DNA of 33,325 nucleotides from Pseudomonadota bacterium (lineage in GTDB: Bacteria; Pseudomonadota; Gammaproteobacteria; Burkholderiales; Thiobacillaceae): NCBI GenBank assembly GCA_030653935.1, contig JAURYL010000052.1, forward strand, positions 1 to 33,325. Reading direction: 5' to 3'. Positions 1 to 33,325 of this stretch are shown piece after piece; the stretch's first letter is position 1, and every line of letters starts with the position of its first letter. The notes beneath the pieces were generated by a model. That model searched no databases. It saw nothing but the letters and a program-made list of their open reading frames with translations, and was not told the origin of the DNA. The translations under genes and the position numbers were made by a program.

Positions 1-40
1 ACCAGCCCAGGTGGTTCTCCAGGTAGAACCTTCACAATCC

Positions 41-74
41 ATGGTGCGGTTCGCTGCGCTCACCACACCCTACG
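41..74. repeat. Half copy of a palindromic intergenic repeat
   Basis: The tract contains a GCGCAGCG-type core (here as its complement CGCTGCGCT) between GGTGCGGTT and CACCACACCCTACG. It resembles one arm of the GTAGG...GCGCAGCG... palindromes found complete at 22650 and 25245. No partner arm is visible inside the window, so it is a solo half or the partner lies upstream. Confidence 0.35.
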
Positions 75-107
75 TCCTACCGTTCTTCATCGCGGCGGCA
101 GCGGGTA

Positions 108-192
108 GCCCGGATGCAGCGCAGCGGAATCCGGGGAGTTGGGTGGATTCCCCAGCCAAATAATCCCGGATCCCATTGCATTCCATCCGGGC
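108..192. repeat. Imperfect palindromic repeat, CCCGGATG...CATCCGGG type
   Basis: Two 28-base arms (108-135 and 165-192) are imperfect reverse complements. Their outer and inner ends match (GCCCGGATG and ATCCGGG) while the middles differ. The 29-base spacer contains GGGTGGATTCCCC. This is a stem-loop of a kind common between genes in proteobacteria, and no coding potential is evident. Confidence 0.6.
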
Positions 193-197
193 TGATT

Positions 198-266
198 CGT
201 CGTTCCCGCGAATGCGGGAACCCAGTGGGGTCAACACTCTGGATTCCCACATTCGCGGGAATGACG
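198..266. repeat. Palindromic repeat, GTCATTCCCGCG family (copy 1)
   Basis: Arms at 198-225 and 239-266 are complementary at 25 of 28 positions, with a 13-base loop. The ends read CGTCGTTCCCGCG and CGCGGGAATGACG. The family recurs at 29908-30004 as a perfect 33-bp hairpin. The three mismatches are all transitions, which would leave G-U pairs in one RNA strand. Confidence 0.8.
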
Positions 267-683
267 GGTTTTTCGAGACCCCCAGCACACGGTTTGCCGT
301 GTCGATATGTCTTTCGATGAAGATTCAGGCTTGTGAATCCAGGACACTTGAGTTGTGTTGATTTTCCATTTCCACCATCACGTCTTCGTGTCGCGGCACG
401 TTGCCACGCTGCGTTGGTTGGCCCGCCGCTACGCAAATTTCCGTCACCATGGACCCACCTGGGTGAGAGATGAAGTTGCCTTCAATCCCTCCAGTGGGGG
501 AATGACGATCACTTTGGCGCCTCCCTGGATGCTTTCACGGGCCCCGGCGCGAAACGACCGCACCGGTTCATTGCATGGTCGGCTGGGAAATAATTGCTTT
601 TCCACGCCCGCCCCACTAGCCGGCCCCTCTATCCCGGCAGTACAACGGAGTACTTTTTCATTTCGGTCGCGAGGGTACTGTCA
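267..683. other. Intergenic stretch without a recognised gene
   Basis: Short open frames occur on both strands, but none resembles a protein family, has a good ribosome-binding site or shows convincing codon bias. The last 15 bases hold GAGGG (671-675), which probably serves the transporter starting at 684. No clear promoter was identified. Confidence 0.5.
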
Positions 684-2888
684 ATGAAAATGTTTTCCGG
701 AAAATTCCGCACCCCCGGCGACTTCTGGGGTGGCCTGGCCGCGATGTTGGTGGCGCTGCCGGCGGCGGTGGCTTTTGGGGTCACCATTTACTCGGCGATC
801 GGTCCGGAATATGCCGCTTATGGCGCGCTGGCCGGCATTATCGGGGCGGCGGCGCTGGGGCTGATCGCGCCGACGCTGGGCGGCGCGGACCGGCTCATCA
901 GCGCACCCTGCGCGCCCGCGGCGGCGGTGCTCTCGGCATTCGCGATCGAGCTGGTGCGACAGGGCGTGGCGCCGGCAACCATCGTTCTGATGTTGACCGT
1001 GCTGGGCATTCTGGCCGGCTTGATTCAGATGCTCATCGGCTTTCTGGGCTTCGGCCGGCTGATCAGATACATCCCCTACACGGTGGTCAGCGGCTACATG
1101 ACTGGCGTCGGCTTGATCATCATCGGCAGCCAGGCGCAGAAATTCGTCGGCGCGCCGGCCGGTACGCTGTGGTGGGAAGCGCTCATTTCGCCGCAGCTGT
1201 GGGATTGGCGGGGCGTCTCGGTCGGCCTGGCGACCGTAACCGTGGCGCTGGTCGCGCCGAAAATCACGAAAGCCATTCCCAGTACCATCCTCGGCATTTT
1301 CGCCGGGGTGCTGGCCTATTTCGCGCTCGCCTATAACGACCCGTCGATGCAGACCCTGACCGACAACAGGCTGGTGCTCGGCGCGCTCGGGGCGACCGGG
1401 GAAGGTTACATCGGCACGATCACCGGGCGCTGGCAGGAAATCGGCGGGCTGACCCTGGCCCAGGTCGCCGGCCTGTTTGGTAGCGCGCTGACCCTGGCGG
1501 CGCTGCTCTCCATCGACACCCTAAAAACCTGCGTGGTCATCGACCAGTTGGCGCACAGCCGCCATGACCCGGACCGCGAACTGGTGGCGCAGGGCGTCGC
1601 CAACATCACCTCGGCATCCATCGGCGGCATTCCCGGCGCCGGCACCATGGGCGCCTCGCTGGTGAACCTGACCAGCGGCGGACAAACCCGGTTATCCGGC
1701 ATCATCGAGGGTGTGCTGGCACTGGTCGCCGCGTTGCTGCTGGGCGCTTTCATCGCCTGGATTCCGATCGCCACCCTGGCCGGGATTCTGATCGTCATCG
1801 GCTTGCGCATGATCGACACGGAGCCCCTGCGTTTCCTCGAATCGCGCGCCACCGTGTTCGACTTCGCGGTAGTCGTGACGGTGGTCGGCACGGCGCTGAC
1901 GGTGGGGCTGATCGCCGCGTCCGCGGCGGGCGTCGCCATGTCGATCATGCTGTTCGTGCGGGAGCAGATCGGCGGTTCGGTGGTGCGGCGCAAGTCCTTC
2001 GTCAGCCAACGCTCCTCGACCTGGTACCGACCCGAAGCCGAGATGCGCGTCATCGCGCAGAAGGGCGATATGGCGGTCATTTTCGAGTTGCAGGGCAGCC
2101 TGTTCTTCGGCACCAGCTACGAGCTCTATTCGCTACTGGAACCGGAGATCAAGGTCCGCGATTACATCCTCCTCGACCTGCAACGGGTGCAGTCGGTGGA
2201 TATCACGGCCGCGCACATGCTCAACCAGGTGCGCGACCGGTTGATGGAGCGCGGGGTCCCCCTGCTGCTGAGCAACGTCCAGGAGCAATTGCCGAGCGGG
2301 CGCAATCTGCGCGAGTTCTTCGAGCAGACCGGCCTCACGGCCTTCGAGGACACGGTGAAACTATTCCCCACCCTTGAGTCCGCCATCGAATGGGTGGAAA
2401 ACCAGATCGTCGCCGGCGTCATCGCGCCGACAGATGAGCAGATTCCGCTGACCTTGCAGGAAATGGAGATGTTCCAGGGACGCAAGGACGAGACGCTGGC
2501 CGATCTCGAGACGCGCATGGAGCTGCGCGCTTACAAGGCCGGTGAAGCGATCTATTCCATGGGGGATACGGGCAATGAGCTGTATCTGATCCGGCGCGGC
2601 GAGATCAAGATCATGTCGCCGGTCAGCGGCAGCCGGCGCCTGCATCACATCGCCACATTCGGACGGGGCGATTTCTTCGGCGGCCTCGCCCTGCTCGACG
2701 GCAGGCCACGCGGTAACACCGCCACTGTCAGCGTCGATACCGACCTCTACGTCCTTTCGCTGGATCAGTTCAACAAGCTGGGTGAAGAACACAAGCGGCT
2801 GGCCTTCACCCTGGTCACCGCCATCGCCCGCACCCTGGCGCAGCGCCTGCGCCACGCGGACGAGGAGCTGGCCCTACTCCATGAATGA
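684..2888 (+). CDS. SulP-family anion transporter with STAS and cyclic-nucleotide-binding-like domains
   Basis: Predicted inner-membrane anion transporter or symporter of the SulP (SLC26) family, 734 residues. Residues about 10-425 are hydrophobic transmembrane helices. A STAS domain follows (about 455-575, with ILLDLQRVQSVDITAAHML), then a cyclic-nucleotide-binding-like beta-barrel (about 600-720, with GRGDFFGGLALLDGRPRG). Sulfate, bicarbonate and other anions are possible substrates and cannot be told apart here. An in-frame ATG lies at 594, but 684 is preferred because the family-like start MKMFSGKFRTPGDFWGG begins there and GAGGG lies 8 bases upstream. The usual Glu of the phosphate-binding cassette (FGEL) is Gly in this protein (FGGL), so nucleotide binding is doubtful. 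The 3' end overlaps the convergent patatin gene by 15 bp. Confidence 0.92.
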   Translation: MKMFSGKFRTPGDFWGGLAAMLVALPAAVAFGVTIYSAIGPEYAAYGALAGIIGAAALGLIAPTLGGADRLISAPCAPAAAVLSAFAIELVRQGVAPATIVLMLTVLGILAGLIQMLIGFLGFGRLIRYIPYTVVSGYMTGVGLIIIGSQAQKFVGAPAGTLWWEALISPQLWDWRGVSVGLATVTVALVAPKITKAIPSTILGIFAGVLAYFALAYNDPSMQTLTDNRLVLGALGATGEGYIGTITGRWQEIGGLTLAQVAGLFGSALTLAALLSIDTLKTCVVIDQLAHSRHDPDRELVAQGVANITSASIGGIPGAGTMGASLVNLTSGGQTRLSGIIEGVLALVAALLLGAFIAWIPIATLAGILIVIGLRMIDTEPLRFLESRATVFDFAVVVTVVGTALTVGLIAASAAGVAMSIMLFVREQIGGSVVRRKSFVSQRSSTWYRPEAEMRVIAQKGDMAVIFELQGSLFFGTSYELYSLLEPEIKVRDYILLDLQRVQSVDITAAHMLNQVRDRLMERGVPLLLSNVQEQLPSGRNLREFFEQTGLTAFEDTVKLFPTLESAIEWVENQIVAGVIAPTDEQIPLTLQEMEMFQGRKDETLADLETRMELRAYKAGEAIYSMGDTGNELYLIRRGEIKIMSPVSGSRRLHHIATFGRGDFFGGLALLDGRPRGNTATVSVDTDLYVLSLDQFNKLGEEHKRLAFTLVTAIARTLAQRLRHADEELALLHE

Positions 2889-3746
2889 CGGCTGGCCCAC
2901 CGCCTGCTTAACCGGGCCCATGACGCGCGCCAGCTTGGCCGGCAAATACGTTTGTGTCGTGGCGTAACCCAGATCGAACAAGGTCTGCTTCTGTGCCGTG
3001 GACATGTTGAACTCCAGCGGCGACATGCCTTCCGTTTCGATCAACACCGTGTTCAACCACAGCGCTTCCGAGAGGTATTCACGCGAGATGGTGCTCATGA
3101 AGGTGCGCACCAGCATGAACATGTAATCCGCCACCGGCAAATACTTGCGCGCGGGGTGGGCGGTGGCGATGCGCTTGTCGCGCAGGCGGAAACACACCAC
3201 CGGCGTGAGGTCGCCGGCCCAGTCCTGGAACAGGCTATCTTCAGCCAGAATGCTGCCATCCACCAGGATGTGGTCGCCGTGGTGATGGAAGGGAAAGAGC
3301 AGGGGGATCGAAATCGAATAGAGCACCGCGCGCGCCACCGACAAGTCGGGGCTGTTCTCGCGGTTGAACAGCACCGGCCGGCCGGAACGCACGTCGGTGG
3401 CGACCACATGCAGGCTCTTTTCGAGATCGCAAAAACGTCGGCCGCCCAACTCGCCGTCCATCCATTGCTCGAAGCGTTTGCCGGTGGAAAGGCCGCCGTG
3501 CCTGAGTAGGTTGACCAGGGAATAGCCGCGAAACTGGAGAAAATTGACCGTGCGGAACAGCGCCGTCATGTCCTCCTGATTCTTGCCGACCGCGGCCAGC
3601 GCCGCCACCACGCTGCCGCCGGAGACACCGACGATGTGGTCGAAGCCGATCCCCATATCGTTCAGCGCGGTCAGGACCCCGACATGCGCCGGCAAGCGGG
3701 TGCCGCCGCCGGCGAGGACGGGGACAATGCGTTTCGGAACAGTCAC
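2874..3746 (-). CDS. Patatin-like phospholipase family protein
   Basis: Predicted serine acyl hydrolase of the patatin family, 290 residues, acting on lipid esters. The oxyanion-hole stretch AGGGTRLPAHVG is at residues 12-23. The nucleophile elbow GVSGGS (40-45) puts the catalytic Ser at 42, and the second dyad residue is Asp163 in LVDGSIL, so the usual DGG/DGA reads DGS. No signal peptide is seen, so a cytoplasmic or membrane-surface location is likely. The true substrate cannot be read from sequence. The gene converges on the SulP transporter, with 15 bp of overlap, and has a repeat-filled gap of about 340 bp between its start and the ksgA end. It is a single-gene unit as far as visible. 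Confidence 0.88.
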   Translation of the reverse strand: MTVPKRIVPVLAGGGTRLPAHVGVLTALNDMGIGFDHIVGVSGGSVVAALAAVGKNQEDMTALFRTVNFLQFRGYSLVNLLRHGGLSTGKRFEQWMDGELGGRRFCDLEKSLHVVATDVRSGRPVLFNRENSPDLSVARAVLYSISIPLLFPFHHHGDHILVDGSILAEDSLFQDWAGDLTPVVCFRLRDKRIATAHPARKYLPVADYMFMLVRTFMSTISREYLSEALWLNTVLIETEGMSPLEFNMSTAQKQTLFDLGYATTQTYLPAKLARVMGPVKQAVGQPSFME

Positions 3747-3865
3747 CAGGGCGCTCCTCGATGAAATCGTCGGCCATCATAATGCCTTCATGAGGCGCGC
3801 CAGCGAACACCGCTGGAAGATCGCCCCCGGCGCGGTATTCCTTAGCGCCTTGCCGACATCTTTGG

Positions 3866-4062
3866 AAAGGTTTTTTCGCGTTAGCGGGTGACGCGGGCCG
3901 GCAAGGTTCCCCCCTTTTGCAAAGGGGGGTTAGGGGGGATTTGCGGACGCCTGAACTGGCACCACCCTTGGAGAAATCCCCCTCATTCCCCCTTTGAGAA
4001 AGGGGGAGGCCGCCTTCCCATCGGTTATGCGCGATCACCCGCTAACGAGAAAAGAACCTTTT
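3866..4062. repeat. Nested inverted-repeat element downstream of ksgA
   Basis: The outer arms (3866-3895 and 4030-4062) share a perfect 13-bp core, CGTTAGCGGGTGA at 3879-3891 and its complement at 4035-4047, with similar AAAGGTT...TTTTC flanks. Inside is a second, imperfect inverted pair of C-rich and G-rich tracts (3908-3942 and 3974-4007; AAATCCCCCT type). The whole forms a long stem with a nested stem. No open frame of interest lies inside. It could be a decayed miniature element that took up a second repeat. Confidence 0.65.
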
Positions 4063-4067
4063 AAAAC

Positions 4068-4090
4068 AGCCGGCTGGAAGCCGGTGCTAC
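4068..4090. repeat. Half copy of GTAGC-CCGGCTTCCAGCCGGC repeat
   Basis: This is the complement of GTAGCACCGGCTTCCAGCCG, one arm of the hairpin found complete at 19716-19796. On the minus strand its leading GTAGC supplies the TAG stop codon of ksgA (4087-4089), so the repeat has become the end of the gene. Confidence 0.65.
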
Positions 4091-4863
4091 GAGAGCCGAT
4101 TCGCCAATCTCGCGAATTCCGCCACCGACAGGGTTTCGCCACGGCGGATGGGGTCGATGCCGAGTTCCTCGAACAGGGCGGGATCAACCAGGCCCTTGAG
4201 GGTGTTGCGCAGGGTCTTGCGGCGCTGGCCGAAGGCGCGCGCCACCACGTCGGCGAACACGCGGGCGTTGGTGTAGGGCACGGCTTCCGGCGGCAGGGGA
4301 ATCAGGCGGACGATGGCGGAATCGATCTTCGGCGGTGGTTTGAAGGCGCCGGGCGGCACCACAAACTTTTTTTCCACGCGAAAGCGCGACTGCAACATGA
4401 CCGAGAGACGCCCGTAATCGGCGGTATCGGGCGCGGCGGCCATGCGGTCCACCACTTCCTTCTGCAACATGAAGCACATGTCGCGAATCTTCTCGGCGGA
4501 GTCGGCGAGGTGAAACAGCAGCGGCGAAGAAATGTTGTAGGGCAGGTTGCCGACCACCCGCAGGTCGTCGCCGAACTGGGTGAAGTCGAAATCCAGGGCA
4601 TCGGCTTGGTGGATGCTCAGGCGCTCGCCGGGAAATTCCTCGCGCAAACGCGCCACCATGTCGCGGTCGAACTCCACCACGTGCAAATGCGCCAACGTCT
4701 CCAGCAACGGGCAGGTGAGCGCGCCTGGGCCGGGGCCGATTTCGACCATGATGTCGCCCGCTTCCGGCCGGATCGTCGCGACGATGCGGGCAATGTAGTG
4801 GTTGTCGACGAGGAAATGCTGGCCGAGGGATTTCTTGGCCCTGGGCAGGGGCGCCTGGCTCAT
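4087..4863 (-). CDS. ksgA: 16S rRNA (adenine(1518)-N6/adenine(1519)-N6)-dimethyltransferase
   Basis: KsgA/RsmA dimethylates two adjacent adenines near the 3' end of 16S rRNA during 30S maturation, using S-adenosylmethionine. The 258-residue length is normal. The start [12 protein letters not shown] (9-20) is characteristic. The SAM-binding loop [10 protein letters not shown] is at 41-50 and the catalytic NLPYN motif at 106-110. The C-terminal helical domain is intact. The start codon overlaps the pdxA stop (ATGA), a widespread pdxA-ksgA arrangement that implies translational coupling. The stop codon lies inside a palindromic repeat arm, so the extreme C-terminus (ANRLS) may be set by that repeat. 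The usual downstream partners apaG and apaH are absent. Confidence 0.97.
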
Positions 4864-5852
4864 AGCGGCGCGACGGCGCGGTGACCCGCCATCTCCCGCG
4901 CCTTGTCCACCGCCGCGCGCAGACTGCCATCGCGGACGCGGCCATGGCCGGCCAGTTCGAGGGCAGTGCCGTGGTCCACCGAGGTGCGGATGATGGGCAG
5001 GCCGAGCGTGATGTTGACGCCCTTGCCGAAGCTGGCGTGCTTGAGCACCGGCAGGCCCTGGTCGTGATACATGGTGAGCACGGCGTCGGCCTGTTCCAGC
5101 AGTTTGGGCTGGAACAGGGTGTCGGCGGGCAAGGGTCCGAGCAGTTTCATGCCCTTGCCGCGTAGCTCGTCCAGTACCGGTTCGATGATTTCGATCTCCT
5201 CGCGCCCGAGATGGCCGCCTTCGCCAGCGTGCGGGTTGAGACCGGCCACCAGGATGCTCGGGCTGGCAATGCCGAAATCGCGGCGCAGGGCGGCGTGCAG
5301 AATGCGCAGCGTTTCCTTGAGCGCATCGCGGGTGATGGCGGCGGCGACGTCCTTCAACGGCAGATGCGTGGTGACCAACGCCACGCGCATGCCGCCACCT
5401 TCCAGCAACATCACGACGCGCGGCGTATCGGTCAATTCCGCGAGGAATTCGGTATGGCCGGTGAAAGGAATACCCGCCTCGTTGATGATGCCCTTGTGCA
5501 CCGGCCCGGTGACCATGCCGGCAAAATCGCCATTGGCGCAGCCGACCACCGCCCAGCGCAAGGTTTCCAGCACGTATTCGGCGTTAGCCGGGTCAAGCTG
5601 CCCGGCCAGCACCGGCGCGGTCGCCGACATGTGCTGGATGCTCACCGGTGCATCCAGGCCGATGTCGTAATCCGGCACGGCGAACGGCAGACCGAGTTGC
5701 GCCGCGCGCGCGCGCAGCACCTCACGATCCGCGAGAATCACGAGACGTCCCGGCGGCGGCGACTGCGCCAGCAACACGCACAAATCGGGACCGATGCCGG
5801 CGGGCTCGCCAGCGGTGATGACCAGGGGGAGGGAATAATTCGCGGTAGACAT
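4860..5852 (-). CDS. pdxA: 4-hydroxythreonine-4-phosphate dehydrogenase
   Basis: PdxA oxidises 4-phosphohydroxy-L-threonine in the DXP-dependent pathway to pyridoxal phosphate; it is a metal-dependent, NAD-linked cytoplasmic dimer. With the chosen start [20 protein letters not shown] it has 330 residues, the usual length. Metal-binding histidines lie in [10 protein letters not shown], in [13 protein letters not shown] and in TMYHDQGLP. The frame stays open upstream to an ATG at 5963, but those extra 37 residues do not match the family and 5852 fits the conserved N-terminus. No strong Shine-Dalgarno sequence is visible. It is coupled to ksgA through ATGA. surA, the common upstream neighbour, is missing; a small mobile-like element lies about 130 bp upstream instead. 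Confidence 0.95.
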
Positions 5853-5984
5853 GGCGGGCGATGGTAACTCGCGCCCGCCGGCTGCGTTCGCCGCCAACAT
5901 TGGCGACCTGCAATAAATATGAACGACCTGCGAGAATGCGCCCACGATGAAGACAGATCGCACCTTTTTGCTCAGGCATTCATG

Positions 5985-6222
5985 AACCTATATTCCTCAG
6001 TTGACAGCTCCTTGGCCCTCGTGAGGCCGCAGGAATGCTGGCGTTTGCGCCTCCGATGGCGCGCACCAATCGGGTGGCGCCGCTACGCGCCCGATTGCAC
6101 GGTTTTCGGGCCGTCTGGCTGCGTTGCTCCTCCTTGCGGGCCCCGGCCCGCAGCGTCGTCGCGCCTTGCCAGCCGGCCCGAAAACCGCACACTCGGGCGC
6201 GTTCAACTGAGGAATATAGGTT
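5985..6222. mobile_element. Miniature inverted-repeat element, CCTA...TAGG family (copy 1)
   Basis: Perfect 20-bp inverted ends (5985-6004 and 6203-6222) contain CCTA-TATTCC-TCAGTTGA. If the element proper is CCTA...TAGG (5987-6220, 234 bp), its flanks are ATGAA and TTGAA, a possible decayed 5-bp duplication. Inside, 6088-6111 pairs with 6176-6199 at 21 of 24 positions, around a GCGGGCC-GGCCCGC hairpin (6137-6152). A 31-base tract (6081-6111) is identical to 18391-18421 in copy 2. There is no transposase, so it would need one in trans. The right end carries GAGGA, which serves as ribosome-binding site for the next gene. Confidence 0.7.
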
Positions 6223-7009
6223 GAACAGACCACACCCCGCCTTGTTCATCGGCCACGGCAACCCGATGAACACGCTGGAAGACAACGTCAACAGCCGCGC
6301 CTGGCGCGACTGGGGCAAGCGCTTGCCGCGCCCGCGCGCGATTCTGGTCATTTCCGCGCACTGGGAGACTGAGGGCATCGCCGTGACCGCCATGCCCTGC
6401 CCGAGAACCATTCACGACTTCGCGGGGTTTCCGAAGCGGCTGGCGGAGTTCAGCTACCCGGCGCCGGGCGACCCCGACCTGGCGCGGCGGATCGCGCAAT
6501 TGCTGGCGCCGGAGCCGGTGACGCTGGACATGGAATGGGGGCTCGACCACGGCGCCTGGTCGCTGCTCGCGCATCTCTACCCCAACGCCGGCGTCCCGGT
6601 GGTACAGCTCAGTCTCGACCGCCACCGTGACGCCGCCGCGCATTTCGCGCTGGCACAACGCCTGCGCCCCCTGCGCGACGAGGGCGTGTTGATCCTCGGC
6701 AGCGGCAATATCGTGCACAACCTGCGACGCATCGACTGGCATCGCCACGAGGGCGGTTTCAGCTGGGCGGAACGCTTCAACCGCCGTGTGCACCGACTGC
6801 TGCTGGAACAGGATCACGCAGGCCTGTGTCGTCTCGATGAGGAAGACACCCGGCTGTCCGTCCCGACGCCGGAACACTATCTGCCATTGCTCTATATCTC
6901 GGCGGTGCGGGATGCCGGCGAATATCTGACCCCGCTCAACGACCACATCGAATATGGCGCCATCGGCATGCTCTCCGCCTGGGTCGGCCACATGAAACCG
7001 GCGCCGTGA
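6221..7009 (+). CDS. DODA-type extradiol aromatic ring-opening dioxygenase (YgiD-like)
   Basis: Member of the LigB/DODA family, close in style to 4,5-DOPA dioxygenase YgiD. The family cleaves catechol-type rings with a divalent metal; the physiological substrate here is unknown. The length of 262 residues matches. Conserved His-containing stretches are FIGHGNPM (9-16), ISAHWET, WGLDHGAWSLL, GNIVHNLR and DHIEYGAIGML. TTG at 6221 is chosen as start because the conserved GHGNPM begins ten codons later and GAGGA (6209-6213) is 7 bases upstream; the next ATG (6266) would remove that motif. The frame continues open upstream through the repeat element, but that part has no family similarity. The stop overlaps the next start (GTGA). 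Confidence 0.88.
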   Translation: MNRPHPALFIGHGNPMNTLEDNVNSRAWRDWGKRLPRPRAILVISAHWETEGIAVTAMPCPRTIHDFAGFPKRLAEFSYPAPGDPDLARRIAQLLAPEPVTLDMEWGLDHGAWSLLAHLYPNAGVPVVQLSLDRHRDAAAHFALAQRLRPLRDEGVLILGSGNIVHNLRRIDWHRHEGGFSWAERFNRRVHRLLLEQDHAGLCRLDEEDTRLSVPTPEHYLPLLYISAVRDAGEYLTPLNDHIEYGAIGMLSAWVGHMKPAP

Positions 7010-8220
7010 GCACGCGCGCCGCGGCGCTCGACCGGGGCTTTCCCGGTTGGCTGATTCTGCTCGGCGCGCTGACCGCCATCGGCCCCCTGTCCATCGACAT
7101 GTACCTGCCGGCCCTGCCCGGGCTGGAACGGGACCTGGCCGCCAGCCCCGGCGCCGCCGGACTGACCCTGGCGGCCTTCTTTACCGGCATGGGCGCCGGG
7201 CAACTGTTCTGGGGGCCGCTTTCCGACCGCTTCGGACGCAAGCCGCCGCTCTACGCGGGCCTGGCGTTGTTCGCGCTGGCCTCGCTCGGCTGCGCCCTCT
7301 CGGACAGCATCACGGCGCTGACCTTCTGGCGCGTGCTCCAGGCGCTGGGCGGTTCCGCCGGAATGGTGATCGCCCGCGCCGTGGTGCGCGACCGCTGCGC
7401 CGCGCGCGAGTCGGCGCGCGCTTTTTCCATGCTGCTCCTGGTCATGGGCCTGGCCCCGATCCTTGCACCGCTGCTGGGGGCGTGGCTGGATGACGCCCTG
7501 GGCTGGCGCGCGATTTTCCTGCTGCTGACCATCTTTGCCCTGGCCTGCCTGCTGGCGATCCATTTCGGCCTGGCGGAAAGCCACGATAGCCGCCATGAGC
7601 CGCCGTTGAGCCTGGTCGGCACTTTGCGCGGTTATACCGACCTGCTCGTCAGCCGCCCCTTCCTCGGCTACACCCTCAGTAGCGGCCTGGCGATGGCCGG
7701 CCTGTTCGCCTACATCACCGGTTCGCCGTTCGTACTGATCGAGTTGGCTGGCATTCCCGCCACGTACTTCGGCTGGATTTTCGGCGTCAACGCGCTCGGC
7801 TTCGTCGCCGCCAGCCAGTTGAACGCGCGCGCCCTGAAGAACCATGAACCCAGTCGTCTGCTGCGCCGCGCCCTCTGGGTCCCGGCCTTGACCGGCGGCG
7901 CCCTGGCGTTGCTCGCGGGCAATGGCCTGTTCAGCGTGCCGTCACTTCTGCTCGGTCTGTTCTTCTATATTTCCAGCCTCGGCTTCATCATGCCCAATGC
8001 CAGCGCCAACGCCCTGGCGACCCACGGCCAGCGGGCCGGAAGCGCATCCGCGCTGCTCGGCGCCCTGCAATTCGGCCTCGCCACCCTGGCCGGTCTCGGA
8101 ATCAGCGCCTTGCACGACGGCAGCGCCTTGCCGCTGACCCTGCTGCTCGCCCTCTGTGGCATCGGCGCCTGGGGCGCGCACCGCTGGCTGCTGCATCCGC
8201 ATGAATCCCGACACGGATGA
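7006..8220 (+). CDS. Bcr/CflA-family multidrug efflux MFS transporter
   Basis: Inner-membrane drug:proton antiporter of the major facilitator superfamily, 404 residues, about twelve hydrophobic helices. The start region LTAIGPLSIDMYLPALPGL is the hallmark of the Bcr/CflA subgroup. Motif A reads GPLSDRFGRKP between helices 2 and 3, and ALGGSAGMVIARAVVRD lies in helix 4. Known relatives export bicyclomycin, chloramphenicol or sulfonamides; the substrate here cannot be predicted. GTG at 7006 overlaps the dioxygenase stop as GTGA, so the two genes are probably co-translated. Nothing in the sequence shows a dedicated regulator. Confidence 0.93.
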   Translation: MSTRAAALDRGFPGWLILLGALTAIGPLSIDMYLPALPGLERDLAASPGAAGLTLAAFFTGMGAGQLFWGPLSDRFGRKPPLYAGLALFALASLGCALSDSITALTFWRVLQALGGSAGMVIARAVVRDRCAARESARAFSMLLLVMGLAPILAPLLGAWLDDALGWRAIFLLLTIFALACLLAIHFGLAESHDSRHEPPLSLVGTLRGYTDLLVSRPFLGYTLSSGLAMAGLFAYITGSPFVLIELAGIPATYFGWIFGVNALGFVAASQLNARALKNHEPSRLLRRALWVPALTGGALALLAGNGLFSVPSLLLGLFFYISSLGFIMPNASANALATHGQRAGSASALLGALQFGLATLAGLGISALHDGSALPLTLLLALCGIGAWGAHRWLLHPHESRHG

Positions 8221-8319
8221 GCGTCCAGCGCGAATCAAGCCTAAAGCTGATGCACGCGGATGCCGATATAGTGCTTACCCCCACCCCACCACTTCCGTGC
8301 CCCACGGCCCCCATACGTC

Positions 8320-10038
8320 TTGAACCTCAAGCCTCGTTTTCTCCTGCTCACCGGTCTCCTGATCGTCGCCTCGGCGACTGCGGCCTGGTATGCCTCGCGG
8401 CAACTCGCGGAAAACATCGTCGCGCAATGGGCCATCCGCTACGCGGAAAAACAGGTGCTCTACGACAAGTCGCGCCTGCTGCAACCCATCGTTCGGGAAA
8501 TTGCCCTGTCGCGCCAGTTCGCCAATTCACAGGAAATCCGCAACTGGGCGCGTGACCCCGAAGATCCGGCGCTGACCCGCCGCGCGCTCGCGGAAATGGA
8601 AAACTACCGTCTGACCTTTTCCGACCGGAGTTACTTCGTCGCCCTGCGCGACTCCGGCCGTTACTACCACAACAACGCGAAAAACGAATTCGCCGGTAAG
8701 CCGTACCGTTACACCCTCTCGCCGAAAAAGCCGGAAGATCGCTGGTTTTACGACATCATCCGGCAGCAGCGCGACATCCACATCAACGTCAATCCCGACG
8801 CCAATCTGGGCGTCACCAAATTGTGGATCGACGTGCTGGTGCGCGACGGCGATGCCATCCTCGGCGTCGCTGGAACCGGCCTCGACCTGACGGAGCTCAT
8901 CCACGCCGTGGTGGATCAGACGCAACCGGGCATGACCAGCCTGTTCGTCGACCACAACGGCGCCATCCAGGCCCACCGCGACCAACGCCTGATCGACTTC
9001 GCCAGCATCAGCAAAACGGCGCATGAGCGAAAAACCCTGGATCTCCTGTTCGAGCGGCCACAGGACCGCGAAGCGATCTACGCCGCGATGAAGGAACTGG
9101 AGAGTGTGAAGAGCACGGTCATCAGCCGCTTCGTCGAGATCGAGGGCAGGCGCCACCTGGCCGGCGTCGCCTATCTACCGGAAATCGACTGGTACGAGAT
9201 CACCCTGCTCGACCTCAATGTCCTGGTGCCGCTGAGCAGTTTCAGCGGCATCCTCCTGGTCTACGGCCTGACGCTGCTGGCGGCGCTGGCCCTGTTCAAT
9301 CTGGTACTCAGTCGCCTGGTCCTGCGCCCGCTGAAGAACCTGGAGCTCGCCATGCGCGAGGCGGAACAGGGGCAGCATGGCGACGTATTCCCGCCGACAC
9401 AGGGCAAGGGTGAAATCAGCCTCCTGATCGAACATTTCCGGCGCATGGCGCGCGCCCAGTGGGAAGCCCGGCGTGACCTGGAGAGCAAGGTGAACGAGCG
9501 TACCGAGGCGCTGGATCGGCTGGCGAAAACCGACCCGCTCACCGAGTTGCTCAACCGTCGCGGCATGAGTGAACGGATCGAGGCCGAAATCAGCCGCTCG
9601 CGGCGCGAACACAGCCGCATCGGCCTGCTCCTGGTCGACATCGACTTGTTCAAGGAAATCAACGACCAGCACGGCCACGGCAAGGGCGATGAAGCCCTGA
9701 AGGCGGTGGCGAGCCTGATCCACGCCATGCTGCGCCCCTACGACAGCGTCGCCCGCTGGGGCGGCGACGAGTTCCTGGTACTGACCCAAGCCAGCGACGC
9801 CCATGACCTCGACGCCCAGGGGGAACGCATCCGCGCGGCCATCGCCGAAACCTGCCACATCGCGGGCGCGGCGGGTAGCGCGCTACCACTCACGATCAGC
9901 GTCGGCGGTTACTTCGCCAACAACGGCGAAGACATCGAAAGCATGCTGCAACACGCCGACAAGGCGCTCTACATGGCCAAGGACGCCGGCCGCAATTGCT
10001 ACCGCGCCTATGGCGAGGTCAGATCTTCGGCAACGTGA
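8320..10038 (+). CDS. Membrane-bound diguanylate cyclase with extracytoplasmic sensor domain
   Basis: Predicted cyclic-di-GMP synthase of 572 residues. One helix at about 7-27 and a second at about 308-335 bracket a periplasmic Cache-like sensor ([20 protein letters not shown] is typical). A HAMP-like linker and a short coiled coil follow, then a GGDEF domain from about residue 405 ([12 protein letters not shown]). The active-site motif GGDEF is at 481-485. An intact inhibitory site RPYD (472-475) sits five residues before it, so feedback control by c-di-GMP is expected. The signal sensed is unknown. The start is TTG without a clear Shine-Dalgarno sequence; it places the first helix correctly, but the exact start is uncertain. 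The 3' end overlaps the convergent dcd by 20 bp. Confidence 0.9.
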
Positions 10039-10585
10039 CGCCGGTCTGGCCCTGGTATTTACCGCCACGATCCCGGTAGGACGTCTCGCAGACCTCATCG
10101 GACTCAAAGAACAGCATCTGCGCCACGCCCTCGTTAGCGTAGATCTTGGCCGGCAGCGGCGTGGTGTTGGAGAACTCCAGTGTGACGTGGCCTTCCCACT
10201 CCGGTTCCAGCGGCGTGACGTTGACGATGATGCCGCACCGGGCGTAAGTGCTCTTGCCCAGGCAGATGGTGAGCACGCTGCGCGGAATGCGGAAATATTC
10301 GACGGTGCGCGCCAGGGCGAAGGAGTTGGGCGGAATGATGCAGTAGTCGCCTTTCACCTCGACGAAGCTGGCCGGATCGAAGTTTTTCGGGTCGACGATG
10401 GTGTGGTTGAGGTTGGTGAACAACTTGAATTCACTGGAACAACGCACGTCGTAGCCGTAGCTGGAAGTGCCGTAGGAGACGATCTTTTCGCCGTTGACGC
10501 TCTTGATCTGACCGGGCTCGAACGGCTCGATCATGTTGTATTCCGCCGCCATGCGACGGATCCATTTGTCGGATTTGATGCTCAT
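10019..10585 (-). CDS. dcd: dCTP deaminase
   Basis: Dcd deaminates dCTP to dUTP, feeding dTMP synthesis; it is a cytoplasmic trimer. The length of 188 residues is normal. Signatures are [14 protein letters not shown] near residues 35-48, [18 protein letters not shown] in the centre and the catalytic Glu in GHVTLEFSN, with the usual C-terminal [18 protein letters not shown] at 10585 overlaps the stop of the upstream PIN-toxin gene (ATGA), so dcd is read from the toxin-antitoxin operon unless a promoter lies within those genes. I could not see one. Its 3' end overlaps the convergent diguanylate cyclase gene. Confidence 0.97.
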
Positions 10586-11004
10586 GCTTGCCCCAGCAAC
10601 AGGTTTTCGAAAGGTTGGTGTTGTTTCCAGCGGTAGGACTCAAAGTCGCGCCGGTCGGTCGAGAGGATACGCCCATGCCCCAGTTTTTCCGCCAGGACGA
10701 CCAGGGAAGCATCGGCCAGATCCATCGGCAGTTGGGCATAGCGGCGCATCAATTCCAGCATTCTTGGGCGCGCCTGAACATCCAGCTCGAAAATATCCAC
10801 GGCGCCCGCGAAGCAGCGTTCGAGAAAGCGGGCGGACACCCCGGCATGGCCGCGCGCGGCGAGAAGATGAGCGGTTTCGGTCAGCACCGGCCAGGTGGTG
10901 ACGAGACGTTCGCGGATTTCCCCGCTCACCGCCACGGCCCGTTGATGGTGGGCATCGCCACGATTGAACAGGGCCACCCAATAACCGGTATCGGCGATGA
11001 TCAT
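10582..11004 (-). CDS. PIN-domain ribonuclease toxin (VapC-like)
   Basis: Predicted toxin of a type II toxin-antitoxin pair; PIN proteins cut RNA with a Mg2+ site made of acidic residues. It is 140 residues long. Candidate site residues are Asp5 (IIADTGYW), Glu43 (LTETAHLL), Asp95 or Asp98 (MDLADASLV) and Asp117 (LSTDRRDF), in the expected order and spacing, so it looks intact. It overlaps the upstream antitoxin by ATGA and the downstream dcd by ATGA. The RNA target is unknown. Confidence 0.88.
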
Positions 11005-11306
11005 CCGTGCTTGGCGAGAAGGGAATCACGCAGCGCCACCTTGTAATTCCCAGACAAGTCGGCGGGGCCATCGATGCAACCGATCAGATCGGCGAAAGAC
11101 TCTGCCGGGGAGCGCGTCTCGACACTTTCCTGAAGGTAGAGACGGTGGATGGACTCGCGGATGACTTCGGTGACGCTCATACCGGTCTCCTTCAGCAACT
11201 GGCGCAGTTCCTGGCTGGTGCCTTCGTCCAAACGCGCATTGACCCGCATCCCGCCTTCGGGAGGCGCGGTTTCGTACAGGGCGGGGGCTTCGGCGACTTT
11301 TGTCAT
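11001..11306 (-). CDS. Ribbon-helix-helix (CopG-like) antitoxin
   Basis: Predicted DNA-binding antitoxin partner of the PIN toxin, 101 residues from ATG 11306. The segment MRVNARLDEGTSQELRQLL followed by GMSVTEVIRESIHRLY has the beta-strand, helix, helix pattern of ribbon-helix-helix proteins. The C-terminal part (SPAESFADLIGCIDG and beyond) probably wraps the toxin. An upstream in-frame ATG at 11342 would put the -35 box and the palindrome inside the coding region, so 11306 is preferred. The start codon lies within a 15-base palindrome (11303-11317) that is a likely autoregulatory operator. It overlaps the toxin gene by ATGA. Confidence 0.82.
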   Translation of the reverse strand: MTKVAEAPALYETAPPEGGMRVNARLDEGTSQELRQLLKETGMSVTEVIRESIHRLYLQESVETRSPAESFADLIGCIDGPADLSGNYKVALRDSLLAKHG

Positions 11307-11342
11307 ACGGCGTATGATAGACCCGCAAACTTGGCTGTTCAA
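11303..11342 (-). promoter_or_regulatory. Predicted promoter and palindromic operator of the antitoxin-toxin-dcd operon
   Basis: Read on the minus strand: TTGAAC (11342-11337), a 17-base spacer, TATCAT (11319-11314), then ACGCCGT and the ATG at 11306. Transcription would begin at or one base before the start codon, giving a leaderless mRNA. The palindrome TCATACG-G-CGTATGA (11303-11317) covers part of the -10 box and the start codon, as expected for repression by the ribbon-helix-helix protein. No Shine-Dalgarno sequence precedes this start, consistent with a leaderless message. Confidence 0.6.
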
Positions 11343-11344
11343 AC

Positions 11345-11372
11345 AAAAAAGGCGCCGAGAGGCGCCTTTTTT
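11345..11372. terminator. Bidirectional rho-independent terminator
   Basis: The stem reads AAAAAAGGCGCC-GAGA-GGCGCCTTTTTT: a perfect 12-bp stem with a four-base loop and A/T tracts usable in both directions. It lies 18 bases after the mrp stop codon (minus strand) and just upstream of the antitoxin promoter, so it separates mrp from the toxin-antitoxin-dcd operon. Confidence 0.9.
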
Positions 11373-11390
11373 CGTTCCCTGGAAACCGGA

Positions 11391-12476
11391 TCAAGTGTTC
11401 TGGATCACGATGCTGGGGAATTTGGAGGAGTGGTCCACCGCCAAGTCGCCAACCTTGACCGCGACGCGGCGGGCAATGGCGCGGTAGATCTCGGCGATGC
11501 GCGATTCCGGCTCGGCAACCACGGTGGGCTTGCCGGAGTCGGTTTCCTCGCGGATGCGGATATCCAGGGGCAGGCTGCCGAGGAATTCGGTGCCGTAGTC
11601 CTTGCACATGCGCTCGCCGCCGCCTTCACCGAAAATGCGCTCCTCATGGCCGCAACTGGAACAGATGTGCAGGCTCATGTTCTCGACCACGCCGAGGATG
11701 GGCACGCCCACCTTCTCGAACATCTTCAGGCCCTTGCGAGCGTCGATCAGGGCGATATCCTGCGGGGTGGTGACGATGACCGCGCCGGTGACCGGCACAC
11801 GCTGCGCCAGGGTCAGTTGAATGTCGCCGGTGCCGGGCGGCAGGTCGATGATCAGGTAGTCGAGGTCTTTCCACATGGTCTGGTTGAGCAACTGCTCCAG
11901 CGCCTGGGTGACCATCGGGCCGCGCCAGACCATGGGGGTCTCGACGTCGATCAGGAAGCCGATGGACATGGCTTGCAGGCCGTGGCCGAGCATGGGCTCC
12001 AGATTCTGGCCATCGGGCGACTCGGGGCGGCCGGTGATGCCGAGCATGGTCGGCTGCGAGGGGCCGTAGATATCGGCGTCCAGCATGCCGACGCTGGCGC
12101 CTTCGGCGGCCAGGGCCAGGGCCAGGTTGACGGCGGTCGTGGACTTGCCGACGCCACCCTTGCCGGAGGCGACGGCGATGATGTTTTTGACGCCGGGAAT
12201 CAACTTCACGCCTTTCTGCACACCGTGGGCGACAATTTTCCAGCTGACCGTGGCGGTGGCGCTGGCGGCACCGGCGGCCTTGATTGCGTCTTCAACCATG
12301 GCCTTGATCGCAGCCATGACCATCTTGGCGGGATAGGGCAACACCACATCCAGGGTGACGTTGTCTCCGTCCACTTTGATGTTGCGGGCGGATTTGCCGC
12401 TGATGAAATCCTTCTGGGTGTTGGGATCGACAAGCGCGGAAAGCGCGGCCTTTACTTGCTGTTCGGAAACCGACAT
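11391..12476 (-). CDS. apbC: Mrp/ApbC family iron-sulfur cluster carrier ATPase
   Basis: Cytoplasmic P-loop protein that binds and transfers [4Fe-4S] clusters. From ATG 12476 it has 361 residues: an N-terminal MIP18/DUF59-like domain (about 5-85), then the deviant Walker A SGKGGVGKST (104-113), a Walker B-like LDYLIIDLPPGTGD, and the cluster-binding pair C272/C275 in ICSSCGHEERIFG. The frame is open to 12575, but those 33 extra residues are low-complexity and AGAGG lies about 10 bases before 12476. A strong terminator follows it. mrp close to dcd is a common betaproteobacterial layout; here the toxin-antitoxin pair sits between them. Confidence 0.95.
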   Translation of the reverse strand: MSVSEQQVKAALSALVDPNTQKDFISGKSARNIKVDGDNVTLDVVLPYPAKMVMAAIKAMVEDAIKAAGAASATATVSWKIVAHGVQKGVKLIPGVKNIIAVASGKGGVGKSTTAVNLALALAAEGASVGMLDADIYGPSQPTMLGITGRPESPDGQNLEPMLGHGLQAMSIGFLIDVETPMVWRGPMVTQALEQLLNQTMWKDLDYLIIDLPPGTGDIQLTLAQRVPVTGAVIVTTPQDIALIDARKGLKMFEKVGVPILGVVENMSLHICSSCGHEERIFGEGGGERMCKDYGTEFLGSLPLDIRIREETDSGKPTVVAEPESRIAEIYRAIARRVAVKVGDLAVDHSSKFPSIVIQNT

Positions 12477-12641
12477 GGTTCTAAGCCTCTGAGGTGAAAG
12501 GGAATCTGTTCGCCGCGCGGTGTCGCGCGGGGATCGAGCGTGTTGCCAAGATGAAGGCGCACGGCGCCGTTTCAAGGGCCACCCGACTTACCCGAGCATT
12601 TTACTCAATTACCAGCACATGCGGGCATGCAGCGGCGGCCG

Positions 12642-13202
12642 TTATTGGCAAATATCAAGTTTGCCGTCCTTGAAGCAGAGCTTTCGCGCCTTTTGTGTGG
12701 ATGCTTTTGGAGTCGACTTGACCTTGGCTTTCGCGACCGGCGCCATCCTGATCGGCGGTGGCGCTACCTTGGCGGCGGCGGGTTCTTTTGCAACCTCGGC
12801 GACAACTTCGGTGACAACCTCCTTGGCGACCTCGGTGGCGACGACCACCGGCGCGGGGGCCGGCGCGGGCGTTACCGCGATCGACTCGTCCAGCGGGGGA
12901 ACAGCCTTCTCCGGTACAGCCAGCACCGGCGCCGTGATCGGCGGCGCGGCGGCGGCGGGAGGCGCGGGTTGGGTGACGGGTTCCGCCGTGGTTTCCGGCC
13001 GAGCTGGCGGCGACGCGGACGGCTGTGCAGCGGGCGGCACCACCCAGAGCCAGAAAGGCGTCGGGAAGGGCATGGCCTGAGCATTCGCCGGCACGGCCCA
13101 GATCTGCATGGGCAGCCAGGGCCAGACGGCGGCGGGCTGCTGCGCGGCGGCGAGCCCGGAAATCGAGAGCAATATCACAACGACAGCGGTGCGCTTGAAC
13201 AA
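12642..13202 (-). CDS. Exported proline- and alanine-rich hypothetical protein
   Basis: Not recognised. It has 186 residues and a clear signal peptide (about 1-20, ending SGLAAA before QQ). A Trp/Pro-rich stretch (about 24-57, PFPTPFWLWVVPP) is followed by a long Pro/Ala/Val region (58-140), a Lys/Ala-rich segment and a C-terminal tail KLCFKDGKLDICQ. The two Cys in that tail could form a disulfide in the periplasm. The start is TTG 13202 with a strong AAGGAG (13210-13215) 7 bases upstream. The upstream gene's stop codon is part of that site, so the two are coupled. The low-complexity middle suggests a periplasmic spacer that could span from membrane to wall, but no function can be assigned. 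Confidence 0.75.
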   Translation of the reverse strand: MFKRTAVVVILLSISGLAAAQQPAAVWPWLPMQIWAVPANAQAMPFPTPFWLWVVPPAAQPSASPPARPETTAEPVTQPAPPAAAAPPITAPVLAVPEKAVPPLDESIAVTPAPAPAPVVVATEVAKEVVTEVVAEVAKEPAAAKVAPPPIRMAPVAKAKVKSTPKASTQKARKLCFKDGKLDICQ

Positions 13203-13213
13203 ACCAAATCTCC

Positions 13214-13579
13214 TTATGTACCCGCGAGCGGGTTATGCGCGACGAGATGAAATTCCGGGACTTTGACGCGCAAGGCGGCGACCAGTTCCGCCATGAGGCC
13301 GGGCCGGTTTTCCAGGGAAATCCAGAGTACGTTGATCTTGAGATTGAGATCGGCGAATACGACCCGGTCTTGATAACCAGCCAGTACGCCCCGCACCAGC
13401 AGCGCCACGCTTTCCTGCTCGTGTGGCGGGCGGCGATTGAGACGCGGCGCGAACATCATGAAGTCGTTATAGGGGCGGCCGGCGGCGTCGCGTCTGGGTA
13501 CCCGCCGCCAGAGTGGCGAGCCGCGTTCCCATTGCCCCGGATCACCGGGCAATGACTGGGCACGGGCCGCGAGTTGCAT
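13214..13579 (-). CDS. Hypothetical protein, possibly 5'-truncated
   Basis: Not recognised. It has 121 residues and no signal peptide or membrane segment. The middle (YNDFMMFAPRLNRR) and the C-terminal half (KINVLWISLENRPGLMAELV) look like a folded domain; NRPG followed by a helix faintly recalls ACT-type folds, but that is weak. ATG 13579 is only a base from the end of a miniature inverted-repeat element and has no good ribosome-binding site, so the original start may have been lost to that insertion. Its TAA stop (13214-13216) is embedded in the AAGGAG site of the next gene, which implies coupled expression. Confidence 0.55.
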   Translation of the reverse strand: MQLAARAQSLPGDPGQWERGSPLWRRVPRRDAAGRPYNDFMMFAPRLNRRPPHEQESVALLVRGVLAGYQDRVVFADLNLKINVLWISLENRPGLMAELVAALRVKVPEFHLVAHNPLAGT

Positions 13580-13580
13580 C

Positions 13581-13799
13581 TAAGGGGCCGTAAACGAATA
13601 ACCAGAACGTTCTAGCCGCGTTGGCGGACGCGCCGCCGCGTTGCACCCGTATGGGCACGCCGGATTCGTAAGCGCTAAAGCGCCAACGACTCCGCTGCCG
13701 GTCACTTGCGGGGTACGACCATGCGGCGTGACCGGCGTCTTGCGGAGCACCCCGCCAGCACACCCATAATCGTCCAGGTTATTCATTTACGGCCCCTAA
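13581..13799. mobile_element. Miniature inverted-repeat element with GGGGCCGTAAA ends
   Basis: Ends of 23 bp (13581-13603 and 13777-13799) match at 21 of 23 positions (TAAGGGGCCGTAAACGAATA and its complement). If the element is GGGGCC...GGCCCC (13584-13796, 213 bp), it is flanked by direct TAA triplets, a possible 3-bp target duplication. The inside has a second inverted pair GGTCAC...GTGACC but no convincing gene. It differs in sequence from the CCTA...TAGG elements. Its right edge supplies the TAG stop of the CBS-domain gene. Confidence 0.65.
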
Positions 13800-14389
13800 C
13801 GCGCGAGTTCGGCCCCGATTTCCGCGAAGGTTCGGGCGACGGCGATGGTTTCGACCCTGGCACCCAATTGCTTGCCGAGCTGCGACACGGAGAACATGCC
13901 GCGCAGCATCTGGCTGCGATCACCGGCGCGGTCGACCACCAGCGCGTGCTGACGGCCATGCGCCTTCAGGGTGTCGGCGACATCGCCGACACAGGCCTTC
14001 TGTACATCGTCCATGCACAGGACTTCCAGGCGTTCGCGCGGGGTCATGATGTCTTTCACCATCACGTCGGAATGGCGGATGCCCTGGTTCTGCACCACCT
14101 GCATGGGCTTCTCGCCGGTCAGGTCGGTGGCGGTGATGAGGCCGAGTATATGATTCATGTCATCCACCACCAGCAGCATGCGGACACCGCGATGGATCAT
14201 CTTGGCGCGGGCATCCTCGATGGTTTCCAGCGGGAAGATGGTGTATGCAGTCACGATCTGGAAGTCGGTCATCACCTGCAATGCCGGGTCCTCGTTGCTC
14301 ACCCGCTCCGGCAGCACCTGGCGCGGCTTGTGGAAGGTGGCGCCTTTCTGCAGAGGCGTGGTGGGGATCGGAGTATAGGTTCGGGTCAT
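13796..14389 (-). CDS. CBS-domain pair protein
   Basis: Cytoplasmic protein of 197 residues with two CBS modules, about 48-115 (MIHRGVRMLLVVDDMNHILG) and about 117-190 (VKDIMTPRE, HALVVDRAG). CBS pairs usually bind adenine nucleotides or related ligands and act as energy or ionic-strength sensors; no effector domain is attached here, so the partner is unknown. The gene follows rppH on the same strand with a 14-base gap and may be co-transcribed. Its stop codon straddles the edge of the miniature element at 13581-13799, so the native C-terminus may have been slightly altered. Confidence 0.85.
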   Translation of the reverse strand: MTRTYTPIPTTPLQKGATFHKPRQVLPERVSNEDPALQVMTDFQIVTAYTIFPLETIEDARAKMIHRGVRMLLVVDDMNHILGLITATDLTGEKPMQVVQNQGIRHSDVMVKDIMTPRERLEVLCMDDVQKACVGDVADTLKAHGRQHALVVDRAGDRSQMLRGMFSVSQLGKQLGARVETIAVARTFAEIGAELAR

Positions 14390-14403
14390 GGCGTGTCTCT
14401 CGC

Positions 14404-14946
14404 TCAGGGCCTGCCGACGCCTTGCGTGTGCAGGTTCAGACAGAAGGGATGGCGCACATGATGGTGCTGCGCGTCCGCGGTCAAAAAACGTTCGAGTTCA
14501 CTCAGCGCTAGTTGGTATATCTCACGCTTGAACTCCACAACGGCCTTGGTCGGCGCCCAGTACTCGCACCAGCGCCAGGCATCGAACTCGGGATGACTGG
14601 AGGCGCGCAGACGCACGTCGCATTCGCGGCCGACCAGACGCAGCAAATACCAGATCTGCTTCTGGCCCCGGTAATGCCCGCGCCATTCGCGCTTCACCCA
14701 ATCGCGTGGCACGTCATAGCGCATCCATTCGCGGGTGCGACCGAGGATCTGTACATGCTCGGGCGCCAGCCCCACTTCTTCCATGAGTTCACGAAACATG
14801 GCCTGCTCCGGGCTCTCGCCGTGCTTGATTCCCCCTTGCGGAAATTGCCAGGAGTTTTGCCGCACACGCTTGCCCCAGAACACTTCATTGCGGGTATTGC
14901 AGATGACGATGCCCACATTCGGCCGGTAACCGTCCTTGTCGATCAT
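14404..14946 (-). CDS. rppH: RNA pyrophosphohydrolase
   Basis: RppH removes pyrophosphate from the 5' triphosphate of mRNAs and so starts RNase E-dependent decay. From ATG 14946 it has 180 residues, starting [17 protein letters not shown] as in the family. The Nudix box spans residues 38-60 (GGIKHGE, then RELMEEVGL) with all key Gly, Arg and Glu residues. [11 protein letters not shown] and the later [11 protein letters not shown] are typical of RppH rather than other Nudix enzymes. rppH next to proS on the opposite strand is a familiar betaproteobacterial pairing; here an aminopropyltransferase-like gene lies between them. Confidence 0.95.
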
Positions 14947-15011
14947 GGCGGTCCCCAAAATTACATAACTGTGTCAATTCTCACATTCCGTGCGGGGGTT
15001 GGAAAGACGCG

Positions 15012-15788
15012 TTACAAAACGAACCCGCGTTCCCCTACTGGATTCCAGTGCCGCATGCGGCCGACAAAGTCCGGAAATTCCAGGTCCAACGCGTCGCGCA
15101 ACTTCTCGGCGGCGCGCTCCAGGGCGGCAAAACCGGCGTTCGGCAGCGGCTTCCTGAAGGCGAAAACGATGATGTTGCCCTTCCGCTCCGAAGGCAATTG
15201 CAGCACGTGTTCGCCGAAGGTGGCGGCGATGCGTTCGTAGTAACGCGGAAAATAGTGGTCCGAACCCCACAGGTTGAACACGGCCACGCCGCCCGGCCGC
15301 AACATGGTTTTGCAGGCCTGATAGAAATCAACGCTGGAAAGCGCCTCGACGATGCGCTTGGCGTCATAGCCATCCACCAGCAGCACGTCCTGGCTGTCCG
15401 GGTTGTCGTGGACGAAGGCGGCGCCATCGCCGACCCGCACTTCCAGGCGCTCGTCATCGGCCGGCAAGTGGAAATAAGCGCGGGCGGCGGCGACCACCTC
15501 CGGGTTGATTTCCAGCGCGGTGAGCCGGGTATCCGGCAGCTTGCCGTGGATGAACTTGGCGATGGAGCCACCGCCCAAACCGATCAGGGCAATGTCGCGC
15601 GGATTCGGATGAAACAACAGGAAAGTGAACATGGCGCGGGTGTATTCCAGCTCCAGCCCCCACGGCTCCTTGATGCGCATCGCGCTCTGCACCGCCGGGC
15701 CACCCAGGTGCATGTAGCGCACGCCGCCGCGTTCGCTGATCTGGACAGGTTCTTGCGCACCTTTGCGCTGACGGGAAAACAGCCGCAT
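15012..15788 (-). CDS. Spermidine-synthase-like (aminopropyltransferase-fold) protein
   Basis: Rossmann-fold protein of 258 residues related to spermidine synthases. It has the nucleotide-binding loop [14 protein letters not shown] (67-80) with an acidic residue ending the next strand ([11 protein letters not shown]). [20 protein letters not shown] matches the family region that follows the active site. The catalytic signature of true spermidine synthases (D-[ST]-[ST]-D-P) is replaced by [10 protein letters not shown], so polyamine synthesis is doubtful; a methyltransferase-like or unknown role is as likely. It is divergent from proS, with 41 bases between start codons, so the two probably share a promoter region. 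Confidence 0.8.
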
Positions 15789-15829
15789 TTGATACCATTC
15801 GCCTCTTTTTTCAGACGTTGAAGCCTACC

Positions 15830-17560
15830 ATGCGCATCTCCCGGTATTTCCTCTCCACCAGCAAGGAAGCCCCCGCCGAGGCGGAATTGCTCAGCCACAA
15901 ACTCATGCTGCGCGCCGGCCTCATCCGCCGTCTCGGCTCCGGCCTGTATACCTGGATGCCGCTGGGCCTGCGGGTACTGCGCAAGGTGGAGGCCATCGTG
16001 CGCGAGGAGATGAATCGGGCCGGCGCCCTGGAATTGCTGATGCCCGCCGTGCAACCGGCCGAGCTGTGGGCGGAAACCGGCCGCTGGGCGGTGTTCGGAC
16101 CGCAGATGCTGAAGATCAAGGATCGCCACCAGCGCGATTTTTGCTTCGGCCCCACCCACGAGGAAGTCATCACCGACATCGCCCGCCGCGAAATTCGCTC
16201 CTATCGCCAGTTGCCGGTCAATTTCTATCAGGTGCAGACCAAGTTCCGCGACGAAATCCGCCCCCGTTTCGGCGTCATGCGCGCGCGCGAATTCACCATG
16301 AAGGACGCCTATTCCTTCCACCCCAACGAAGAGAGCCTGGATGAGACCTACAAGGTCATGTACGCCACCTACTCGCGCATCTTCACCCGGCTTGGTCTGA
16401 AATTCCGCGCCGTGGCGGCGGACACCGGCGCCATCGGCGGCTCCGGCTCGCACGAATTCCATGTCCTGGCCGACTCCGGCGAGGACGCCATCGCCTTCTG
16501 CCCGGACTCCGACTACGCCGCCAACGTCGAAATGGCCGAAGCCCTGGCCCCCGCCGCCGCCCGCCCGGCCGCGACCGAGACGATGCGCGACGTCGACACC
16601 CCGAAGCAGACCACCTGCCAGGACGTCGCCGCGCTGCTCGGCATTTCCCTGCAACAAACCGTCAAACTGATCGCCGTGATGGCCGAAGAGAGGTTGCACG
16701 TCCTGCTGATCCGGGGCGATCACAACCTGAATGAGGTCAAGACCAGCAAGATCGACGGCCTCGCCGATTTCCGCTTCGCCACAGACGAGGAAATCCGCGC
16801 CGCCTTCGCCTGCCCGCCCGGCTTCCTCGGCCCGGTCGGCCTGGATCGCTCGAAAATCCGCGTCATCGCCGACCGCACCGTGGCCACCATGGCGGACTTC
16901 GTCTGCGGCGCCAACAAACCGAAATTCCACACCGCCGGCGTCAACTGGGGCCGCGACCTGCCCGAACCCGACCTGGTCGCCGATATCCGAAATGTCGTCG
17001 AAGGCGACGCCAGCCCCGACAACAACGGCACTTTGGAAATCTGTCGCGGCATCGAGGTCGGCCATATCTTCAAGCTCGGCACCAAATATTCGCAGGCGCT
17101 TGACGCCAGATACCTGGACGACAACGGCAAGTCGCTGCTGCTGACCATGGGCTGCTACGGCATCGGCGTCTCCCGCATCGTCGGCGCCGCCATCGAACAG
17201 GGCAACGACGAACGCGGCATCCTGTTCCCGCAATCCATCGCCCCGTTCGAGTTAGCCATCGTCCCGCTTGGCCTCAAGCGCAGCGACGCGGTCAGGGAAG
17301 CAGCGGAAGCCCTCTATACTGAAATGGTTGCGGCCGGCATCGACGTGGTGCTGGATGACCGTGACGAGCGTCCCGGTGTCATGTTCGCGGACATGGAGTT
17401 GGTCGGCGTACCGCATCGCGTGGTGGTCAGCGACCGTGGCTTGAAGGAAGGCATGTTGGAATACCAGAGCCGAACGGACGCCACCGGCACGAAGATTGCT
17501 CAGGTAGAAGCGGCGAAGTTCATTGAGGAGAAAATAAAAGGATGTCGAAACTCGGATTGA
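15830..17560 (+). CDS. proS: Prolyl-tRNA synthetase
   Basis: Class II synthetase that charges tRNA(Pro), 576 residues from ATG 15830. The start [20 protein letters not shown] matches bacterial-type ProS closely. Motif 2 lies around [19 protein letters not shown]. The editing (INS) insertion domain, which removes Ala-tRNA(Pro), occupies roughly 225-380. Motif 3 is [18 protein letters not shown], followed by the anticodon-binding domain ([20 protein letters not shown]). A TTG four codons upstream is in frame but not needed. The last 19 bases overlap the lytic transglycosylase gene. Confidence 0.97.
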
Positions 17561-18198
17561 AAACGGGAATCGCGCTGCTGGCCTTGCTGGCCGGCAACGC
17601 TTGGGCGGGCGCGCAGATGTATGAGCCGATGTCGGCGAGCGTGCGCTCGCAGCTTGCCAAGTCCGTCTCGGATACCGCCGTCGAAAACGCCGCGTTTTCC
17701 GAATCACCCTACGTCCAGGCCTGGCTGGCGGAAATGTCCAGGCGCCTGGCGCGGCGCATCCCGGACGCGGAATTCCGCGAAGACTTCCTCAACACCCTGC
17801 ACTACGAAGCCACCCGCGCCGGCCTCGACCCGGAATTGATGCTGGGCCTGATCGAAGTGGAAAGCGGTTTCAAGAAATACGCGGTGTCCGTGGTCGGCGC
17901 CCGCGGTTTCACCCAAGTCATGCCGTTCTGGATCAAAACCATCGGCACCCGCGACCACAACCTGTTCCACCTGCGCACCAACCTGCGCTACGGCGCCACC
18001 ATCCTGCGCCACTACCTCGATATCGAGCGCGGCAACCTGTTCCGCGCCCTCGGCCGCTACAACGGCAGCCTCGGCAAAGCGGAATACCCCAACATGGTGC
18101 GCGCCGCCTGGCACAAACACTGGACCTTCGGCGTCGACCCGAAAACCTTCCGGCCGGCCCGGCAGGTACAAGCGGTGGGTGGCCGGGGAGGCTCCTGA
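17542..18198 (+). CDS. Lytic murein transglycosylase (SLT domain)
   Basis: Periplasmic enzyme predicted to cleave the MurNAc-GlcNAc bond of peptidoglycan with 1,6-anhydro product formation. It has 218 residues with a signal peptide (about 1-22, ending NAWA before GAQ). The SLT fold (about 85-190) has the catalytic Glu107 in IEVESGF, then [26 protein letters not shown] and ALGRYNGS. No lipobox is seen, so it should be soluble or exported rather than lipid-anchored. ATG 17542 lies inside the proS end (19-bp overlap) with AGGAG upstream (17526-17530), implying co-transcription with proS. Confidence 0.92.
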
Positions 18199-18291
18199 GT
18201 CTTTCTTTCGGAGTTGCTCGCATACCAGCCGGCATAGCGGCGGGGGTGTCGCGCGCTGCCTACCTGCAAAACAAGCTCAGCCGGGACTGAC

Positions 18292-18448
18292 TTAATCCTA
18301 GAAATCTCAGTTGACCGCTCCTCAACCCCTGAGAACCCGCTGGTTCTCCGCGTTCAGCGCCTTCGATGGCGTTCACCCTCTGGGTGCGACCGCTACGCGC
18401 CCGATTGCACGGTTTTCGGGCGCGCTCAACTGAGGTTTCTAGGTTAAT
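18292..18448. mobile_element. Miniature inverted-repeat element, CCTA...TAGG family (copy 2), with 5-bp TTAAT flanks
   Basis: Inverted ends of 18 bp (18297-18314 and 18426-18443) are CCTA-GAAATC-TCAGTTGA and, on the other side, the complement of CCTA-GAAACC-TCAGTTGA (one mismatch). The element proper is 147 bp. Direct repeats TTAAT lie immediately outside both ends (18292-18296 and 18444-18448), as expected for a 5-bp target duplication. Inside are a 7-bp hairpin GAGAACC-CGCT-GGTTCTC (18331-18348) and a 31-base tract (18391-18421) identical to copy 1 at 6081-6111. It interrupts the 3' end of the hypothetical reading frame at 18444-18673. Confidence 0.75.
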
Positions 18449-18673
18449 AACGTCCTCAATATCGCCTTTGGAATCAAGTCGACAATATGCAGTCCGTTCG
18501 GGCATGTAGTGCAGGTCAAGGCTGTGTACCAGCTTCTGACTCAGTTCGATCATGGACGAGCCTTCGGTGACGCCGGTGAAGCTTCGTCGAAAGATTAGCT
18601 TCTCTCCCCTTTGGAACGACTTGCCGCTGGAACTCAGTGGCGCCTCAAGGTACATGCGATGACCTTCAGCCAC
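18444..18673 (-). pseudogene. Remnant 3' half of a hypothetical gene, interrupted by the miniature element
   Basis: A minus-strand frame from about 18673 (GTG) or 18655 (ATG) encodes protein-like sequence such as MYLEAPLSSSGKSFQRGEK and SMIELSQKLVHSLDLHYMPE, then runs straight into the right end of the element (INLETSVE). It overlaps the end of the 93-residue frame at 18666-18947 in a different phase. It is either a second small gene or, more likely, the continuation of the same gene after a one-base shift. The product is not recognised. Confidence 0.5.
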
Positions 18674-18947
18674 CGCCCCAGACCCTCTGGATGCTCCAAC
18701 TGTCGTCCGGCATTGGGATGTTGCTGTCTTGCAAGTCCTTGCCATCTGGCGGACTGACCTTAGCCGTTGGGGCTAGAACACCGTGAATCAGGACGCTGCT
18801 GCCGCTGGCGTATATGACAACTTCGTCACTCGCTGAATTGAGTCTCAAGAAGTCAATTGAACTTTCGGCGTTGACCAACCAATTCTGCGAATCTTCCTTC
18901 GGGAGTTCATTGATTTGCTTCAGCTCGGCGAGCTTGAATGGTTTCAT
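18666..18947 (-). CDS. Hypothetical protein, probably the 5' part of a frameshifted gene
   Basis: Not recognised. It has 93 residues, mixed charged and polar, with no signal peptide; WLVNAESSIDFLRLNSAS and DEVVIYASGSSVLIHGVLAP look like beta-rich folded sequence. It ends abruptly after SWSIQRVWGGG. The next phase continues protein-like for about 70 residues until the miniature element at 18292-18448. Base composition is lower in GC than the neighbouring genes, which fits a transferred or decaying accessory gene. No operon partner is evident. Confidence 0.5.
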   Translation of the reverse strand: MKPFKLAELKQINELPKEDSQNWLVNAESSIDFLRLNSASDEVVIYASGSSVLIHGVLAPTAKVSPPDGKDLQDSNIPMPDDSWSIQRVWGGG

Positions 18948-19145
18948 CTGGTTTTGTCCGGCGTTGCTGAAACGATCATTCTGAACCGCCCCGTGTTTCG
19001 TGGAGGCTCATTGGTTTGAGTCAGACCGAAATGGCCTGCTCGGTAAGTTGGCGATAGAGCAAGCGAAAAAGGCTCCAGGCTCAAATTCTGAGAACGGCGG
19101 CAATGGCTGACCGGCATCGGCATTACCCCATCGCCGGACAACCGG

Positions 19146-19619
19146 TTAGGGTTTGCTTTTCCCGTCCGGTACGGTAGGCAGTTTGAACTCACCACGGGAA
19201 GTAAAACGCTGGGAGTTGAATACCGGGCCTGCAACCTTGCCGCGTACCTCGTAGGTGAGGGGAACGTCGCGTTCTTTCCCGGCCAAGCCGATGACCTGGC
19301 GGACCATCGCCAGCGCGGAGATGGTCACCGGGACGCTGATCACGGTTTCACCGTATCGCGGCACAATGCCGCTCTGGTTGCTGACGCCGTTGGCGAAGCT
19401 CATGCCCTGGACATCCATTTCGACGAACAGCCCGTTGTATTCGATGGTGTAGTCGGAGGGGTTGAGGATGCGCAGTTTGACGGCTAGGCGGAGTTCCATG
19501 CCCTGGCTCGGCATCGCTTCGATGCCGGCGACATCAACCCTGGGCATGTCCCGGGGCGATAGGCCGGCGCAGCCGGTCAATGCCAGGCTGATCAGGGAAA
19601 CCCAGAGCAAATGGCGCAT
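19146..19619 (-). CDS. LEA type 2 domain lipoprotein
   Basis: Predicted lipoprotein of 157 residues. The signal peptide MRHLLWVSLISLALTGCAG carries a lipobox with Cys17 as the lipidated residue. The mature part has the beta-sandwich pattern of LEA14/water-stress (WHy) domains, with LAVKLRILNPSDYTIEYNGL, VPVTISALAMVRQVIGL and VPLTYEVRGKV. Bacterial members are found in the cell envelope and their role is poorly known; desiccation or stress protection is inferred from plant relatives only. No neighbouring gene suggests a pathway. Confidence 0.82.
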   Translation of the reverse strand: MRHLLWVSLISLALTGCAGLSPRDMPRVDVAGIEAMPSQGMELRLAVKLRILNPSDYTIEYNGLFVEMDVQGMSFANGVSNQSGIVPRYGETVISVPVTISALAMVRQVIGLAGKERDVPLTYEVRGKVAGPVFNSQRFTSRGEFKLPTVPDGKSKP

Positions 19620-19715
19620 GGATGTGACCTTCTTGATGAAACCGTGACCACGGCATCTTACCGGGCGCGGCGGGTGATCGTTGTTGAATGGCCGCTATCG
19701 GGTCGAGACGCACAG

Positions 19716-19796
19716 GTAGCGCCGGCTTCCAGCCGGCTTCTTTAAAAACGGCCAGCTGCTTTTACCGCAAAGAAGCCGGCTGGAAGCCGGCACTAC
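19716..19796. repeat. Palindromic repeat, GTAGC-CCGGCTTCCAGCCGGC family
   Basis: Arms of 28 bases at 19716-19743 and 19769-19796 are complementary at 27 of 28 positions with a 25-base loop. A solo arm of the same family ends ksgA at 4068-4090. The surrounding gap (19620-19918) holds no gene; a C-rich/G-rich fragment with CCCTCTTTATAAAGGGGGG near 19861-19880 resembles the inner repeat at 3908-4007. Confidence 0.85.
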
Positions 19797-19918
19797 ACAC
19801 GGCGCAGCGGCCGTGTTTTTTCGGCGCGATTTGCGGCTGCGGGCCGATTACTGCGCTTCTCCCTCTTTATAAAGGGGGGGGAATTCAACCCGCGTCACCA
19901 GCCAACTCGAAACGCGCC

Positions 19919-20716
19919 CTATTTGTCCGCCTGGGCCGGCTCCGGCTTGGCCGGCTGTTCCAGCTTCATCCAGCGCTTGAGCCACTGGTCGGCGCGCTGG
20001 CGGGCGTGGCGGGTGGCGATTTTTTCCTCGGGGGTCTGGTCGGCGCGGAAATCGAAGGCGCGCCGCGCCAGCGGGTAGACCTGATATTCGACCGGGACGC
20101 CACGTTCCCACAGGGCATAGAAGGCGCGGCCGCCGTTGATGCGGCGCAGTTCGAAATCCGCTTCGCCGATCAGGAACAGCATGGGGGTGGTGATCGTCAT
20201 GACCTCGGGCGCGACGCGGAACAACTGGTCCGGCTCCGGCGCGTTGGGGTTCTGCATGTGGCCGTAATAGCTGACGATGGCGGCGATGTCCTGACCGCGC
20301 TTCGCTGCCAGGCGGATGGCGTAATACGGCCCGCGCGACAGGGCGACGATGCCCACCGGCTGTTTTGCGGCATCGGGCAGGGCCATCAAATAATTCAGCG
20401 CCATCTCCACATCTTTCTCGGTGCCGGGATCGTGCTCCGCCGGCCAGCGCTCGATCATGCGTCCGCTCAGCCAGTCGGGCGCCACCACCAGATAACCCTG
20501 GCGCGCCAATTCCGTGATGTGGCGGCTTTCGTTCTCGTCGTAGCCGCGTTTGGCGTGGATGAACAGCACTGACGGAAATGGACCTTTGCCCGCCGGCACC
20601 GCCACCTCGATTGGAATGTCGATATCGCCGGAGCGCAGGGTCACCTTGCGGATATCGATGTCATCGGCCCAGGCCGGAACGGCCAGCAGGATCAGAACCA
20701 GGAATAACTTGCGCAT
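19919..20716 (-). CDS. Exported dienelactone-hydrolase-family protein with an altered catalytic triad
   Basis: Alpha/beta-hydrolase of 265 residues with a signal peptide (about 1-17, ending VPAWA before DD), so probably periplasmic. The fold signals are FPSVLFIHAKRG (47-58), a nucleophile turn ALSRGPYYA with Ser127 and an acid residue Asp187 in GEADFELRR. Where relatives have the catalytic His (YPGAGHGF type), this protein reads YPLARRAF, with Arg219 at the His position. The hydrolase may thus be inactive or use another residue. GAGGAG precedes the ATG at good spacing. It is a single gene, divergent from the DUF2189 gene. Confidence 0.8.
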   Translation of the reverse strand: MRKLFLVLILLAVPAWADDIDIRKVTLRSGDIDIPIEVAVPAGKGPFPSVLFIHAKRGYDENESRHITELARQGYLVVAPDWLSGRMIERWPAEHDPGTEKDVEMALNYLMALPDAAKQPVGIVALSRGPYYAIRLAAKRGQDIAAIVSYYGHMQNPNAPEPDQLFRVAPEVMTITTPMLFLIGEADFELRRINGGRAFYALWERGVPVEYQVYPLARRAFDFRADQTPEEKIATRHARQRADQWLKRWMKLEQPAKPEPAQADK

Positions 20717-20875
20717 GCTGTCTCCTCTTCAATAAATCGGATGCTCATCGCGGTAAGCCTATCACGGCGCGAAATGGGCACGATTTGCAGCGCCTCTGCC
20801 GGCATTGAGAACGAAGCGGCGATGGTTCAGGGTTTTTCTGTTCGGGCCTTGACTCTCGCGGATTGCCCGCAATAC

Positions 20876-20907
20876 TTGACAACACCACTCCGGCTTTATG
20901 GCCGGAG
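20876..20907 (+). promoter_or_regulatory. Possible promoter with a hairpin upstream of the DUF2189 gene
   Basis: TTGACA (20876-20881) is a perfect -35 hexamer. The best -10 candidate, TATGGC (20897-20902), is weak and only 15 bases away. A perfect 7-bp hairpin CTCCGGC-TTTATG-GCCGGAG (20888-20907) covers that -10 region and could be an operator or a leader stem. Confidence 0.3.
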
Positions 20908-20941
20908 ACATTTCTTCGACTCGACCTAAAGGAGCGTGACC

Positions 20942-21703
20942 ATGTCAACGTCCACGGTATGCCCGGCCAGCAAACATGTGCTTGTCCCTTGCCTGAACCG
21001 AGTCGCCTGGCATCAACCACTGGCCTGGCTCGGTGCCGGCTGGGATGACTTCAAGAGTCTTTGGTCACACTCCCTGGCCTACGGCGCCATCTTTGCGCTT
21101 TTAGGCTATGCCCTGGTGCATATCGGCTGGTCACACCATCACATTGCGATCACCCTGACCACGGGCTTTCTGCTGGTATCGCCGTTCCTGGCGACGGTTT
21201 TTTATGGCCTTTCCCGCCGCCGCGAACAGCCCGGGACGGACGCATTCGCTTCGCTCCGCGAGAATCTGCCCTCGATCGGCCTGTTTGCGCTGATGTTGAT
21301 ATTCACACTCAGCGTCTGGGAACGGCTGTCCGCGGTGTTGGTGGGGCTGCATCTGGGTTCCAGCAGGGTGCCGGATGCAAGCCTGGCCTGGCTGTTCTCG
21401 GCGGAAAACCTCGAATTCGTGATCGCTTTCACGCTCGTCGGCGCGATCATCGCCGTGTTGGTTTTCGCCATCAGCGTGGTCTCCCTGCCGATGTTGATGG
21501 ACCGCCGGGTGGACCTCGTCACCGCCATGATGACCAGCCTTTGGGTAGTGCGCGAGAACCCGCTGGCCATGTTGGTCTGGGCGGCCGCCATCGTGCTGCT
21601 GACCGGCATCGGCATCGCCACTTCCTTCATCGGCCTGGTAGTTATTTTCCCGGTGCTGGGGCACGCCACCTGGCACGCCTACCGGGACTTGGTGCAGCCC
21701 TGA
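20942..21703 (+). CDS. DUF2189-family integral membrane protein
   Basis: Inner-membrane protein of 253 residues with about six hydrophobic helices. AWLGAGWDDFKSLWSHSLAYG, LLVSPFLATVFYGLSRRRE and SLPMLMDRRVDLVTAMMTSL are typical of DUF2189, a family of unknown function. ATG 20942 is chosen over GTG 20936 because AAGGAG (20929-20934) lies 7 bases before the ATG. The gene converges on ctaB with only 3 bases between stop codons. Location beside a terminal oxidase cluster suggests, but does not show, a respiratory link. Confidence 0.85.
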   Translation: MSTSTVCPASKHVLVPCLNRVAWHQPLAWLGAGWDDFKSLWSHSLAYGAIFALLGYALVHIGWSHHHIAITLTTGFLLVSPFLATVFYGLSRRREQPGTDAFASLRENLPSIGLFALMLIFTLSVWERLSAVLVGLHLGSSRVPDASLAWLFSAENLEFVIAFTLVGAIIAVLVFAISVVSLPMLMDRRVDLVTAMMTSLWVVRENPLAMLVWAAAIVLLTGIGIATSFIGLVVIFPVLGHATWHAYRDLVQP

Positions 21704-21706
21704 TGC

Positions 21707-22603
21707 TCAGATCGGCGGCGCCAGAAAATGGTCCAGCAGCAGCGCCGTGAACAGCAGGCCCAGGTAGAGGATGGACCAGGCGAAAGCATGTCGAGCCAGC
21801 GCATCGGAATAGCGGTGGAACAGGCGCCAGGCCAGGAATAGATAGTAGGCATCGAGCAGCAGAACGGCCGGAAGATAGATCCAGCCGGACATGCCTACCG
21901 CCAGCGGCAGCAGACTGACGGCGGTCAGGATGCCGGTGTAGAGCAGGATCGAGAGCAGGGTATAACGCTCACCGTGGGTGACCGGCAGCATGGGCAAGCC
22001 GGCGCGGGCGTATTCCTCGCGCCGGTACAGCGCCAGCGCCCAGAAGTGCGGCGGCGTCCAGGCGTAGATGATCAGGAACAGCAGCAGCGCCTCGTGCCCC
22101 ACCCCGCCGGTCATGGCCGCCCAGCCGAGCACCGGCGGCATCGCGCCGGAAGCACCGCCGATGACGATGTTCTGCGGTGTCGCCGGTTTCAGCCAGCGGG
22201 TATAGACCACGGCGTAACCGAAGAAGGTGAACGCCGTCAGCCACGCGGTCAACGGATTCACCAGCCAGTAGAGCAAGCCCAGACCGAGGCCGGCCAGCAC
22301 GGCGGCGAACAGGGCGGTTTCACGCGGGCTCACGCCGCCGCGCGGCAATGGCCGCGCGCGGGTGCGGGCCATGACCGCGTCGATGCGTCGCTCGGCCAGA
22401 CAGTTGCAGGCGGCGGCGCCGGCGGTGGCCAGCGCCAGGCCGAGACTGGCGACGAAGAATTGCAGCGGATCGGGCAGGCCCGGCGAAGCCAGGAACATGC
22501 CGATCATCGCGGTGAACACGATCATGGCGACCACGCGCGGCTTGGTCAGTTCAAGAAACTCGTGCAAACGCCAACTGGCGTGATGCAGTGCAAGGCTGCT
22601 CAT
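21707..22603 (-). CDS. ctaB: Protoheme IX farnesyltransferase (heme O synthase)
   Basis: CtaB/CyoE adds a farnesyl group to heme B, giving heme O, the first step to heme A for the oxidase encoded nearby. It is a UbiA-type polytopic membrane enzyme of 298 residues. The first Asp-rich motif is NCLAERRIDAVMARTRARPL; the second conserved region is YAWTPPHFWALALYRREEYA. An excellent AGGAGG (22609-22614) lies 5 bases before the ATG. It follows ctaA on the same strand, but a palindromic repeat now separates them, and the junction sequence is duplicated on both sides of it. Confidence 0.96.
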   Translation of the reverse strand: MSSLALHHASWRLHEFLELTKPRVVAMIVFTAMIGMFLASPGLPDPLQFFVASLGLALATAGAAACNCLAERRIDAVMARTRARPLPRGGVSPRETALFAAVLAGLGLGLLYWLVNPLTAWLTAFTFFGYAVVYTRWLKPATPQNIVIGGASGAMPPVLGWAAMTGGVGHEALLLFLIIYAWTPPHFWALALYRREEYARAGLPMLPVTHGERYTLLSILLYTGILTAVSLLPLAVGMSGWIYLPAVLLLDAYYLFLAWRLFHRYSDALARHAFAWSILYLGLLFTALLLDHFLAPPI

Positions 22604-22750
22604 GGTGACCTCCTGATAAACCTAAATCCGGCAGTTGAAACCGTAGAAGCGTAGGTTGGGCAAAGCGCAGCGTGCCCAACAACCCGTCGCCATGTTGGGC
22701 ACGCTGCGCTTTGCCCAACCTACGTCTACTGCTCATGGTGACCCCCTGAT
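22596..22750. repeat. Palindromic repeat within a 22-bp direct duplication at the ctaA-ctaB junction
   Basis: A perfect 32-bp hairpin (22650-22681 and 22693-22724, ends CGTAGGTTGGGCAAAGCGCA) is bracketed by 22-bp direct repeats CTGCTCATGGTGACC-Y-CCTGAT at 22596-22617 and 22729-22750 (21 of 22 identical). The left copy carries the ctaB ribosome-binding site and start; the right copy carries the ctaA stop. Confidence 0.85.
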
Positions 22751-23680
22751 TAAGCGGACATTGACCCAGACCAGACACAACAGCAGGGCGGCCGCGCCGG
22801 CGTTATGCGCCACCGCGACCGGCAGCGGCAGGCCCAGCAGCACATTGGCCATACCCAGCAGAAACTGGCTGATGGCGATGACCAGCAGGGCGACGGCGGC
22901 GGCCACCGATGTCGACGCCAGCCGCGTGGCGAGCAGGAAAGTCCCCGCCAGCACCAACAGCGCGCCGAGACGATGCAGCAGATGGATGGCGGTCAACGCC
23001 TCGCCACTCAGCCCACCCAGAGGATGGTGCAAGCTGAAGCCGGCGGCGAAATCCGCCGCTGGCCACCAGGCACCCTGGCAGGTGGGGAAATCGGGACAAG
23101 CCAGGGCCGCATAGTTCGCGCTCACCCATCCACCCAGCGCGATTTGCAACAACACCAGCAGCAGCATTCCGCGCGCCAGCGGGATAGGTGCGCCCGTATG
23201 TGGCAATTTAGCCGCGTGTTCACGCAACAGCAGCCAGGCCAGCAGCGCCAGCGTGGCCATGCCGCCCAGCAGATGGGCCGCGACGATCATCGGCTTGAGT
23301 TGCTGGGTGACGGTCCACATACCGAGCAGCGCCTGGAACACCACCAGCGCCAGCAATAAACCGGGCAGGATGCGGCGTGCGGGCGGCAGACGGCGCCAAG
23401 CCAGAACGGCAATCGCCAGGATCAGCAATCCCAGGCCGCCGGCCAGATAACGATGCAGCATTTCCTTCCAGGCCTTGGCGTGGGATACCGGCCCCAAGGG
23501 GTCGGCGCTGTGGGCATCCGCGATCTGTTCCCCGGCATGCCAGGGTGAAATCTGGCCGTAGCAGCCGGGCCAGTCGGGACAACCAAGGCCCGCGTCGGAC
23601 AGCCGCACATAGGCGCCGAGCAGGATCACCGCGAAGGCGAGGCTGATGGTGAACAGGAGCAGTGGGCGCGGCAGCGTCAT
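22733..23680 (-). CDS. ctaA: Heme A synthase (CtaA/Cox15)
   Basis: CtaA oxidises the C8 methyl of heme O to the formyl of heme A. It is an eight-helix inner-membrane protein; 315 residues is normal. Conserved His-bearing helices include MIVAAHLLGGMATLALL and IHLLHRLGALLVLAGTF. Two Cys-pair loops are present, GLGCPDWPGCYGQ and LACPDFPTCQGAWW, as in many bacterial CtaA proteins. ATG 23680 overlaps the stop of the SCO-like gene by ATGA. Its stop, TGA inside CCATGAGCAG, still overlaps a now non-functional copy of the ctaB start, the trace of an ancestral ATGA overlap. Confidence 0.95.
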   Translation of the reverse strand: MTLPRPLLLFTISLAFAVILLGAYVRLSDAGLGCPDWPGCYGQISPWHAGEQIADAHSADPLGPVSHAKAWKEMLHRYLAGGLGLLILAIAVLAWRRLPPARRILPGLLLALVVFQALLGMWTVTQQLKPMIVAAHLLGGMATLALLAWLLLREHAAKLPHTGAPIPLARGMLLLVLLQIALGGWVSANYAALACPDFPTCQGAWWPAADFAAGFSLHHPLGGLSGEALTAIHLLHRLGALLVLAGTFLLATRLASTSVAAAVALLVIAISQFLLGMANVLLGLPLPVAVAHNAGAAALLLCLVWVNVRLIRGSP

Positions 23681-24204
23681 CCGATTTTTGAAGCTTTCAG
23701 TAATTGGCGCAGGTCGCGCAGCATGCCCTTGCCCTCCGCCGCGACCGGAAAGCGCAGCATCACCCGGCCGAGGGGATCGACGACGTAGGTGCGAACCGGG
23801 TCCGGCCAGTTGGCCAGCGCCGCTTTGGGCACACGATAAGTAAGCGTTAGATCGACGGGTATGGCGCTATCGGCCTGGATCAGCACCTGTGCCACCCGCT
23901 CCTGCTCGCGTCCCTGCGCGACTCGCACCTGGCGAGCGAGATGAAGTTGTTGCCGACAGTCGGGGCCGCAATCACCGTTGACCACGGTGAGCAAGACCCA
24001 ACGCCCTTGTAAAGAAGCCAGATCGGCGGGTTGGCCAGCGGCGTCGGTCATGCCGGTGAAGCGGGGCATGGTGGGCGGCAGCAACTCGCCGTAAATGCTC
24101 GCCGCCGGCGCTTGCCAGACCTGGTGGACGACCCAGGCCGCCAGCGCCGGCGCCGCGAACAGGCTCATCAACAGGAGCAATTTGATGCGGTCAGGTCGGT
24201 GCAT
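23677..24204 (-). CDS. SCO-like cytochrome oxidase assembly protein
   Basis: Membrane-anchored thioredoxin-fold protein of 175 residues: an N-terminal helix at about 8-28, then a periplasmic domain. The motif GDCGPDCR has the CxxxC spacing of the SCO copper site, and TYVVDPLGRVMLRFP matches the SCO strand-turn region. The distal copper His of classical SCO1 is not evident (PVRTYVVDP), so copper delivery to CuA is plausible but not certain. It lies between SURF1 (14-bp overlap) and ctaA (ATGA overlap), in an assembly-factor operon. Confidence 0.78.
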   Translation of the reverse strand: MHRPDRIKLLLLMSLFAAPALAAWVVHQVWQAPAASIYGELLPPTMPRFTGMTDAAGQPADLASLQGRWVLLTVVNGDCGPDCRQQLHLARQVRVAQGREQERVAQVLIQADSAIPVDLTLTYRVPKAALANWPDPVRTYVVDPLGRVMLRFPVAAEGKGMLRDLRQLLKASKIG

Positions 24205-24925
24205 GGAAACGCCTCCAAAGCCCGTAATAGGCGTACAGCGCGAAGATCGCCGCCGTCATCGCGAACCATTGCACGGCGTAGCCGAGGTGCCGCTCGACAC
24301 CGGTATCGGGGCGCGGCCAGTCGCGCAGCAAGCCGTCGTCGGCGGGTGAGGTCCGCAACAACATACGATCCGGCAGATCGCCGCGATACCACTCGCGGTA
24401 ACGCGCCAGGCTCAGGTTCTGCCAGACCGGCCCCGTGACGCCTTGTTCGGAAAGTTCGAGATAGCGGCTTTGCGCGGGCACCAGCAGGCCTTCCAACGTC
24501 ACCCACCCGGATGGCAAAGGCGCGTCAGGGCGCACGGCGCGGTCACTCGCCGCCGCCAGCCAGCCCCGGTTCACCAGCACCACACCGCCCGGGTAAGCCA
24601 GGGGGACGATCACGTGATAACCGGGCTGTCCCTGACGCAGACGGTTATCGAGATAAATCTGATACGCGGCTTCAAATTGCCCGGTCACCCGCACCCGGCT
24701 GAAAAGGGGCGCCGACAGCGGCAAGGCGGCGAGTTCCAGCGCCGGCAAAGTCGCCGCCACATCGAAATCTGCTTGTTTGGCGCGTTTCTCCTCCGCGCGG
24801 CCGAGTTGCCACTGCCCCAGCCAGAAGGTCAGCCCGGCAAAGAACAGGGCCGCGAGCGCCGGCAGCCAGGCCGGACGCCGCCGCGCCCGCGTGGCGCGGG
24901 GCGGGGCTACACTCAAGGCCAACAT
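24191..24925 (-). CDS. SURF1-family cytochrome oxidase biogenesis protein
   Basis: SURF1 proteins help insert heme A into subunit I of the oxidase. There are 244 residues from ATG 24925, with a helix near each end and a periplasmic domain between. Conserved stretches are FFAGLTFWLGQWQLGRAEEK near the first helix, LVNRGWL, and HLGYAVQWFAMTAAIFALY at the C-terminal helix. An upstream ATG at 24949 would overlap the divergent DUF2909 gene by 8 bases; the start is therefore uncertain by 8 residues. It is the first gene of the SURF1-SCO-ctaA-ctaB group. Confidence 0.9.
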   Translation of the reverse strand: MLALSVAPPRATRARRRPAWLPALAALFFAGLTFWLGQWQLGRAEEKRAKQADFDVAATLPALELAALPLSAPLFSRVRVTGQFEAAYQIYLDNRLRQGQPGYHVIVPLAYPGGVVLVNRGWLAAASDRAVRPDAPLPSGWVTLEGLLVPAQSRYLELSEQGVTGPVWQNLSLARYREWYRGDLPDRMLLRTSPADDGLLRDWPRPDTGVERHLGYAVQWFAMTAAIFALYAYYGLWRRFHAPT

Positions 24926-24941
24926 TCCCGGTTCACCATCC

Positions 24942-25139
24942 ATGCGCATCTTCGTTGCTCTCCTTCTCGTCCTGATCCTGTTGAGCCTGCTCAGCGGCCT
25001 GGTCTATCTGATCCGCGACCGCGGCCAGGGCGAGCGCGCGGTAAAAGCGCTGACCTGGCGTATCGGCCTGTCCATCGCCCTGTTCCTGGTGTTGCTGGCG
25101 GGGCATTACCTGGGCCTGTTGCAGCCGGCCGGGTTGTAA
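24942..25139 (+). CDS. DUF2909 (twin-transmembrane) protein
   Basis: Small inner-membrane protein of 65 residues with two helices: MRIFVALLLVLILLSLLSGL, then after a charged loop (RDRGQGERAVKALTWR) a second at about 43-60. DUF2909 proteins occur between the oxidase subunit III and SURF1 genes in many proteobacteria; the role is unknown, presumably oxidase assembly. It is on the plus strand, divergent from SURF1 with 16 bases between chosen starts and convergent with ctaE. Confidence 0.8.
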   Translation: MRIFVALLLVLILLSLLSGLVYLIRDRGQGERAVKALTWRIGLSIALFLVLLAGHYLGLLQPAGL

Positions 25140-25148
25140 CCGTCAACA

Positions 25149-25237
25149 CGTAGGTTGGGTTAGGCGCGGCCTTTCGCGCTGTAACCCAACAATGGCGGCT
25201 TGTCGGGTTACGCGATAAGGCTGCTAACCCGACCTAC
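25149..25237. repeat. Palindromic repeat, GTAGGTTGGGTTAG variant
   Basis: The left arm runs about 25150-25191 (GTAGGTTGGGTTAG...TAACCCAACA) and the right arm about 25201-25237 (TGTCGGGTTACGCG...AACCCGACCTAC). They are imperfectly complementary and related in layout to the repeat just downstream. Confidence 0.7.
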
Positions 25238-25244
25238 AACCCGT

Positions 25245-25319
25245 CGTAGGTTGGGCAAAGCGCAGCGTGCCCAACAACCCGTCGCAATGTTGGGCACGCT
25301 GCGCTTTGCCCAACCTACG
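25245..25319. repeat. Palindromic repeat, GTAGGTTGGGCAAAGCGCAG family (second copy)
   Basis: Perfect 32-bp arms at 25245-25276 and 25288-25319 with an 11-base loop. They are identical in both arms to the copy at 22650-22724; the loops differ by one base. It lies between the convergent DUF2909 and ctaE genes and may act as a transcription barrier. Confidence 0.9.
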
Positions 25320-25340
25320 TTTTCGTTCCAGCGTGTTCGG

Positions 25341-26192
25341 TTACAACCAGTAAACAAAGATAAACAGCAACAGCCACACCACATCCACGAAGTGCCAGTA
25401 CCAGGACACCGCTTCGAAAGCGAAATGGTGATCCGGCCGGAAATGCCCAGCCAGGGAACGCCCCAGTATCACCAGCAACATCAAGGAACCAATGGTGACG
25501 TGCAGGCCGTGGAAGCCGGTCAGCATGAAGAAGGTGGCGCCGTAGATGCCGGCGCCCAGGGTCAGGCCCAGGGCGGTATAGGCATAGTGGTATTCATAGA
25601 CCTGGAAGCCCAGGAAGATCAGGCCCAGAGCCACGGTCAACGCCAGGCCCAGGTTCAGTTGGCCGCGCCGGCCGCGTTTCAGGCCCCAGTGCGCCCAGGT
25701 GACCGTGGCGCCGGAACTCAGCAGCAGCAAGGTATTCAGGGCGGGAATGCCCCAGGGCGACATCGGCGTGAAGGCCGCTTCGACGCCTGGCCCGGTGGTC
25801 GGCCAGCCGCCGCTGTAACCCGGCCAGAGCAGGCGCAACTGCTCACCGCCGGCCAGGTCCGGCACCGAAATCATGCGGCCATAGAACAGCGCGCCGAAGA
25901 AAGCGGCGAAGAACATCACCTCGGAGAAGATGAACCAGCCCATGCCCCAGCGGAAAGACTGGTCCACCTGGGCGCCGTGCAGGCCGCTCTCGCTTTCCCG
26001 GATCACCTTGCCGAACCAGCCGACCAGCATCGTGGCCAGCCCCACCCCACCCGCCGCCAGCAACCAGCCGCCTCCGGCCAGATCATGAATCAGCAAGGTC
26101 GCGCCGAGGGCCGCGCTCATCAGGGCCAGCGACCCCACCAGAGGCCAGTGGGACGGCGCGGGCAGGTAATAACCGCCGGGCTGGGTAGTCAT
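25341..26192 (-). CDS. ctaE: Cytochrome c oxidase subunit III
   Basis: Subunit III of the aa3-type oxidase, 283 residues, seven predicted helices, no cofactors. Signatures are FFAAFFGALFYGRM, LTGFHGLHVTIGSLMLLV and the C-terminal WYWHFVDVVWLLLFIFVYWL. AAGGAG (26198-26203), which includes part of the DUF2970 stop, lies 5 bases before the ATG. It is transcribed with ctaC, ctaD-ctaG and the DUF2970 gene. Confidence 0.97.
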   Translation of the reverse strand: MTTQPGGYYLPAPSHWPLVGSLALMSAALGATLLIHDLAGGGWLLAAGGVGLATMLVGWFGKVIRESESGLHGAQVDQSFRWGMGWFIFSEVMFFAAFFGALFYGRMISVPDLAGGEQLRLLWPGYSGGWPTTGPGVEAAFTPMSPWGIPALNTLLLLSSGATVTWAHWGLKRGRRGQLNLGLALTVALGLIFLGFQVYEYHYAYTALGLTLGAGIYGATFFMLTGFHGLHVTIGSLMLLVILGRSLAGHFRPDHHFAFEAVSWYWHFVDVVWLLLFIFVYWL

Positions 26193-26202
26193 GGCCGCTC
26201 CT

Positions 26203-26457
26203 TCATCGCGTCACCAGATGGACCAGGACAAGCAGGGCGAATACCAGCGCCAGCGCGCCGAGCAAACCCGCGACGATGACCTGCGCCGGATTCAATTCGC
26301 CCGCGTCGCGCTCCAGGTCGCGGCCCCGGCGCACGCCGAAGAAACTCCAGAACACCGCCCGCCAGGCACTCTCAAGAAACACGCCGGGCCGCCCCAAGTG
26401 TTTCTTGGCCCCCTCGGGGGGAGAACGCCGCGCAGCGGCGTTTTCGGGGGCACTCAT
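26203..26457 (-). CDS. DUF2970 small membrane protein with a repeat-derived N-terminus
   Basis: 84 residues with one C-terminal helix (about 59-82). The core AVFWSFFGVRRGRDLERD through LNPAQVIVAGLLGAL matches DUF2970, a family of unknown role found in betaproteobacterial oxidase operons. The first 25 residues (ENAAARRSPPEGAKKHLGRP) are encoded by a palindromic GC-rich repeat and are probably not part of the ancestral domain. ATG 26457 overlaps the ctaD-ctaG stop (ATGA), and ctaE follows after 10 bases. Confidence 0.8.
   Translation of the reverse strand: MSAPENAAARRSPPEGAKKHLGRPGVFLESAWRAVFWSFFGVRRGRDLERDAGELNPAQVIVAGLLGALALVFALLVLVHLVTR
26409..26450. repeat. GC-rich palindromic repeat inside the DUF2970 reading frame
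   Basis: It contains CCCCCTCGGGGG followed by AACGCCGC-GCA-GCGGCGTT (26424-26442). On the minus strand it is translated in frame as part of the DUF2970 N-terminus (AAARRSPPEG). The neighbouring GGGCGGCC and TTTCTTGGCC bases probably belong to the same element. Confidence 0.6.
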
Positions 26458-28550
26458 GTCCGTTTCCCCAGCGCGAAGAAGGTATAGGACAGGGTCACCA
26501 CCTTCATGTCCCTCGCCACACCCCGATCAAGCACGAACAGCACCGGCAGACGGATTTTTTCATGTGGCGCCAAGCGTTGTTCACGGAAGCAGAAGCAGTC
26601 GATCTTCTTGAAGTGGGCGGCGGCGGCCAGCGGCGCGTAGCTGGGCACGGCGCGGCCGATCAGGGGCCGGTCACTGAGGTTCTCCAGCTCGTACTCCACC
26701 TGCACCAGCTCGCCGGGATGCACGTCCACCGGAAGATTCGGCGCGGCGAAGCGCCAGAGGGCGCCATCCTGGACATTGGCCACCAGTTCGATGCGCACTT
26801 TGCGGCTGGCATCGACCTGGGTGTTGTTGGCCAGGGCCTGGGCCGCATCGCGGTTCAGGCCGGTGAGATCGCAGAACACGTCATAGAGCGGCACCAGCGC
26901 GAAGCCGAAGGCGAACATCGCCAGCGCCAGGACGACCAGCCGCCTGGAGGTGCGCTGATTGTCGGCGGCACTCATTCCGGATTGCTCATAGCCGAGGCGG
27001 GCATGTAGCGCCGGCGAGGCCACCGTCCATTCCAGCCCCTCGGCGCCCTCCCAGGCGCGCGCCTCGGCTTTCACGCCGCCGCGTATACATTTCAGGATGA
27101 CGATCAGCAGCAGGATCTGGCTGGCGCCGAATATGAAGCCGCCGAGCGAGGCGACGCGGTTGAAGTCGGCGAATTGCAGCGCGTAATCCGGGATGCGCCG
27201 GGGCATGCCGGCCAGGCCGAGGAAGTGCATCGGGAAAAACAGCACGTTGACCGACACCGCCGACAACCAGAAATGCCAGCGCCCCCAGGTCTCGTTGACC
27301 CTATGGCCGGTCCACTTGGGCAGCCAGTAATAGAGCCCGGCATAGATCGAGAACAGCGCGCCGGTGACCAGCACGTAATGGAAATGGGCCACCACGTAAT
27401 AGGTGTCCTGCAACTGGATATCCACCGGCACCATCGCCAGCACCAGCCCGGAAAAACCGCCAATGGTGAACAGACAGACGAACGCCACCGCGAACAGCAT
27501 CGCCGTCTCGAAAGTCAGCGAACCGCGCCACATGGTCGCCACCCAGTTGAACACCTTGACCCCGGTGGGCACCGCGATCAGCAAGGTGGCGTACATGAAG
27601 TACAACTGCGCCGCCGCCGGCATGCCGACAGTGAACATGTGATGTCCCCAGACCAGGAACGACAGGATGGCGATGGAGGCGGTGGCGTAAACCATCGAGG
27701 CATAACCGAACAGCGGCTTGCGCGAGAAGGTGGGAATCACCGACGAGATGATGCCGAAGGCCGGTAGGATCAGGATGTACACCTCCGGGTGGCCGAAGAA
27801 CCAGAACACGTGCTGGAACATCACCGGATCGCCGCCGCCGGCCGCATCGAAGAAATGGGTGCCGAAATTGCGGTCGGTCAGCAGCATGGTCACCGCCCCG
27901 GCCAGCACCGGCATCACCGCGATCAGAAGAAAAGCGGTAATCAGCCAGGTCCACACGAACAGCGGCATCTTCATCAGCGTCATCCCCGGCGCCCGCATGT
28001 TGAGGATGGTGGTGGCGATGTTGATCGAACCCATGATCGAGCTCGCGCCCATGATGTGGATGGCGAAAATGGTCAGGTCATAGCTGATACCGCCCTGCAT
28101 GAACAATGGCGGGTACATGGTCCAGCCGCCCGCCACCGCGCCGCCAGGCAGGAACAGAGAGCCGACCAGGAACACCCCGGCCACCGGCAGCAGCCAGAAA
28201 CTCCAGTTGTTCATGCGTGGGAAGGCCATGTCCGGCGCGCCGATCATCAGCGGCACCTGCCAGTTCGCGAAGGCGGTGAAAGCCGGCATGATCACGCCGA
28301 AGATCATGATCAGCCCGTGCATGGTGGTGAGCTGGTTGAACACTTCCGGCTGCACCAGTTGCAGGCCGGGCTGGAACAATTCGGCGCGGATCAGCATCGC
28401 CATCAGCCCGCCGATCAGGAACATGGTCGCGGCGAACCAGAAATACAGCGTGCCGATGTCCTTGTGGTTGGTGGTGGTCAGCCAGCGCCACACCCCGGTG
28501 GGGGCGGCGTGATGTTCATCCGGCAAGGAGGGGGCAAGATTGGCTTCCAT
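26454..28550 (-). CDS. ctaD-ctaG: Cytochrome c oxidase subunit I fused in frame to CtaG/Cox11 assembly factor
   Basis: One open frame of 698 residues. Residues 1-525 are subunit I with all redox ligands visible: heme a His78 (TTMHGLIM) and His391, heme a3 His389 (VVAHFHYV), CuB His254 (FFGHPEVYIL, with Tyr258), His303 and His304 (WGHHMF), the K-channel Lys332 and the D-channel entrance Asp107. Residues 526-698 form a complete Cox11 that delivers CuB: one helix, then the copper motif CFCF (Cys642, Cys644). Cox11's natural start MSAADNQRTSRRL is internal (ATG 26975). In the +1 phase a TGA overlaps that ATG (ATGA), so the two genes were probably separate and coupled, and a one-base change near 27000-27030 may have joined them. 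It overlaps the DUF2970 gene by ATGA. Confidence 0.9.
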   Translation of the reverse strand: MEANLAPSLPDEHHAAPTGVWRWLTTTNHKDIGTLYFWFAATMFLIGGLMAMLIRAELFQPGLQLVQPEVFNQLTTMHGLIMIFGVIMPAFTAFANWQVPLMIGAPDMAFPRMNNWSFWLLPVAGVFLVGSLFLPGGAVAGGWTMYPPLFMQGGISYDLTIFAIHIMGASSIMGSINIATTILNMRAPGMTLMKMPLFVWTWLITAFLLIAVMPVLAGAVTMLLTDRNFGTHFFDAAGGGDPVMFQHVFWFFGHPEVYILILPAFGIISSVIPTFSRKPLFGYASMVYATASIAILSFLVWGHHMFTVGMPAAAQLYFMYATLLIAVPTGVKVFNWVATMWRGSLTFETAMLFAVAFVCLFTIGGFSGLVLAMVPVDIQLQDTYYVVAHFHYVLVTGALFSIYAGLYYWLPKWTGHRVNETWGRWHFWLSAVSVNVLFFPMHFLGLAGMPRRIPDYALQFADFNRVASLGGFIFGASQILLLIVILKCIRGGVKAEARAWEGAEGLEWTVASPALHARLGYEQSGMSAADNQRTSRRLVVLALAMFAFGFALVPLYDVFCDLTGLNRDAAQALANNTQVDASRKVRIELVANVQDGALWRFAAPNLPVDVHPGELVQVEYELENLSDRPLIGRAVPSYAPLAAAAHFKKIDCFCFREQRLAPHEKIRLPVLFVLDRGVARDMKVVTLSYTFFALGKRT

Positions 28551-28562
28551 GTTGTTATCCGG

Positions 28563-29687
28563 TTACTTGCGCTGCGCTTTCACATCCGCCGGCTGTACCG
28601 GCGACCCGGTATTGCCCCAGGCCATGCGTTCCCAGGTAATCACGGCGGCGAGATCGACATCGTCCAGTTGATCCTGGAACGCCGTCATCGCGGTGCCGTC
28701 CTTGCCGTGCAACACAAGATCGATATGCGCGGTGGCGGGGCCATTGGCCACCTTTGAGCCGGCCAATCCCGGAAACACGCCGGGTAGTCCCTTGCCATCA
28801 GCCTGGTGGCAGGCGGCGCAGTTGGCCGCATAGACCTTCTCGCCGCTCGCCTTGAGTTCTTCCGCGCTGAAGGTCTTGGTGGCCGCCGCCACCGCCGCGA
28901 CGGCTTTAGCCAGCTTGCCGGCCTGTTTGGCCGCCAGCCAGGTCTGGTAATCAGCCTCACTCTTGACCTCGACGACGATGGGCATGAAGGCATGGCCGCG
29001 TCCGCACAGTTCGGCGCACTGGCCCCGGTAAGTGCCGATCTCGTTGGCGCGGAACCAGGTATCGCGGATGAAACCGGGAATGGCATCCTGTTTCACGCCC
29101 AGTTCGGACACCCACCAGGCATGGATCACGTCATTGGAAGTCAGCAGAATGCGCACCTTCTTGCCGACCGGCACCACCATCGGTTCATCCACTTCCAGCA
29201 AGTAGTGCGCGCCCTTCGCCGCCTTGTTGGCGATCTGATCGGCGGGGGTGGACGACACGCTCATGAACTTCACGCCATCCTGGAGGTAGTCGTATTCCCA
29301 CTTCCACTGATAGCCGGTGACCTTGATGCTGAGATCGGGATTGGTGGTGTCCTTCTGATCCAGCACCGCGCGGGTCGCCGGCCAGGCCATGCCGACCAGA
29401 ATCAGCAAGGGAATCACCGTCCAGATCACTTCGACGGTGGTGTGCTCGTGGAAATGATGGGCCTCATGGCCGACGCTTTTCCGGTGCTTGAACAGCGCGT
29501 AGAACATCACGCTGAACACCACCACGAATATGCCCAGGCAGACCAGCAGAATCAGGGTGTGAATGTCGTAGATGCGCGCCGCGATGTCGGACTTGGGCGC
29601 CGGCAGATTCAGCGCCCAGTCGGCTGCGGCCGGCTGAATCCAGCCAGCCGGGCACGCCATCAAAAGCACTTGTCGCCACAGCCGCAT
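28563..29687 (-). CDS. ctaC: Cytochrome c oxidase subunit II with C-terminal cytochrome c domain
   Basis: Electron-entry subunit, 374 residues from ATG 29687, chosen because a signal peptide (MRLWRQVLLMACPAGWIQPA) starts there and GGAG lies 8 bases upstream; two earlier in-frame ATGs exist (29714, 29747). Helices are at about 42-66 and 86-106. The CuA site is complete: His189, Cys224, Glu226, Cys228, His232, Met235. The added heme c domain (about 270-355) has CAACH at 290-294 and a likely axial Met in TAMTAF, making this a caa3-like subunit II. It is the first gene of the cox operon, 12 bases before ctaD. Confidence 0.97.
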   Translation of the reverse strand: MRLWRQVLLMACPAGWIQPAAADWALNLPAPKSDIAARIYDIHTLILLVCLGIFVVVFSVMFYALFKHRKSVGHEAHHFHEHTTVEVIWTVIPLLILVGMAWPATRAVLDQKDTTNPDLSIKVTGYQWKWEYDYLQDGVKFMSVSSTPADQIANKAAKGAHYLLEVDEPMVVPVGKKVRILLTSNDVIHAWWVSELGVKQDAIPGFIRDTWFRANEIGTYRGQCAELCGRGHAFMPIVVEVKSEADYQTWLAAKQAGKLAKAVAAVAAATKTFSAEELKASGEKVYAANCAACHQADGKGLPGVFPGLAGSKVANGPATAHIDLVLHGKDGTAMTAFQDQLDDVDLAAVITWERMAWGNTGSPVQPADVKAQRK

Positions 29688-30038
29688 AACCCCTTCTCCA
29701 TAGGGCACGGCCATAACCAAGTAATTTACTCGGAATTGACCATGCACTGCTGAAGGTAGTCAGGTAACGGCCAAAAGCAAGCAATCAGTTCAGATAAGTC
29801 ACTGATCTTTATAAGAGATTATTCGGACCTTCTGGTATGAAACGCGCGGCGGGCAACGACGCCCGCTCAGAGGTCGTGAATTAATTGAACCCGGTGGAAA
29901 AACCCACCGTCATTCCCGCGCAGGCGGGAATCCAGTTCGTATATCTGGTTGATTCTCAAGGCAGTCAGCCCACGAACTGGATTCCCGCCTGCGCGGGAAT
30001 GACGTTCATGATGGGTGTCGGCATTTATTCACAGCCTC
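29688..30038. other. Intergenic region between hoxY and ctaC
   Basis: No gene is seen. It should hold the hoxFUY terminator and the ctaC promoter. A GCGGGC-AACGAC-GCCCGC hairpin (29849-29866) lacks a T tract, so it is a poor terminator candidate. TATAAA on the minus strand (29813-29808) could be a -10 box, but no good -35 is at the right distance. The rest is the palindromic repeat at 29908-30004. Confidence 0.5.
29908..30004. repeat. Palindromic repeat, GTCATTCCCGCG family (copy 2)
   Basis: Perfect 33-bp arms at 29908-29940 and 29972-30004 with a 31-base loop; ends CGTCATTCCCGCGCAGGC. It is the same family as 198-266 but fully matched, so it is probably younger. It lies where hoxH would be expected after hoxY. 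Confidence 0.95.
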
Positions 30039-30578
30039 TCAGTCGTAGCGAATCAATTCCGGCGCGAAACTGGGCGTGCGCCCGGCCAACAGGTCGGTGA
30101 GGAATTTCCACAGCGTATCGGCCGAGGGTGGGCAACCGGGGAGGAAGTAATCGACTTTCACCACCTCGTGCAGCGGGTGCACCTTGTCCAGCGGCAGGGG
30201 CAGTTCCGGGTCGTTGGGGATGCCGCCGTGTTCCAGGCTGATTTCGGTGACGTAGACCTCTTGCAGGCAGTCAGCCAGGCTCAGATGGTTGCGCTGCGCC
30301 GGCAGGCCACCGGTGACGGCGCAGGCGCCGACCGCGACCAGGATCTTGCAGTTCTTCCTGAACTCGCGTAGGACGTGGACGTTTTCCGCGTTGCAGATGC
30401 CGCCTTCCACCAGGCCGATATCGCAGGGGCCGCAGTGCTTGATGTCGGTGAGTGGCGAGCGGTCGAACTCGACGTGTTCGAGCAGGGTGAACAGGCGTTC
30501 ATCGATGTCCAGCAAGGACATGTGGCAGCCGAAACAGCCGGCCAGGGAGGTGGTGGCAACCCGGATTTTCTGGCTCAT
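30039..30578 (-). CDS. hoxY: NAD-reducing [NiFe] hydrogenase small subunit HoxY
   Basis: HoxY carries the proximal [4Fe-4S] cluster next to the NiFe site and passes electrons from HoxH to HoxU/HoxF. It has 179 residues and, as expected for this cytoplasmic enzyme, no Tat signal. Cluster ligands are Cys15 and Cys18 (LAGCFGCHMS), Cys86 (VGACAVTGG) and Cys149 (LPGCPPSADTLW). GLVEGGICNAENVHVLREFR is characteristic of HoxY. GAGGGG lies 5 bases before the ATG, which overlaps the hoxU stop (ATGA). No hoxH follows; the next sequence is a palindromic repeat and then ctaC. Confidence 0.93.
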   Translation of the reverse strand: MSQKIRVATTSLAGCFGCHMSLLDIDERLFTLLEHVEFDRSPLTDIKHCGPCDIGLVEGGICNAENVHVLREFRKNCKILVAVGACAVTGGLPAQRNHLSLADCLQEVYVTEISLEHGGIPNDPELPLPLDKVHPLHEVVKVDYFLPGCPPSADTLWKFLTDLLAGRTPSFAPELIRYD

Positions 30579-31327
30579 GATGTCCCCTCGCAGGCGGCGC
30601 AGGCAGCTGAATCAGCGGCTGGACGTGGTGCGTCGTCGAGCGCCTGTTCACTGATCGGTCGTTGGTCGTAGCGACGTTGGCCGATGGGTACGGCGAAGCC
30701 CACCCGTTTTTTCAGGATCACCCCCACCGGGCAGACGTCCACCGCCTTGTCGCTAAGCGCGACGTCGGTATCGGCGAGCTTGCCGGAGGCGGCGTTGACG
30801 ATCAGATGCTTGTCGAGGCCGCGCCCGGACAACGCGAACACGCATTTATGGTCGACCTCGCAGGAGGCGCGCACGCACAGTTCACAGAGGATGCAGCGGT
30901 TGAAATCGAGCAGGAATTCCGGATGCGAGGCATCCACCGGCCGATCCGGGAAAAAATGGCGGAAGCCCGCCGTCATCACCCCGAGGTCGGAACCCAAGGC
31001 TTGCAAGGTGCAATTGCCGCTCTTTTCGCAGGAAGGGCAGAAGTGGTTGCCCTCGGCGAACAGCATCTGCACCAGGGTGCGGCGCAGCTCGTTCATGTCC
31101 TCCGTGTCGCTTTCCACGTTTAGCCCGGCCTGCGCCGGCAGGGTGCAGGAAGCCGCCGTGCGGCCATTGGCCTTCACCGTGCACACCTTGCAACTGCCGT
31201 GGGGCTTGAATTCCGGGTGGTAACACAGGTGCGGGATGTAGCGACCGGCGGCGAGGGCCGCTTGCAGGACGCTCTGACCGGGGGCGAAGGTGACATCCTC
31301 GCCGTCGAGTTGGAAGGTGTCAGTCAT
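30575..31327 (-). CDS. hoxU: NAD-reducing hydrogenase diaphorase subunit HoxU
   Basis: HoxU is a ferredoxin-like electron-transfer subunit related to the N-terminus of NuoG, 250 residues. The [2Fe-2S] ligands are Cys35, Cys46, Cys49 and Cys61. The His/Cys cluster is His95, Cys97, Cys100 and Cys106 (HFCPSCEKSGNC). Two further [4Fe-4S] sets use Cys145, Cys148, Cys151 (CILCELC), then Cys156, Cys162 and Cys199 (DVCPVG). The C-terminal tail after about 215 is Ala/Asp-rich and ends AACAACEGTS, slightly longer than usual. It overlaps hoxF and hoxY by ATGA on both sides. Confidence 0.95.
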   Translation of the reverse strand: MTDTFQLDGEDVTFAPGQSVLQAALAAGRYIPHLCYHPEFKPHGSCKVCTVKANGRTAASCTLPAQAGLNVESDTEDMNELRRTLVQMLFAEGNHFCPSCEKSGNCTLQALGSDLGVMTAGFRHFFPDRPVDASHPEFLLDFNRCILCELCVRASCEVDHKCVFALSGRGLDKHLIVNAASGKLADTDVALSDKAVDVCPVGVILKKRVGFAVPIGQRRYDQRPISEQALDDAPRPAADSAACAACEGTS

Positions 31328-33186
31328 GACTCGGTCTCCGTGGAGAGGTGCGCCCCGGCATCGTCGCGGCCGGTCATGCGGCGGGCGGCGGCGAGCGCGC
31401 CGTCGAGGTCGAAGGCGGGTTCGAAATCCTGCGATTTCAACCGCCGCTCATAGCTGGGGCGGAAGCGTTTCAGCGTATCCAGGGTGGGATTACAGGCGGT
31501 GTGGCCGAGGCCGCAATGCGCCGACTGGTTGAGCACGTGGTCCAGCTTCTCGATTTCGGCCAGGTCGTAGAGGGTACCGTGGCCTTCCGCGATCTTGTCC
31601 ATGGTGGTGCGCAGCATGGCGGTACCGACCCGGCAAGGGGTGCAGAAACCGCAGCTCTCATGGGCGAAGAAATGTGCGAAATTGCGCGCCACCTCGAACA
31701 TGTCGCGGGAAGCGTCGAACACCATGAAGGCGCCGGCGGTAGCCAGGTCTTCAAACGCGATGCGACGGTCGAACTCGTCGGCGGCGATGCACACCCCCGA
31801 AGGGCCGCTGATCTGCACCGCCAGCGTATTCTCGGCGCCGCAGTCTTCCAGCACCTGCCGCACCGTCACGCCAAAGGGATATTCGTAGATGCCCGGCCGG
31901 GCACAATCGCCGGATACCGACAACACCTTGGTACCCGCCGACTTTCCGGTGCCGATGTTCCGGTACCAGTCGCCACCGTGCGCAGCCACCAGCGCGGCGG
32001 CGCAGAAGGTCTCGACGTTGTTCACCGTGGTCGGGCGTTGCAGATAGCCGTGGGTAACCGGGTAAGGTGGCCGATTACGTGGAATGCCGCGCTTGCCTTC
32101 CAGCGATTCGATCAACGCCGATTCCTCGCCGCAGACATAGGCGCCGGCGCCGAGATGGATTTCGATGTCGAAATCGAAACCGGCCTGACCGAGGATGTTC
32201 TTACCCAGCAGATTGGCGGCGCGCCGCCGCGCCAGCACCGCGTTCAACGGCTCCAGCAGGTAACGGTATTCGCCGCGCAGGTAGAGGAAGCCCTTGGTTT
32301 TTCCAGCACTCGCGCCGATGGCATAGGCGCACACCGTCATGCCCTCGAACACCAGATCGGCCTGGGCGGTGAGCAGCACACGGTCCTTGAAGGTGCCGGG
32401 CTCGCCTTCGTCGGCGTTGCACACCACATAGCGTGTTGTCCCGGAGGCGTTGCGGCAGGCCTCCCACTTCATCCCGGTGGTAAAGCCGGCACCGCCACGG
32501 CCGCGCAGGTTGGATTTCTTGATCTCGTCCAGGATGGCGAGCTGCCCTTGTTCGGCGGCGGGGATGCCCTCGCGCCAGGAACGGGCATTGGCGGCGGATT
32601 CCAGGTCGCCGCCGCGTGAAATGACCCCGCGCAAGGCATCCCCCGGCTCCATCGGGTTGTCCAGCAGGATGTCGGCGCGATGGATGTTGTCCGCCACCGC
32701 AAACAACTCGCGTGGCCATTGCTCGACCGGCGTCTGCGCGAGAATCAGTTCGGCGATCTGGTCGAGCCGCTCGGGAGTCAGGCCGGGGATCGCCCAGCCG
32801 TTGACCAACAAGGCCGGGCCTTGATCGCACAGCCCGGTGCAGGAAGTGGTATCGACACTGACCAGACCGTCTTCGGACATATGGTTGCGCTCGACCCACA
32901 ACTTCTCGCACAGATAGGCGATCAGTTCCTGATTCCCCAGCATGCGGTCGGTGATGTTGTCGGAGAACAGCAGGCGATAGCAGCAGGGCGAATCGGTGTG
33001 GAGAAAGCTGTAGAAGCCGGCCACCCCTTCCACCCGCGCGCGCGGCAGGCCCAGTTGATCGGCCACGTAGTCGATGCTTTCCGGAGCGATCCAGGACAGT
33101 GCTTCCTGCACTTCGCGCAGGACCTGCAAGAGGTGCGTCGGATTGTCGCGGTGCCGCGCCAGGATGGTTTGCAATTCATGCGTCAT
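31324..33186 (-). CDS. hoxF: NAD-reducing hydrogenase diaphorase large subunit HoxF
   Basis: HoxF holds FMN and the NAD site and exchanges electrons between the iron-sulfur chain and NAD(H). It has 620 residues from ATG 33186 (a GTG directly before it is possible). The N-terminal 150 residues are a NuoE/HoxE-like thioredoxin-type domain (VEGVAGFYSF, SCTGLCDQGPAL), fused as in Ralstonia-type HoxF. The NuoF-like part has the FMN/NADH loops NLRGRGGAGFTTGMKWEAC and LGAGAYVCGEESALIESLEG. The [4Fe-4S] ligands are Cys513, Cys516 and Cys519 (ESCGFCTPC) plus a Cys near 559. It is the first gene of hoxFUY. Confidence 0.96.
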   Translation of the reverse strand: MTHELQTILARHRDNPTHLLQVLREVQEALSWIAPESIDYVADQLGLPRARVEGVAGFYSFLHTDSPCCYRLLFSDNITDRMLGNQELIAYLCEKLWVERNHMSEDGLVSVDTTSCTGLCDQGPALLVNGWAIPGLTPERLDQIAELILAQTPVEQWPRELFAVADNIHRADILLDNPMEPGDALRGVISRGGDLESAANARSWREGIPAAEQGQLAILDEIKKSNLRGRGGAGFTTGMKWEACRNASGTTRYVVCNADEGEPGTFKDRVLLTAQADLVFEGMTVCAYAIGASAGKTKGFLYLRGEYRYLLEPLNAVLARRRAANLLGKNILGQAGFDFDIEIHLGAGAYVCGEESALIESLEGKRGIPRNRPPYPVTHGYLQRPTTVNNVETFCAAALVAAHGGDWYRNIGTGKSAGTKVLSVSGDCARPGIYEYPFGVTVRQVLEDCGAENTLAVQISGPSGVCIAADEFDRRIAFEDLATAGAFMVFDASRDMFEVARNFAHFFAHESCGFCTPCRVGTAMLRTTMDKIAEGHGTLYDLAEIEKLDHVLNQSAHCGLGHTACNPTLDTLKRFRPSYERRLKSQDFEPAFDLDGALAAARRMTGRDDAGAHLSTETES

Positions 33187-33325
33187 CACTAGTGTCCGGT
33201 TAAATATCGAACAAATTCAATTGGTTGCATGGGTTAGGTGGCGTGGTTCTGTTGGCATCGGGCCGCAAGGCGCATGAAATCTCGGTTTTCTCGAAAACAG
33301 AGACCGACAAAATCTGTAACAAAGT
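33187..33325. other. Region upstream of hoxF with a hairpin
   Basis: No gene is seen. An inverted repeat TCTCGGTTTTC-TC-GAAAACAGAGA (33280-33303, 10 of 11 paired) lies about 95 bases before the hoxF start. ACTAGTGTCCGGTTAA (33188-33203), directly at the start codon, resembles the end of some insertion sequences, but its partner is outside the window. No sure promoter was found; hox promoters are often sigma-54 or regulator-dependent and hard to read by eye. Confidence 0.4.

Follow-up and report, generated by a model that had tools for sequence, protein, structure and literature searches.

The insertion sequences (IS) nearest to the repeats described here are those of the IS1380 family, which includes ISEcp1 and whose transposases belong to PF13701. 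The family duplicates 4-5 bp of target DNA, and the end of ISEcp1 reads CCTAGATTCTACGT. Among miniature elements, the Correia elements (CREE or NEMIS) of Neisseria duplicate the dinucleotide TA. The RNA of these MITEs is processed, with RNase III cleaving at the terminal inverted repeats (TIRs), according to the review PMC10969869. TIMEs are non-autonomous elements derived from Tn3 and thought to be mobilised by the related full transposon; as described in PMC4133298, they are 262 bp long with 38-bp ends and usually occur in single copy, and so differ from the family considered here. MITEPye1 of Paracoccus yeei resembles it in combining IS-matched ends with a predicted RNA stem-loop, but is linked to the IS1182 family, has 1-3 copies per chromosome and was described in one species (PMC11578231). 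No description of an IS1380-linked MITE of the present kind was found in the open-access papers searched, including PMC9012009, PMC10813416, PMC4133298, PMC11578231 and PMC10969869.

The repeats lie in a stretch of 33,325 nucleotides from a Thiobacillaceae bacterium (contig JAURYL010000052.1), hereafter the window. They are like IS1380-family elements in having ends that begin CC and in the 5-bp duplications of the nearest relatives found; they differ in lacking a transposase gene and in carrying a hairpin that has no counterpart near the IS ends. From Correia elements they are set apart by a 5-bp duplication, by different ends and by a strand signal that resides in an internal hairpin instead of the TIRs. 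We read both copies in the window as members of a multi-copy MITE family probably moved in trans by a PF13701 transposase of the IS1380 family, and on sequence comparison would give this reading a probability of about 0.87. The initial annotation had proposed a two-member, non-autonomous element of a kind that it could not name. Its non-autonomous character is strongly supported, and the kind is an already known one, a MITE linked to IS1380-family elements, here equipped with a hairpin that seems to be selected as a single strand.

The limits originally given for the two copies, 5987-6220 and 18297-18443, proved accurate. Copy 1 is full length (234 bp) and lies on the minus strand, its A-end at 6220 and its B-end at 5987. 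The terminal inverted repeats (B-end, 5987-6004, plus strand; A-end, 6203-6220, minus strand) read CCTATATTCCTCAGTTGA at both sides, as annotated, with TATTCC as the six variable bases (N6) of each. A large internal hairpin at 6085-6202 (minus strand; arms 6085-6119 and 6168-6202, 89% complementary) adjoins the A-end repeat, while a B-side palindrome of the form CACC-N5-GGTG at 6064-6076 occupies the place of an IS palindrome found at or near the transposase start. The flanks are ATGAA (5982-5986) and TTGAA (6221-6225), which we judge from empty sites to be a target duplication with one substitution: G022 and G006 align on both sides of the insertion and have one ATGAA each. The paired 5-mers consequently do not predate the element, a point that the initial annotation had wished to see checked, and its mention of repeated flanks for copy 2 alone was incomplete. 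G017 was not counted as an empty site because its upstream sequence differs, though a gene start with ATGAA is present there. The ATGAA of the empty sites appears to be where the downstream gene begins. Copy 1 sits at that start, the relatives reading ATGAA and the window TTGAA after the element (6221-6225), and a 324-aa frame (6035-7009) crosses the MITE into the downstream gene.

Copy 2 (147 bp, minus strand) has ends that differ slightly from one another, a B-end repeat at 18297-18314 (plus strand, N6 = GAAATC) and an A-end repeat at 18426-18443 (minus strand, N6 = GAAACC), which agree with the annotated CCTAGAAATC and CCTAGAAACC plus TCAGTTGA. The TTAAT reported on both sides is likewise present (18292-18296 and 18444-18448), and the B-side palindrome reads CACCC-TCT-GGGTG (18374-18386). 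The identical core said to be common to both copies is there, as part of a 65-nt repeat with 85% overall identity. The length gap had been attributed to 91 extra bases in copy 1; the best reading is that copy 2 has lost 87 bp. Compared with L019 of the same genome, copy 2 matches at 144 of its 147 bases once 87 bp between two TCGGGC repeats are removed, and the junction, at 18416-18421, retains the TCGGGC common to both edges of the loss. One hairpin arm and the tip are missing as a result. Copy 2 would thus be an internal-deletion derivative of a longer MITE that later lost 87 bp through deletion between short direct repeats. At the copy 2 site in relatives, the upstream side aligns and the downstream side does not.

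No Rfam model matched the window at its gathering score. The window holds other palindromic repeats. Two of 76 nt (CGTAGGTTGGGCAAAGCGC...), at 22650-22725 and 25245-25320, are 99% identical, lie some 2.6 kb apart and have perfect arms of 32 nt each. A perfect inverted repeat of 33 nt (CGTCATTCCCGCGCAGGCGGGAATCCAG...) with a 31-nt spacer occupies 29908-30004, with a related arm (90%) at 239-267, and repeated palindromic arms around GCCGGCTTCCAGCCGGC, three of them listed, occur at 4059-4090 and 19716-19796.

The family proves to be much larger than a pair. Within the window TCAGTTGA occurs five times against an expected 0.42, a count that none of 100 shuffles reached. In the genome from which the window comes, 15 exact CCTA-N6-TCAGTTGA ends were found (8 forward, 7 reverse), against none for the reversed pattern used as a control, so that the search for further copies that had been suggested did yield them. 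The pattern is present in 22 of 61 genomes, this one included; since the reversed control matches six of the 61, lone end matches in other genomes may be due to chance. With copy 1 and its flanks as query, 22 of the 23 genomes of the genus gave a match, many of them on the element alone. The 15 ends at home and the matches elsewhere point to a large family in place of the supposed pair, one carried by many Beta- and Gammaproteobacteria. Paired ends with matching or near-matching flanks were seen in Nitrosomonas, Rhodoferax, Sulfuricella, Azonexus, Oxalobacteraceae, Thiotrichaceae, Thiodiazotropha, Chromatiales and Arenicellales, nearly all of these named records being metagenome-assembled; copies in Opitutae metagenome-assembled genomes (L100, L147) may be binning errors. 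Two plasmid records, from Polaromonas (72% identity) and Caballeronia (68%), cover all 234 positions. A phage search gave no match to the element, and the viral loci bearing the end pattern (80 of 91 examined) contained no miniature pairs and looked like chance. Among 36 copies no preferred orientation relative to neighbouring genes was seen (13 versus 23, with crude ORF calls).

Two sets of paired ends were assembled, a first of 79 pairs, including a few doubtful ones such as overlapping pairs in L183, and a second of 60 loci from the genus of the window. Lengths run from 85 to 395 bp within a search range of 80-420 bp, most often 234-238 bp; the commonest length, 234 bp, accounts for 14/79 pairs of the first set and 37/60 of the second. 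Exact 5-bp duplications flank 48 of the 78 first-set pairs with both flanks (shuffled mean 4.5, maximum 14) and 29 of the 60 in the second, rates that somewhat overstate the true frequency, since the selection of pairs in both sets took flank match into account: pairs with at least two end mismatches were admitted to the first only if flanks matched at 3/5 positions or more (or a flank was cut off), and in the second the flank match was part of the score by which each pair was picked. The remaining 30/78 and 31/60 have no exact duplication. All 77 exact duplications read NTNAN, with T at position 2 and A at position 4, a rule unaffected by this manner of choosing pairs. The elements are therefore short, devoid of a transposase gene, bounded by terminal inverted repeats and target-site duplications and dispersed in many copies, and their ends match those of autonomous elements (L114 and L333), all of which characterise a MITE.

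These autonomous elements, IS1380-family IS of about 1.63-1.70 kb, are the likely mobilisers of the MITE, to judge by their ends. They were encountered solely by searching with transposases. The end pattern itself recovered only miniature copies, with no convincing pair 0.7-4.5 kb apart among the matches listed (114 stretches of contigs), and none in the viral loci (80 of 91 examined); relaxed criteria added a few weak pairs, for instance a 4153-bp one in L132 whose ends have five mismatches and which GTTAT flanks on either side. Most PF13701 transposases of the order have other ends, and those with CTAG or TTAA flanks were set aside because their ends differ. An early lead, L039, in which an IS1380 C-terminus is followed by a MITE-like end, is a putative partner. 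A more distant, multi-copy IS1380 element of 1529 bp (L290, genome G184) does have a somewhat similar end, with NTNAN duplications in all five copies read, and the G184 genome gave 39 first-look candidates for PF13701. Its transposase finds matches in 31 of 369 genomes of the class, and it was these that led to the IS described next.

Ends of the right kind belong to IS of 1703 bp in L333 and L334, in which one end agrees with the right end of copy 2 at 17/18 positions and the other at 15/18; the former, CCTAGAAACCGCAGTTGA, is one base off that of copy 2. The flanks of L333 (TTAAA and ATGAT) do not match. Exact duplications do surround related IS: ATGAT in L335 (1687 bp), TTAAA in L368 and TTTAA in the more distant L331, while L332 (1685 bp) has TTCAA and TTGAA. 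In L332, at 1098-2860, a partner-type IS is nested in a would-be 78-bp element with 18/18 matching ends (CCCGCTTTTCTCACAGCA) and CTAG flanks. For copy 1 the counterpart is Candidatus Accumulibacter L114, whose end CCTATTTTCCTCAGTTGA agrees at 17/18 positions (one base off) and coincides at 18/18 with one of the two ends of a 234-bp pair from G011, a genome of the genus. The start of a transposase follows this end (41-46% identity over 140-147 aa, E values 3e-28 and 4e-30), after which the contig stops. The partner transposases match the PF13701 (DDE) profile with 58.8 and 68.6 bits (cut-off 34.7); their best NCBIfam model is the IS1380 equivalog, whose cut-off of 180 bits they do not reach (123.6 and 128.2 bits). 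The window's own genome gave no match to the partner transposase, and within the taxonomic family partial matches were confined to 4 of 117 genomes (G005, G002 and G022 of the genus, and G124).

IS and MITE occur side by side on the Polaromonas plasmid. The IS (CP087967.1) is 1630 bp long, has an annotated transposase and is flanked by TTAAA on both sides; its transposase-side end reads CCTATTTTCGGCAGTTAG and its opposite end CCTAGAAACGGCAGTTAG. A 234-bp MITE 357 bp away ends in CCTAGAAACGGCAGTTGA and CCTAGAAACAGCAGTTGA, with flanks, TTCAT and TTAAT, that do not match exactly. The inner variant GGCAGTT is common to one end of this MITE and to the adjoining IS, while the other MITE end reads CAGCAGTT. 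We would accordingly picture an IS1380-family transposase acting on an 18-bp inverted repeat, as a rule CCTA-N4-CC-TCAGTTGA, with insertion into NTNAN sites and a 5-bp duplication of the target. The duplications are seen directly; that the transposase recognises the MITE we infer from the shared ends.

The initial annotation had observed that the N6 arms of the two copies changed together, and this extends to the family. N6 is identical at both ends in 38 of 79 pairs (8.4 in shuffles, maximum 16), and in the 39-copy alignment A1, whose make-up is given below, all six N6 pairs are Watson-Crick in 27 copies, with a mean of 5.64 against 4.34 after shuffling (maximum 4.85). Copies with imperfect N6, which had been named as a point against the covariation, do exist (12/39) but are a minority. 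Common descent of both arms and recognition by one transposase suffice to explain the matching: the N6 types would be end variants of the IS lineage, and the arms of a MITE would agree because both go back to a single founder and are acted on by the same transposase. Arm-to-arm copying perhaps helps.

That copying by itself, as gene conversion between the ends, keeps the arms matched is possible, though on balance doubtful. A tree of 99 copies from both sets yields 58 double changes affecting both arms of the ends, compared with 33 single transitions and 22 other departures, as copying would predict, albeit with a tree built from the same alignment, and N6 is mostly symmetric in the MITEs and asymmetric in one IS. 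Selection by the transposase for equal ends would, however, leave the same pattern, and mixed copies exist, for example L053 with GAAAGC and GATTCC.

Another explanation raised by the initial annotation, that the N6 arms covary because the two ends must pair as a terminal stem, cruciform or RNA, is unlikely. It would account for the 27 of 39 copies with six of six pairs and for a helix 1 that is 97.9% paired, but not for the Polaromonas IS, a full element with exact TTAAA duplications in which N6 is TTTTCG at one end and GAAACG at the other. Its TTTT is one base off the TATT of copy 1, so that the T-rich type and the GAAA type of copy 2 can occupy opposite ends of one IS. The 12 imperfect copies also speak against required pairing. 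Moreover, on the tree, single-step changes in the ends of the element lead to G-T and A-C about equally (18 versus 15, p = 0.73), which implies that selection does not see single-strand pairing of the ends; such pairing as there is would not be single-strand-selected. Hairpin-dependent ends are hence not supported as the reason for the covariation. Least probable by far is a REP- or Correia-like repeat without a transposon parent, kept for regulation (REP elements and attC sites were weighed by eye), which would likewise be short, palindromic and many-copied but is at odds with the exact 5-bp NTNAN duplications, the empty sites and the IS that carry the same kind of ends.

To return to the MITE as a probable dependant of IS1380-family elements, its parts, starting at the A-end, are a terminal repeat, a hairpin (about 118 bp), a short AGCG junction, a CACC-N-GGTG palindrome, a leader and the B-end repeat. 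The palindrome is also present in all five IS tested (four full, one partial; L331 left out), at a distance of 78-88 bp from the end on the transposase side. Its ATG is annotated as the start codon in the Polaromonas IS (locus position 1441) and seems to be one in the Accumulibacter IS, while in L332, L333 and L335 the palindrome lies some codons inside the transposase frame. Strictly defined, it occurs in 22/39 and 32/60 MITEs of the two sets (shuffled means 0.12 and 0.39), mostly at position 78, and is absent from 17/39 and 28/60. Beyond the ends and palindrome, the B-half has weak similarity to the IS, favouring the transposase side (z up to 6.9 in one pair, otherwise below 4). The B-half would in this way resemble the transposase-proximal end of an IS, down to a palindrome that in the IS coincides with the start codon of the transposase or lies close to it. 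The A-half is another matter. None of the five IS sequences contains the motif of the hairpin tip, and the best inverted arms up to 200 bp inward from either end of the four full IS have scores of 6-8, where the MITE reaches 23. The hairpin of about 118 bp thus seems to belong to the MITE alone, and appears to be under selection for pairing on one strand.

The latter was assessed on A1, for which 57 copies of 224-300 bp were reduced to 51 by removing near-duplicates and 39 then picked by hand. Those left out, because their length was odd, their interior unlike the rest or their sequence similar to other copies, were L026, L038, L058, L059, L118, L123:4256, L135, L138:1294, L151, L153:5572, L154 and L168, the interiors of L026, L135 and L154 not being shared with other copies. 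L028:1742, L078, L101 and L103 were reoriented by eye against the call of the script, and two junction pairs were excluded from the pair count. In A1, 94.7% of cells pair, compared with 72.5% after shuffling and at most 42.3% in slid controls, and 37 of 52 pairs have changed on both sides, counts that lean toward structure because the structure was predicted on A1 and on that strand. The A-to-B strand folds the more stably in 38 of the 39 copies. The contiguous helix of 26 pairs contains 134 G-T against 10 A-C appositions, besides 81 other mismatches, and 81 against 10 without two wobble-rich columns, the copies being related to one another. By lineage, the excess resides mostly in Gammaproteobacteria (32 versus 3) and a Comamonadaceae-type group (27 versus 2), the four A1 copies of the window's genus giving 1 versus 1.

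The second set came entirely from that genus; every copy in it was kept, orientation was automatic, and the copies were aligned onto the columns of A1. Its helix has 150 G-T versus 22 A-C (77 versus 22 without the wobble-rich columns), and its ends 9 versus 8. The 12 copies omitted from A1 have a weaker signal, 18 G-T and 10 A-C in the helix, and 2 and 5 at the ends. On the tree of 99 copies, single-step changes in the helix are 87 G-T versus 23 A-C (p = 6e-10), and in the next helix 42 versus 10. These figures suggest that the internal hairpin is selected as RNA or as single-stranded DNA. Of the RNA-level role once proposed for the whole element, what stands concerns the internal hairpin only, where G-T exceeds A-C on one strand, and single-stranded DNA would be indistinguishable. 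At the hairpin tip (A1 columns 70-133), two similar direct stretches, AAGG..G..RACG, are by eye conserved while the stem varies; they are possibly a protein site.

A wider interpretation, which we put at somewhat short of an even chance, is that the copies form a single ancient non-autonomous lineage and not a series of fresh IS deletions. This lineage would have gained a hairpin module that was conserved across Beta- and Gammaproteobacteria and acts as RNA or single-stranded DNA read from A-end to B-end, opposite to the transposase gene. The module might aid persistence, for example by controlling the partner transposase or host transcripts.

An abundant repeat family of many environmental proteobacteria can now be named and tied to a transposase. 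Within this one mobile element, double-strand and single-strand selection are separable, the ends being without strand preference and the hairpin having one. If this is confirmed, MITE hairpins of this type would count as functional parts maintained by selection, and as more than by-products of deletion.
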